Shown here piece by piece: positions 1-54,069 of a stretch of DNA of 54,069 nt. Position 1 is the first letter of the stretch. The number at the start of each line of letters is the position of its first letter. The stretch comes from Melioribacteraceae bacterium. GTDB lineage: Bacteria > Bacteroidota > Ignavibacteria > Ignavibacteriales > Melioribacteraceae. The position numbers and the translations under genes are program-made. The notes beneath the pieces are model-generated. The model saw nothing but the letters and a program-made list of their open reading frames with translations, made no database searches and was not told where the DNA came from. Location of the stretch: the NCBI GenBank assembly GCA_015493615.1, contig WGCV01000031.1:1-54069 (forward strand), in the 5' to 3' direction.

Positions 1-870
1 CTCCGTTCCGCTCTCTATCTTCTCCCAACCGCTACCGTCGTAATGAGCTATGTTGCCGTGCTGTCCAACTATGTAAAAATCCGAACTCGATGTGCCCCAC
101 ATCCCATATCTGTACCAACCATCACCATTCGGCTCTAATGGGAAATTGTTAGTGTGTACTGTATATTCATTTCCGTCCCATTTAATAACCCCGTCAAACC
201 AAACATCATTTTTGCCAAACGCATAAACAACTCTTCGAGGATATCCATTCCCGTCAATTCTCCTCAACTCCCACTCTTGCCCATTCCAGTGAACGGCGTT
301 GTAGGGTTGAACCCACACGCCGTTGCTGTCCCATTGGTCTGTCCAAGAGGTGTGTATCTCCCCCACAGCCCAAATGTCGTTCTCGTTTATTATTGCCACG
401 TCTCTTAAAATACTGCTTCCGTTTGCTCCGCCGAATGTAAAAGTTTGCCAAGTAAAATCGTGGCTTGTCGTATCCATTGTGGTTACGGTAACGGTTTGGC
501 TTTTTACAATCGGCTTCTGCGGTTTTATTAACTCCGCGCGGTAAGCGTAGGCGCGGTTCGGCAAAAGTCCTTCGTCGTATATTAGAGTGTCGGCGGTAGT
601 AAGCTCAAGCGTCTGTTTAAGCGTGTCGTTCGCGTAAAGTTTTACGCTTGCCGGTAAATCCGCATTTGTTTCGTTCAGCTTAATCCACGCTTCGGTGCAG
701 CTTGCGTCTTCTACGGTAAGAGTAAGCGAGCCGCCGTTTCCGCCTTCCGGCTCGTTAAACATATTGCAAGAAACAACCCCGATCGAGGAAAGAATAAGTA
801 AGAGTAAAGCAGAGACAAATAATATAAATTTCTTGTCGATGTTTTTTAAGACCGAGAATTGAGATTTCAA
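1..870 (-). CDS. Lipoprotein, N-terminal part (runs off the left edge)
   Basis: The reverse strand is open for 290 codons from a TTG at 870 to the window edge, so the C-terminus is missing. The TTG is chosen because AGAGGG lies 7 nt upstream and the reading begins with a hydrophobic signal segment (FILFVSALLLLILSSIG) followed by a lipobox-like VVSC at about residues 29-32. After the cysteine come a Gly-rich linker, a beta-rich domain of about 90 residues resembling fibronectin type III (LTVEDASCTEAWIKL), then short segments such as IWAVGEIHTSW and DVWFDGVIKWDG. These resemble repeated propeller-like blades (xDIWAVG and DxWFDG turns). It is probably an envelope lipoprotein anchored after Cys; the function is unknown. 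An in-frame ATG just after the cysteine would remove the signal and is less likely. Confidence 0.75.
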   Translation of the reverse strand, partial: MKSQFSVLKNIDKKFILFVSALLLLILSSIGVVSCNMFNEPEGGNGGSLTLTVEDASCTEAWIKLNETNADLPASVKLYANDTLKQTLELTTADTLIYDEGLLPNRAYAYRAELIKPQKPIVKSQTVTVTTMDTTSHDFTWQTFTFGGANGSSILRDVAIINENDIWAVGEIHTSWTDQWDSNGVWVQPYNAVHWNGQEWELRRIDGNGYPRRVVYAFGKNDVWFDGVIKWDGNEYTVHTNNFPLEPNGDGWYRYGMWGTSSSDFYIVGQHGNIAHYDGSGWEKIESGTE

Positions 871-984
871 AGTTTTTCCCTCTTAAAATTAATCAATAAA
901 TAAATGCCGATTACAAATTAAAAAATTTCGGATGTTATTCAAAAAAAATAATCGCGTTACAAACTCAAACAGCTCTATGTACCC

Positions 985-1017
985 AAACCTCAGAGGTTTT
1001 GAAAACCTCTGAGGTTT
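985..1017. repeat. Perfect 16-bp inverted repeat (33-bp palindrome)
   Basis: AAACCTCAGAGGTTTT (985-1000) is followed by one G and then its exact reverse complement (1002-1017). The inner CCTCAGAGG is itself nearly palindromic. It lies in a divergent intergenic region with no T-run, so it looks more like a dispersed palindromic element than a terminator. Confidence 0.7.
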
Positions 1018-1096
1018 ATGAGAACGCGGCAAAGCGCCACCTTCAAGTTTTTATGTGTTGTTAAAAGCGGTTTAACGACTAAGGTCGAATACTAGT

Positions 1097-1231
1097 GAGA
1101 TTGCTTCAATTTTTCTACCAAAAAATTTCGCAATGACGTTTTTTTCTTTGTTTTTGTTGTCGTCGCCGTTTCGTCACAGTAAGCGTCATTGCGAACTGCG
1201 ACGATAGGAGCAGTGAAGCAATCTCACCTGA
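1097..1231. repeat. Inverted pair of GTCATTGCGA / GCAATCTCA repeats
   Basis: The left part reads GTGAGATTGCTTC...GCAATGACG (about 1097-1138) and the right part CGTCATTGCGAACTGCGA...GAAGCAATCTCAC (about 1186-1230), so the two face each other around a T-rich centre. The same unit, GTCATTGCGAGAAGCGAAGC...GGCAATCTCATG, occurs inside a coding region at 41178-41214. This is a REP-like family often seen in Bacteroidetes-group genomes. Confidence 0.7.
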
Positions 1232-1575
1232 AAACTCGCAGATACCGAATATCAGAAAACGGTTTAATGCCTAAGGCGGAGATTAGTCCTCCCGCTTTTT
1301 TTCGATGGGACTAAGGAATCCGCGCTACTTAGGTTTTCTTTGCAGGGGGAGGGCGCTCGATAGCTATAAAAGTATGGATTTCCATAATGCCTATTCGGGA
1401 TTGGGCTTTTATTTTCTCTCAATTTTCCATTATCTTAAAAAAAAGATTAGCTCCGTTTATTGAATGACTTTTTTCATTTCCGTATTTTTATCGGAATGCA
1501 ATGAATCTTTATTAATATTTGAAATAGTTGAGGTAGCGGCATTGTATGCCTTTTAATTAGCGAACATTAAAAAGC

Positions 1576-3081
1576 ATGGAAAAAACCATGATAACTTATT
1601 TTTCAAGAATAAGTAAAAGTAAGTATGTAATTCTTATTTTTATCGCCGTAAGTTTTATTTCACTTTTAACCGGCGAAATATTACACGGCTATCCGTTATC
1701 AAAAGTGAAGTCTGCGCAGTGGACAAACACGCGCAAAGCGCCTTATTTAATTTATAATGGCAATGCAAACCAAATGGAGGTGCATTGGCAATTGACCTCG
1801 ACCAAAACATGTACTATCGAATGGGGTACGGATACAAGTTATTCTGACGGGTCGGCAAATACTGCAGAATACGGTTCATCTCATCAACATAAATATGTTA
1901 TCGACAATTTAACTCCCGGCGCTAAATACTACTATAAAGTTATAGCGGGTAGCGATGCGCATACCGGCTCGTTTTATTCCGCTCCTGATACATCGGCGAC
2001 ACAACTGAAATTCTTTGCATACGGGGATACTCGTTCTCATCCTGAGGACCACGACAAAGTTGCTCGAGGAATTTTAAGTGAAATTAATTCCAACCCGGAT
2101 TTTCAAACACTGGTTTTATCGGTAGGCGATTTAGTTTCCGATGGAGAGCAAGAATACTACTGGGATGATGAATTTTTTAATGAATCCTATTCGCATATTA
2201 ATCAGATGTTCGCCGAACTTCCTTATCAGTCGGCGCGGGGTAATCATGAAGGTAACTGCATCCTATTTAATAAATATTTTCCTTATCCGTATGTCAATTT
2301 TCATTATTGGTCATTTGACTACGGTCCGGCGCATTTTGTAGTAATTGATCAATATATTAATTATTCCACAGGTTCCGCTCAATATAACTGGATCGACAAC
2401 GATCTTGCCGCCAGCTCAAAACCATGGAAATTTATTTTGTTACACGAACCGGGCTGGACGGCAGGCGGTCATAGTAATAACCAGGATGTTCAGAATTATA
2501 TCCAGCCGTTATGTGTGAAATATCATGTGCCTATTGTATTCGGCGGACATAATCATTACTATGCCCGCGCCGATGTTAACGGAGTTACTCATATTACTAC
2601 AGGCGGAGGCGGGGCGCCGCTGTATAATCCTGATCCGAGCTATCCGAATATCGTAGTTACAGCTAAGTCGCATCATTACTGCAAAATTGTTCTTGACAAT
2701 AATATGCTTTATTTCAGCGCGTATAATGTCGGCGGGACGCTCATCGATACTTTTTCCGTTGAAAGAAATCCCAGCGGTTTGATAAGCAATAATGAAGTTC
2801 ACCCTGCGGAGTTTTATTTAAAACAAAATTTTCCAAACCCCTTTAATCCACAAACTTCCATTGAGTTTTCAATTCCGCAAAATGAATTTGTAACGCTTAA
2901 AATCAATGATGTTCTGGGCAGAGAAGTGGCTACGCTTGTAAACTCAAAACAATCACAAGGAAAACATTCCGTGCAATTTAATGCAGGCTCCGCCATATGT
3001 GGATTACCAAGCGGAATTTATTTTTACACACTGCGCGCAGGAGGTTATATCGCAACAAAGAAGATGATTTTGATGAAGTAA
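1576..3081 (+). CDS. Secreted purple-acid-phosphatase-like metallophosphoesterase with T9SS sorting domain
   Basis: This 501-residue protein starts with a hydrophobic segment at about 17-31 (signal peptide or anchor). A fibronectin-III-like domain follows at about 50-135 (YNGNANQMEVHWQL...LTPGAKYYYKV), as in purple acid phosphatases. A calcineurin-type metallophosphoesterase domain runs from about 143 to 390. Metal-ligand motifs are visible: YGDTR (Asp about 151), GDLVSDG (Asp about 185), GNHE (about 222-225), LLHEPGW and GGHNHYYAR. The last 90 residues are a T9SS sorting domain (QNFPNPFNPQTSIEFSIP ... KKMILMK), so it is probably secreted and surface-anchored. It should hydrolyse phosphomonoesters or diesters; the substrate is unknown. 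An ATG at 1588 is an alternative start. This sorting domain lacks the palindrome-derived insert found in the other genes at the IPQNEFVTL position. Confidence 0.9.
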   Translation: MEKTMITYFSRISKSKYVILIFIAVSFISLLTGEILHGYPLSKVKSAQWTNTRKAPYLIYNGNANQMEVHWQLTSTKTCTIEWGTDTSYSDGSANTAEYGSSHQHKYVIDNLTPGAKYYYKVIAGSDAHTGSFYSAPDTSATQLKFFAYGDTRSHPEDHDKVARGILSEINSNPDFQTLVLSVGDLVSDGEQEYYWDDEFFNESYSHINQMFAELPYQSARGNHEGNCILFNKYFPYPYVNFHYWSFDYGPAHFVVIDQYINYSTGSAQYNWIDNDLAASSKPWKFILLHEPGWTAGGHSNNQDVQNYIQPLCVKYHVPIVFGGHNHYYARADVNGVTHITTGGGGAPLYNPDPSYPNIVVTAKSHHYCKIVLDNNMLYFSAYNVGGTLIDTFSVERNPSGLISNNEVHPAEFYLKQNFPNPFNPQTSIEFSIPQNEFVTLKINDVLGREVATLVNSKQSQGKHSVQFNAGSAICGLPSGIYFYTLRAGGYIATKKMILMK

Positions 3082-3090
3082 TTTTTTGCA

Positions 3091-3119
3091 AAGCATATCT
3101 GCATTGCGCGGATATGCTT
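3091..3119. terminator. Hairpin between convergent genes
   Basis: AAGCATATC (3091-3099) pairs with GATATGCTT (3111-3119) around an 11-base loop. It lies 10 bases after the metallophosphoesterase stop and about 100 bases before the end of the convergent nuclease gene. Read on the minus strand it is followed within a few bases by an A/T-rich run, so it may act for either gene. The T-run is weak. Confidence 0.45.
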
Positions 3120-3215
3120 AATTATTGTGGGGATTTCACTCCTCCCGCGTAAGTCGGGGAAAGTTCCGTTTTTTTGTCCCAAATTCTTTTCGTTGGAACT
3201 TGCCCGATGACCAAA

Positions 3216-6200
3216 CTAATCCGTATCTCTTTCGTCAACACGGCAAATTGACTTAAACTCACAATATCTGCAAACAAGGTTTTCTCTGTCGTTGAGCAGA
3301 CTCGGCTCAAATCTGCCGGCGACAATGTTAGAGTAATATTCTTCGATTTTTTTAAGAGAAAACTCTACAAGGTCATTCAAGCGCGAACTTTTATCTTCCT
3401 GAGATAATTCCTTTTTCCCTCTTTTGCCTGAATATACTTCATGTTTCCCGAAAGCGGAGCTGTTAAATTTTAATGAATAGATATTCATTTTTCCCGGTTC
3501 GTATCCGGGACCTAACAGTTCTTGTGCCGCAAACATATAAACGGGAAGCTGTAAATCTATCCCGTTGTCGAGGTTCTTCGAGCTGACTTTAGATGCGCCC
3601 GTTTTGTAATCAACAATTGAGATGTAGTTTTCTTTTAGGTCTATTCTGTCTATTTTTCCGGTAAGATTTATTTTGTTAAATAAAACCGGTTCGGTTCTGC
3701 TCAAACGCTTATCGCTCTTCTCTTTTTCAGCCGAGCCGAAGGAGACTTCAAAAAACCGCGGGATAAATCCATCGGAAGAACTTCGCTCCTCAGTTAGAAA
3801 ATGATAAAGAATCGAATCTTCCCTTTTACCGTTAATTCCAAAAAACTTTTCCTTTTCATAGAAATAAGATTCATCATCGAACCGGAATTTTTGCAGAATC
3901 TTTTCAGCCAAATCAAACAGCAGAGTCTCCGCCTCTTTTTGGCGAATATCAATGTTACGAGCGGTTAAAGTAGTGTAAAATTCAAATAACAAAGTGTGCA
4001 GATAATTACCGATTTCAATCGGCTCAATTTCCTCGTCCGGCTCCTGAAGCGGCTCAATGCGCAAAACTCTTTCAATAAGATATTTAAACGGACACTTTGC
4101 ATACTGCTCAAATTGCGTTATCGAATATCTTCTTCCTTTGAATGAATCAAGAAGATTTTTACTATTATCATTTAGGTTAAATTCAGCTTCAGCGTCGGAT
4201 AAAAGATTCCCGTTGTAAATTGAATCAACTCCGTCGGCGCGATCTTCCGAGACGGCAATTTTTCTCCTTGTATTTTCCGCGTCAAATCTTTCGTTAAAGG
4301 CGGCGGCTTTTTCATTTCCTTCCCCGAATTTAATCAGCGATTCTGTTTCCGAAGAGATAATCGATTCAAAGAATGTTGATTCGGGCGTAGCAGGAGTTAC
4401 GACTTCCAGCAAATCGGAAAGAAAAACCGAAGGAGAAAGCTCGCGTTTGTTTTCGCTTAAAGCGTATGAAATAAAAAGGCGTTTACGGAATCTTTTAAAT
4501 ACCGAATAAAATTTATGTCTCTCTTCCGCCAAGTGTTCGTTTTCAAGTTTCATAAACTTTTCTGCAAAGAAAATTTCAGGCGAATATTTTGAAGGAAAGA
4601 TTCCATCGTTCATTCCCGCAAGAAAAACATAATCAAAATCCAAACCTCTTATTTCATCGACGGATGTAACCTGCACGCCGTAATCGGAGCGTTCCTTTAC
4701 ATTAAAACGCACCCAGCCGATTATTGTCCGGAGCTGTGAAAGATAAAAATCCAGAGTGTGTTTTTCATCTTCTCCGAATTCCGTTTTAATCAAACAGAAA
4801 ACATTTTCAACGCTTTCCAGCAGTGAGGAAACGGCTTTTATATTCTCTTCCCCTTTAATATCAAGGTTGTGAATTAACGTTTCCGTAATGCCTATATCAT
4901 ATATGAATTTTTTCAACCTCGACAAAAACTCATCCGCCGTTAAATCTGTCCCAAACGGAAGCAGAACGGAATGAATCTTCCTCATATCGGCAAGGGCTTT
5001 CCGCGTCTGTTCTTTGTCCCGCTTCATGTCGTCCGGGATTGTGCTAACAATATCGCTCAGCGCTTTTGAGATGAATTCATAACCGGAAATGAGCTTGTGT
5101 TTACGAAAGACTTTTTGAAGATTATATGCGTCAACGTTTAACTTTGAAACATAGCCGGATGAAAGTCCGCGAAAAATATTTTTATAATAAAATCCGTTCT
5201 CCAAAATTTCGAGGAATGAAGTAATTGCGTTAATAACAGGCGACTTATCGAGCGTTAGTCTGTCCGAGAGATTGAAAGGAATTCCGTGCGACGAAAAAAC
5301 CAACCGCAGCATAGGCGAGTATTCACCGATTAAGTTAAAAACAACGGCAATCCTGCTCGGCTCCACTCCGTCCGAAATTATCAATCTCTTAATTATTTTT
5401 GCAGTATTTTCAAGCTCATTTACTTTCTCTTTTCCGCTGAATACAACGACGTCTTTAACCGGCTCGGGCTTTCGATTCCCTTTAGGAAGGAAAAGGTTCT
5501 TTTTAATCAGACGAAGAAGACGCAAGTCGTTTTCCGGACTGTTTTTTATATATGTAAATCCGGCGTCCTTCAATCTTTCCATTGTCGGCTGAAGCGCTTC
5601 AAAAATCAATCCGTTCGATTCGGAATAATCAAGCTCTGTAATAACGGGAATATCCGTAACGGCGCAAACCCGTTTGAGCAGCTTAACTTCGGGGACGGAG
5701 ATTTCTCTGAAAAATGAAAGCGTTATTATTTTCACATCCGGAAAAAGTTCGTAAAAACTCTCAGAAAATTCAGCGTCGGAAAACAAAAGGAGCGCATTGT
5801 AAATGTCTCCGATTTCCAACGCTTTCAGTTCTTCGCATTTACGGGAATATTCCGCATAAATCGAAGCGATGTCAAATGCCTTTCTTTTCTCGGCGTCGCC
5901 GGTCGAATCTTTGTTAACCTCTTCCAACAGCGCTTCCGGAGTAATTCCGGTGCGTTTATACTCCGAAATTACCAGCTTGATTTTTTCGAGCGTCCCGCGC
6001 GGGAAAACGTTTTCCTTGTAATGCTTAAAGTAGTGCGGAGTGATGGCTTCAGCGCTTTGTCTTAAAATATATGAGGAAGTTGCATCGTCTAACGGATGAA
6101 AATCTTTTTTCACCGCAAGCAGTTTTGTGGCAAGCGTAGTAAGCGTTTCGATGTTTGCGGTTGTTAAAGTCCGCTTGGGAGAAAGTGTTATGAATTCCTT

Positions 6201-6335
6201 TTTTGTTTTGCGCGCTTTCCGGTTTGTCGGGACGAGCGTTAGGAGTTCACTTGCTTTCCCGTTTTTTACGGAATTTTCCGTAAAGGCGCGGATATCGTCG
6301 ATATTAATTTTTTGATTAGAGAGAAGCATTTTCAA
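3216..6335 (-). CDS. AddB-like PD-(D/E)XK nuclease (RecB-family, 4Fe-4S)
   Basis: At about 1,039 residues this is a helicase-nuclease-like protein of the AddB/RecB-nuclease type used in double-strand-break processing. The central part has the helicase-like FLAGMNDGIFP segment seen in AddB and UvrD relatives. The C-terminal nuclease shows LTGKIDRIDL and, about 15 residues on, VDYKTG (Asp near 908). Four cysteines fit the AddB iron-sulphur clasp: AKCPFKYL near 747, then C1022-x2-C1025-x5-C1031 at the extreme C-terminus. The N-terminus (LLTLVPTNRKARKTKKEF) shows no Walker A motif, so this subunit is probably not an active ATPase. No addA or UvrD-type partner is in the window. The start is either TTG 6335 or ATG 6329; both overlap the end of the upstream CYTH gene, which suggests translational coupling. 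Confidence 0.85.
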   Translation of the reverse strand: MKMLLSNQKINIDDIRAFTENSVKNGKASELLTLVPTNRKARKTKKEFITLSPKRTLTTANIETLTTLATKLLAVKKDFHPLDDATSSYILRQSAEAITPHYFKHYKENVFPRGTLEKIKLVISEYKRTGITPEALLEEVNKDSTGDAEKRKAFDIASIYAEYSRKCEELKALEIGDIYNALLLFSDAEFSESFYELFPDVKIITLSFFREISVPEVKLLKRVCAVTDIPVITELDYSESNGLIFEALQPTMERLKDAGFTYIKNSPENDLRLLRLIKKNLFLPKGNRKPEPVKDVVVFSGKEKVNELENTAKIIKRLIISDGVEPSRIAVVFNLIGEYSPMLRLVFSSHGIPFNLSDRLTLDKSPVINAITSFLEILENGFYYKNIFRGLSSGYVSKLNVDAYNLQKVFRKHKLISGYEFISKALSDIVSTIPDDMKRDKEQTRKALADMRKIHSVLLPFGTDLTADEFLSRLKKFIYDIGITETLIHNLDIKGEENIKAVSSLLESVENVFCLIKTEFGEDEKHTLDFYLSQLRTIIGWVRFNVKERSDYGVQVTSVDEIRGLDFDYVFLAGMNDGIFPSKYSPEIFFAEKFMKLENEHLAEERHKFYSVFKRFRKRLFISYALSENKRELSPSVFLSDLLEVVTPATPESTFFESIISSETESLIKFGEGNEKAAAFNERFDAENTRRKIAVSEDRADGVDSIYNGNLLSDAEAEFNLNDNSKNLLDSFKGRRYSITQFEQYAKCPFKYLIERVLRIEPLQEPDEEIEPIEIGNYLHTLLFEFYTTLTARNIDIRQKEAETLLFDLAEKILQKFRFDDESYFYEKEKFFGINGKREDSILYHFLTEERSSSDGFIPRFFEVSFGSAEKEKSDKRLSRTEPVLFNKINLTGKIDRIDLKENYISIVDYKTGASKVSSKNLDNGIDLQLPVYMFAAQELLGPGYEPGKMNIYSLKFNSSAFGKHEVYSGKRGKKELSQEDKSSRLNDLVEFSLKKIEEYYSNIVAGRFEPSLLNDRENLVCRYCEFKSICRVDERDTD

Positions 6336-6828
6336 TTATTAAATCTTTATACGATTTTTTTATTTGACTTGTTTCGTCCAAACTTAACGCGGCAACAAGG
6401 AAATCGAATCTATATTTCGCGTCGTCAAGCGTTCCCGTTACAATTGTTTCCAGTTCAAGAAATTCCCCAAGTCCTTTTACTTTGTCAAGATGAATCCGCG
6501 TGTTGTCGTACATCAAAACTTCCCGTTCTTTTTCGACTACGGCTACGACGTCAAAAATTCTGTTGAAAAATTCTTCCGGTCGCTGCTCGTTATTGATTTT
6601 AAGAAGAAGATAATCGCTCCAGCGCTCGCCGCCCGCTTCGTTGCGGTTGTAGAAGATAAACTCGGAATGTTCCGGCATTATCCTCAATTTCAGCAAACCT
6701 TTTCCGGTTCGGTAGTAAATGTCTTTCTGTATCAGAAAAGCAAACTCTTCGGCTCCGATTTCTTTTGCCTTCTGTAACGTTTTTTTGTAATTATCTATTC
6801 TGATTTTCAATTCCAAATTACGGGGCAT
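6316..6828 (-). CDS. CYTH-domain protein (class IV adenylate cyclase / triphosphatase family)
   Basis: This 170-residue protein starts MPRNLELKIRI, with the E-x-E/K-like opening strand of CYTH proteins. It continues with basic and acidic strands (DIYYRTGKGLLKLRI, KEREVLMYDNTRIHLDKV) and ends the fold with LGEFLELETIV. CYTH enzymes bind triphosphates inside a beta-tunnel with metal and act as adenylate cyclases, thiamine triphosphatases or inorganic triphosphatases; the exact substrate cannot be read from sequence. The gene is first in a two-gene minus-strand unit: its stop overlaps the start of the AddB-like gene by 14 to 20 nt. It is divergent from the barrel gene at 6903. Confidence 0.85.
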   Translation of the reverse strand: MPRNLELKIRIDNYKKTLQKAKEIGAEEFAFLIQKDIYYRTGKGLLKLRIMPEHSEFIFYNRNEAGGERWSDYLLLKINNEQRPEEFFNRIFDVVAVVEKEREVLMYDNTRIHLDKVKGLGEFLELETIVTGTLDDAKYRFDFLVAALSLDETSQIKKSYKDLIIENASL

Positions 6829-6902
6829 ATTTTTCCTTAATTATTTTCAAGAAATAAATATAAAATTTTATTTAATTTGGTTTATATTTCATTCGAAAAA
6901 CA

Positions 6903-7556
6903 ATGATAAAACTTACTCAAAAAATATTAATTTTATCTCTCTTTCTTTTTTCCGGAAACTTTTATGCTCAAAGAATCGGCGAGATTGTACCCGACACCGC
7001 GCAAGTTATTTTTCCTCCGGTTCAAATCGGCGGCGAGTTTATTTTTTCGGAAAACGGTTTCGGCGCCGGTTTTTTCTATGAACACAACTTTACCAATCTA
7101 ACCCGCGGTTTTATTAATTTTTCAATCAGCGAGCAGAAATCGGAGAACGAATTCGAACGCTACGATTACTGGGGACGCCCTTACACAATCGGCAAGGTAA
7201 ACCGCGTTTACGGAATGCCGCTGATTTTCGGAGTATCGAGGCGTCTCTTCAGCGAAGTTTTAACCGACAATTTCCGGCCCTTTGTTTCCGGGGGGATCGG
7301 ACCTTCGGTAACCGTAACAACCCCGTACAATCGTGAATTTTTCAGCTCGCTAAAATATGCAAGAGCTTATCCGACAGGCGGCGCCTTTATTGCTTTCGGC
7401 GCAAATGTAGGCGTAAGCCGCACAAAGCTGCTCGGTTTGGAACTGCGCTACGAGTATCAGCATATTTTCGGCTCGGGAGTAGAAACACTTTATCAAGTCT
7501 ATAAAAAAGATTTCGGCACATTCATGATTATACTGAAAGTAGGAGGATTTTATTAA
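6903..7556 (+). CDS. Small outer-membrane beta-barrel protein
   Basis: The 217-residue protein has a clear signal peptide (MIKLTQKILILSLFLFSGNFYAQ). It is followed by alternating amphipathic strands rich in aromatic residues and glycine (GGEFIFSENGFGAGFFYEHNF, FRPFVSGGIGPSVTVTTP, LGLELRYEYQHIFGSG). It ends TFMIILKVGGFY with a C-terminal aromatic residue, as is common for outer-membrane barrels. The pattern suits an eight-stranded OmpW or porin-family-like barrel. The substrate and partners are unknown. It stands alone, divergent from the CYTH gene. Confidence 0.7.
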   Translation: MIKLTQKILILSLFLFSGNFYAQRIGEIVPDTAQVIFPPVQIGGEFIFSENGFGAGFFYEHNFTNLTRGFINFSISEQKSENEFERYDYWGRPYTIGKVNRVYGMPLIFGVSRRLFSEVLTDNFRPFVSGGIGPSVTVTTPYNREFFSSLKYARAYPTGGAFIAFGANVGVSRTKLLGLELRYEYQHIFGSGVETLYQVYKKDFGTFMIILKVGGFY

Positions 7557-8100
7557 TCGGGGTGTAAATAATCTTGGACTATAGTTTTGTCGCCCAAAAT
7601 TTTTCTGCGTGGAGAGCGCAACGATTGTTTTTTTTGTTAAAACTTTAGTGAATGGTAAATAGTAAATTGTTAATTGTGCGTTTGAATTAATTTTACTAGA
7701 ATGCTGATTTTATTATGATTTTCCCTCCGCCACTGCGGATTGTCTTAAACTGTGATTTTTAATAACGAGTTACGAGCAAAAAAATTCGCGTATTCGCGGC
7801 GAGATGATTTTGTCTCTAAACTCATAGACAATCTAATCCGCCTTTGGCGGACTAAACGCTTTTATCATTCTGAATTCTTCATTCTTAATTCTTCATTCTT
7901 CATTCTTTCTCAGCCCCCTTTGAACATTGCGGTTCACCGCGCTGTAATTTTTGATTATAGTATTACACTTTAAATCTTTTAATATCTTACCAGGTTTTCC
8001 CTCCTTTTATTTTTTCATTCTATTGATATTTCAAGGCGCATTAAGTAGTTTGATAAAGATTTTTAAAAATTTTCTTCACGAATCAATTTAGGAGATTGAA
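7557..8100. other. Intergenic region with short repeats
   Basis: No gene is supported. The stretch contains a small hairpin TCCGCCtttGGCGGA (7837-7851) and a tandem run built on TTCATTCTTAATTC / TTCATTC (about 7866-7911). Both are low-complexity dispersed repeats. A ribosome binding site (AGGAGA, 8090-8095) for the downstream acyl-CoA dehydrogenase closes the region. A short open frame at 7752-7973 runs through the repeats and is not considered a gene. Confidence 0.6.
7837..7851. repeat. TCCGCC-ttt-GGCGGA hairpin
   Basis: A perfect 6-bp inverted repeat with a 3-base loop. It sits far from either flanking gene end, is not followed by a T-run, and fits a dispersed palindromic repeat. Confidence 0.5.
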
Positions 8101-9243
8101 ATGGATTTTTTACTTACCGAAGAACAGAAAATGATTCAGGAAACAGCTCGGGATTTTGCACGCAAAGAGATTGCTCCCACCACAATTGAAAGAGATAAAA
8201 ATGCGGAATTCCCACGAGAGATTATCAACAAACTTGCCGAGTTAGGATTTATGGGAATGATGGTTGACCCCAAGTATGATGGCGCAGGAATGGACACGGT
8301 TAGTTACGCTTTGGCAATGATGGAAATTTCAAAAGTTGACGCCTCGGTCGGCGTTATTATGTCGGTTAATAACTCGCTTGTTACCTTCGGATTGGAAAAA
8401 TGGGGAAACGAATTTATCAAAGAGAAATATTTAAAACCGCTGGCTCGCGGCGAAAAACTCGGCGCGTTTGCTCTTTCTGAACCGGAAGCGGGAAGCGACG
8501 CAACACAGCAACATACTACCGCGACTAAGGATGGCGATTCATGGGTTTTAAACGGAATGAAAAACTGGATTACAAACGGTAAAAACGCCGATTACTACAT
8601 AGTATTTGCTCAAACCGATAAAGCCAAACGCCATCATGGAATTACGGCATTTTTAGTTGAGAAAGGGACTCCGGGATTTACGCAGGGCGTTAAGGAAGAT
8701 AAGCTCGGTATCAGAAGTTCCGACACATGTTCTCTTTCGTTTGCAGATTGCCGCGTGCCGGAAGAAAATGTAATCTGGGAAGTAGGCAAAGGATTTAATT
8801 TTGCGATGAACACATTAAACGGCGGGCGTTACGGAATCGCTTCTCAAGCGGTTGGAATTGCGATGGGCGCGTATGAAAGAGCTTTGAATTACGCAAAAGA
8901 AAGAAAAGCGTTCGGCACCGAGATTGCAAATCATCAGGCGATTATGTTTAAGTTAGCCGATATGGCTATGGAAATCGAAGCCGCTAAACTCCTTACTTTG
9001 CAGGCTTGCGCATTGAAAGACGCCGGAAAAGATTATATTAAAGAAGCATCGATGGCAAAATTGTTTGCTTCCGAAACCGCCGTTAAAGTTGCGCGCGAAG
9101 CCGTTCAGATTCACGGCGGCTACGGCTATGTAAGGGAATACGAAGTTGAAAGAATGTACCGCGACGCTAAGATTACCGAAATTTACGAAGGGACTTCCGA
9201 GATTCAAAGAATCATTATCGGAAGAAAAATTTTAGCTGACTAA
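8101..9243 (+). CDS. Acyl-CoA dehydrogenase (short-chain / butyryl-type)
   Basis: The 380-residue, full-length member of the family catalyses FAD-dependent alpha,beta-dehydrogenation of an acyl-CoA in fatty-acid oxidation or butyrate metabolism, passing electrons to ETF. Visible signatures are the N-terminal helical domain (LTEEQKMIQETARDFARKEI), the FAD-binding AFALSEPEAGSDA near 121-133, KNWITNG, and the C-terminal domain ending ITEIYEGTSEIQR with the catalytic Glu at about 363. AGGAGA lies 5 nt upstream of the ATG. The stop TAA overlaps the ATG of the next gene (TAATG), so the two are translated together. Chain-length preference is inferred from similarity to short-chain enzymes only. Confidence 0.95.
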   Translation: MDFLLTEEQKMIQETARDFARKEIAPTTIERDKNAEFPREIINKLAELGFMGMMVDPKYDGAGMDTVSYALAMMEISKVDASVGVIMSVNNSLVTFGLEKWGNEFIKEKYLKPLARGEKLGAFALSEPEAGSDATQQHTTATKDGDSWVLNGMKNWITNGKNADYYIVFAQTDKAKRHHGITAFLVEKGTPGFTQGVKEDKLGIRSSDTCSLSFADCRVPEENVIWEVGKGFNFAMNTLNGGRYGIASQAVGIAMGAYERALNYAKERKAFGTEIANHQAIMFKLADMAMEIEAAKLLTLQACALKDAGKDYIKEASMAKLFASETAVKVAREAVQIHGGYGYVREYEVERMYRDAKITEIYEGTSEIQRIIIGRKILAD

Positions 9244-9518
9244 TGGCAAAAATTATTGAAGTTAAGCCGTCGGAAGATTTTCGTCTTTACGTAAAATATT
9301 CCGACGGTCTTGACGGTTTTATCGACATGAAAAAAATGTTGAAGCATGAGGAATACAAATCCCTGAACGATCCTACGGAATTTATGAAAGTAAAAATTGA
9401 CCCGAAAACAAAAGATATTATTTGGGAATGCGGCGCAACAATGTGCAAGGTTGCCGCATACGGCATGCTTAAATTAAAATCCGAGATGAAAGCGCTGGGA
9501 TTTGACCCCGATAAATAA
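9243..9518 (+). CDS. DUF2442 domain protein
   Basis: The 91-residue protein has the DUF2442 pattern: an opening VKPSEDFRLYVKYSDG, then a strand and helix around DMKKMLKHEEYKSLNDP and a C-terminal IIWECGATM in the place of the usual I-x-W-x-x-G. The family has no firm function; some relatives sit beside toxin-like partners. Here it overlaps the acyl-CoA dehydrogenase stop by one base, so it is co-translated with that enzyme and no toxin-like neighbour is present. Confidence 0.75.
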   Translation: MAKIIEVKPSEDFRLYVKYSDGLDGFIDMKKMLKHEEYKSLNDPTEFMKVKIDPKTKDIIWECGATMCKVAAYGMLKLKSEMKALGFDPDK

Positions 9519-9610
9519 ACGGAGTTTCGGTTTATTTCCATATTCTGAGATTCTTTCTCCGCTCCGCTTTAGCCGAGGATTTTGCTCCTAACTCCAAAAT
9601 GGCAATAGAG

Positions 9611-10117
9611 GCAACTTAATAAGTTTTATCGTTAACCCATTGCTTCTGCAATGGGGTTAGAACGAAAAAGAAATGAAGTTCAACCGGTTTACCGGTTTTA
9701 TTAACCCAAAATTGTCATTAGAATTTTTTCTAATCTAAAATTTTTAAGAAAAATACTATTCTTTGTAACGTAGATTGCTTGCAATCTGCGAAAAAACAGC
9801 ATAATGCTAAGCTGCAGCCACAGATTGACCGTTCGCAAGCTCACTAATCAATCTGCGCTACAAATAGAACGAGTAAGATTTTCTTACATGGTTTTTTGTC
9901 TAAAATTAACAGCTTGGCAGTTAGTTAACATGTTGTTCCTTAATAACTTAAGTCATCTTTTTCTTAATGGCAGTCATTAGAATTTTTTGTCTAATGACAA
10001 TTTTGGGATTAACTATGTGGAACATAAACCGGTGAACCGATTAGAGAAATATCATATCTCCGTTTACCCACTGATAAATCAGTGGGTTAAGACGAATGCT
10101 TGTTTCCTTAAGTTGAC
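9611..10117. repeat. Composite hairpin repeat, copy 1 (interrupted)
   Basis: From the outside in it has CAACTTAA near 9612 and TTAAGTTG near 10109 as outer inverted ends. A left hairpin TAACCCATTGC-ttct-GCAATGGGGTTA (9633-9659) and a right hairpin TTACCCACTGAT-aa-ATCAGTGGGTTAA (10064-10090) follow. Between them are the inner motifs CAACCGGTTTACCGG and AAACCGGTGAACCG. Copy 2 at 11344-11532 has the same order of parts in about 190 bases. Copy 1 is longer because another element is inserted in its centre. Confidence 0.7.
9701..10012. repeat. Nested inverted-repeat element inside copy 1
   Basis: The left end TTAACCCAAAATTGTCATTA (extends to 9722) is matched by its reverse complement at 9990-10012 with one extra base. 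It is inserted where copy 2 reads straight through. Inside it is a further inverted pair, TTGTAACGTAGATTG (about 9764-9780) against CAATCTGCGCTACAA (about 9848-9862), with two mismatches. The inner unit is flanked by AT-rich sequence and has no coding potential. Confidence 0.6.
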
Positions 10118-10151
10118 AGCTTAGACTTTGAAGACGCAATAAAAAACTAAT

Positions 10152-11168
10152 TTAATTTTCAGCGACAAAACTTTCTATTTCATTCAAATATTTTTTCTTT
10201 AAATCGTCATCGATAAAACTGGCTTCAATTGAGTTTTGCGCAAGCGTTGTAATATCTTCCTTTGTAAGATCAAGCGCGTCGGCGACGGCAAGGAAATTAT
10301 CATTTACATAACCGCCGAAGTATGCCGGATCATCCGAATTAACCGTAGCGCGTAATCCCTTATCCAGCATGGTTTTCAGCGGGTGATTGTGTAAATCCTC
10401 AACTACTTTAAGCTTCAGATTGGAGAGCGGGCAAACAGTCAATGTCATTTTCTCGTTTGCAAGGCGTTCAACAAGTTTGTCATCATCAAGGGAATGATTG
10501 CCGTGATCGATTCTGTCAACGCCGAGAATGTCAAGCGCTTCCCAAACATATTCGGCGGGACCTTCCTCCCCTGCGTGAGCCGTTAGCATAAATCCTTCCT
10601 CGCGGGCTTTAGTGTAAACATTCTTGAATTTGGATGGCGGATTTCCCACTTCGGAGGAATCGAGTCCGACACATTTAATCCACGACTTATAGGGCGTTGC
10701 TTCTTCCAAAGTTTTAAATGCCGCCTCTTCGGAAAGATGACGAAGAAAACTGAGAATTAAATTGTAAGTCATTCCGTATTTACTTTTTGCGTCTTCGAGC
10801 GCGTCGTGAATTCCTTCAATAACATAAGCAAAAGGAATTCCGCGGTCGGTGTGCGTTTGCGGATCGAACATTATTTCGGTATGAATAACATTCTGTTTGT
10901 GAGCTTTTTCGAGGTAAGCCCAAGTTAAATCGTAAAAATCTTTTTTTGTCTGAAGCGCTCCCGCGCCCGCGTAATAAATATCAAGGAATTCCTGCAGGTT
11001 GTTGAAGTCGTATGCTTTTTTTAATTCTTCAACTGTGGCGTACTTTATTTTTACTCCGTTGCGCGCGGCAATGTCGAACATAAGCTCCGGCTCAAAAGAA
11101 CCTTCAATGTGCAGATGCAGCTCCGCTTTGGGAATTTCTTCAATAAATTTTTTCATTTCGTCAGTCAA
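10152..11168 (-). CDS. Adenosine-deaminase-family enzyme, adenine deaminase type
   Basis: The 338-residue amidohydrolase removes the 6-amino group of a purine, using a single metal ion. Ligands visible are H18 and H20 in ELHLHIEG, His at about 197 in AHAGEEGP with catalytic Glu about 200, IDHGNHSL, and the Asp pair near 279-280 in [10 protein letters not shown]. The signatures [28 protein letters not shown] and [11 protein letters not shown] match the branch characterised as adenine deaminase rather than classical adenosine deaminase. Adenine to hypoxanthine (purine salvage) is therefore the favoured reaction, but adenosine cannot be excluded. The gene is monocistronic on the minus strand, with GGAGG about 10 nt upstream of the ATG. 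Confidence 0.88.
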
Positions 11169-11343
11169 GATTTTTTCCTCCTTTTTTGAATTATAAACTG
11201 TTGAAAAATAATGAAGAATTTTGAAATACCGAAATAAACAAAACAGGCGTAGTTACCAATCAATAAGGATAATTATAGTTATTGCAAGAAACCTTTGCAA
11301 AACCGAAAATTGTGAAATTGAGTCCGCCACGGCGAGTGTGGGT

Positions 11344-11532
11344 GTCAACTTAAGCGTTTTTTGTAATTAACCCATTGCTTCAGCAATGGGATTAGTACGT
11401 AAAAGAAATGACGTTCAACCGGTTGACCGGTTTCCTTAACCCATTGACACATAAACCGGTGAACCGGTTGCAGCGTTTATGTTTTACCATTAACCCACAG
11501 ATGAATCAGTGGGTTAATGAGAAAGATTTTTA
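11344..11532. repeat. Composite hairpin repeat, copy 2 (uninterrupted)
   Basis: Order of parts: GTCAACTTAAG at the left end; hairpin TTAACCCATTGC-ttca-GCAATGGGATTA (about 11367-11394); CAACCGGTTGACCGG; AAACCGGTGAACCGG; hairpin TTAACCCACAGATga / ATCAGTGGGTTAA (about 11489-11515); and CTTAAGTTGA at the right end. It matches copy 1 (9611-10117) part by part. The symmetrical build suggests a non-autonomous mobile element. Confidence 0.7.
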
Positions 11533-11648
11533 CTTAAGTTGATAACATTGGTGTCTTGTGTCACTATATCATAAAGATTGGTTTTTTTCTATAAAAGGAA
11601 AGGAAGGAGATTCCTCTGCATATGAGTCAGCTGTTCTATTTGTTTGTG

Positions 11649-11758
11649 TCGCTCCTACGGAGCTTATGATTGATGATTTACTGTTTATTACAAAGGTTTA
11701 GCTCCTACGGAGCAATGACTTAATCATATTGTACGGAGCAATGACTTTATCATATTGT
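11649..11758. repeat. GCTCCTACGGAGC hairpins and 26-bp tandem repeat
   Basis: GCTCC-tac-GGAGC occurs at 11649-11661 and 11701-11713. After the second copy, ACGGAGCAATGACTTAATCA (starting at 11707) continues for 26 bp and is repeated at once with one change (11733-11758). Confidence 0.65.
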
Positions 11759-12087
11759 CTGTGTAGTTTTCGAAAGGCTTTGCACAAGCCGACCCGGACA
11801 AGCCGGAAATAAAACGATAAGAAGTTAAACAAAGAAATCTCTAAAAACCCTACAAATAAAGGGCTTTAGAGTATCTGGGGAAATATTCCGCCAATAATAA
11901 CTTAAATTTTGCTGATATGGAACTAAGCGGCGCGTGGGGGATATAAATACTGTTTTTCATAACTGTTTAAAAAGAAGGGCGTAATTTTATTCCAAAAATT
12001 TTAGTATCTTATTTTCAATTTAAGTTTATTTTCAAATTACTGAATTTAAAAATTTTTCCGGCGTCTCCGGTTTAGGGATTTTGTAAA

Positions 12088-13479
12088 ATGAAATTTTCTA
12101 TCCATAATATTTTTGAAGAGTTCGATTCAATTCGCGAAACATCGCTCCCCTCTGCGATTGTTAAGTATAAGGATATTCTCCCCCTTCTCTCAAAGCATAA
12201 AAAGAATAAAAATATCAGAATAAAAGCCGCCGGAAAATCGGTAAACGGAAAAGTAATTTATTCCGTTACGGTAGGCAAAGGCGCGCTCCAAGTTTTAGCA
12301 TGGTCGCAGATGCACGGCGACGAATCAACCGCGACGCGGGCTTTTTTCGACTTCCTAAATTTTATTGAGAAGAAGGAAACGAATAAACTTACGTCGGAAC
12401 TTTTGGATAAAATCACGCTTACATTTATTCCAATGCTGAATCCGGACGGAGCGGAGAAGCAAACCCGTTATAACGCTATCGGCATTGATATTAACCGAGA
12501 CGCGATGGACTTGGTTTCCCCCGAGTCCGAAATTCTCGATAGAATTTTCCGTGAAATTCAGCCCGGATTTTCTCTTAATCTGCACGATCAGGACGGCTGG
12601 TACTCCGTGGAAAATTCGGGAAAACCGACTTCCGTTTCCTTCCTCGCCACAACGCCCGATTTGTATCAGACAAAAACAGCCGCGCGAAAAAAGGCAATGA
12701 GCGTAATAGGAAAAACTTTTTCGGCATTGAGCGAAATCATTCCCGGGCATATCGCAAGATACTCCGATGCGTTCGAGCCGCGGGCTTTCGGCGATAACTT
12801 CGCGGCAAAGGATTCGTCCGTAATATTAATTGAAGCGGGCAGATGGAAGGATGACGAGAATAATGAATTTATCCGTAAAATTTATTTTACGACTTTTACC
12901 GCCGCGCTTCTTACGATTGCATCGGAGAAATATCCTTTAAGCTCGGTTAAAATTTATGAGCAAATCCCGAAGAACAATGAAATGATGCTCGATTTAATTT
13001 TGCGAAATGTTCTTCTTCGGGATAAATATAATGTAGATATCGGCATTAAACGCTTTCCGGTTTACGACAAACGGCGAAACAAAACGGTGTACGAAGGGAA
13101 AATCGAAACGCTCGGCGACCTTTCGGTTTATTCCGCGTTTGAGGAATACGACATGAACGGCTATTCGTTATATCCGGGAGAAAAAGAAAAACATAACCGA
13201 GAGATTGAGTTTACCGAAGAATATTATTTTGACCTTGTTAAAAAGGGAATTACAACATTGGAGCATGTCGATCTAAGTTTTGAAAAAAATGATTTCAATG
13301 AAATACCGCTTAATCTTATAAGAGCCGGATGCGATTTCAGCCAGGATGTCTATCCCGGCAACTTTGCCAATTTTTATCTCAAAAACCGTAACGGCGAAAC
13401 CGACTACATCGTCGTTAACGGTTTTCTCGTAAATATTATTTCCAATGATATTTCCGTAATAAACGCAATCAGGATTTAG
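12088..13479 (+). CDS. Zinc carboxypeptidase-like protein (M14 family)
   Basis: The 463-residue protein has the M14 zinc triad H76-x2-E79 (QMHGDES) and H166 (NLHDQ), the substrate-binding segment GIDINRD around 133, and the likely catalytic Glu at about 249 (ILIEAGRW). No signal peptide is seen, so it probably works in the cytoplasm or is exported by another route. The roughly 180 C-terminal residues after the peptidase domain are not recognised. It may cleave peptides or modified amino acids; the substrate is unknown. A small membrane protein gene follows after 2 bases. Confidence 0.85.
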   Translation: MKFSIHNIFEEFDSIRETSLPSAIVKYKDILPLLSKHKKNKNIRIKAAGKSVNGKVIYSVTVGKGALQVLAWSQMHGDESTATRAFFDFLNFIEKKETNKLTSELLDKITLTFIPMLNPDGAEKQTRYNAIGIDINRDAMDLVSPESEILDRIFREIQPGFSLNLHDQDGWYSVENSGKPTSVSFLATTPDLYQTKTAARKKAMSVIGKTFSALSEIIPGHIARYSDAFEPRAFGDNFAAKDSSVILIEAGRWKDDENNEFIRKIYFTTFTAALLTIASEKYPLSSVKIYEQIPKNNEMMLDLILRNVLLRDKYNVDIGIKRFPVYDKRRNKTVYEGKIETLGDLSVYSAFEEYDMNGYSLYPGEKEKHNREIEFTEEYYFDLVKKGITTLEHVDLSFEKNDFNEIPLNLIRAGCDFSQDVYPGNFANFYLKNRNGETDYIVVNGFLVNIISNDISVINAIRI

Positions 13480-13481
13480 AG

Positions 13482-13793
13482 ATGGGAGAGATAATTTACT
13501 GGGGAATAATCCGGACGGCGCTGCTGATTTTGGCGCTTTGGTTTTCCTTCGATTATATCGACTATAAATTCTGGTGGTCGGCTGCGATTATTTCAATTTA
13601 TGTAATTATTATTCATCCCGCGATTATTCAGTTTCAGCTCTTTAAAGAAAGGAACAAGCGCGTCCTGACCGACACTCTCTGTTCCCGTTGTAAACATTTT
13701 GACGCATCAGCCGTACTATGCTTAAAATACGACGAACATCCCACGGCGCATTACGTCCCGTGCGACGGAATCGACTGGGAACCGAAAAACTAA
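13482..13793 (+). CDS. Small membrane protein with C-terminal cysteine motif
   Basis: The 103 residues form two membrane helices (about 7-22 and 30-52). A soluble tail follows with CSRCKHF, then a cysteine at VLCLKY and another at VPCDG, giving four cysteines that could bind a metal such as zinc. It is not recognised as a named family. It follows the M14-like gene after 2 bases, so the two are likely co-transcribed. Its last 4 bases overlap the stop of the convergent gene. Confidence 0.65.
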   Translation: MGEIIYWGIIRTALLILALWFSFDYIDYKFWWSAAIISIYVIIIHPAIIQFQLFKERNKRVLTDTLCSRCKHFDASAVLCLKYDEHPTAHYVPCDGIDWEPKN

Positions 13794-14122
13794 TCGTTAA
13801 TTTTACTCGCGCTTAAAAAGAGCTTGTTTCTCGCCATATCCATAACCAAACAGGAAGTAAGTCTCAGTTCATAGTTTTCTTTTAAGAAAAGAAACAACTT
13901 TTTACCGGCAAATTGTCCGAGGAAAAATGCGGTTACGAAAAAAATATAAGATTCCAAGGAAAAACCTACGTTGGAATAAATCCTAATGAAAATTACAACC
14001 GGAATCGGCAGATGAATAGCAAGCGCCCACTGAAGAGAGAATTTACGCACGTTGGCGCGCCAGTAACCGAAAGGAAGATTAAAAGCAAAAATTATTATTG
14101 AAAGGAGAAAAAGTTTATACAT
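13790..14122 (-). CDS. Conserved small integral membrane protein
   Basis: The 110-residue protein is mostly membrane helices: about 3-17, 32-50 and 58-77. The segment FNLPFGYWRANVRKFSLQWA, followed by AIHLPIPVV, is distinctive and looks like a conserved signature of an uncharacterised membrane family. The ATG at 14122 has GGAG upstream at a normal distance on the minus strand. It converges on the previous gene with a 4-base overlap of the stop codons. Confidence 0.65.
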   Translation of the reverse strand: MYKLFLLSIIIFAFNLPFGYWRANVRKFSLQWALAIHLPIPVVIFIRIYSNVGFSLESYIFFVTAFFLGQFAGKKLFLFLKENYELRLTSCLVMDMARNKLFLSASKIND

Positions 14123-14263
14123 AATTCTTAAATTTTTTGATTTGAAATATATGAAAAAAGGGACAAAAGAGCTTATTCAGAGGCAAAAATAGAGCGGATT
14201 TTTCTGAAAAATATTTTGGAATTGTTTACTTTAATAATTGGAAATTTATAATAAGCAGGTAAT

Positions 14264-16480
14264 ATGCCGGAAAATAGTAAAAGCGTTCGTGAATTAAAAA
14301 ATATAATTGAAAGAATTAATTCCGAAATAAAAGCAAAAGAGTGCGAGGGAATTGACAATGTGCTTATGGAAATCAAGTCTCTCCTTCAAAAAGAACTTGA
14401 AGAGCAAATTTCGGGAATTAAAGATTCCATACTTGAACGGAAAAAAATTGAGGAAAAATTAGCTCTGTTTTACGAGGGAATTGAACAGAGCGCCGATTCC
14501 ATTGTTTTTACCAATCTTGCAGGCGACATGATATATGTTAACAAGCAGTTTATTGATTTAACCGGTTATTCCTATGAAGAAGCTATCGGGCAAAATCCCC
14601 GTATATTAAAATCCGGCGACCAATCGGAAATGTTTTATAAAAATCTGTGGGATACAATTACCGCTGGTAAAGTTTGGCAGGGACTTTTTCATAATAAGAA
14701 GAAAAACGGCGAACTTTATTGGGAGGACGCCAGAATTTTCCCTGTTTTTGACGACGACGGAAAAATTAAATATTACGGAGCTGTAAAGCAGGACGTAACG
14801 CAAAGGGTGGCTGCCGAAGAGAAAAACAAACATTTGATTGAAGCTCAGAGAGTTATAAACGTTCTTTTAAATTCCGTTACAACCGACTGTACAGTAGAGC
14901 ATATTTATTCAATATCGCTGAAACATCTTCTTGAGCTGAAATGGCTCGGCGTAACTTCCGAAGCGCTTTTTCTCCGCTATGATAACGAAAAGCTGAATGT
15001 TGCAACTTCGATTAACTTAAGTCGCGATATGATTTCCCTCCTTAACAAACATGTTGCCGGATCCGAATTAGTTAAAGTAATTAATGAAAAAAAGGTTAAA
15101 TTTATTTCTTCCCAAAGTGAATTTTTGGGTGAAAAACTCGATGAATCTCATTTCTTAATTCCTGTTAGCGCTTCCGGCAAGATATACGGAGCCATTGTTT
15201 TATTATTGGATCAAAAATATACTCCGAAGGAAGAACATTATAATTTCTTAAGTTCCTACGGGCGCACGGTCGGACTTGTGCTCGATAAAAAGTCTTCGGA
15301 TATTAAAATCTCCGAATATCTTTCCGAACTGGAAAAGACTTACGCGGCATTGAAGAAAGAGACGAATGAGAAAGAAGCTCTTCTCGAAAAACTTACTGCG
15401 AGCGAGAAAAAATATCGTGAGATTTTTGAGTCCTTTGTAGATGTATATTACAGAGTAAACATAGATGGAATAATAGAGCTGGTAAGTCCTTCAATAAAGG
15501 ATGTTACCGGCTGGGAGCCGGATGAATTAATAGGTAAATCCACGGATGTGTTTTTTGCCAATCCCGAAGAGAAGGAAGGATTTTTTCAGACTTTCATGGA
15601 AATCGGTTTACTGAAAAATTACGAAATTTCAATGTACCGCAAGGATGGTTCGATTGCAATAATTTCGTTTAATTCCAAAGTGGTTTATAAAAACGGAGAA
15701 CCTGTCGCAACGCAAGGAACGTTTCGCGATGTAACGGAATTGAAAGAAGCCGAGAAAAAGTTAGCCGAAGCAAACGCCCGCTTGGAAGAGGAAGTCGCAA
15801 CTAAGGATAAATTTTTCTCAATTATTTCCCACGATTTAAGAAGTCCGTTCACCGCGTTGCTCGGATATACTCGAATGATTGATGATGATTTCGATTCTTT
15901 CTCGCGCGAGGAACTGCAGGAAGCAATTAAAGCGCTGCACAGTACTTCGGAAAATTTATTTGAGCTTCTTGAAGGACTTCTTACGTGGTCGCGCATTCAA
16001 AGAGGAATATTAGAAATTAATCCGGAGAATGTAAATCTTAATGAAGCGGTTAATGAATTGTTTGAACTTATGCATCCGGTGGCGGATAAAAAACAAATCG
16101 CGCTAATCAACGAAACGCTTCCCAATACTATGGTTTACGCCGATCCCGATATGCTGCGCGGAATTATTCGTAATCTGGTTTCGAATTCGTTAAAGTTTAC
16201 TCCCGAAGGAGGAACTGTTTCTATCAAACATTCCGCCGGGGAAGATGTTGATTTAATTACGGTTTCGGATACCGGAATCGGGATAAAGAAAAGTGATTTG
16301 GATAAAATTTTCAGAATCGACGTTCATCACACAACGCCGGGCACCAATAACGAGCCGGGCACCGGGTTGGGATTAATATTGGTTAAGGAACTTGTGGAAA
16401 AGCACGGCGGCGCAATTAAAATAGAAAGCGAGAAAGGAAAAGGAACAAATATCACATTTACTTTGCCCAAGAAAAAATAA
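14264..16480 (+). CDS. Cytoplasmic PAS-GAF-PAS sensor histidine kinase
   Basis: In order, the 738 residues hold an N-terminal helix, a PAS domain (about 68-180; IVFTNLAGDMIYVNKQF and a PAC-like YYGAVKQDVTQR), a GAF-like region (about 190-345), a coiled coil, a second PAS (about 383-500), a HisKA dimerisation domain with phospho-acceptor His at about 523 (FSIISHDLRSP), and a catalytic domain with N box (NLVSNSLKF, about 635), VSDTGIGI and GTGLGLILVKELV. No membrane helix is visible, so it should sense a cytoplasmic signal or ligand. No response regulator is adjacent. One base separates it from the isoaspartyl peptidase gene downstream. Confidence 0.9.
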   Translation: MPENSKSVRELKNIIERINSEIKAKECEGIDNVLMEIKSLLQKELEEQISGIKDSILERKKIEEKLALFYEGIEQSADSIVFTNLAGDMIYVNKQFIDLTGYSYEEAIGQNPRILKSGDQSEMFYKNLWDTITAGKVWQGLFHNKKKNGELYWEDARIFPVFDDDGKIKYYGAVKQDVTQRVAAEEKNKHLIEAQRVINVLLNSVTTDCTVEHIYSISLKHLLELKWLGVTSEALFLRYDNEKLNVATSINLSRDMISLLNKHVAGSELVKVINEKKVKFISSQSEFLGEKLDESHFLIPVSASGKIYGAIVLLLDQKYTPKEEHYNFLSSYGRTVGLVLDKKSSDIKISEYLSELEKTYAALKKETNEKEALLEKLTASEKKYREIFESFVDVYYRVNIDGIIELVSPSIKDVTGWEPDELIGKSTDVFFANPEEKEGFFQTFMEIGLLKNYEISMYRKDGSIAIISFNSKVVYKNGEPVATQGTFRDVTELKEAEKKLAEANARLEEEVATKDKFFSIISHDLRSPFTALLGYTRMIDDDFDSFSREELQEAIKALHSTSENLFELLEGLLTWSRIQRGILEINPENVNLNEAVNELFELMHPVADKKQIALINETLPNTMVYADPDMLRGIIRNLVSNSLKFTPEGGTVSIKHSAGEDVDLITVSDTGIGIKKSDLDKIFRIDVHHTTPGTNNEPGTGLGLILVKELVEKHGGAIKIESEKGKGTNITFTLPKKK

Positions 16481-16481
16481 G

Positions 16482-17483
16482 ATGAAAAAACTAATCATAT
16501 TATTGTTAATTTCCTCAGCGTTCCTTTGGGGACAAAAGAGGAAAACCAACTATGTGATCGTCATTCACGGCGGAGCGGGAACTATAACGCACCAGCGTAT
16601 TTTCGGGGAAAAACAGAAAGAGTACGAAAAAAAACTCACCGAAGCGCTTCTTACCGGAAAATCAGTCCTTGAAAAAGGTGGAACCGCTCTTGATTGCGTT
16701 GAAAAAGTAATAAATGTTCTTGAAGATTCTCCCCTTTTCAATGCGGGAAAAGGCGCCGTTTTTACCGGCGAGGGAAGAAACGAGTTGGACGCCTCGATTA
16801 TGAACGGAAAAAATTTGGAAGCGGGCGCGGTTGCCGGCGTGCGACATATCAAAAACCCTATTTCTCTTGCGCGGCTTGTCATGGAAAAAAGCCCGCACGT
16901 TTTGCTCTATGGTGCGGGAGCCGAAGAATTTGCCAAACTGCAGGGAATTAATCTTGTTGATACAAGCTACTTTTTTACCCAATCCCGCTGGGACGCTTTG
17001 ATGAGAATTAAACAAAAAGAAAAAATGGAAGCCGGCGATAAACACGGGACAGTCGGCTGTGTGGTTTTGGACGGTTACGGAAACTTGGCTGCGGGAACTT
17101 CCACAGGGGGAATGACCAACAAACGCTGGAATCGTATCGGAGATTCTCCGATAATCGGCGCGGGAACTTACGCCGACAACAAATCATGCGCGGTTTCCTG
17201 CACGGGACACGGCGAGTTCTTTATCCGGAACGCCGTCGCTTACGACATGACGGCGAGGATGAAATATCTCCATTCTTCGGTAACGGAAGCGGCTAAGCAA
17301 ATTATTCTGCATAAACTAAAAAAACAAGGCGCGGCAGGCGGACTGATAGCCGTTGATAAAGAAGGAAATATCGCGATGGTCTTTAATACAAAAGGAATGT
17401 TTCGCGGATATCTTAAAAAGGGATCCGCTCCCGTAGTTAAAATGTTCGGTGATGACCGATCTATTTCCAACCCTCGCAAATAA
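16482..17483 (+). CDS. Exported isoaspartyl peptidase / L-asparaginase (Ntn hydrolase)
   Basis: The 333-residue precursor of a type 2 asparaginase family enzyme begins with a signal peptide (MKKLIILLLISSAFLWGQ). It has the usual start of the alpha chain (VIVIHGGAGTI) and the autocleavage site KHGTVGC, whose Thr at about 190 becomes the N-terminal nucleophile of the beta chain. AAGTSTGGMTNK and GAGTYADN complete the active site. It hydrolyses isoaspartyl dipeptides and asparagine, presumably in the periplasm. It starts one base after the histidine kinase stop. Confidence 0.92.
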   Translation: MKKLIILLLISSAFLWGQKRKTNYVIVIHGGAGTITHQRIFGEKQKEYEKKLTEALLTGKSVLEKGGTALDCVEKVINVLEDSPLFNAGKGAVFTGEGRNELDASIMNGKNLEAGAVAGVRHIKNPISLARLVMEKSPHVLLYGAGAEEFAKLQGINLVDTSYFFTQSRWDALMRIKQKEKMEAGDKHGTVGCVVLDGYGNLAAGTSTGGMTNKRWNRIGDSPIIGAGTYADNKSCAVSCTGHGEFFIRNAVAYDMTARMKYLHSSVTEAAKQIILHKLKKQGAAGGLIAVDKEGNIAMVFNTKGMFRGYLKKGSAPVVKMFGDDRSISNPRK

Positions 17484-17716
17484 GATTAATTTAAGCGAAT
17501 AACCGGAAAAAGGAAAACCGGCGGTTCACACGGCAATTTGTAAACCCGGCTGAAATATTCCGCCGGACAAAAGGAAAAAACCGTCATTAAAATTCTAACC
17601 GAAATATCCTTAATTCTAATCCGATATTTCTAAACTCTAATTCCCTGAGACTACCCTTTAAAATAGCCCTATATTCATTTTAGAATAAACTTTAACAACA
17701 AGTTGCCGAGTATAGA

Positions 17717-18193
17717 ATGATAAAATTAATTTTCACCATAATGCTGTTTTTTGCCGTTTCATTAATCGGGTGCAATAAAAGCGGTTTCCCTACCGAACCG
17801 GAGCAGAATGGCGGCGGAAACGGAGAAAACATGATTGCATTATCCGGCGCGGCTTCCGGCGAATTTGAAGCAATTACCGGCTACATTAACACCGGCAATG
17901 CTGTAGCTATTTCGCTTTCGGCAAAATCGGGCGACTCGAATTTAGAACTCCTGCTCAGCGCTTCGACGGTTTCAACAGGCGCTTACTCGGTGCCGGATGT
18001 TTACAACGTAACTTTTTCGGACGAAGCAAAAAACATTATCTATAATTTCTATTCGGGAATGGTGGAAATTGAGGAAATGACGGACGCAAAAGTTGCCGGA
18101 ACATTTAAGGGAAACGCTTACGGTACGGACTTAAATACGTTTGTTACCGATTCGACAAAAGTTCTTTCGCTTTCGGCAAAATTTTCACTTTGA
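17717..18193 (+). CDS. Small lipoprotein of unknown function
   Basis: The 158-residue protein has a lipoprotein signal: hydrophobic FTIMLFFAVSLIG and lipobox LIGC (Cys 19). A short Gly-rich linker (QNGGGNGEN) leads into a beta-rich domain (GAASGEFEAITGYINTGNAV ... KVLSLSAKFSL). The small domain alternates in polar and hydrophobic residues, as in a beta-sandwich. No family is recognised. Confidence 0.7.
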   Translation: MIKLIFTIMLFFAVSLIGCNKSGFPTEPEQNGGGNGENMIALSGAASGEFEAITGYINTGNAVAISLSAKSGDSNLELLLSASTVSTGAYSVPDVYNVTFSDEAKNIIYNFYSGMVEIEEMTDAKVAGTFKGNAYGTDLNTFVTDSTKVLSLSAKFSL

Positions 18194-18502
18194 TAAAGAG
18201 ATATATGGAAACTCAATCGGGTTTACTTTATCGGGAACGTCCGTTCGTTTGTATTCTGAAATTGTTTTTAGTCACAATCGAACGTTAATAAATTTGTTAT
18301 TTTGTTTTTCTTTTTTGTATGAAAAAATCTTTTTTTTCATAGCAGAATTCACCTCGGGTAAAACATCCGAATTCGCTGTTCACACAGACGAAAATTTTCA
18401 TGAAAGATTTTCAAGTGAGTTCAAATTGTTTTGATAAATAAGCAATTACGCTTATTAAATAACGACTTAGTATATATTAATATTTTAATGATAGGAGAAA
18501 AA
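18194..18502. other. AT-rich leader before the FG-GAP gene
   Basis: No gene is supported. The long AT-rich tract may carry the promoter for the downstream gene, but no site could be fixed. AGGAGA at 18493-18498 lies just ahead of the ATG at 18503 and decides that start. An in-frame extension back to 18431 would put a non-signal leader in front of the signal peptide. Confidence 0.55.
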
Positions 18503-21500
18503 ATGAAACAAGCAATTATTCCTTTTTTGATTCTTTTCAGTTTTGCCGTAATAAATGCGCAAACAGCGGAAAATCCTAACTCACCGAATTTTCACAATTC
18601 CAAGTATTTTTTAGGTTCGGAGCCGGAATCGGGATTTGGAGCGAATGTAGTAAATGTCGGTGATTTTAACGCTGACGGATTTGAAGATTTGGCAATCAGC
18701 GCCGACGGCGCAAACAACGGAGCGGGCAAAGTCTATTTATATTTCGGCGGAGAAACATTTGATATGCGACCTGATGTCGTTTTCGAAGCGCCGACAGGTT
18801 CAGATGATTTCGGCTATCAAGTAGCCTCGGCAGGAGATTTTAATTCGGACGGTTTTGATGATATGGTAATCGTATCTAAAAACTATTCCACCAATAATCC
18901 TACGGTAATGGTTTATTTCGGCGGACCTTATTTTGACGCAACTCCCGATGTCTATCTGCAAAATTATTGGAATTCAGCATATTTCGGGAATGATGTTGCC
19001 GGATTGGGAGATGTTAACGGCGACGGGATTGACGATATTGGAGTAATTTCCGGTAATTCGGTTGGATTATATTTTGGCGCGTTAAATCCGGCGGCGACAA
19101 CTGAAATGAGTATGTCGTTAAATCACAGTTCGGATTATATCGCTTATTGCGGAGATGTTAACGGGGATGGCTACAACGATATTTTAACATCTTCGCCGCA
19201 AGAAGGTTTATCGATGATTTACAAAGGGGGACCGGAATTAGGAAATGACCCAAACGTTTTTTTTGAAAGAGCCGATGCAAATTCACAGTATTTCGGTTTT
19301 TCGATTACCGGCGGAGGAGATATTAACGGCGACGGTTTATCCGATGTTGTAGTCGGAGATATGGAAACAAACAATTACACCGGCTCGGCATACCTTTATT
19401 TAGGTTCAACCGATATTTTTTCTTCCTCTAATCCAAGACCGGCAGATTATATTATTAACGGAACGGATGAAAATAATCAATTTGGTTCTGTTGTTGCGTT
19501 TGTTAAGGATATGAACGGTGATGGATTTGACGAATTGGCGGTCGGCGGTTCCAATATTAATTTTATGAATATTTATTACGGAAAAACTCATCCGGATAAT
19601 ACTGTTTCACAAAGATATAGTAACTCTGTAGAAAGCGGTTACTTCTTTTCAATTGCATCTTTGGATTTTAATAACGACGGATATAATGAAGTTGTCGCCG
19701 GCGATTATGAATCGGATAAAGCATTTTTGTTTTCAACAGAGTATTCCGGAAGAATTAATAATTACGATTACAGTTTAGAAGAGATAACCTTAAGGGTAAT
19801 GGGCGATTATAACGGAGATGGGATAGATGATTTTCTCGCTTTCTATGGTGGATTTGAAGATCCCACATATATTATTACCGGGGGAGGTCCGCTTGACACC
19901 AATTATGACATCGTTATACCCGGGGTTCAGCTTCGTTCAATAGGAGGTGATATTGACGGTGACGGATTTGATGATTTATATGAAGCTTATTCAAATTCGT
20001 TACAGCATGACAGCATAGTATTTTATTTTGGCAACAATCAAAATATTATTAATTCAATAACAGTTCATGACTCAATATATCTTGGCTTGTCCTCAAAAGG
20101 AGATTATAATGGTGACGGAATTACTGATTTAATATTAGGAAATGATACTTATAGGATTATTTATGGAAATCAGTCAAGAAATAATATTTCAGTAAATGAA
20201 ACATTTTATTGTCGTGATCAGCGTGGTGAAAGTATTTTGACAGTTGATATCAACAACGACGGTTATGATGATATTTTTGTCCCTTATCGTTCTGATGATG
20301 CTTCTCCGCTAACTTACAGATTATATAAGGGAAGTTCTGTAGGGGTAAGTGCTTTTTCTCAATCAATCGATGCTTCCTTTTTCGGATTCCCTGCTACTTC
20401 TTTAGAGGTTGAAAATATTATAGATGTGGGTGATTTCAACAATGATTCTTATACGGATTTTGTAGTTTCTTATGTAAACGACGAGGTAGTGCATCCTGTT
20501 CTTGTATTCGGGAATAGTACTGGCAGTAATTTTAATTTTATTGAAATACCGTTACACGATATTATTCCGTATGGAGAATCCGTTAGCGCAAAAAAAGGGG
20601 ATTTTAACGGGGATGGAATAAGCGATTTGCTTATTTTTACATCAGAAAGATATCCTGAAGTTTATATTTATTTTGGGGGGAATAGCACTCTTTCAGCCCC
20701 GGATATTTCAATTTATCCTGATAATGATTATGCGCAGTATGCTTATGATGCATTTCAAATTGCAGATGTTAATGGGGACGGTTTAACAGATATTTTAGTA
20801 AACGGTTGGGCAGTAACTATAAGCGATTGGAAATCAGAAATTTATTTAAGTACAGTCAAAAACAAAGCGCCCTATTTTAAATCGGTTAAGGACGTCCCTG
20901 CCGACCAAGGCGGGTTTGTAACGCTTGCTTGGTTTAAGTCCGGATTAGACGGCGGAAAAGTAAACGCTTATCAAATTGAAAGAAGCATTGCGCCTGTTGG
21001 AGGCGGTTTTGCATGGGAAGTTATCGGAAATGTTCCCGCTTCACACTTTAATTACTATTCCTACACAGCCCCGACTTTGAACGACCAAACGCCTGATTAT
21101 TCCGGAAACACTTATTTCAGAATTACCGCGTTAACGGGTAATCCGGATGTTTTTTATCGCTCCAACATTTTGTCCGGTCACAGCGTTGATAATCTCGCGC
21201 CTGTTGCTCCCGGCGGACTTAAAGCGGTTGGAGAAGGAACAGAAGCAAGAATAAGCTGGAAGTTGAACAGCGAGAATGATATTAAGAATTATCTCGTTTA
21301 CCGCAGCATAAATGAAGAAGTAAACTTTGACACGCTTGAAGTTTACGGAGCTGTAAGTGATTCTGTATTTGTTGACGAAAGTCCATTGACGCAATCGGCA
21401 TATTACTTTGTCCGCGCGGCGGATATTCACGGCAACATCGGCGACGCGTCGTCCGTATTATTGCAGCTTACGGGAGTTAACGACGAAGATGGTTTACCGA

Positions 21501-21778
21501 CAAAATTTGCGCTTGGTCAGAACTATCCGAATCCGTTTAATCCGACAACGACAATAAATTACGCGGTGCCCGCCGTAGAGACAAGGCATGCCTTGTCTCT
21601 ACAATTGATCGTTTACGATATTCTCGGAAGAAAAATAGCTACGCTCGTAAACCAAAAACAAGCCCCGGGAAATTATTCCGTACAATTTGATGCAAGCAAA
21701 TTAAGCTCGGGAATTTATTACTACACTTTGCGCGCCGGAGATTTTGTTGCAACAAAAAAAATGATATTGCTTAAATAG
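18503..21778 (+). CDS. Secreted FG-GAP repeat protein with T9SS sorting domain
   Basis: Counted from the ATG at 18503 the protein is 1,091 residues, with signal peptide MKQAIIPFLILFSFAVINAQ. About 14 FG-GAP or EF-hand-like calcium loops are readable, e.g. VGDFNADGFEDLAI, LGDVNGDGIDDIGV, KDMNGDGFDELAV, GDYNGDGITDLIL and ADVNGDGLTDILV. Together they indicate one or two beta-propellers of the integrin type. Two fibronectin-III-like segments follow (about 820-1000). The last 85 residues are the sorting domain (QNYPNPFNPTTTINYAVP ... KKMILLK). It is probably a surface adhesin or matrix protein. The palindrome at 21575-21602 encodes part of the linker VETRHALSLQ inside the sorting domain. Confidence 0.88.
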   Translation: MKQAIIPFLILFSFAVINAQTAENPNSPNFHNSKYFLGSEPESGFGANVVNVGDFNADGFEDLAISADGANNGAGKVYLYFGGETFDMRPDVVFEAPTGSDDFGYQVASAGDFNSDGFDDMVIVSKNYSTNNPTVMVYFGGPYFDATPDVYLQNYWNSAYFGNDVAGLGDVNGDGIDDIGVISGNSVGLYFGALNPAATTEMSMSLNHSSDYIAYCGDVNGDGYNDILTSSPQEGLSMIYKGGPELGNDPNVFFERADANSQYFGFSITGGGDINGDGLSDVVVGDMETNNYTGSAYLYLGSTDIFSSSNPRPADYIINGTDENNQFGSVVAFVKDMNGDGFDELAVGGSNINFMNIYYGKTHPDNTVSQRYSNSVESGYFFSIASLDFNNDGYNEVVAGDYESDKAFLFSTEYSGRINNYDYSLEEITLRVMGDYNGDGIDDFLAFYGGFEDPTYIITGGGPLDTNYDIVIPGVQLRSIGGDIDGDGFDDLYEAYSNSLQHDSIVFYFGNNQNIINSITVHDSIYLGLSSKGDYNGDGITDLILGNDTYRIIYGNQSRNNISVNETFYCRDQRGESILTVDINNDGYDDIFVPYRSDDASPLTYRLYKGSSVGVSAFSQSIDASFFGFPATSLEVENIIDVGDFNNDSYTDFVVSYVNDEVVHPVLVFGNSTGSNFNFIEIPLHDIIPYGESVSAKKGDFNGDGISDLLIFTSERYPEVYIYFGGNSTLSAPDISIYPDNDYAQYAYDAFQIADVNGDGLTDILVNGWAVTISDWKSEIYLSTVKNKAPYFKSVKDVPADQGGFVTLAWFKSGLDGGKVNAYQIERSIAPVGGGFAWEVIGNVPASHFNYYSYTAPTLNDQTPDYSGNTYFRITALTGNPDVFYRSNILSGHSVDNLAPVAPGGLKAVGEGTEARISWKLNSENDIKNYLVYRSINEEVNFDTLEVYGAVSDSVFVDESPLTQSAYYFVRAADIHGNIGDASSVLLQLTGVNDEDGLPTKFALGQNYPNPFNPTTTINYAVPAVETRHALSLQLIVYDILGRKIATLVNQKQAPGNYSVQFDASKLSSGIYYYTLRAGDFVATKKMILLK
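21575..21602. repeat. 28-bp perfect palindrome inside the sorting-domain coding sequence
   Basis: GTAGAGACAAGGCA and its reverse complement abut with no loop. The palindrome is read in frame as part of VETRHALSLQ, between the conserved INYAVP and LIVYDILG blocks. The same palindrome is at 28123-28150, and with one change at 23534-23561. Confidence 0.85.
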
Positions 21779-21886
21779 TAGCAAACAGACACGACAAGCG
21801 AAAAAGTGTTGGAAGAAGTAAGAAAGAATAAAAAAAGAAATGATGATGTAGGCTAGGAAAAAAATAGTTATTAAAACGGAGATTTT

Positions 21887-23737
21887 ATGAAAGGCGTTAA
21901 GAACAGTTTTTACATGATAATAATTTTTTCGCTATTAACATTAAATATGTTGGCGCAAGATGTTGCGCTTGGCATGACTTATGGAGAAAGTGGTATTGTA
22001 AAAACAAATATTGAGTTAAACGGTAAAACAAGCTTGTTTTCTTCTGAGCGTTTTTCGGGCAATGTTTCCGGTATTTGGGACGCCGACACGGTTTATATTG
22101 ATGGAGATATTTCTATTCCGCGGGATTCCTCGCTGACCATTACCTCCGGAACAAATGTTTATTTTACCGGCGAATATAAATTTGATGTTTACGGTACACT
22201 GACCGCCAACGGAACGGAAACCGACAGCATATTTTTCTTTTCCGATTCACTGCGGGAGATTTCAACTTATCCCTATTATGCGGGATTCTGGTACGGAATT
22301 ACACTCCACGCAACCGACTCGACAAGTCAGACTCCTTCGACATTTAAATACTGTAATATAAAATATGCTTTTGAGCGTTGGCTTAACGAAGCAAGTCTTC
22401 AGTTTAACAGGCGTTTCGGCGGCGGAGTGATTTTTTACAAATCAAAAGTCAATATTTCAGATTCTAAATTTTATCAGTGCTATAATTACGGCAGCGCGGT
22501 TACGGCGCTTTATTCCTATGGGAATTTGGACAATCTCGTTGTCGGCAAATCGGGATTTATCGAGCTGATTTATTCCGATGTGGATATTGATAATACGGAA
22601 ATTTTCAGCGGATTCGGAATGCGGCTTGCAAGCTCCAACTCAATAATTACGAATACTCGGATTCACGACAATAATAACTATTTTTCTTATCCTTCCGGTT
22701 TTGGAGCCATTGTGGCGGATTCGTCAAATTTTACCCTCGAGAATTGTGAAATTACCAATAATATTAAATCGGGCATAGTTGCGCTAAACTCTAGTCCGTT
22801 AATTAAACATACGCTGATAAAGGATAACGGATTATACGGGGGCTTTTTTCAAGAGTCGCCTATAACAGCAGTCAGAACTGAAATTACCGGAAACGGTTCA
22901 GGCGGTTTGCGGTTTCAATCTTCTCAAAATTGGCAATCGATATTTACGTCCGATATACAAAATTGCGGGATAGTGAAAAACAACGGGATTGGGATTTATT
23001 TTCTTTCGAACAACAATGCCAATATTGTAAATTGCACAATTGCCGATAACAACTACACAAACGGCTGGGGCGGAATTCAAACCGGCGACTCCCCGACTTA
23101 CGTAACCAACAGTATCGTTTGGAATAACGGTTCCGATTTGGATTTTCAAGCGGGCGGACTTTACACATATTCCATTATACAAGGTAATTATGTCGGAAGC
23201 GATACGGCTACTACAAATCTACAAAATGTTGATCCTCTTTTCCGCGACGCTGAAAACGGCGATTACCATCTGCAGAGCGGCGATTGCGGTTACGCCTTTA
23301 ATTCTCCGGGAATAGACGCCGGTCATCCCGATTCGCTTGATGCGGTAATTGATTGTCAGCAAGGTCTCGGAACAGTTCGCGCCGATATAGGCTTTTACGG
23401 TGGTAGATATTCTGAAATGCCTGTCGGAATCAGCGAAGGGAATGATAATCAAATCCCCCGAAAATATGAATTATCTCAGAACTACCCGAATCCGTTCAAT
23501 CCTACAACTACGATAAATTACGCGGTGCCCGCCGTAGAGAGAAGGCATGCCTTGTCTCTACAATTGATTGTTTACGATATTCTCGGAAGAAAAATAGCTA
23601 CGCTCGTAAACCAAAAACAAGCACCGGGAAATTATTCCGTACAATTTGATGCAAGCAAATTAAGCTCGGGAATTTATTACTACACTTTACGCGCCGGAGA
23701 TTTTGTTCAAACTAAGAAAATGATTTTGATGAAGTAA
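21887..23737 (+). CDS. Secreted right-handed beta-helix protein with T9SS sorting domain
   Basis: The 616-residue protein has a signal peptide (MIIIFSLLTLNMLAQ) and starts its passenger with SGIWDADTVYIDGDISIPRD and SGTNVYFTGEYKFDVYGTL. This opening block occurs several times in the neighbouring 1,486-residue protein. A right-handed parallel beta-helix region follows, with short Asn-rich coils (NSIITNTRIHDNNN, NCTIADNNYTNGWGG). A conserved end block (SIIQGNYVGSDTATTNLQNV, DAGHPDSLDAVIDCQQGLG) precedes the sorting domain at about 524-616. Such folds bind or cleave polysaccharides, but no catalytic residues are recognised. It is the second gene in a run of three T9SS proteins. Confidence 0.85.
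   Translation: MKGVKNSFYMIIIFSLLTLNMLAQDVALGMTYGESGIVKTNIELNGKTSLFSSERFSGNVSGIWDADTVYIDGDISIPRDSSLTITSGTNVYFTGEYKFDVYGTLTANGTETDSIFFFSDSLREISTYPYYAGFWYGITLHATDSTSQTPSTFKYCNIKYAFERWLNEASLQFNRRFGGGVIFYKSKVNISDSKFYQCYNYGSAVTALYSYGNLDNLVVGKSGFIELIYSDVDIDNTEIFSGFGMRLASSNSIITNTRIHDNNNYFSYPSGFGAIVADSSNFTLENCEITNNIKSGIVALNSSPLIKHTLIKDNGLYGGFFQESPITAVRTEITGNGSGGLRFQSSQNWQSIFTSDIQNCGIVKNNGIGIYFLSNNNANIVNCTIADNNYTNGWGGIQTGDSPTYVTNSIVWNNGSDLDFQAGGLYTYSIIQGNYVGSDTATTNLQNVDPLFRDAENGDYHLQSGDCGYAFNSPGIDAGHPDSLDAVIDCQQGLGTVRADIGFYGGRYSEMPVGISEGNDNQIPRKYELSQNYPNPFNPTTTINYAVPAVERRHALSLQLIVYDILGRKIATLVNQKQAPGNYSVQFDASKLSSGIYYYTLRAGDFVQTKKMILMK
23534..23561. repeat. Palindrome in sorting domain, one base changed
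   Basis: Same position and frame as 21575-21602, but GTAGAGAG replaces GTAGAGAC, so one arm no longer pairs and the protein reads VERRHALSLQ. The change shows that the copy has begun to decay while the frame is kept. Confidence 0.8.
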
Positions 23738-23865
23738 AATAAAATATAGGACATTGCTAGTTCTGACTTGAAGGCGTTTGTCCTTCCAAAGTTGAGCATT
23801 GACGAAATTAATGCTAAATTTTGTCGTAAAATAAGTTTATATAAATATTAAAACAAGGAATAATC

Positions 23866-26800
23866 ATGAAACAGGGAAACATAATAATTTATCTTTTAAC
23901 TTTAATATTGTTTTTCGCTGTAAATATTTTTGCGCAAACTGAAATTGAAGGCGGAAACGTAAGCGGTACTTGGACAAAAGCCGCATCGCCATATATTATT
24001 AACGGCGATATTTCAATTGAGAGATACGGAGAACTTACCATAGAACCCGGAGTTGAAGTAAAATTTAACGGGCCTCATTATTTTTATTGTTACGGCAGAT
24101 TGCTCGCCATTGGAACTATGGAAGATTCAATTCGCTTTACTGCAATTGATACTTCAACCGGCTGGAAAGGAATGCGTTTTATCGACCAGAATAGTTTTCC
24201 TACGCAACCTTCCGAAATTGCTTTCTCGGTTTTTTCATACGGCAAAGCGGAAAATAACGGTAACGGCGGTTACGATGATAATGATTCTTCTAACGGCGGA
24301 GCCATTGCGTTGATAAATACTTCCAATATAGAAATTAGAAATTCTTTTTTTCATAACAACTCAGCTCTCGAAGGAGGCGCGCTTCTTATTAAAGATTCCG
24401 CTCCCCTTGTATTAAATTCGGTTTTTTATAATAATAAAGCTCTTGGCGACCCTATAGATGATCCTGTAACCGGAGGAGGCGCTATAAGAATAAAAGATTC
24501 CGATGCAAGAATAATTCAAAACGATTTTTATAATAACTACACGAATACATTGGGCGCCTCTATTTCTGTAAGCGGCAATTCAGGCGTTGAACTGAAATAT
24601 CTAAATATTCAAGATAATATTGGGAACTATGCAATAGCGCTTTCTACATCCCTTCCGTTTACTTTCTCTCATTCCAATATCATTGGTAACGAGGATGGCG
24701 TTTATGTGCTAATTTCGTCTGAAAACGGATTGCAAGCAGGTTATTTAAACAACTTGAAAATTTCCGGTAATTTTGGGAGAGCATTAAATGTTGTTGGCAA
24801 TTTGGTAATTCTTGCCAACTCCATTGTTAATAATAATACCTCTTACCATACGATTTACGTGGATGGCGATTTGGAATTATTAAATTCCGTAATTGCCGAC
24901 AACAATTGCCAGGGCGATGTAATAGGCGGTTATAGCGAATGGGGCTACAATTTCCCTTTAACTGTAATGAACTCGGTTATTTGGGGGAATACTCACGGAA
25001 TAGACGACCCGCCGGTTCCGATTGGCGATAACACTATCGGCGTATCTTATTCGGATGTGCAGGGAAGCCGCAGCGAATATATTGATTGGGGCTCGGGAGT
25101 TTTAAAAACAGATCCAAAGTTTGCGAATAGCGCTTCCGGGAATTATCATCTATCGCTTGATTCTCCCCTTATCGACGCGGGAAATCCGGAATCGAATTAT
25201 AATGACATTCACGGAGGTTGGGGAACAAACCGAAACGATATGGGAGCTTACGGAGGCAGATTTGCCTCGTGGTCGGAAAAACCGGTCGCCGATTTTACTG
25301 CCGAAGCAACAAGCGGCGGCGAGCCGTTCGAGGTTCAGTTTATTGATAAATCTATTGGAGTGGAAACCTATTATTGGGACTTTAATAACGACGGAATTTT
25401 TGATTCAAACGAAAGAAACCCGAAACATACTTACACTTCTCCCGGTACTTATTCGGTAAATCTTGTTGTTGAAGCTAATTCTTCTTTTTATAAAGATACT
25501 CTTTTAATTGAAAATTTCATCAATGTAAAAATAAGTCATGTTTCCGGCGATGTTTCCGGCGTTTGGGATGTTGATACAATTTTCGTTGACGGCGATATTA
25601 CGGTTCCGCAGAACGAAACATTAACAATTATGCCCGGGACGGTTGTTTATTTTACGGACTGGTATAAGTTTGATGTTCAAGGTCAATTAATTGCGGAAGG
25701 TACCGAAGACGAAAACATTATTTTTGACGCTCCGGAAGATGTTGTTTGGCACGGAATGCGTTTTTATTACACAGACGACAACAGTCAGCCTGTTTCCAAA
25801 ATTAAGTATTGTCAATTTACAAAAGCAGGCGGCGGAACGTGGACAAATCCCGGCTGGCCCGCTTTATATTTCGTCCATTCAACGGTATCGGTTTCGGATT
25901 CTAAAATATTCCACTCCGGTTCTTCGGAATTTAATTACAGTATGAGTTTGATAAATTCCGGCGGAAATATTTCAAATACGGAATTACATAATGTTAGCGG
26001 ACTTTATATCGATTCATTGTCAACCACTTCAATTTCCAATTGTCATTTCGATTCAAGCGGAATTCAATTTTACAATTCCTCGATAACTATTGACAGTTGC
26101 TTAATTGAAGAAAACAGTGGCGTTGGTATTTACGGATACAATTCATTTTCGGAAATTTCCAACACTGTAATAAAAAATAGCGGTGGCGGAGTAAGCTTCA
26201 CTAACTCAAATCCCGTTTTAAAATTTGTTACAATAGAAGATAATCACGACAGCGGCAGCGGCGTAGCAGGCGGAAAATTTGATAAATCAAATGCCGTTTT
26301 AACCAATGTGATTGTTAAAGGAAATTCCGGGATTTTCGCAGGCGGGCTGCATTTTACCGCTCCGAACAGCGGCAACAGTTATTCCGCAATATTGAAAAAC
26401 TGCTTGATTGTTCAAGATACAATTCAAAATATAAATAATTCCGGCAGCGGCGTAGTGTTTGCAGGAAAATACACAGGACAATTTACAAACTGCACAATCG
26501 CAGATAACGCGGCAAGCAATTGGGCGGGAGTAATGACAGACAGCTATTCGCAAGCCTATTTGAATAACTCAATTGTTTGGAATAACGGCAACAATCTCGA
26601 TTTCCAAGCGGGCGGACTTTACACTTACTCGATTATTCAAGGAAATTATGTCGGACAAGATACGGCTACTACAAATCTTGATAATGTTGACCCGCTTTTC
26701 CGCGATGCGGAAAACGGAGATTATCATTTGCAGAGCACGGCTTGCGGTTATAACTCCGATTCTCCTGCGATTGACGCCGGACATCCCGCAATTAGCGACT

Positions 26801-28326
26801 TGGTGCTTGATTGCGCAACTGCGGGACTCGGAACGCTTGCTTCCGATATGGGAGCTTACGGCGGCGCCGATAACTGGTGGGACAGAACAAGCTCAAATCC
26901 GCCGTGTTATTTTTCCGGCGAAGTCAGCGGCGTTTGGGATTGCGACACAATTCACGTAAACGGCGATATTCTGATTCCGCAAGATGAAACTCTTGAAATT
27001 ACGGATAATGTAAAAAAAGTATTCTTTACCGGACCTTACCAAATTAAAGTGGAAGGCGCTCTCCTTGCGCACGGACCGGAAAACGGATTTAACGGTTTAA
27101 ACGGCGATTATATTCTATTTACCGGAAACGGCTGGCACGGAATTTATTTTAGCAATCTTAACGGAACCGGACAGCAAGCGTCAGTTATTGAAAACTGCCG
27201 GTTCGACAACGCCGATAAAATGGATATGACGTATCAAGGCGGCGGCGCAATTGCAATTTATAATTCGGACAGCGTAATTGTTAAGCATTCCGTTTTTTAT
27301 CAGAATAAGGCGAAGTACGGCGGAGCAATGTATGTGGAAAATTCAAACGCCGTGATTGAAGATTGCTATTTTGCAAACAACGGATATTACACAAACAGCA
27401 TTCAAACCGAAGCGGGCGGAGCGCTTTTTATTAAAGATTCCAATCCGTTTTTGCGCAAATTGCAATTTGTAGAAAACAAAACCACAAACGGCGGGGGCGC
27501 GATTGAGTTCGTGAATTCCTCGCCAACGCTTTCCAATATTCTTGCAGTTAAAAATTTAACGGAAGGTTTCGGCGGAGCGTTCCGTCTTGCGGACGGCGCA
27601 TCGCCTAAATTTGTTAACGCTACGGTTTCCGACAACAGCGCAAGCCACGGCGGCGCGTTTTATTTGAACACCGGCTCAACTCCCGAAATTATCAACAGTA
27701 TTTTTTACGGAGATACAAAACCTGAATTTTATCTCGGCGGCGGAACTCCGACAGTAACTTATTCGCTTGTTGATTCCGCTTCGACTGAAAGTTGGTTCGG
27801 AACCGGCTGTTTGGATGAAAATCCGCAATTCAAGATGACAGTCGGCAATTACTATTATTTGTCCACAATGGCTTGCGGCGACGGTGTAAATTCTCCGGCA
27901 ATCGACGCAGGGCATCCCGATTCTCTCGATGCGGTAATTGATTGCCAGCAAGGTCTCGGAACGGTTCGCGCGGATATGGGATATTACGGCGGAAGATATT
28001 CGGTCGTTCCCGTCGGCGTTGGAGATGAGGGGAATGAAAATCTTCCCACAAAATTTGCGCTTAGTCAAAACTACCCGAATCCGTTTAATCCGACAACGAC
28101 GATAAATTACGCTGTGCCCGCCGTAGAGACAAGGCATGCCTTGTCTCTACAATTGATTGTTTATGATATTCTCGGAAGAAAAGTGGCAACGCTTGTAAAC
28201 AAAAAACAAGCCCCGGGAAATTATTCCGTTCAATTTGATGGAAGCAAATTAAGTTCGGGAATTTATTTTTACAGACTCTCCGCCGGAGAATTTATTGCCA
28301 CAAAGAAAATGATTTTGATGAAATAA
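23866..28326 (+). CDS. Large secreted multi-domain beta-helix protein with PKD and T9SS sorting domains
   Basis: The 1,486 residues comprise a signal peptide (IIYLLTLILFFAVNIFAQ), a first beta-helix (about 25-470), a PKD domain (about 475-560; VQFIDKSIGVETYYWDFNND, KHTYTSPGTYSVNLVV), a second beta-helix (about 565-1030), a third (about 1035-1390) and a sorting domain (about 1396-1486). Each beta-helix opens with a near-repeat of SGVWDxDTIxVDGDIxxPQxE. Blocks such as SIVWNNGNNLDFQAGGLYTY, SIIQGNYVGQDTATTNL and HPDSLDAVIDCQQGLGTVRA are shared with the upstream gene. This points to growth by internal duplication and exchange between the two. It is likely a surface polysaccharide-binding or structural protein. 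Confidence 0.87.
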   Translation: MKQGNIIIYLLTLILFFAVNIFAQTEIEGGNVSGTWTKAASPYIINGDISIERYGELTIEPGVEVKFNGPHYFYCYGRLLAIGTMEDSIRFTAIDTSTGWKGMRFIDQNSFPTQPSEIAFSVFSYGKAENNGNGGYDDNDSSNGGAIALINTSNIEIRNSFFHNNSALEGGALLIKDSAPLVLNSVFYNNKALGDPIDDPVTGGGAIRIKDSDARIIQNDFYNNYTNTLGASISVSGNSGVELKYLNIQDNIGNYAIALSTSLPFTFSHSNIIGNEDGVYVLISSENGLQAGYLNNLKISGNFGRALNVVGNLVILANSIVNNNTSYHTIYVDGDLELLNSVIADNNCQGDVIGGYSEWGYNFPLTVMNSVIWGNTHGIDDPPVPIGDNTIGVSYSDVQGSRSEYIDWGSGVLKTDPKFANSASGNYHLSLDSPLIDAGNPESNYNDIHGGWGTNRNDMGAYGGRFASWSEKPVADFTAEATSGGEPFEVQFIDKSIGVETYYWDFNNDGIFDSNERNPKHTYTSPGTYSVNLVVEANSSFYKDTLLIENFINVKISHVSGDVSGVWDVDTIFVDGDITVPQNETLTIMPGTVVYFTDWYKFDVQGQLIAEGTEDENIIFDAPEDVVWHGMRFYYTDDNSQPVSKIKYCQFTKAGGGTWTNPGWPALYFVHSTVSVSDSKIFHSGSSEFNYSMSLINSGGNISNTELHNVSGLYIDSLSTTSISNCHFDSSGIQFYNSSITIDSCLIEENSGVGIYGYNSFSEISNTVIKNSGGGVSFTNSNPVLKFVTIEDNHDSGSGVAGGKFDKSNAVLTNVIVKGNSGIFAGGLHFTAPNSGNSYSAILKNCLIVQDTIQNINNSGSGVVFAGKYTGQFTNCTIADNAASNWAGVMTDSYSQAYLNNSIVWNNGNNLDFQAGGLYTYSIIQGNYVGQDTATTNLDNVDPLFRDAENGDYHLQSTACGYNSDSPAIDAGHPAISDLVLDCATAGLGTLASDMGAYGGADNWWDRTSSNPPCYFSGEVSGVWDCDTIHVNGDILIPQDETLEITDNVKKVFFTGPYQIKVEGALLAHGPENGFNGLNGDYILFTGNGWHGIYFSNLNGTGQQASVIENCRFDNADKMDMTYQGGGAIAIYNSDSVIVKHSVFYQNKAKYGGAMYVENSNAVIEDCYFANNGYYTNSIQTEAGGALFIKDSNPFLRKLQFVENKTTNGGGAIEFVNSSPTLSNILAVKNLTEGFGGAFRLADGASPKFVNATVSDNSASHGGAFYLNTGSTPEIINSIFYGDTKPEFYLGGGTPTVTYSLVDSASTESWFGTGCLDENPQFKMTVGNYYYLSTMACGDGVNSPAIDAGHPDSLDAVIDCQQGLGTVRADMGYYGGRYSVVPVGVGDEGNENLPTKFALSQNYPNPFNPTTTINYAVPAVETRHALSLQLIVYDILGRKVATLVNKKQAPGNYSVQFDGSKLSSGIYFYRLSAGEFIATKKMILMK
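28123..28150. repeat. 28-bp perfect palindrome in sorting domain
   Basis: Identical to the palindrome at 21575-21602 and in the same reading frame and position of the sorting domain (VETRHALSLQ). Confidence 0.85.
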
Positions 28327-28354
28327 CGCTAAATTAAAACGTTCCTTAAAATTA

Positions 28355-28395
28355 AACCCGACAGCCAAATATTGCGTTTGTCGGGTTGTTTTTTG
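28355..28395 (+). terminator. Strong intrinsic terminator
   Basis: AACCCGACA (28355-28363) pairs with TGTCGGGTT (28379-28387) and is followed directly by GTTTTTTG. It lies 29 bases after the stop of the large beta-helix gene and probably ends the transcript of the T9SS gene run. Confidence 0.85.
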
Positions 28396-28539
28396 TCTTG
28401 ATGTAATATATTTTTATTTTCCACAATGTAGTTTGATAATTATTTCAATCTCCTAATATTAACACGGTTGTTTTTTACTTGGCTTTTTAGTTCAGGGAAC
28501 TATCGCAGTAAATCTCATAAATTATTAGCCGGAGAATAA

Positions 28540-29616
28540 TTGAAAACCAAATTTACATTAATTGATTTTGTCTTAAGAGAATGGCTGGTTATCGCTTCTG
28601 GCGTTGGATTTGTCGTCACATCATTATTCACAAGGCAATTTCCGCATTATACATTAAATGAAATTGAAGTATTGTTCATTTTATTTGTTCTTTTTGTTGT
28701 TGTAAACGGTTTGCAAAGAAGTGGACTTCTACTAAAACTAACGCGTTCAATTGAAAAGGGAAAAGCAATACCGTTAAAACTTGTTTTGGCAACATTCTTT
28801 TTATCTATGCTGGTTACGAACGATATTGCTTTAGTTGTCATTGTTCCGCTTACGTTATCGCTCAACATAAATCGAAAAGACATTCTCGTTATTTTAGAAG
28901 CGTTATCCGCTAATTCCGGTTCGGCGTTAACTCCGATTGGCAATCCGCAAAATATTTATATTTATTGGTTTTACAATGTTTCGCTAGGAGCGTTTATAAA
29001 AACAATCGCGCCGTTTTCGTTATTTATTCTCTTGTTGCTAATTGTATTTTCTATTTTTATTAAAATCAGAAATAATTCAAAAGAATATCAAGTAGGCAAA
29101 ATAAGCGGAAAAGCATACGTTTACGTAACTTTATTTATTATTGTGCTCTTAACGGTTTTTCGTGTTTTCCCTGTTTCTATTGGACTTGTTGTTCTTTTGT
29201 TTGCTTTACTTTTTGATAGAAAAGCATTACAAATTGATTACGCGCTTCTATTAAGTTTCTTTTTTTTCTTCGGTATTGCCGATAATTTTAGAACCATATT
29301 AACTTCGGAAATCACTCATTCCGGGAATGTTTTTTTATTATCGGCTTTGGCAAGTCAAATTATGAGTAATGTTCCAACTACGCTTTTATTCGCAAAATTT
29401 ACTTCGAACTGGGAAGCGTTATTATGGGGTTCCAACGTCGGCGGTTTTGGTAGTTTATTCGGTTCTTTGGCAAATTTGATAGCATACAAATTTTATATTA
29501 CGCATGATAGCCCTAAGAATGTAAAAAAATTTACCGTTAAATTTCTTGCAATTGGTTACATCGCATTGCTTCTTTCAATGGCATTATATTTTTTATTGAA
29601 AAACTTCAACTTTTAA
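28540..29616 (+). CDS. ArsB/NhaD-type ion permease
   Basis: The 358 residues form about ten membrane helices. The segment SANSGSALTPIGNPQNIYIY is the conserved discontinuous-helix motif of the ArsB/NhaD/SLC13 (ion transporter) superfamily, and FLSMLVTNDIALVVIVPLT is the companion motif. The second repeat shows LSALASQIMSNVPTTLLFAK and GSNVGGFGSLFGSLANLIAY. The transported ion (an anion such as arsenite or a dicarboxylate, or Na+/H+ exchange) cannot be told from sequence. The start is TTG at 28540 with GGAG 5 nt upstream; no ATG is near. The strong terminator upstream separates it from the T9SS genes. Confidence 0.82.
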   Translation: MKTKFTLIDFVLREWLVIASGVGFVVTSLFTRQFPHYTLNEIEVLFILFVLFVVVNGLQRSGLLLKLTRSIEKGKAIPLKLVLATFFLSMLVTNDIALVVIVPLTLSLNINRKDILVILEALSANSGSALTPIGNPQNIYIYWFYNVSLGAFIKTIAPFSLFILLLLIVFSIFIKIRNNSKEYQVGKISGKAYVYVTLFIIVLLTVFRVFPVSIGLVVLLFALLFDRKALQIDYALLLSFFFFFGIADNFRTILTSEITHSGNVFLLSALASQIMSNVPTTLLFAKFTSNWEALLWGSNVGGFGSLFGSLANLIAYKFYITHDSPKNVKKFTVKFLAIGYIALLLSMALYFLLKNFNF

Positions 29617-29672
29617 CTGTGGTTTTTTACTATCTTTACAACTGAATTAAAATCATAACAATTTATTTTATT

Positions 29673-30341
29673 TTGAGATTTTTTTTACTTTTTATCATAT
29701 CGTTTTTCCTCCCACTCTCATTGTTTTCACAAATTTTAGTTACCAATAATTTTACGGTTGACGACGGGCTTGCTTATTCCGAAGTTACTTGCGCTTACAG
29801 AGATTACCGTGGAATTCTTTGGCTTGGAACTTCTTCCGGTTTGTCCGAGTGGAACAGCGTTGAATTTAATAACTACTACGCCGAAGACGGACTTCCGTCG
29901 AGTTTAATCAAATCAATTTGCGAGGATGAAAATAATACTTTATTTGTCGCTACCGACGAAGGGCTTGTTTACAAAAAGGGCGAACGTTTTCTTTTTCCGA
30001 AGAATTTACCAAATGAACTCAAATCCAAAATAAACGAAATTTATCTTTCGCGAAATAACAAGTTTTATATTCTTTCCGAAAATTCCGGTTTGTGGATTAA
30101 AGAAAAAAATGAATTTCGCCGGTTGGAACTTGTTAACAGAGATAGAGATTTTGTTCCGATTTCTATTTTGGAAAAGAAAAACGGTGATATTTTAATCGGG
30201 ACGCGCTCGAGTGGGATTTTTCAAATAATCGACAATAAAATCAAGCGTGTAATTTTCGAACCGGTTTATGGAAAATTTCCGGTTGTCGATTTAGTTGAAC
30301 GCGGCGACAGTTCGCTTTGCGCCGCTTTGAAAATCCAATAA
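29673..30341 (+). pseudogene. Two-component-regulator propeller protein, 5' fragment
   Basis: Only the first 222 residues of what should be a much longer sensor remain. They show a signal peptide (FLLFIISFFLPLSLFSQ) and propeller blades (NFTVDDGLAYSEVTCAYRDY, RGILWLGTSSGLSEWNS, EDGLPSSLIKSICEDENNTL). The complete relative at 42106-45309 has the same opening and then a full propeller, membrane helix and kinase. The frame ends at 30341 within a sequence that also encodes, on the other strand, the end of a Sel1-repeat fragment. The gene is therefore broken at a rearrangement junction near 30318-30330. Start is TTG. Confidence 0.7.
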
Positions 30342-30604
30342 ACAGCGCGCGCCGTGTCCGCCTCAAAACCTTCGCCGAGCAAATAGCGCAAGCCCAATTC
30401 GTGTTCGGCAAGCGGATTTCCTTTCTTCGCTTCCTGAACAAGATAATAACTCGATAATAGCGGATAATCAGGAAAACGGTTCTTTTTATTCAGTTGGTAA
30501 GTTTGGGGCGGGGAATTATACTTAAACGCTTGACTTACAGTAGTATCTTGCGCGAAAAGAATTCCGTAAAACAAAAAAAACACTATGAAGAGTTTGGATT
30601 TCAA
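30266..30604 (-). pseudogene. Sel1-repeat protein, 5' fragment
   Basis: Starts at TTG 30604 with a signal peptide (FIVFFLFYGILFAQ). One Sel1/TPR-like repeat is recognisable (LAEHELGLRYLLGEGFEADT, RAVYWIFKAA). Immediately after the FKAA of that repeat the frame runs antisense into the propeller gene (SELSPRSTKSTTGNFP) and stops. A normal family member would have further repeats, so this is a 5' fragment meeting the propeller fragment head to head. Confidence 0.6.
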
Positions 30605-30808
30605 GTATAATAAATTTTCTTTTTTTAATTAAGAGACAGAAACGAACGGATTTTCGTTTCCGTAAGAAATTCGATTAATTTCAACTTTTACGTTTCAATG
30701 AGTTACAAAGCGGCATAAATATCTTAATTGTTCTTTGGCTTAATTCAGTCTCGTTTTCTTTTCAAATAAATAATAAGTTCATGCAATATGATATTTTAAT
30801 TAAATTAA

Positions 30809-32203
30809 TCAAAATGCATGATCAACATACATTGAAATGTACATTCCTTCTTTACCAAATGCATTATCCAATCTTAAAATAAGATTATTCATAAAAATTC
30901 TAATTCCGCCACCAAAGCTCCACTTCATATCCGTATGTAACGTTGAAATTTTCCAAACCGGCGCAACACGTCCAAGTTCGGCAAAGAAGGCAAACTCTAT
31001 CCAATGCACGTTCAAACTTCTTGTAAAAGCCGTATAATTAAACGGGTTCCATTTAATTATTTGCCGGTATTCTGCGCCATAGTAAATTACCGCTCTATCG
31101 TTAAAGCGACCTTCATAATAAGCGCGAAGTCTATACCTACCTCCGAGATATGCGCCGGTGTAGGGCGGGGGACGATGATACATTCTAATTTCATTACCAG
31201 CCTGATCGTAACCAATTACATCGTACTCGTTCCACGTTAGCGTATTTACTGTCCAAAAATTCACCGCTAAAACTTTTGGCAAAGAGCTTTTTCCGAACCA
31301 ATATTCGTGCAGAGGGAAATACCATCTTAAATCCGTTTCAATAACGCTCCAAGGCGCATAAGTATCGAACCAACCGAAGTCCCGACGGAAAGAGAATCTT
31401 TGTAAACTTCCGCGTGTCGGATTAATATAATAATCGGTATTTTCTCGGGTTAAAGCAAAATCAATTCCATTTGTAGCAAAAGCAACTCTTTTTCTGTAAA
31501 ATGGTTTAATGTCAATAAAAGTTCTTCCGCTAACAAACGGATTCCAGTCGGTGCCTCCCATTTCTCCGGCAACCAAAATTCCGTTTTTCAATATCGGCGT
31601 AAAATATACTTGGTTTTTCCCGTGTCCTATAGGAAGTAAAAATCTGAATTTTAGTTCATACCATTGGTCGTATCCGCTTACTTCCATATAATCATTTTGA
31701 TCGGACTCATTACTTCCTGCGCGAGGTTTATTTGGGTCAATAGGTTTGAACGGATTATCTTTATATACTTTAAGCACTCCAAAATATCCGCCTAAAATAT
31801 CCGGCGCGATATATATTCGTGGATAAAACGGCAAATAAAATTCTCTAACTTGGAAAAATCCGTATTTTGTGCCATTAGTGCTCATTAATCCGCCCATATA
31901 CAAGGACATATTTCGCTGAGAAAGTCCTTGTATTCCTACAAAACCACCGACAGCCCAACCAAATATTTCACTGTATAAAGCAAAAGGCAAAGCGGCAACA
32001 GTAACCTGATTATTTAATAGTAGGGTTGAATTTTCAATTTCTTCGTCAGGTAAATATTTTTCATCCGTAACGATATTTTTAGTTGTATCGCTCTTTGTTT
32101 GAGCGATACATTGAACTAAAAATATCGAATTCATTATTAGAATGACAAAAAATATTTTCCTAAAATATTGAACACTCAATGTTATTTTTTCTTTGGCTTT
32201 CAT
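30809..32203 (-). CDS. BamA/TamA-like outer-membrane barrel, last gene of the inositol operon
   Basis: The 464-residue protein has a signal peptide (FFVILIMNSIFLVQCIAQ) followed by a long beta-rich region of alternating strands. RYRLRAYYEGRFNDRAVIYY (about 369-388) is the equivalent of the conserved RGY loop of Omp85/surface-antigen proteins, and the end is MYISMYVDHAF with a C-terminal Phe. No POTRA domains are visible; the N-terminus is only about 50 residues before the barrel. It begins 41 bases after the inositol phosphate synthase gene and is most likely transcribed with it. A second, different barrel of the same type opens the operon (37879-38967). The role is unknown: channel, receptor or lipid handling. 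Confidence 0.75.
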   Translation of the reverse strand: MKAKEKITLSVQYFRKIFFVILIMNSIFLVQCIAQTKSDTTKNIVTDEKYLPDEEIENSTLLLNNQVTVAALPFALYSEIFGWAVGGFVGIQGLSQRNMSLYMGGLMSTNGTKYGFFQVREFYLPFYPRIYIAPDILGGYFGVLKVYKDNPFKPIDPNKPRAGSNESDQNDYMEVSGYDQWYELKFRFLLPIGHGKNQVYFTPILKNGILVAGEMGGTDWNPFVSGRTFIDIKPFYRKRVAFATNGIDFALTRENTDYYINPTRGSLQRFSFRRDFGWFDTYAPWSVIETDLRWYFPLHEYWFGKSSLPKVLAVNFWTVNTLTWNEYDVIGYDQAGNEIRMYHRPPPYTGAYLGGRYRLRAYYEGRFNDRAVIYYGAEYRQIIKWNPFNYTAFTRSLNVHWIEFAFFAELGRVAPVWKISTLHTDMKWSFGGGIRIFMNNLILRLDNAFGKEGMYISMYVDHAF

Positions 32204-32244
32204 ATTGTCTATTTTGATATTCTTTTATTAGCGAATATAAGGTA

Positions 32245-33570
32245 TTATTCATAACATTCCAACTCATTATTTGTCGCATTGGCGTCAATATGAGTTACAG
32301 GAGCAACATTCATCATTTTACGAAGCGTATTTTTTAATTTCATTAATTGAATAAATAAATCATGCTCCGGAACCGTATTTTCAGAGTGCATTGGGCTTTT
32401 AAAGAACAAAGACAACCAGTCCTGAATACCTTTCATATTGGCTCTTAAAGCCAAATCAGCGAAGAGAACCAGATCCAGAACTATAGGAGCCGCAAGAATT
32501 GAATCCCTACATAAGAAATTGATTTTTAACTGCATCGGATAACCGAGCCATCCGAAAATATCTATATTATCCCAACCTTCTTTGTTATCTCCTCTCGGAG
32601 GATAGTAATTAATTCTTACTTTGTGGTAATAATTTCCGTACAAATCAGGATAAACATCCGGCTGCAATACGGTATCCAAGACGGATAATTTACTTTCTTC
32701 TTTTGTCTTGAATGAACTTGCGTCGTCAAGGACTTCACCGTCTCTGTTGCCTAAAATATTTGTAGAGAACCATCCGTTAAGTCCGAGCATTCTGGTTTTT
32801 AACATTGGACCGATTACGGTTTTGATAAGCGTTTGTCCCGTCTTAAAGTCTTTTCCTGCAATCGGAACATTATTTTCCGTAGCTAAATCAACAATTGCTG
32901 GAATATCAACGCTTAAACTCGGCGAGCCGTTAATATAAACAGCGCCTTCTGAAACAGCCGCCCACGCATATAACATGCTTGGTGCTATATCAACATCGTT
33001 ATTTTTCATTCCAGCAATAAAAGATTCTTTTGTTTTATGAACATCTTTAAGAGGGATAAATACTTCCGTACTTCCCGCCCAAATTACAACGACTCTATCG
33101 AGAGAATTCTTGGTTCTAAATTCTTTGATATCTTCTCTCAACTGTAACATAAGTTCATATTTGTTTTCGCCTTTTTTTACATGTTCGCCGGATAATCTTT
33201 TAACATAATTTTGGTCAAATACTGCTTTCATTGGTCGTAAGTTTTCCAATTCTTCCGCAACGTTATTCAAATCTTTTTCTTCCAATACTTTTGCGTAGCG
33301 TGAGGCTTCAAGACAACTTTCGTCTCTTATATCCCAACCTCCGAATACCAAATTGTCAATCGATTCCAATGGCACAAAATCCTTAATTAAAGGGAAGTTA
33401 TTATCGGAACGCTTCCCGATTCGTATTGTTGCCATTTGAGATATTGAGCCAATTGGTTTTGCCAGACCTTTTTTTATTGCAAATACGCCGGCTAAAAAAG
33501 TAGTGGATACGGCTCCGTTAAGTCCTACAATAAGAACTCCTAATTTTCCATTTGGTTTTTTAATTTCCAT
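32245..33570 (-). CDS. ino1: myo-Inositol-1-phosphate synthase
   Basis: The 441-residue enzyme converts glucose 6-phosphate to inositol phosphate using NAD+. The N-terminal Rossmann start VGLNGAVSTTFLAGV and the family blocks FGGWDIRDE, VVIWAGSTEVF, GKDFKTGQTLIKT and GLNGWFSTNILGNRDGEVL with a downstream PMQLKINFLCRDSILAAPI are all present. Length is usual for the shorter bacterial/archaeal group. AGGAGG lies 8-9 nt upstream of the ATG. It is the committed step of de novo inositol synthesis and gives the operon its theme. Confidence 0.95.
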   Translation of the reverse strand: MEIKKPNGKLGVLIVGLNGAVSTTFLAGVFAIKKGLAKPIGSISQMATIRIGKRSDNNFPLIKDFVPLESIDNLVFGGWDIRDESCLEASRYAKVLEEKDLNNVAEELENLRPMKAVFDQNYVKRLSGEHVKKGENKYELMLQLREDIKEFRTKNSLDRVVVIWAGSTEVFIPLKDVHKTKESFIAGMKNNDVDIAPSMLYAWAAVSEGAVYINGSPSLSVDIPAIVDLATENNVPIAGKDFKTGQTLIKTVIGPMLKTRMLGLNGWFSTNILGNRDGEVLDDASSFKTKEESKLSVLDTVLQPDVYPDLYGNYYHKVRINYYPPRGDNKEGWDNIDIFGWLGYPMQLKINFLCRDSILAAPIVLDLVLFADLALRANMKGIQDWLSLFFKSPMHSENTVPEHDLFIQLMKLKNTLRKMMNVAPVTHIDANATNNELECYE

Positions 33571-33609
33571 GATTTTTTCCTCCTGTTAATTTAATTTTAT
33601 TCAAAAATT

Positions 33610-34317
33610 TTAGATTTCATTTATTACTTTTGGCAAATTCTTTATCGATTTGATAATCAGATCGGCGTTTTCCGTACTTTGCGGTTTGCTCCAACCTTTC
33701 ACTTTAAGCCAAACGGTTATACAGCCAAGTGATTTTGCCGGTGCAATATCATTTTTGTATGAATCCCCGACCACAACAACATTATTTGGAGTTTCATTTA
33801 ATTTATTAATTGTATATTCAAAAATTTTTTTGTCCGGTTTTCTGATTCCAACAATTGTAGAATCAACAATTACGTCAAAATATTTAGCTACCCCAAGTTC
33901 GGTTAAAACCGTCTTTACATTTCCGTAATAATTTGAGACCAAACCCAGTTTGAAATTGTGTTTTAATTCTTCCAATACGGTTTTGGTTGTAATAATATTT
34001 CTAACGGTTGAGTTAAAACAAAATTGACTTAATTTTTCAATTAAATCCTCATTAACTTCTTCAAGAATTTTATTGTTGATTAGATACTCTAACTGATATT
34101 TTATTTGGGTTTTATAAGTATTTATTAACGAGAACTCCGGACCGATAATTGTAGGAATTGTTCTTTCAGAGTAAACAAATGCGTTTCTGAATTCATCTTT
34201 CGGAATTGAGATTTTGTAATAGACGTATGCTTCCCAAAATTTTTCCGCCCAATGAATTCCATCGGTATCAAGAGTTCCGCCAAAATCAAATACGATTGCC
34301 TTTATTTTTTCACTCAT
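33610..34317 (-). CDS. HAD-family phosphatase
   Basis: The 235-residue HAD hydrolase carries motif I IVFDFGGTLDTDG (nucleophile D11), motif II LVSNYYG, motif III Lys in IRKPDKKIF and motif IV VVGDSYKNDIA. The usual second Asp of motif I (D+2) is replaced by Gly13, as in the DFGG-type HAD subgroup. It overlaps the flippase-like gene by 4 bases and lies 39 bases before ino1. In this context it may dephosphorylate an inositol phosphate or phosphatidylinositol phosphate. That assignment is inferred from position only. Confidence 0.85.
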   Translation of the reverse strand: MSEKIKAIVFDFGGTLDTDGIHWAEKFWEAYVYYKISIPKDEFRNAFVYSERTIPTIIGPEFSLINTYKTQIKYQLEYLINNKILEEVNEDLIEKLSQFCFNSTVRNIITTKTVLEELKHNFKLGLVSNYYGNVKTVLTELGVAKYFDVIVDSTIVGIRKPDKKIFEYTINKLNETPNNVVVVGDSYKNDIAPAKSLGCITVWLKVKGWSKPQSTENADLIIKSIKNLPKVINEI

Positions 34318-35378
34318 TCGATTTCCAAATCACTAAGTTTATTATCACTAATATTTGGTTTTTTGATTTGTATCAAAAGGAGTCCGATAAAAATCCAGAA
34401 AAATTCTCTAACTCTGTTTATTAATCCGATATAAACGCCGATAGCAGACGAAATATTTAGTCCGCCCATAATTAAATAAAGACTGCCTTCGCGTATTCCC
34501 AAACCCATTGGAACAAAAAAGAATAAGTTCAACATTAGCGAGCTGAATGCATTAATATAGATTGCGTCTTCGAGCGTGATATTTATGCCTATAGATTTGA
34601 GAATAAAAATAAATTCCACCGAAGCAACAACTCTGGCAATTACTTCGAGGGATAACGAGGCATAAAAAGTTTTTCTTTGTTTTGTATATAGTTCAATAAT
34701 TTGATTATCAATTGACGTTAATGTCGTTTCTTTCAGTTTTAATTTTTCATATAGCTTTGTCGTAAAAGGTAATTTCCTTATTAAATTAAGAAGCGAATTA
34801 AAAACGCCGTTCTTATGTCTGGCATAAAAGAACCAAACTCCAATTAAAGTAAAAATAAACGATGCGCCCAGAATGAGTTGAAGCTCAATAGTTAACGGTA
34901 GTGAAATTATCGCTAAAATAATGGCAATAAACCAAAATACAAAAGAAGATAGAAAATGTAACATTGAATACAAGACAACCAACGATACGGAATTATTTAA
35001 TCCGAAATATTTCTTTAACGCAAATATTTTATATGGTTCGCCTCCGAGATTAACTACGGGCGTAATATAATTTATTGCAAAACCGCTTAATGAAATGGAA
35101 AAAACGTCTTTGTAAGATATTTTATGTTTAAGTGATTTGATAACAAGCGCCCAAGCCCAAGCGTTCAGTATATAAACTAAAGCCCAAACTCCTATAATTG
35201 GAATTATCCACCACCCGGTTTTCTTTATGTTGCTAATAATATTTTCAACACCGAACCGGTTTATCAGAAAAACAAACAATGCTAATCCGACAACGAAAAA
35301 AAGAGTTTGAATTCTCGTGTTTTTTGGTGCATCGGAATCTGTTTCTGTTCTAAAATATTTAAGCACTCTGGAAAACAT
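34314..35378 (-). CDS. Flippase-like integral membrane protein (LPG-synthase TM / UPF0104 family)
   Basis: The 354 residues contain about eight membrane helices. Family marks include SISLSGFAINYITPVVNLGG followed by EPYK near 95-115, and FFVPMGLGIREGSLYLIMGG near 290-310, as in the membrane domain of lysylphosphatidylglycerol synthases and related UPF0104 proteins. These domains are associated with lipid flipping or presentation of lipid-linked groups. The soluble aminoacyl-transferase domain of true LPG synthases is missing. It starts one base after the phosphatidyltransferase stop and overlaps the HAD gene by 4 bases. It may move the inositol lipid across the inner membrane. Confidence 0.82.
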   Translation of the reverse strand: MFSRVLKYFRTETDSDAPKNTRIQTLFFVVGLALFVFLINRFGVENIISNIKKTGWWIIPIIGVWALVYILNAWAWALVIKSLKHKISYKDVFSISLSGFAINYITPVVNLGGEPYKIFALKKYFGLNNSVSLVVLYSMLHFLSSFVFWFIAIILAIISLPLTIELQLILGASFIFTLIGVWFFYARHKNGVFNSLLNLIRKLPFTTKLYEKLKLKETTLTSIDNQIIELYTKQRKTFYASLSLEVIARVVASVEFIFILKSIGINITLEDAIYINAFSSLMLNLFFFVPMGLGIREGSLYLIMGGLNISSAIGVYIGLINRVREFFWIFIGLLLIQIKKPNISDNKLSDLEIE

Positions 35379-35379
35379 A

Positions 35380-36291
35380 TTAATTTTTGTCGGTTCCCTT
35401 CATTATCATTTTTATCAGATAATCGCTGTAATTGTTATGTTTAATGATAACATAAACTAAAAGTAAATTCAGCGCGGTTAGTTCAAATATCCAAAAAATG
35501 CATGGATATCCGATTAATACGCCGAAAAATAATACGATTAAGCGAGTATTGGAGGTAAGGATATTATACCATTTGATTAAAGGTTTGTGAAGTTCTCGAT
35601 ATTTGTTTCTTAACCAATCGGGAATATTTTCACCAAATACGTCTTTTGTCAAAAGGTATAGTTGTTTCATTTTTCGAGCAATAGATTCTTGCTGAAGAGT
35701 ATAATTAAGATAAAGACGCTGAAATAATTTATTGCCAAAGTCTTTTTTCCAAGAAAGTCTTTCATATTTCTTCATTAAAATAGCCGAATCGTCAATTTCG
35801 CTTTTCTTTTTATCAAGAACAAAATATACATAAAGATTTCTCGAATAGTCGGCAACTGCGCTTTGTAGCGAATGACTAAAACCGGCTACTATTGCTACGC
35901 CAATTATCCAAACCGGCGCGCCTCCTTCAATAAGTCTTGCAAGAAGATGCACATAGATGCTGATAAATTTAAGATTATCGGAAATCCCGTCCAGTATTCT
36001 GCCAAGTTGACTTTGTGAATTTGTCATACGCGCCAACTGCCCGTCTGCGCCGTCCAAGGCTTGCGCAAACATTAATAAAAGTATTCCGTAAATGTTTAGA
36101 GACAAATTATTGTAATAAAGCAAATGCCCGCCTGCAACGCCGACAAAAATACTCAATATAGTAACTTGGTTTGGAGTGATTCGTAATGCTTTGGCTGTAA
36201 TAGCAAGCACGTAACCTATCGGGCGATAAAAAATCTTATCTAAAAATTCTTCTGTATCTTTTGATTTATATGTTTCTTTAATTTTTGACAT
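35380..36291 (-). CDS. CDP-alcohol phosphatidyltransferase
   Basis: The 303-residue membrane enzyme carries the full signature D83-G-x2-A-R-x8-G-x3-D-x3-D105 (DGQLAR ... GRILDGISD), which binds the CDP-activated substrate and two metal ions. Hydrophobic helices lie around it at about 43-60, 66-80, 120-140 and 245-285. The family joins a CDP-activated alcohol with a second alcohol. With an inositol phosphate synthase and a nucleotidyltransferase in the same operon, the likely product is a phosphoinositol lipid or a diinositol-type phosphodiester. The choice between CDP-diacylglycerol and CDP-inositol as donor is not decided by the sequence. Confidence 0.92.
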   Translation of the reverse strand: MSKIKETYKSKDTEEFLDKIFYRPIGYVLAITAKALRITPNQVTILSIFVGVAGGHLLYYNNLSLNIYGILLLMFAQALDGADGQLARMTNSQSQLGRILDGISDNLKFISIYVHLLARLIEGGAPVWIIGVAIVAGFSHSLQSAVADYSRNLYVYFVLDKKKSEIDDSAILMKKYERLSWKKDFGNKLFQRLYLNYTLQQESIARKMKQLYLLTKDVFGENIPDWLRNKYRELHKPLIKWYNILTSNTRLIVLFFGVLIGYPCIFWIFELTALNLLLVYVIIKHNNYSDYLIKMIMKGTDKN

Positions 36292-36305
36292 TAGAAATTT
36301 CTTTC

Positions 36306-37169
36306 TTAAAAAGATGAAATTTTCTTGACAAGTTGTTTGTTTTTTCCACCTTCTTTGTTTACGGCGGCTCTTGCGTAAATTGCCTTTGCAATAAACTTAC
36401 TTGCTTCGTCTCTTATAGGTGCAAAACTCGGCCAATCGTTAATATCAATTATTGTTATTTTCCCGTTTTCTTCAATTATTGCGTCGCCTCCATAAATTAA
36501 CAAATCCATAACTTCGGCGGATTTATTCGCCAAGGATTTCAGAGTATCGAAATTAAAATCATATTTGTTTCTTCCGTTCAAATAATACCAATAGAAAAAT
36601 TCGGTATCTTTTACTGAATAAAACTTGACTACATCGCCTTCAAGGTGTTCTTGCAAGATTGCATCGGTAATTCCACGCAGTTTAAACTCATTAAGAACAA
36701 AATTTAATTGCTCGTCGCTGTAAACAAGAGTAACATCTTCTCTGTGAATAGCATGGACATCGCCACGCTTAATCCAAATTTTATCTTTCCCAACAACCGA
36801 AAGTTTATACTGAATATTAGAATCGGTTTTTACAATATGGCTTTTGGGGATAGTTACGTCTGCATTGCCCAATTTTTGTATCATATTTACACGATGACAA
36901 TTATAAGAAGATTGCGTGGAATTAATTACGGTTATTCCTTTTTTTTCCATATCCGCCAATTTATTTAATGCGTCGGAGCTTCGAGCCATAGAAAAGAATA
37001 AATCGGCTTCAATGTTTGATGAAATAATATCGTCTTCTGAATATAGAATTGTATCAACGCCTAATTTTTCAAGTTCTTTTGCTGTTTTTTGAAGAATTAG
37101 AGCATCGTTATTACGATGATTGGGGGAGTAATGTTCTTTTCTTTTTATTCCTGCAAATAAAGGTCTCAT
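36306..37169 (-). CDS. ATP-grasp-like protein, possible kinase or ligase
   Basis: The 287 residues have an N-terminal pre-ATP-grasp region (RPLFAGIKRKEHYSPNHRNN), then VTIPKSHIVKTDS, a lysine strand KDKIWIKRGDVH and ILQEHLEGDVVKFYSV. The metal-binding end is ITIIDINDWPSFAP, as in RimK-like and inositol-phosphate-kinase-like (ITPK) ATP-grasp enzymes. In an inositol operon a phosphoinositol kinase is an attractive guess, but amino-acid or acyl ligation is equally allowed by the fold. It overlaps the preceding nucleotidyltransferase stop by 4 bases (ATGA) and lies 14 bases before the phosphatidyltransferase. Confidence 0.7.
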   Translation of the reverse strand: MRPLFAGIKRKEHYSPNHRNNDALILQKTAKELEKLGVDTILYSEDDIISSNIEADLFFSMARSSDALNKLADMEKKGITVINSTQSSYNCHRVNMIQKLGNADVTIPKSHIVKTDSNIQYKLSVVGKDKIWIKRGDVHAIHREDVTLVYSDEQLNFVLNEFKLRGITDAILQEHLEGDVVKFYSVKDTEFFYWYYLNGRNKYDFNFDTLKSLANKSAEVMDLLIYGGDAIIEENGKITIIDINDWPSFAPIRDEASKFIAKAIYARAAVNKEGGKNKQLVKKISSF

Positions 37170-37876
37170 ATTATTTCCGTTTCATTCATTAAAAATTTTT
37201 TTGCTTTCTCAATATCGGATACATGATCTACATCAATAATTTTTGAAAAGGGATAAGCGTAAATCGTATATCCTTTTCGAATAAGAAACCGTTGAAAGTT
37301 TCGTAATCTTTCCATACCGCTGTTTACAGCTTCCTCAACTTCTTTTTTTATGCTTTTCTTAAAAAAATACATTCCGCCGCTTACGTATTTATAACCGTTG
37401 TTTTCGTCGTAGAAATTTAGTATTCTGAAATTTTCATCAACTTCAATGTATAAAGGTTTTTCATCATCAATAAAATCGGTTGTCGCAAATATTCCGTCTG
37501 CTTGGTCCTTATTTATTGAAAAATTAATGAAGTTGGCAAAGTCTTTTTCGCGAAAGATAGAATCGGATGTTGTGAGCAAAAACGGCGATGAGATTATTTT
37601 ACTTAATTCAAATAAACTATGTAATGAACTTTTTGTCGATTTTACAATTAAGTTAATAGGAACTGGAAAATTATTTTTTGTTAGATAATCTTTGAGATCA
37701 TTTGAATTTTCGTTTATAATACAACTAACCGATTTTATTCCGTTTTCAATAGCTATATTAATTATTCTATGAATTAACGGAACGCCGTTAATTTCAACCA
37801 AAGGTTTGGATACTTTAATTCCCTCGTTTTTCAAACGAATGCCTTCGCCGGCGGCAATAATTCCCAAATCGACCAT
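37166..37876 (-). CDS. Sugar-nucleotidyltransferase-type enzyme, possibly inositol-phosphate cytidylyltransferase
   Basis: The 236-residue protein has the nucleotidyltransferase opening LGIIAAGEGIRLKNEGIKVS (about 4-23) followed by the sugar-binding KPLVEINGVPLIHRII. TTSDSIFREKDF is the acidic metal-binding turn. In hyperthermophiles such as Thermotoga and Archaeoglobus a domain of this type makes CDP-inositol and is fused to a CDP-alcohol phosphatidyltransferase. Here the two activities are separate genes two positions apart. Activation of inositol phosphate to CDP-inositol is therefore the favoured role, though other sugar phosphates are possible. Confidence 0.75.
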   Translation of the reverse strand: MVDLGIIAAGEGIRLKNEGIKVSKPLVEINGVPLIHRIINIAIENGIKSVSCIINENSNDLKDYLTKNNFPVPINLIVKSTKSSLHSLFELSKIISSPFLLTTSDSIFREKDFANFINFSINKDQADGIFATTDFIDDEKPLYIEVDENFRILNFYDENNGYKYVSGGMYFFKKSIKKEVEEAVNSGMERLRNFQRFLIRKGYTIYAYPFSKIIDVDHVSDIEKAKKFLMNETEII

Positions 37877-37878
37877 TA

Positions 37879-38967
37879 TTAGAATGCTTCCTGAATTGTA
37901 AAATACACGAAAGTTCCTTCAACCGAATGCGCAATATCCAAACGGACGTTGAGGTGTTGCGCCTTATCGAGCAAGTATCTTAAACCGTAACCGAAGGCTA
38001 TTTTAATATCGTATGTATTAAATTTCGACATTTCCGGAGCTACTTGACCAATTCCCACAAAAACCGAGGCGCCGAGCTTCCACCAAATTGGTATTCTGTA
38101 TTCAGATTGAGCCGCCCATAGATTTTTATCTGTAAATTTCCCCATCGGATATCCTCGCATCATTTGGTAATTTCCTAATTTAGGCATCATCTGAATTGGA
38201 ACTTCTCCGGATGTGTGGTTTAATATGGCGTTTAATGCGAGAACTTGACGTTTAATAACGGTGATGTAATACCTGAGATCGAGATCAAAACGGAAGAAAT
38301 CCACATCGCTCCCTAACTTCGTACTGTAAACGAGAGCTTTTGTTTCGATGTAGTACCCTTTGGTCGGAAAAAATAAACTGTCGCGATTTTCATACGCCAT
38401 TTCTATCCCTAAACTTGATGTAACAACTCCCATTGAACCCAAAAGACCCAAAGTATCAATCATTCCACCCTTTTCATAACTGTGCAAATCAAATTTTTCG
38501 TACCACATATATGGGCCTACATAGAAATCTTTTTTCAGCGCAAAAAGGAAATCAACTTTTACGCGATATTGATCGTATGTAACATCTTCTGGTTCCTGAA
38601 TTGGTTGTCCAATACCCCAAAATTCTTTCGGGGTCCTGAAAAATGCGGCATCCAAATCAAAGCGGTAGTCATTTTTACCGAAAAAGAAATTAGCTCTTGT
38701 TCCAACTTGTATTTGCTTTTTTGTAGAATATGTTGCAAAACCGCCTATTATGTTTGGGAATCTATCCGGATTGCCTGGCTCGGGATTATTATAATACAAC
38801 GCCGCCGCCCCGAGAGCGTATCCGGTTGAAGGCAAATAAAACATAATTGGCACTGGGAAAAATCCACTCTTGCCTTCCATTCGTTTATTGCTTATTCCTG
38901 TAGTTTGAGCAAACAAATTTGCTGAACTAAATATGATAAGAAATAATATTTTATTGAAGTATTTCAT
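37879..38967 (-). CDS. BamA/TamA-like outer-membrane barrel, second gene of the inositol operon
   Basis: The 362-residue protein has a signal peptide (KILFLIIFSSANLFAQ) and a 16-strand-like barrel pattern with MMRGYPMGKFTDKNLWAAQS (about 268-287), the conserved RGY loop of surface-antigen/Omp85 barrels. It ends VYFTIQEAF. No POTRA domain is present. It lies 26 bases after tetR and 2 bases before the nucleotidyltransferase. Its sequence is clearly different from the barrel at 30809-32203, so the two are not a recent duplicate. Confidence 0.75.
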   Translation of the reverse strand: MKYFNKILFLIIFSSANLFAQTTGISNKRMEGKSGFFPVPIMFYLPSTGYALGAAALYYNNPEPGNPDRFPNIIGGFATYSTKKQIQVGTRANFFFGKNDYRFDLDAAFFRTPKEFWGIGQPIQEPEDVTYDQYRVKVDFLFALKKDFYVGPYMWYEKFDLHSYEKGGMIDTLGLLGSMGVVTSSLGIEMAYENRDSLFFPTKGYYIETKALVYSTKLGSDVDFFRFDLDLRYYITVIKRQVLALNAILNHTSGEVPIQMMPKLGNYQMMRGYPMGKFTDKNLWAAQSEYRIPIWWKLGASVFVGIGQVAPEMSKFNTYDIKIAFGYGLRYLLDKAQHLNVRLDIAHSVEGTFVYFTIQEAF

Positions 38968-38993
38968 TTTACCTTTTAGTTTTGTTAAAAAAA

Positions 38994-39578
38994 TTAATTA
39001 ATTATCAAATTTTCTAGTATTTGAATAAATTTTTGTGCGCGTTCTTTTAATGAGAAATTAAATCCGCTAAAACGCCATTCAAAAATAACCAATCTAATGT
39101 AACCTAATATCATTGTTTGTAACTCGTTTGTGTCAATATCTCTAATTTGATCTTGAGATTTGATTTCGTCAATGATATCAGAGATAATTCTTTTCCTTCT
39201 TTCAATTACGATCATAAGTTTATCGCGAAGTAAGGCGCTGTGATTAAAAATTTCTTCGGAAAAAATAACTGAAGTAAGTTCCTTATTTTTCTCTAAAAAC
39301 TTAAAGTGAAACAAGATAAAGTGCCGTATCTTATATAGAGGTTTATCAAAGTCTTTAATTTCCGCAACTAATAATTTTTCAAATTCATGAAATTTATTCA
39401 GGATCCCGAGTATAATATCCTCTTTATTCAAAAAGTGCCTGTAAATAGCCGGTTCGCTTATTTTGACGCGGGAAGCTAATTCCCTAATCGAAAATGACTC
39501 AAATCCTTTCTCGTGAATGATATTGATAGCTTCATCAATAATTATTTTTTGTCTTTCTTTTGTTGTAAGTCTTGCCAT
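38994..39578 (-). CDS. TetR/AcrR-type transcription regulator
   Basis: The 194-residue protein has the TetR helix-turn-helix: IIDEAINIIHEKGFESFSIR, ELASRVKISEPAIYRHFLNK. The ligand-binding C-terminal half is divergent, as expected. It is the first gene of the operon and is directly preceded by a perfect 20-bp palindrome (39595-39614), so it probably represses its own operon. The effector could be a lipid, fatty acid or inositol compound, which the sequence does not show. Confidence 0.93.
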   Translation of the reverse strand: MARLTTKERQKIIIDEAINIIHEKGFESFSIRELASRVKISEPAIYRHFLNKEDIILGILNKFHEFEKLLVAEIKDFDKPLYKIRHFILFHFKFLEKNKELTSVIFSEEIFNHSALLRDKLMIVIERRKRIISDIIDEIKSQDQIRDIDTNELQTMILGYIRLVIFEWRFSGFNFSLKERAQKFIQILENLIIN

Positions 39579-39594
39579 TATATAACTTCACTAA

Positions 39595-39614
39595 GTTAGT
39601 TAACGTTAACTAAC
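39595..39614. promoter_or_regulatory. Candidate TetR operator, perfect 20-bp palindrome
   Basis: GTTAGTTAACGTTAACTAAC is its own reverse complement. It lies 17 bases upstream of the tetR start codon on the minus strand. TetR proteins bind as dimers to such palindromes, so self-regulation of the inositol operon is likely. Confidence 0.75.
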
Positions 39615-39688
39615 AAATATACGCTTAAAAAAAATTTTTGTCAATTTTATATTTTAATATTTTTTAACAGCATAGTAAAATTACACTG

Positions 39689-39736
39689 CTGTCCAAAATA
39701 AAAATAAAAAGTGTAAAAACAGCTTAAATTGGACAG
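39689..39736. repeat. Inverted repeat CTGTCCAA / TTGGACAG
   Basis: CTGTCCAA (39689-39696) is matched by TTGGACAG (39729-39736), with GCTGT / ACAGC also pairing around an A-rich centre. It could be one end of a lost insertion sequence or a regulatory hairpin. No transposase is complete here. Confidence 0.4.
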
Positions 39737-39812
39737 ATTTTTCCAAAATTTAAAATCAATCCCCCCTTAAAAATCAAAAGGCAACGGTTGTTTTTTAATT
39801 TCATCGTAATAA

Positions 39813-41402
39813 TCCGGCGGAAGTTGGGCTGACGCGACAATCGGGACAAGTAATTGGAAAGGTTCGGGATACTGGGAACTTTCTATTTCTCGCAGTGATA
39901 TAGGTAGCCCTTCGGAAATTAAAATTTTAATGTATGTTGAAGAAGACTGGAGCGGCGGTTCGATTTGCGGAGGTTTGCCTTCTGACTTATTTACGAATAC
40001 TTCTACTCAAGGTGCAATTACATTTAATTCACATTACCAAGGTTTTACATTGGATGATGGTTACAATCCAAACGATGGAAATTCTCACGATTATGTAATG
40101 CGTAAAAATTATGAAATAATAGGATTAGATGGAGGAGAATCTTTTTATGTTAAAGACGACGGAACTGGTGATGGAGCAAATGACTTAGATGTTAGCAATA
40201 ATTGGACTTTTGAAGCATGGATATACGTAAAGAATTATACCTCTGGTAATTATGACTGTATTATGGATAGAAGAACTGTATTCTCTTTTTATTTAATTGA
40301 TGATGATAAAGACTATGCCATAGCATTTGCAGCTAGAGATGGTTCTGATAACATTATTGCTTATATGGATTGTGATGGGACTGGATCAACAAGTGCTGAT
40401 ATGCAATTTAATAATTGGTACCATGTAGCAGCAACTTATGATGGCTCAACAGCCAAGCTTTATGTAAACGGAACTGAAATGGATAGTGATACTGATACAG
40501 ACTGGAACCTTACTTCATCAACAAATGCCTTAAATATTGGTGGGCGATATTGGGGAAGCTATTCAAGACAGATGGAAAGTGCTTATTTAGATGAAATAAG
40601 AATTTCGAATATTGCTAGAACGACAAGCGAATTACATTATAATAAAACTGACAATGCATATATGGTTGATGACCATACAATTTTGTTAATGCATTTGGAC
40701 GACGAAGGAGATCCCCCAACATATTTGTCAGGCACAGGATATAACGGGACAAAAGGAGACGATGGCATAACTGCAATTGATTATATTGATGCTACCGAAG
40801 AATCGGATTTTCTTCCATTTCCAGTCGAATTAACTTCTTTTACCACAAACGTTAGCGGTTCAAACATCCAGCTAAATTGGCAAACGGCAACCGAAATAAA
40901 CAATTACGGATTTGAAATTCAACGCGCAACGGAAAATTACGACTGGCAAAAAATCGGTTTTGTTGAAGGCGCAGGCAACAGCAACTCGCCGGAAGAATAT
41001 TCCTTTTCGGATAAACTTGTAAAAAGCGGTAAATATTACTACAGACTGAAACAAATTGATTTGAACGGCTCGTACAAATATTCCAATACTGTGGAAGTAA
41101 TAATTGGCGCGCCTGAAAAATTCGAGCTTTCCCAAAATTACCCGAATCCGTTTAATCCTACAACCAATATAACATACGTCATTGCGAGAAGCGAAGCGAC
41201 GCGGCAATCTCATGAATTGTCCGTGAAATTAACCGTTTACGATATTCTCGGAAGAAAAGTAGCCACGCTTGTAAACAAAAAACAAGCCCCTGGAAATTAT
41301 TCCGTACAATTTGACGCAAGCAAATTAAGTTCGGGAATTTATTTTTACACATTGCGCGCGGGAGAATTTACCGACACAAAGAAAATGATTTTGATGAAAT
41401 AA
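39813..41402 (+). pseudogene. LamG-domain T9SS protein lacking its 5' end
   Basis: The reading frame is open from 39813; the first ATG is at 39930. Residues before that ATG (IGTSNWKGSGYWELSISRSD, IGSPSEIKILMYVEED) read as a good continuation of the protein, so the true start has been lost and no signal peptide remains. What is left has a LamG/concanavalin-like domain (WTFEAWIYVKNYTSGNYD, WYHVAATYDGSTAKLYVNGT), a fibronectin-like linker (LTSFTTNVSGSNIQLNWQTA) and a complete sorting domain (QNYPNPFNPTTNITYV ... KKMILMK). Without a signal it should not be exported. Alternatively, the ATG at 39930 is used and the protein is cytoplasmic, which is unlikely for a T9SS protein. Confidence 0.7.
41178..41214. 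repeat. REP-like GTCATTGCGA repeat inside the sorting domain
   Basis: GTCATTGCGAGAAGCGAAGC ... GGCAATCTCATG is read in frame as VIARSEATRQSHEL, at the linker where other genes carry the 28-bp palindrome. A related intergenic copy is at about 1186-1231. Confidence 0.75.
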
Positions 41403-42105
41403 CGACATTTGCCTCCTCAGAAATGTTAAAGTCGTAATAACCAGAGGCGAGAAAACAAGGAAAATAATCCATTATTGCCGTCGGATTTATCCGACGGCTG
41501 AAAAATAAATAAAACAGATTGGGCTTTAGCCCCAATGTAGAAAGTTATACGAAAGAAGAATGCGGCTAAAGCCGGAAAATATTTTTATTTACTGTACCGT
41601 TGACTAAAGTCAACGGCAATTTGAGTTACAGCCGACTGCAATGTTGTTAAAGTCAACTGCAATGATTATATAAATAATGATCTAGATTACTAAAGTTGAT
41701 AGTAATTTTAATAAAATCAAGTGCAGTGAAACTGAAGTTAAAAGTAACATAACTGAGGTCAACTGAATTTGTGCAGAAGTCTAAATCAAAACAAATGAAA
41801 ATAATAGCAATAAACTAAAGTTAATATTTTCTTAAACAGTTAGAGTATTGAGACAATAAAATTAAAAGTACACCATTGCCGTCGGTTTTAACCGGCGGCT
41901 TAAAATTAAATCAATCTAAGTTTGCTCAATGTTTTTAAAGGATTCCTTTAAATAATATTTTTATGAGTTTGAATTTTTGCCTAATTTCACTTACATTTTT
42001 ATATCGGTTTATTATTAGAGGTTGAAATGCGTGTCAATCAAGCAAGACACAACTATTTTTTCTTCCGTGCTTCCGACTTTAAGTTTGTTTAGCATGGATG
42101 AATAA
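41403..42105. other. Intergenic region with a hairpin series
   Basis: No gene is supported. Five hairpins lie between 41477 and 41899 (listed as one repeat cluster). The remaining AT-rich 200 bases before 42106 probably hold the promoter of the propeller kinase gene. Confidence 0.6.
41477..41899. repeat. Series of hairpins, similar at both ends
   Basis: In order: GCCGTCGGAT-tt-ATCCGACGGC (41477-41498), GGGCT-tt-AGCCC (41521-41532), GGCT-aa-AGCC (about 41563-41572), CCGTTGACT-aa-AGTCAACGG (41597-41616), and GCCGTCGGTT-tt-AACCGGCGGC with one mismatch (41878-41899). The first and last are preceded by CCATT and followed by AAATAAAT or AAATTAAAT, so the two ends are direct repeats of one unit. 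Confidence 0.65.
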
Positions 42106-45100
42106 GTGAACACACCTTTTAATATTGCAACCCTATCCAAATTGTTTTGTGAAAACTCGAAATTTTATTATCCTATACTTTTCTTCCTTTTATTTGCTAT
42201 GCCTATTAATTCATCTTCTAATGCACAACAAAAACAAACCGATTACGATTTATATACAATCAATGACGGCTTATCTCAGAATTTGATTTTTTGCATTCAC
42301 CAAGATCGGCAAGGATTTATATGGTTCGGAACAAAAGACGGATTAAATAAATTCGACGGCTATAAATTCAAAATTTATCGACATGATCCCGACAACAAAC
42401 AAAGTTTAAGCAATAACGAAATCCGCGCAATTACCGAAGACGACAGCGGTAACATTTGGATAGGAACATACGGCGGCGGCATAAATAAGTTTAATCCGAG
42501 CACGGACAATTTCACTTTGTTCCAAAATCAATTAAAAGACACAAATAGTATATCAAACAATTTCATAACCGGACTCGTTTTCGATAAGGATAATGATACC
42601 ACACTTTGGGCGGCAACAATCGATGGTCTTAATAAACTTCAAATTACTTCCGGTAATTGTATAAGGTATTATCCTAAAAACAACTTTAACCACAAAGCCA
42701 ACAGCAATTTAATAAGATGTATAACCAGCGGCAATCAAAAAAGGATTTGGATCAGTATTATGAACGGAGGACTTTATTTCTTCGATCAAAAAACAAATAG
42801 TTTTTTGAAGCCGGAGTATAATGATCCTTCATACGATCAAATTATAACTTGTCTAACTAAGGATGAAAAAGGAAATCTTTTTGCCGGCGGCGATTACAAC
42901 ATATTGTCTTTTAATTACAACGCTCAAAAGATATTTAGCGTAGAAGGCAGCAAAAAAATACACCAAGTTATAAAATCAATTTATATCGCCGACGAAAAGA
43001 TTTATTATGCAAATTTTTTGACCCCGCAATTACTTTATCAATACGATTTAAATACCGGCTCACATTCGGTAATATGTGATTTATCCGAGTTATTTTCCGG
43101 GACTAATTCCGGCCGGATTATAAGTATATTAAAAGACAATAACGACAATATTTGGATAGGCACAAACGGTAACGGACTAGTTAAAATAAATATCGCACAA
43201 AAAAAATTCAAAACTTTTCTATTCGATACAAGCGGTAAAAATAAATTAAGTTTTGCAAGTATTTCTTCAATCTATGAAGACAACCAAAAAAATATATGGT
43301 TTGACGGTTACGGCGGACTGAATAAACTTGATGTCAAAACCGGCAAAATAATTCCGGCGCTATTTTTAAAACCGAATAATAAGTTAACTACCGAACCGCC
43401 GTTTCTCGGTCTGTTTTCAATTATTCAATCTCCCATTAATAAAGATGTTTTATGGATAAGCAATGTATCCGATGGTATTTTTGAATATAATACAAAGACA
43501 TTTACATATCGTACAATTTTAGGATCAACCGAACCGCGAAACGATACTTTTTACGGTAAAGAAATTTATGATATGGAATATGATAAGAACGGTAATCTAT
43601 GGTACGCATCTGAAAAAGGACTCGGAGAATATGTTTTGAAAACCGGAAGGTTCAAGAGCTATAAACTATATAAAACGATTCTACGGAAATTTCCTAATGT
43701 AAAGATAGAAGATATTTTAATTGACTTTCCGCGCGGAATATGGGTAGGCACAGACGGAGCCGGTTTCGCTTTGATAAATCCGAAGGAAAATAAAATAATA
43801 CATTATGTTAATAATCCGAATGATACCAACAGTGTAAGCGACAACAAAATTTTATGCATTCAAAAAAGCAAAAACGGCGCTTTATGGATTGGAACAAACG
43901 GAAGCGGTTTAAATAAATTTAATAGCGAAGAAAACAAATTCACAAGATATACTACTAAATCCGGTCTGCCGAACAATGTTATATACGGCATACTCGAAGA
44001 CGGTAACGGCTACCTTTGGCTTAGTACAAACCGCGGACTATCCAAATTTGACACGTTAAAAAAAATATTTAGAAATTATGTTTATAAAGACGGTTTGCAA
44101 AGTAATGAATTTAATCGCGGCGCATATTTAAAAGCGCGCAACGGTAAATTATTTTTCGGCGGAATTAAAGGAGTAACATCGTTTTATCCCGATCAAATTG
44201 TCGAAAGTAAATTCAATCCGCCGGTAGTTATCACAAATTTTCTTTTAAACAACAAACCGGTTTTAATTCATAAATATTTAACAAAAGAAAATAAATTAGT
44301 CCTTTCATATAGCAACAATCTATTTGCGTTTGAATTTGCCTCGTTGGATTACAGTAATCCTATGAAAAACAAATATGCCTACCGTCTTAAAGGTTTTAAT
44401 AATGACTGGATATTTACTAATGCGGATCAACGTACGGCGGCGTTTACAAATATTGATCCCGGAACATACACTTTGCAGGTAAAAGGGACAAACTCCGATG
44501 GAATTTGGAGCAAAAAAGTTTTATCGCTCAACATCATAATAGTTCCTCCGTTTTGGGCTACATTGTGGTTTAAGATTTTATTAGTTTTGTTATTATCGTT
44601 TTTAATTTACCTGCTTTATCGCAGGCAAATAAGTTATCTTAAAGCCCAGAAAAAACAAAAAGAGAAGTTTACCGAGCAATTGATGGAATCGATGGAGAAT
44701 GAAAGAACAAGAATTGCCAAAGAATTGCACGACGCGGTCGGACAGGATTTGTTAATTATTAAAAACCTGAGTTCATTGGCAATTCAGAATAATAATGAAA
44801 AAGCAAGAGATAATTATCTAAATGATATATCGGGTAAATCTCAAAATACAATTGATGAAATCCGTCAGATATCCAGAAATCTTCGACCTTATTTAATTGA
44901 CAGGTTGGGATTAACAAAGGCAATTGAAGCCATGATAGAGGATTTAGACAAAGCAAGCAATATTACTTTTCTCTTTCATTCAAGTAATATCGATCGATAT
45001 TTTTCCAAACGGGATGAAATTCAAATTTACAGAGTAATTCAGGAGTCTGTTAACAACATAATAAAACATTCCAGAGCTTCGGAAGCAGTAATTACAATTG

Positions 45101-45309
45101 TTTTGAACAAAGATTCAATTTTAATTACTATTAAGGATGATGGAATTGGTATTGAAGGATATGAAAAAACTTTAACTTCTCAATTCGGTTTCGGATTATC
45201 CGGAATAATGGAAAGAGTCAGGATATTAAAAGGCAAAATAGACATTAAATCTACTCCTAATAACGGTACAAATATTTTTATAACAATTCCGATTGAGAAT
45301 GAAAAATAA
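42106..45309 (+). CDS. Two-component-regulator propeller histidine kinase
   Basis: The 1,067-residue membrane sensor begins with a signal segment (FYYPILFFLLFAMPINSSSNAQ). A large periplasmic propeller (about 45-700) of repeated blades follows: GFIWFGTKDGLNKFDGY, NIWIGTYGGGINKFNP, ALWIGTNGSGLNKFNSE. A Y_Y_Y domain comes next (about 715-800; NKYAYRLKGFNNDWIFTNAD). One membrane helix (about 820-842) leads to a HisKA_3/NarL-type dimerisation domain with phospho-His at about 875 (RIAKELHDAVGQDLL) and a catalytic domain (DDGIGIEGYEK, FGFGLSGIMERV). The start is GTG, just after an in-frame TAA. It overlaps the response regulator gene by about 11 bases, so the pair is co-translated. Such sensors often detect carbohydrates or surface signals. 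Confidence 0.9.
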   Translation: MNTPFNIATLSKLFCENSKFYYPILFFLLFAMPINSSSNAQQKQTDYDLYTINDGLSQNLIFCIHQDRQGFIWFGTKDGLNKFDGYKFKIYRHDPDNKQSLSNNEIRAITEDDSGNIWIGTYGGGINKFNPSTDNFTLFQNQLKDTNSISNNFITGLVFDKDNDTTLWAATIDGLNKLQITSGNCIRYYPKNNFNHKANSNLIRCITSGNQKRIWISIMNGGLYFFDQKTNSFLKPEYNDPSYDQIITCLTKDEKGNLFAGGDYNILSFNYNAQKIFSVEGSKKIHQVIKSIYIADEKIYYANFLTPQLLYQYDLNTGSHSVICDLSELFSGTNSGRIISILKDNNDNIWIGTNGNGLVKINIAQKKFKTFLFDTSGKNKLSFASISSIYEDNQKNIWFDGYGGLNKLDVKTGKIIPALFLKPNNKLTTEPPFLGLFSIIQSPINKDVLWISNVSDGIFEYNTKTFTYRTILGSTEPRNDTFYGKEIYDMEYDKNGNLWYASEKGLGEYVLKTGRFKSYKLYKTILRKFPNVKIEDILIDFPRGIWVGTDGAGFALINPKENKIIHYVNNPNDTNSVSDNKILCIQKSKNGALWIGTNGSGLNKFNSEENKFTRYTTKSGLPNNVIYGILEDGNGYLWLSTNRGLSKFDTLKKIFRNYVYKDGLQSNEFNRGAYLKARNGKLFFGGIKGVTSFYPDQIVESKFNPPVVITNFLLNNKPVLIHKYLTKENKLVLSYSNNLFAFEFASLDYSNPMKNKYAYRLKGFNNDWIFTNADQRTAAFTNIDPGTYTLQVKGTNSDGIWSKKVLSLNIIIVPPFWATLWFKILLVLLLSFLIYLLYRRQISYLKAQKKQKEKFTEQLMESMENERTRIAKELHDAVGQDLLIIKNLSSLAIQNNNEKARDNYLNDISGKSQNTIDEIRQISRNLRPYLIDRLGLTKAIEAMIEDLDKASNITFLFHSSNIDRYFSKRDEIQIYRVIQESVNNIIKHSRASEAVITIVLNKDSILITIKDDGIGIEGYEKTLTSQFGFGLSGIMERVRILKGKIDIKSTPNNGTNIFITIPIENEK

Positions 45310-45958
45310 AATTAAATTACTAATTGCGGATGATCATCCGCTTTTTAGAAAAGGATTAAAAGATTTATTGGAAGAATCCGGTCGTGAATTTTCCGTTGAT
45401 GAAGCCGGAAACGGCGAACTTGCGGTCGAGTTAATCAGGCAAAATAATTATGATATTGCTATGCTGGATATTGATATGCCCCTGTTAAACGGACTGGAAG
45501 TTGCCGAAGAATGCAAGCGAAATAAAATCGATGTAAAAATAATTATTCTTACGATGTATAAAGATGAGCATCTTTTTAATAAATCTGTTGATCTCGGAGT
45601 AATGGGCTATTTATTAAAAGAAAATGCAGTAGTGGAAATTAATAATGCTATTACATCCGTTCTTGAGGGGCATTATTATATCTGTCCTGCAATTTCGGAA
45701 TTTGTATTGAATAGAAAAAATAAACTTGATAACGCGGAAAAGGAAAAACAAAGCGCATCAGCCCTAACCGGAACGGAGAGAACTATTTTAAAATTAATTG
45801 CGGAAAGCAAAACAAGTAAAGAAATTGCAGAAGAGTTGTTTGTAAGCGTTAAGACTATTGAAAAACATCGTTTCAATATCTGCAACAAATTAAATATCCA
45901 TGGTACGCACGCTCTAATTAAATATGCCTTTGATAATCGCGATATGTTTTTAAGTTAA
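45299..45958 (+). CDS. LuxR/NarL-type response regulator
   Basis: The 219-residue protein (ATG 45299; an in-frame TTG lies at 45293) has a receiver domain with phospho-acceptor Asp about 57 (IAMLDIDMPLLNG), Thr in IIILTMY and Lys in YLLKEN. A C-terminal LuxR helix-turn-helix follows (LTGTERTILKLIAESKTSKE, IAEELFVSVKTIEKHRFNI). It overlaps the 3' end of the upstream propeller kinase, so it is its natural partner and should regulate target genes when phosphorylated. Confidence 0.92.
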   Translation: MKNKIKLLIADDHPLFRKGLKDLLEESGREFSVDEAGNGELAVELIRQNNYDIAMLDIDMPLLNGLEVAEECKRNKIDVKIIILTMYKDEHLFNKSVDLGVMGYLLKENAVVEINNAITSVLEGHYYICPAISEFVLNRKNKLDNAEKEKQSASALTGTERTILKLIAESKTSKEIAEELFVSVKTIEKHRFNICNKLNIHGTHALIKYAFDNRDMFLS

Positions 45959-46067
45959 AACACTACAATCGCGAATATCAGGGTGTTTACCCCCCATTTT
46001 TAGTAAACCCACTTATTTACTTTCTAAAATCATTCTTGTAAAATAAAGCAACAATTTCAGGAGAGAT

Positions 46068-46424
46068 GTGACTTTTTTAATTGCCGATAATAATTCCGCG
46101 CTAAGGGATATTATCAAAAATGTACTTCAGTCTCCGGATAATATTTTTATTGAATGCTCTAACGGCAAAGAAGCTATTGAATGTTATTCAGAGTATAAGC
46201 CGGATTGGGTAATAATGGATTCCGAACTCGATAAGATAGACGGAATAGCCGCTTCTAAAAAAATCACTGATAAATTCCCGCAGGCAAATATTCTTATTCT
46301 TACTCAATATGATGATATACATCTAAAGAAAGCGGCATTTAAAGCCGGAGTAAAAGAATATTTCTTAAAAGATAATATTATCCAATTAAAAAGTTTCTTC
46401 AAAGAAACGCGCATTAAAAATTAA
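46068..46424 (+). CDS. Stand-alone receiver domain protein
   Basis: The 118 residues are a single CheY-like receiver: acidic pocket in LIADNNSALRDI, phospho-Asp about 51 (VIMDSELDKIDG), Thr in ILILTQYDD and Lys in EYFLKDN. There is no output domain. The start is GTG at 46068 preceded by AGGAGA. It lies 110 bases after the LuxR-type regulator and may be part of the same phosphorelay, as a sink or shuttle, or may act on a partner by contact. Confidence 0.85.
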   Translation: MTFLIADNNSALRDIIKNVLQSPDNIFIECSNGKEAIECYSEYKPDWVIMDSELDKIDGIAASKKITDKFPQANILILTQYDDIHLKKAAFKAGVKEYFLKDNIIQLKSFFKETRIKN

Positions 46425-46535
46425 ATTAAAAATAAAACCAAATATAAATAGTTATTAAAATTATTGGGATGTTAAAGTAAAAACTCGTTTCGAAAACATT
46501 TAATTCACGGTTCTCTAAACCAGTAGGAGAAGAAA

Positions 46536-47624
46536 GTGCATCATTACTTTAAGGCAACGCTGGTATTTTTTCTTTTAAGCGCATCTTTCCTTTTTGCACA
46601 AAGTTCCGATTGGACTTACAAAACAATGTTTGTAAAAGATGTGAAAGTTAAGGTGCTTGCCGATGAAAACGAAAACGCAAAAGTTACAGGCTACGTCTAT
46701 TATTTAGACAGAGTAATAATTGTAAAAGATGAACGGTTGCCCGTTCGTTTCGGGTGGGCGAGAATTGTTTTCCCTGTTCGCGGTTTTCTGCCGGCAAGTT
46801 ATTTAATTACGCCGGAGGAGAAACGAGCCCTTGACATTCGTTTTGAGAACAACCCTCAGGAGGAGTTAAAACAAAACTTGGAAATAGTAGTTCGAAGGTG
46901 CAAAAATGAATTTAACTTTGTCAGAACCAAGCCGTTCAATGCTTCGCCGATGGTCGGGATTTTAAAAGAAGGGGAAACTGTTTTGCTTTTAGTTGAGAAA
47001 GACCTTCCTGAAGCCTTATGGGTAAAATCACTTTACCCGCTTGCAGGATACGTAAAACGCGACGATATTATTTGGGAGAAAAATAATTTTGTCCTTTCGC
47101 TCGGTTTTTTTTACAGCGCCTTAGACATCCCGTACGAAAAGAATCTGCAAAAAAAGAAAAATCCGATGGGCGGTTTCATTACTTTTGGCAGAGCTAATTG
47201 GCTTGTTACACCGGGCATCGGAGTATTGTTCTCACAATCCCATTCGGAAATGTTTTTGCTGAAAACCCAGCTTTATTCTTTCTTCTTGAACGTTCATGTC
47301 CTAAGACTTTTTAGCAATCATTTGGATTTTTTCGGAACGTTCGGGGGCGGCTATTGGCAAGCAAGTTTTGAAAATTTTAAATACCCGAACATTCCCGAAT
47401 ATTACCCGCTTCTTAAAACAAAGGGCTTTGCGTATTTGAGCGGCGGAGGGTTCGACATTAATTTTTGGAATTTATTCCTCGGTGTTCAATATCTGTTTTG
47501 GAACTCTCCCAAAGAAGCTGTATTCGGCGATAAACCGAAACCGGGAGATTTAACAATGCAGTACAAATTATTCCCCGGGTCAAATCTAATAAACGTTGCA
47601 ATTGGTTACAGAATTAATTTTTAA
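46536..47624 (+). CDS. Envelope protein with SH3-like N-terminus and barrel-like C-terminus
   Basis: The 362-residue protein has a signal peptide (ATLVFFLLSASFLFAQ) and starts with GTG. Residues about 27-95 read as an SH3-like fold (FVKDVKVKVLADENENAKVT), with a possible second copy at about 110-170 (FVRTKPFNASPMVGILKEGE). The C-terminal half is aromatic and beta-rich (FFGTFGGGYWQASFENFKYP, GSNLINVAIGYRINF), ending in Phe as outer-membrane barrels do. No named family is recognised. It opens a four-gene unit with short gaps (15, 35 and 2 bases) that ends in an OmpA-domain protein. Confidence 0.7.
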   Translation: MHHYFKATLVFFLLSASFLFAQSSDWTYKTMFVKDVKVKVLADENENAKVTGYVYYLDRVIIVKDERLPVRFGWARIVFPVRGFLPASYLITPEEKRALDIRFENNPQEELKQNLEIVVRRCKNEFNFVRTKPFNASPMVGILKEGETVLLLVEKDLPEALWVKSLYPLAGYVKRDDIIWEKNNFVLSLGFFYSALDIPYEKNLQKKKNPMGGFITFGRANWLVTPGIGVLFSQSHSEMFLLKTQLYSFFLNVHVLRLFSNHLDFFGTFGGGYWQASFENFKYPNIPEYYPLLKTKGFAYLSGGGFDINFWNLFLGVQYLFWNSPKEAVFGDKPKPGDLTMQYKLFPGSNLINVAIGYRINF

Positions 47625-47639
47625 TAATTAGGAATAAAA

Positions 47640-49352
47640 ATGTCAAAGAATATTAAATTGACGCTTCGCCTTGTTCTACTGATTATTTTGGTTATGGGCT
47701 TTACTCGATGCACGAAAGAAAATTTCGTTGAACCAATAGACCCGTTCAAAGTGGTACAGCTGGAACCTGATCCGGCTGATTTTAATATTGGCGGGGGAGA
47801 GAACGGAATCGTTCTTAAAGCGAATCACGATAATGTTGTTTTAAGACACAGAGGTTCATCGTCCACAGGCGCGGACTCTTTGAGTGTGGTTAGAATTCGC
47901 GGCTCGCTTTATGTTGAAAATTCAAAATTTGGAGACATTCGTTTATCAAACGGAGATTTTAACCTCATTGCAAAAGACGCACAAGACTACGACAACAATG
48001 TTTTTACGGATTTCAAAGGCTATGCGGAGTTTCACCTTCCTGAGGAGGGAATATTTAAGTATTTTAATGTTCCCTCTATGATGACTATGCCGGTTGGAAT
48101 GAAAAAGGGAAGCGATTTTGAAGGAGGAAGCTTTGAATGGCCCGTTAACCCCGACAGATATTATTTTTATTACGAAAATCCTAATCCGTTTCCGATTAAC
48201 ATTTCAAGCTCCTCGCTGGAAAACATAAAAAAAATGGCAATTGACCCATCAGACCCGTCCTTTTTTGTACAAGGGGATCTTGATAATACCGTAATCGGAA
48301 GTATTAGCGACGCCGGTATTGCTTTTTCGGCTCAAGGATTCATTCCTTTTACTCCTTTGGTAAACGAACCTGAGATGCCAATGTACCCGTTTAACGGAAG
48401 TATTTACATCAGCGGGACAATTCCCGTAATGGATTATCCGATTTCTGTTTCGGGTGAAGCCGTAGTTAAATTTAATTCGGATGTTGATACGGACGAAAAT
48501 AATTTCTTTTCCGGGAAAAATTCTGATTTTGCGGTTGGAATTAACGGGAAAGTGAATCTTGACGACTCGAGATTAGATTGGCTGGGGGTGGAAGTTACAC
48601 TCGGCACCGCAACCTCCGAACTTGCCATGCAAAGCGATGGAACAACCAAATTTAGATTTATAGGTATGCGTGAAGATCCGTCATGTTCGGTTAGCGATTT
48701 CCTTGCGCAAGTAATTACAACGGATTTAGACTTTCTTGATTATTTATCCCCTTACCAAACAAGGGAAATTTTTTACGGCTCAATAGGAACAAGTCTTTCC
48801 GATTGGTCTATGGGCTTTAAAATGCAAACTTATCTTAATCTTCCGAATTTCTCAATAGATATGGGGCATTCGGATTTTTACATTGACCCGACTCAGATGA
48901 AATTTTCCGGAGAAGTTACAATTGCCGGTTTCCAAAGGGTTGGGATAAGAGGGTTTGTCTATAACAACGGAGATTTTTCTTTAAACGGATATACCGAAAA
49001 CCATTTCTCCGCTTCGTGGCACAGTCTTTCCATTCATTTCAATATGAGTCTTAACGCTACTCTTGCACATACGTCAGGAGTTATTTCTTTTGAAGGAAGA
49101 GTGGTTTTACACGGAAGGATTTCGTTTAGCATATTTCACGCCAGTTTTAAACTTCATGCCAGTATTTCAATCCATTCCGACGGTTATTTTAAGGTTTGTT
49201 TTTCAATTGGGATAGGAAGGTTAGGATTTGATGTTTGTCTGTCATACTACCCGGGCGTACAAGCCGGGGAGGAGTATCATCCTGAATTGCGTTACACGCA
49301 AATACCTATTGAACAGGTGCCTGTTGAAAATAGATTCCCAGCCGAGGAGTAA
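47640..49352 (+). CDS. Large beta-rich lipoprotein-like protein
   Basis: The 570-residue protein has a signal segment (LRLVLLIILVMGFTRC) with a cysteine at 24 that probably receives lipid, although the FTRC box is atypical. The body is almost entirely beta. The last 130 residues alternate hydrophobic and polar positions with many His and Ser (HFSASWHSLSIHFNMSLNAT, VVLHGRISFSIFHASFKLHA), as in a beta-roll or amphipathic lipid-binding sheet. No family is recognised. Position 2 in the envelope operon. Confidence 0.65.
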   Translation: MSKNIKLTLRLVLLIILVMGFTRCTKENFVEPIDPFKVVQLEPDPADFNIGGGENGIVLKANHDNVVLRHRGSSSTGADSLSVVRIRGSLYVENSKFGDIRLSNGDFNLIAKDAQDYDNNVFTDFKGYAEFHLPEEGIFKYFNVPSMMTMPVGMKKGSDFEGGSFEWPVNPDRYYFYYENPNPFPINISSSSLENIKKMAIDPSDPSFFVQGDLDNTVIGSISDAGIAFSAQGFIPFTPLVNEPEMPMYPFNGSIYISGTIPVMDYPISVSGEAVVKFNSDVDTDENNFFSGKNSDFAVGINGKVNLDDSRLDWLGVEVTLGTATSELAMQSDGTTKFRFIGMREDPSCSVSDFLAQVITTDLDFLDYLSPYQTREIFYGSIGTSLSDWSMGFKMQTYLNLPNFSIDMGHSDFYIDPTQMKFSGEVTIAGFQRVGIRGFVYNNGDFSLNGYTENHFSASWHSLSIHFNMSLNATLAHTSGVISFEGRVVLHGRISFSIFHASFKLHASISIHSDGYFKVCFSIGIGRLGFDVCLSYYPGVQAGEEYHPELRYTQIPIEQVPVENRFPAEE

Positions 49353-49387
49353 CGGCGCAGGTTATTTTAAAATAAGGAGAAATCAAA

Positions 49388-50659
49388 GTGTTTAAAAAAT
49401 TTGTTTTTTTAGTTTTTGCCATAGTTCTCGTTCTTCTTTCTCAAAAGTGTAAAACAGTGGAACCGGAACCGGATTACACTTACTCGATTGATTCCCTATG
49501 GTGGTCAGATTCCATTGACGCAAACCACGACGGGTTTACTTCCTACCGAAAGTTGAATTTCGACGTTCATCTGAAAGAAGACGTTTCCCGCCCCATTAGG
49601 GGACGAGTTTTTTACCAGCCCGTTGAAGCCTCGGAATATACATTTTATGCTTTCTCGAAAAAAAATATTGCGGTAGGAAATAACCAAGATAATATTTTCG
49701 GCGTTTCCATAGGAGATCCGAACAAAGAACTTGATAGGGGTCTCTACAATTTCAAAATTGAAATCTACGAAGAAGGCGGAAGCCGGCGGGAAGCTGTAAC
49801 TGACAAAGCGGACTCCTTGATCCTTTGCAACAACGCTTTCGAAAAAACGGAGACGGACAATAATTACTCGCTTAACGTTTATTGGCGCGATGCTTTTGAC
49901 AACGATAAAGATGGGTATTGGAGTTACGCTTATTTGGTTTTAGACGCTAATAACGACGCCGATGTAACAAGAAGTTTGGAAGCAAAGGTTTATTATAAAT
50001 CCGCTTCTGAAACGGAATATTCCGAAGATAATCTTTACGCAGACATAAATTTTACAATCACGAACTCTTCTCCGGATGACAGCGTTTCCATTCCAATCGG
50101 AATAGCGCCGAACGATTTTGACCACGGAGAATACGATTTCAGAGTTGAGCTTTACGAAGCGGGAACAAATACGCTTGTAATAATAGACGACGAAGATAAC
50201 ACGTCCGCTCTGAAAAACGTAAAGTTAGAAACGGACGATGAAGATACTTTCCACTTTTCAATAGATAATGTTTGGTGGACTGACTTTGTCGATTTGGACC
50301 ATGATTCTTACACAAGCCGGAGGACGCTGCACTTCGACGTCAATGTTGACCGCGATGGTCAAAGTTTCCCCGTTTACGCCAAAGTATTTAACAAATCACC
50401 CGATTCTACGGAATACAATCTTTACGATTCAACGGCTTATTTTAACGTTACCGGCTCCGGTGCGGCTGATGCTTATTCCGTAACGGTCGGAACACCGAAC
50501 GCAGAGTTAGACAGCGCCTCGTACGATTTTTTAATTTCTATTTTCCAAACTGAGAACGATACGACGGAAATAATTCGGTACACAATTAGCAGCGTTACTG
50601 TGGATACTTTAAAGTTACAAAAATTTGAAACCGCTCATCAAGACTCAACAGGAATTTAG
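49388..50659 (+). CDS. Lipoprotein with three tandem beta domains
   Basis: The 423-residue protein starts at GTG with a hydrophobic signal (VFLVFAIVLVLLSQKC) and possible lipid-accepting Cys. Three repeats of about 130 residues follow. Each begins with a W-rich strand and an acidic loop: SIDSLWWSDSIDANHDGFTS, NVYWRDAFDNDKDGYWSYAY, SIDNVWWTDFVDLDHDSYTS. Each ends with a Y-x-F-x-I/V strand (LYNFKIEIYE, EYDFRVELYE, SYDFLISIFQ). The DxDxDG-like loops suggest calcium binding. No named family is recognised. It ends 2 bases before the OmpA-domain gene. Confidence 0.7.
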   Translation: MFKKFVFLVFAIVLVLLSQKCKTVEPEPDYTYSIDSLWWSDSIDANHDGFTSYRKLNFDVHLKEDVSRPIRGRVFYQPVEASEYTFYAFSKKNIAVGNNQDNIFGVSIGDPNKELDRGLYNFKIEIYEEGGSRREAVTDKADSLILCNNAFEKTETDNNYSLNVYWRDAFDNDKDGYWSYAYLVLDANNDADVTRSLEAKVYYKSASETEYSEDNLYADINFTITNSSPDDSVSIPIGIAPNDFDHGEYDFRVELYEAGTNTLVIIDDEDNTSALKNVKLETDDEDTFHFSIDNVWWTDFVDLDHDSYTSRRTLHFDVNVDRDGQSFPVYAKVFNKSPDSTEYNLYDSTAYFNVTGSGAADAYSVTVGTPNAELDSASYDFLISIFQTENDTTEIIRYTISSVTVDTLKLQKFETAHQDSTGI

Positions 50660-50661
50660 CC

Positions 50662-52662
50662 ATGAAAACGAAATTACTTCTATCTCTCTTTCTTTTAACC
50701 GGCGTAACTTTGTCAATTTATGCGCAAGAAAGCTTCGATAGTCTTTACAACAGGGCGGGTAATGCCGTTTACGAAACGAGAATGAACAACGCCGGAATTT
50801 TATTGCCCGATAGATTTGAAGAAACCCTCGATTATTTAAACGAGGCGGTTGAGGTTAGAAAGAGCGACGAAAACTTGCCTGATGCCGTTAACTATTTAAA
50901 GCAGTGCTTAAAAAAGTTAGAAGAGATTAAAGAGCCGTTAAAAAAAAGACAAACGGCGTTTGACTCTGTGCTTACATTACGGCGGGAAGCATTTAACTTA
51001 AATGCTGATTTGCTCGCGGAGGAAGCTTGGAACATTGCCGAAGAAAATTTTGAAGATGCGATTGGAACTTATAACGACGGGGAAATAAAGGATGCTCTTT
51101 CGAACGTTCCACAAATTCAAAATAATTTTAAGGACGCTATTGTTTACGCGAACAAAGCGAAAATGCTAATCTACAATTGGTCTCCGTTAAACGACGCTTT
51201 CCAAAATGCGGCTGAAGTAATTGCGCCGGATAAATTTTCCGACGGCATGGATTTGTTTTACGATGCGCTGGAGCAAATTAACGACGAAGAAAGTCTTGCC
51301 GACATTCAAAATACAATACTTGAGGCGGAAAATAATTTTGCACAAGCTACGGCTAAAGCAAAGAAATTTGAAAACGATTTTCCGGATATCATTCAAATAA
51401 GAAAAGAAGCGGAATTTGCCGGCGCGGAAGTTTACGCTCCCGAAGCTTGGAAAACAGCTGAAAAAATATTAAAAGAAGCGGTAAGCAGTTTTAACGACGA
51501 AGAAAATACCGATGCGAAAATGTTTGCCGCAAAAGGCGCTTTAAAATATGGACATACACGCGACAGCGCAAGAAAAAATTATTACGTTAGAGGGGCAGAA
51601 CTACAAATAAAGTATGCAAAGGAAGAAGGAGCCGAGAAATACGCGCCTGCAACGTTAAAACAAAGTATTACGGATTTGGGCGTTGCTAAAAACATGTTGA
51701 TTGAAACGGAAGAAAATTATAACAAGGCAATAGATTTAATAATGAAAGTAGGGCGGGAAGTAAAAATCGCTCGGGAAATTACAAAAATATTGAAAGACAT
51801 TAACAGCCGAGCGGCAACATGGGAAGACGAAATTTTAGAACACAATGTAGTAGTTTCCCAGAAGAATGCGCTTGCCCCAAAATCCGAGACAAGCAAAAAA
51901 ACAGCTCTGTTTAATGCAAAAAAAGCTTTTGGCAAGGCAAAAGCTGCGGGCGCTGAAAAATATTCGCCAAAACTTTACGAGCAGGCGCATGAAATGTTGA
52001 GTTTTGCGGAAAAAGAACTTTCCAAGAGCGACTATAGTTTGCAAAACGTCCTTGCAATGGCAGACAAATCAGAGGATTATTCTCTCCAAGCTCTTAAAGT
52101 TTCAGAGATAGTTTCCAAAATCGATAGCGGCGAGGAAAAAGCAGAAGATGTTGTAAAGAGCTGGTACTTTTATCTCTTCGAAAAGACAAATCAAAAACCG
52201 GCGGTGGCTAAAAAGGCAAAAACGGAAAAAGTCATCAAACGGGAAAAAACGGTAGTTAATAATTTAGAAAAAATATTCTCACCCGACGAAGCTGTTTTTC
52301 TTTCCCACGGTAAGAAGACGTTGGTTAAATTAACAGGGATTAAGTTTGCTCCGGGAAGTTCATTTCTTAATAAAAAATCAGGAAAAATACTCGATAAGTT
52401 CATTACTTACTTGAAAAATTTTCCGAAAGCAAAACTTGAAATCCGCTGTTATACTGACAATATCGGCCCCGGGAGATACAACAAAAAAATTTCACGTAAA
52501 CGAGCCGCTGAAATTAAAAGATATTTGGTTGGAAATTCCGACATACCCGCAATTAATATTTTAACGATAGGAATGGGACAGGCATACCCGATTGCAACAA
52601 ACAGAACCCGAGCCGGACGAGAGAAAAACAGGCGTGTGGAAATTACGGTGATTAGAGAATAA
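50662..52662 (+). CDS. OmpA-family peptidoglycan-binding protein with helical repeats
   Basis: The 666-residue protein has a signal peptide (LLLSLFLLTGVTLSIYAQ). A long helical region carries at least six imperfect repeats around a core like GAEKYAPATLKQ (AGILLPDRFEETLDYLNEAV, AGAEVYAPEAWKTAEKILKE, AGAEKYSPKLYEQAHEMLSF), similar to DUF4398-type helical hairpins. The last 110 residues form an OmpA/MotB domain (FAPGSSFLNKKSGKILDKF, ILTIGMGQAYPIATNRTRAG), which should bind peptidoglycan. It would tether the upstream envelope proteins to the cell wall. Last gene of the operon. Confidence 0.88.
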   Translation: MKTKLLLSLFLLTGVTLSIYAQESFDSLYNRAGNAVYETRMNNAGILLPDRFEETLDYLNEAVEVRKSDENLPDAVNYLKQCLKKLEEIKEPLKKRQTAFDSVLTLRREAFNLNADLLAEEAWNIAEENFEDAIGTYNDGEIKDALSNVPQIQNNFKDAIVYANKAKMLIYNWSPLNDAFQNAAEVIAPDKFSDGMDLFYDALEQINDEESLADIQNTILEAENNFAQATAKAKKFENDFPDIIQIRKEAEFAGAEVYAPEAWKTAEKILKEAVSSFNDEENTDAKMFAAKGALKYGHTRDSARKNYYVRGAELQIKYAKEEGAEKYAPATLKQSITDLGVAKNMLIETEENYNKAIDLIMKVGREVKIAREITKILKDINSRAATWEDEILEHNVVVSQKNALAPKSETSKKTALFNAKKAFGKAKAAGAEKYSPKLYEQAHEMLSFAEKELSKSDYSLQNVLAMADKSEDYSLQALKVSEIVSKIDSGEEKAEDVVKSWYFYLFEKTNQKPAVAKKAKTEKVIKREKTVVNNLEKIFSPDEAVFLSHGKKTLVKLTGIKFAPGSSFLNKKSGKILDKFITYLKNFPKAKLEIRCYTDNIGPGRYNKKISRKRAAEIKRYLVGNSDIPAINILTIGMGQAYPIATNRTRAGREKNRRVEITVIRE

Positions 52663-52683
52663 GAAAGAAGAAACGAGAAATAA

Positions 52684-53179
52684 CAAACGGTTTTGATAAG
52701 TAACGAAAAAGGCGCAAGTGAGTGGGAAAATATTGGTTTTGTTCAAGAACACTGGAACAGAAATTCGCTGAAGAACTACAGCTTTGTTGATAAGGACAAT
52801 CTAAGCTGCGCTGTTAAATACAGACTAAAACAGATTGATGCAGACGGACAGTTTGAATATTCGAAAATAGTTGAAGTTGAAATCGGCGTTCTAAAAGAAT
52901 TTAAATTATCGCAGAATTATCCCAATACTTTCAATCCTACGACGGTAATAAAATATTCAATTCCCGCCGTTGAGAAGCAATATCTTGCGTCCCAACAGGT
53001 AACCCTAAAAATTTACGATGCCCTCGGACGCGAAGTCGCTACGCTTGTTAATAAAAAGCAAGCGCCCGGGAAATTATTCCGTACAATTTGACGCAAGCAA
53101 ATTAAGCTCGGGGATTTATTTTTACAGACTCTCCGCCGGAGAATTTATTGCCACAAAGAAAATGATTTTGATGAAGTAA
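52684..53179 (+). pseudogene. T9SS sorting-domain remnant with frameshift
   Basis: The piece reads as the end of a T9SS protein ([40 protein letters not shown]). It lacks any N-terminal domain. An extra base in the GCGCCCGGG stretch (about 53062-53070), relative to GCCCCGGG in intact copies, shifts the frame so that translation ends in KLFRTI. In the next frame the normal end ([20 protein letters not shown] ... KKMILMK) continues to the stop at 53177-53179. It is therefore a doubly broken remnant, not a gene. Confidence 0.8.
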
Positions 53180-53187
53180 CTCTTTTT

Positions 53188-53220
53188 GAAGAGACACGGT
53201 TAATTCCGTGTCTCTTCTTT
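53188..53220. terminator. Strong hairpin terminator between convergent genes
   Basis: GAAGAGACACGG (53188-53199) pairs perfectly with CCGTGTCTCTTC (53206-53217) around TTAATT, then TTT. The stem resembles the AGAGACA palindrome family found in the sorting domains. It lies between the T9SS remnant and the end of the minus-strand TPM gene and could serve both. Confidence 0.7.
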
Positions 53221-53327
53221 GGAATAAATTTTTTAAACAGAATATTGCCGTAAAACTTCAAACAATATTATCTAAAAAATATTCTCCTCTCAATTTTGAA
53301 AATAAAATCAGTTTTTCTCGCTTACTC

Positions 53328-53792
53328 TCAACTAAATTCCACTCTGTCGGTAAGTTCGTTTGTATCGTCGGCTTTAATCGGGAAATGCTCGGAAAGGACA
53401 TCTCCTATTTCCCCGATACCTTCTATAATCCCGTCGGCAAAATGTCCGAGAGAAAATTTCCTTGCCATTCTGTCGCGGATAGAATCCCATACGGACTGAT
53501 CAACCTTGCTGTTGATACCTTCGTCGGCTAAAATATAAAATTTCTTTTCCGAAAGAAGGAGATAAATTAGTATTCCGGTTTTATCCCGCGTGTTTGTCAT
53601 TCCCAAGCGGTGAAATTCCTCCGAGGCAAGTTCAAAAAGAGATTTTTTCCTTTGCGAGAAAGTTCGTTTTTCTTTAATACTGATTTTTATTTCCCCCGCG
53701 GTTGTTGATTCCGCTTTTTTAATTGCGTCTGAGATCCTTAAGAAATCATCATCATTAAAAAAACCGTATAAAATTTTATTTTTATCAAACAT
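53328..53792 (-). CDS. TPM-domain protein
   Basis: The 154-residue protein fits the TPM (Psb32/YgcG-like) domain: DFLRISDAIKKAESTTAGEI near the N-terminus, KTGILIYLLLSEKKFYILAD and DQSVWDSIRDRMARKFSLG at the end. No signal peptide or membrane helix is visible, so it is a short soluble form of the family. The domain has been linked to phosphatase activity and envelope upkeep; a specific role here is not known. It stands alone on the minus strand. Confidence 0.82.
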   Translation of the reverse strand: MFDKNKILYGFFNDDDFLRISDAIKKAESTTAGEIKISIKEKRTFSQRKKSLFELASEEFHRLGMTNTRDKTGILIYLLLSEKKFYILADEGINSKVDQSVWDSIRDRMARKFSLGHFADGIIEGIGEIGDVLSEHFPIKADDTNELTDRVEFS

Positions 53793-54069
53793 TGATTATC
53801 CCGAATAGTGATGAATATTTAAAGTAAAGTTAATCAATCAATCTTTCAGATGAAAGAACCTTTTTTTTGTGAGAACGGAGAAATCAATAAATAAACTTTA
53901 TATTTAGAAACTTTTACAAAACCTAACCTGGACAAGCCAGAACCAAAAAGGGAGATAGGCTGAAAAGAATAATCTCTGAAAGGATTTTACTAATGAATGT
54001 CGGCGGGGTAATTCCCAACGAAAGGCAGTCGGGACAAGTTCGGAGGTTTTTCATTTCATCAGTTCTTAA
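53793..54069. other. Right-edge intergenic sequence with a possible dispersed repeat
   Basis: No gene is supported. The segment from about 53920 (CCTGGACAAGCCAGAA and GTCGGCGGGGTAATTCCC) loosely resembles the block at 11775-11935 (CCGGACAAGCCGGAA). It may belong to a repeat family that continues beyond the window. Confidence 0.4.

Follow-up and report, generated by a model that had tools for sequence, protein, structure and literature searches.

A short mobile element, here called MITE-A, carries between the terminal repeats of one class of transposon an ordered set of hairpins resembling those that flank the transposase genes of another class. Two copies lie in the window, by which we mean the whole 54,069-nt stretch analysed (contig C31 of a draft assembly that totals 3.15 Mb over 67 contigs), and one of them is interrupted by a second element, MITE-B. 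Taking the reading as a whole, we consider it very probable that MITE-A is IS4-moved, that the MITE-B nested in copy 1 is IS1380-moved, and that the interior of MITE-A consists of REPIN-like hairpins of the Y1 type. On this view an IS4-family DDE transposase, supplied in trans, would have recognised the CAATGYTGTCAACTTAAG ends of copies 1 and 2 and moved them, duplicating about 9 bp of target; later the resident IS1380-family transposase would have inserted MITE-B into copy 1, with ATTAA as the target duplication. The nesting of MITEs is commonplace; what is new is the hairpin cargo, together with its maintenance.

Both copies share the order outer inverted end, hairpin HP1, palindrome P1, short core, palindrome P2, hairpin HP2 and outer end, as the initial annotation of this DNA had stated and as the coordinates bear out (positions are those of the window, on the plus strand unless noted). 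Copy 2 (11337-11550) is uninterrupted. Its left end, at 11337-11354 with an inner part (11343-11354) reading TGTCAACTTAAG, is followed by HP1 (CCCATTGCTTCAGCAATGGG, 11371-11390), P1 (AACCGGTTGACCGGTT, 11417-11432), P2 (AACCGGTGAACCGGTT, 11454-11469), HP2 (CCCACAGATGAATCAGTGGG, 11494-11513, with one mismatched pair) and the right terminal repeat (CAATGTTATCAACTTAAG, 11533-11550, minus strand). Copy 1 (9603-10124), which likewise has IS4-type ends, comprises a degenerate left terminal repeat (CAATAGAGGCAACTTAATAAG, 9603-9623), HP1 (CCCATTGCTTCTGCAATGGG, 9636-9655), P1 (AACCGGTTTACCGGTT, 9682-9697), P2 (AACCGGTGAACCGATT, 10027-10042), HP2 (CCCACTGATAAATCAGTGGG, 10067-10086) and the right terminal repeat (10107-10124, minus strand), with MITE-B between P1 and P2. 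The roughly 310 bp previously described as inserted in the middle of this copy correspond to the 303 bp of MITE-B (9705-10007) plus the 5-bp duplication ATTAA, which stands at 9700-9704 on its left and at 10008-10012 on its right. The inverted repeat bounding the insert had been given as 21 bp; the perfect, IS1380-type terminal repeat (CCCAAAATTGTCATTAGA) is 18 bp. The third inverted pair reported within the insert is present, imperfect and placed by eye, with arms at 9762-9777 and 9849-9864. The gene said to be flanked by the two copies (10152-11168, minus strand) does lie between them, and its enzyme is adenosine deaminase (NF006850, 548 bits) rather than adenine deaminase. Structure prediction, which the initial annotation had proposed as a check, gave strong single-strand folding for both copy 2 (z -8.9) and the MITE-B insert (z -6.4); an Rfam search returned a single match (E 0.49, 17 bits versus a cut-off of 100), and thus no known structured RNA family.

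MITE-A is about 210 bp long, too short for a transposase gene, and multicopy. A genome-wide search with copy 2 produced 43 BLAST matches, which resolve into at least 28 places of this family and three of a related one, the count being a lower bound with 40 of 55 first-look candidates scored. Alignment of 20 copies defines the 18-bp ends, CAATGYTGTCAACTTAAG. A search of 58 genomes with copy 2, its own genome among them, produced matches in eight; no more than 13 candidates were scored per genome, a depth at which absences are weak. The family is present in its own genome (G000) and in G004, one of four congeners; in the other six, the match spans a hairpin and is at most about 70 bases long. 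A search of a plasmid collection for the element gave no match.

Where target duplications of MITE-A can be read, they are 8-10 bp. Of 11 testable copies of the genus, four have 8-9-bp duplications under a strict score (L006, CCCGTTATG; L010, TTTTCGAC; L011, TGTACCCGG; and L077) and seven have none; swapping the flanks gives 0.37 on average. Duplications at L065 (CGAAAAACAG) and L015 (8 of 10 positions) were recognised by eye and lie outside the 4/11 count. The target-site duplications that had been suggested as a check exist in both families, but none is readable at copies 1 and 2 of the window. In G004, a sister species of the same genus, MITE-A sequence is found on both sides of the same deaminase gene. 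No clean empty site of the window copies was seen in G001, G002, G003 or G021; the deaminase match (68-70% in G001 and G002) and the acyl-CoA-dehydrogenase match are on different contigs in G001, G002 and G021, and G003 has no deaminase match among the matches listed.

The outer ends have an owner elsewhere. The exact 18-mer occurs in at least 115 stretches of a public genome collection, under titles that include Bacteroidetes, Ignavibacteria, Chlamydiae, Clostridia, Bacilli and methanogens, and 26 of 50 paired elements with these ends among the matches listed have target duplications, versus 0.81 with swapped flanks. The element L216 (1415 bp) has perfect copies of these ends, a 10-bp duplication (CGGTGGTGTG) and a gene for a 444-aa IS4-family transposase (NF033592, 164.6 bits, cut-off 115). 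IS4 target duplications are 9-13 bp long. Relatives of the L216 protein are found in 8 of 97 related genomes, and at four of eight such loci examined there is a MITE-A-type end with at most two mismatches, on both sides at L319 (G052) and L317 (G011, CAATGCTGTCAGGTTAAG), which are order relatives, and on one side only at L318 and L325. In G000 itself the protein has 0 matches. Because ends and duplications are shared with IS4-family elements elsewhere, none of which is seen in G000, we classify MITE-A from its sequence as an IS4-type MITE that at present has no visible helper in its own genome. Given the 0 matches to the L216 transposase here, the mover of MITE-A would have been lost, be missing from the 67-contig assembly, or have diverged.

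Other candidates for this role were rejected. The resident PF01609 transposases (four loci, two of them at contig ends of the draft assembly and not readable whole) showed no convincing pair of these ends. The IS1 family, whose ends the outer ends resemble, was dropped as their owner; PF03400 has no match in the genome, and the ends are found on IS4-family elements. An autonomous partner with the same ends, which the initial annotation had thought worth seeking, was located in this genome for the inner family; that of the outer family was seen exclusively in other genomes. Small elements with the same 18-bp IS4-type ends are also present in methanogenic archaea (L210, L217, L223, L248, L256 and L264, with record titles Methanobrevibacter and Candidatus Methanovirga), and so these ends cross domains.

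For MITE-B, 56 BLAST matches correspond to at least about 40 places in the genome, again a lower bound (40 of 139 candidates scored), many of them lying at contig ends, where near-identical repeats tend to fall. Its end motif, allowing up to three mismatches, occurs 61 + 60 times versus 1 + 2 for a reversed control. The full-length partner, at C27:2213-3698 (1486 bp), has ends CCCAAAATTGTCA(A/T)TAGA, a duplication ATAAT and a 441-aa IS1380 transposase (265.8 bits, cut-off 180). Among the 16 paired elements in the loci retrieved, the full C27 element included, 10 have a perfect 5-bp duplication, as do 9 of the 15 that have no transposase gene; three more of the 16 match at 4/5, and the window MITE-B has ATTAA on both sides. 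MITE-B thus shares with the IS1380 family its partner's ends and the 5-bp duplication, but has no transposase gene and a different interior. In G004, copy 1 lacks its left half, and what remains of it starts at another MITE-B-type end (...AATGACAATTTTGGG then ATATTGTATC) whose position differs from that of the window insert, so that MITE-B-type DNA probably entered copy 1 at least twice. The layered insertion of small non-autonomous elements proposed at the outset is supported, both layers being multicopy MITE families. The inverted pair within MITE-B (9762-9864) reads TTTGTAACGTAGATTG / CAATCTGCGCTACAAA, and similar pieces occur in the differently built MITE-B-type DNA of copy 1 in G004.

The interior of MITE-A points to a different class of transposon. 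Among the five Y1 transposase matches in this genome, the gene at L167 is flanked by CCCACGGATTTATCCGTGGG and AACCGTTTCAACGGTT before it and by AACCGATGAATCGGTT and CCCACGACTGAAGTCGTGGG after it (HP-P-gene-P-HP), and MITE-A has its short core where L167 has the Y1 gene. The outer stems agree between the two (AACCCA..TGGGTT and AACCG..CGGTT), as do order and spacing, the two members of a hairpin pair being 24-25 bp apart at L167 and 26 and 24 bp apart in copy 2; the inner stem sequences, or tips, differ. The description 'composite hairpin element' was therefore apt, in that the hairpins resemble a transposon class other than the owner of the outer ends. Relatives of the L167 protein are found in 71 of 97 related genomes. 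The flanks of 30 Y1 loci among the matches listed contain 64 perfect hairpins versus 0.5 expected from Markov shuffles, with hairpins on both sides of the gene at 18 loci. A CCCA..TGGG hairpin or an AACC/AACG palindrome is present at all 15 loci with at least 54% protein identity (both at 11 of them) and at 2 of the 15 below this value, a threshold that was set after the table had been inspected.

With a slightly loose pattern, 29 of the 30 Y1 loci have Y-x-x-x-Q-x-x-H-H, which the available part of Quentin et al. (2018; PMC6006769) gives as the signature of TnpA_Y1 subclass 1.2, a group mostly from Cyanobacteria and Bacteroidetes. The clade, short Y1 proteins with the DHIH, WQ and Y-x-x-x-Q-x-x-H-H motifs described there, is placed in subclass 1.2 by protein motifs only. 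The table in that part of the source has 'no' under REP for this subclass; the tabulated absence is not matched here, where one clade has both flanking hairpin pairs and dispersed relatives. No MITE-A-type end with up to four mismatches was found near any of the 30 Y1 genes, so that Y1 loci carrying the outer ends were dismissed as an explanation; there were two matches at five mismatches. As no IS4-type end within four mismatches lies near these 30 genes, the outer ends and the hairpins are not parts of one transposon. Judged from these likenesses, the MITE-A interior most likely corresponds, minus the gene, to the two hairpin pairs (HP-P ... P-HP) found around genes of this TnpA_Y1 clade, and we infer that a REPIN-like unit was captured between DDE ends, in that direction.

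Two of the resident Y1 genes have further features. At L167:61-2000, the Y1 gene and its hairpins directly follow a 439-aa ORF that looks by eye like the N-terminal part of a DNA methylase, and the insertion may have split a putative DNA methylase gene. A third Y1 gene (L169, ORF 1492-1938) lies between two arrays, at 1118-1449 and 1984-2236, that share six short palindromes and their order.

Modules of the P-HP-P kind are also found inside elements whose ends are quite different from those of MITE-A; these, and the IS4-end elements described below, are loci among the matches listed and not a census. Elements with CAGCRATNCGGGG ends have 8-bp duplications at L091 (GAAAATTA) and L092 (ACAATATT) and 7/8 matches at L088 and L090, and L089 and L093 of the same family yielded no acceptable end pair, even with a loosened pattern. 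At L094, a module lies within TTCAAGTTGACC ends with TTATAATT; among elements with AACCNNTTGTGTGAATTA ends, short duplications are seen at L098 (TACAT) and L103 (AAGAAC), that at L104 being weak. A hairpin element with AGAG..TGTGTGAAAAT ends at L100:449-569 (G006) is nested in another REP-like hairpin, CCCACGACT..AGTCGTGGG. Within the IS4-end set, 18 of 46 distinct elements have one or more perfect hairpins inside them (a total of 27 versus 0.4 expected). Six of the 21 viewed as folds look mirror-ordered by eye, with other sequences (L177, L185, L206, L212, L225 and L272), all six from Bacteroidetes or Ignavibacteria records; by script, only L225 (four) and L272 (three) of these have three or more perfect hairpins. 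The hairpins of L206 and L272 have no exact match in the Y1 flanks read in the same genome, the nearest being CCGTTGGCTTCAGCCAACGG. The L225 element (L225:4385-4568, Adhaeribacter soli) is bounded by IS4-type ends, contains four mirror-ordered palindromes and has a target duplication that is nearly perfect.

Within MITE-A, the hairpins change more slowly than the rest. In 23 aligned copies from two genomes they are 3.9% off consensus versus 15.5% for the spacers, and lower in 23 of 23, with the terminal ends diverging about as much as the spacers (L077, which was in the wrong orientation there, was left out of this alignment and of the singleton count; its site is in the pairwise test). At three sites that are common to G000 and G004 by their surroundings, 8 of 212 hairpin positions have changed versus 54 of 295 in spacers (p 3.5e-7), a roughly 5-fold lower rate, and the hairpins thus seem, on this sequence comparison, to be maintained in place; leaving out window copy 2, whose left flank is lost, the counts are 5/144 and 27/197 (p 0.001). 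Around the L167 Y1 gene, the hairpins outside the gene show 0/58 changes versus 16/219 in the surrounding sequence (p 0.03). Singleton substitutions do not separate hairpins (40/1642) from spacers (79/2359; p 0.11), a lack of difference that we put down to saturation of the spacers, yet it counts against hairpin maintenance. Not every hairpin is kept, as copy 2 in G004 has a 4-nt deletion in HP1. Changes in the stems are not compensated beyond chance (unpaired cells 12/6/10/20 versus 12.7/6.0/12.7/19.7 expected), and so it may be the sequence, not the pairing, that is kept.

The hairpins would be kept because they are still used, and we have two guesses as to the use, folded DNA sites for the Y1 protein and RNA structures, of which the first is slightly preferred. 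Use by the host through RNA, with the hairpins acting as terminator, stability or processing signals for neighbouring genes and being kept by their benefit, is an idea we find doubtful. It would agree with their strong folding and with the placement of the 28 MITE-A places, of which, on a rough ORF call, 18 are between tandem genes, six between divergent and one between convergent genes, two are unassigned and one is in an ORF. The single convergent place nevertheless speaks against such signals, and led us to drop the idea of a terminator for convergent genes; the copy 2 stems also have no long T-run after them, and there is no Rfam family. We also think it rather unlikely that the conservation has a mutational cause, with palindromes being restored by template switching or by gene conversion between copies. 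The palindromes do show the strongest conservation, many copies are available as donors, and singletons alone show no difference; template switching, however, predicts compensated double changes, of which one cell was seen across the four hairpins, and it is difficult to picture gene conversion in tracts of 16-20 bp that leave out the spacers.

Another alternative is that MITE-A is a REPIN in the strict sense, moved together with its ends by the Y1 transposase, the outer repeats forming just part of its folded ends. The order and spacing of the hairpins, like those around the Y1 gene, and their standing as the most conserved part of the element would suit this. Single-strand HUH transposition makes no target duplications, whereas the MITE-A family shows them at 8-10 bp; the same 18-bp ends are found on IS4-family elements, but not at the 30 Y1 loci within four mismatches (two matches at five). 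We regard this alternative as very improbable. Chance similarity between two unrelated local inverted repeats is already refuted, and its probability negligible, given at least 28 places with common ends and hairpins and the folding z of -8.9. Beyond the preferred reading, an IS4-type MITE with captured Y1-type hairpins, there is a broader proposal that we hold tentatively, as possible but short of probable: subclass 1.2 Y1 transposases would have REPs in the form of paired hairpins, which would repeatedly have been captured by DDE elements as MITE cargo and would be selected where they land because the Y1 protein or the host still uses them. If this is true, MITEs would be vehicles spreading a single-strand-DNA recognition module that they themselves do not need.

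Bacterial MITEs of insertion sequences make target duplications. Those named in the available part of PMC3733652 (Nezha, RUP and NEMIS) resemble MITE-A in their size of 70-300 bp, IS-like terminal repeats, lack of a gene and foldability, but the MITE-A interior differs in consisting of ordered hairpins like those of another transposon class, which are its slowest-changing part. With REPINs and the REP-RAYT system, as far as described in the portions of PMC3116915 and PMC3733652 at hand, MITE-A shares hairpins in inverted order, similar ones around a resident Y1 gene, and intergenic dispersal. It differs in that each arm is a double hairpin (HP+P), in that DDE ends and target duplications surround the unit, and in the foot; no GT[AG]G was found at the hairpin 5' foot in copy 2, where the feet read ...AATTAACCCA and ...CATTAACCCA. 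Double inverted repeats with hundreds of dispersed copies, described in the same part of PMC3733652 for P. putida ORF 607 and P. fluorescens ORF 4255, are similar in that each flank of a Y1 gene combines a degenerate REP unit with a stem-loop unrelated to it; sequences and hosts differ, and that account, in the part available, mentions neither DDE ends nor duplicated targets. ISPpu9 of P. putida (PMC8450116, available part) also brings an insertion sequence and REP sequences together at one place, but there the insertion sequence sits inside REPs, whereas here REP-like hairpins sit inside the mobile element.

REPs are widespread and their use is disputed. REP-like hairpins on DDE mini-transposons are separated from their own mover, so that their retention after landing can be asked about, and the few testable sites here say that they are kept after landing; the hairpins are a candidate substrate for Y1 proteins of subclass 1.2, among them the 147-aa Y1 protein encoded on C51. 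A literature search of open PMC (titles and abstract openings) returned no account of DDE MITEs with REP modules, which is not proof of absence.

The surroundings of copy 2 contain other repeats. A piece of another dispersed repeat (CCTTTGCAAAACC..AATTGT..ATTGAG) at 11287-11336 adjoins its degraded left end, and a similar repeat lies to the left of other MITE-A copies, for example L003 and L024. To the right of copy 2, the segment 11551-11964 is missing at the same place in G004; it contains a 26-bp tandem duplication and GCTCCTACGGAGC palindromes similar to the ones that border the second Y1 gene here (L168), and many matches to one part of it (11634-11926) occur in G004.
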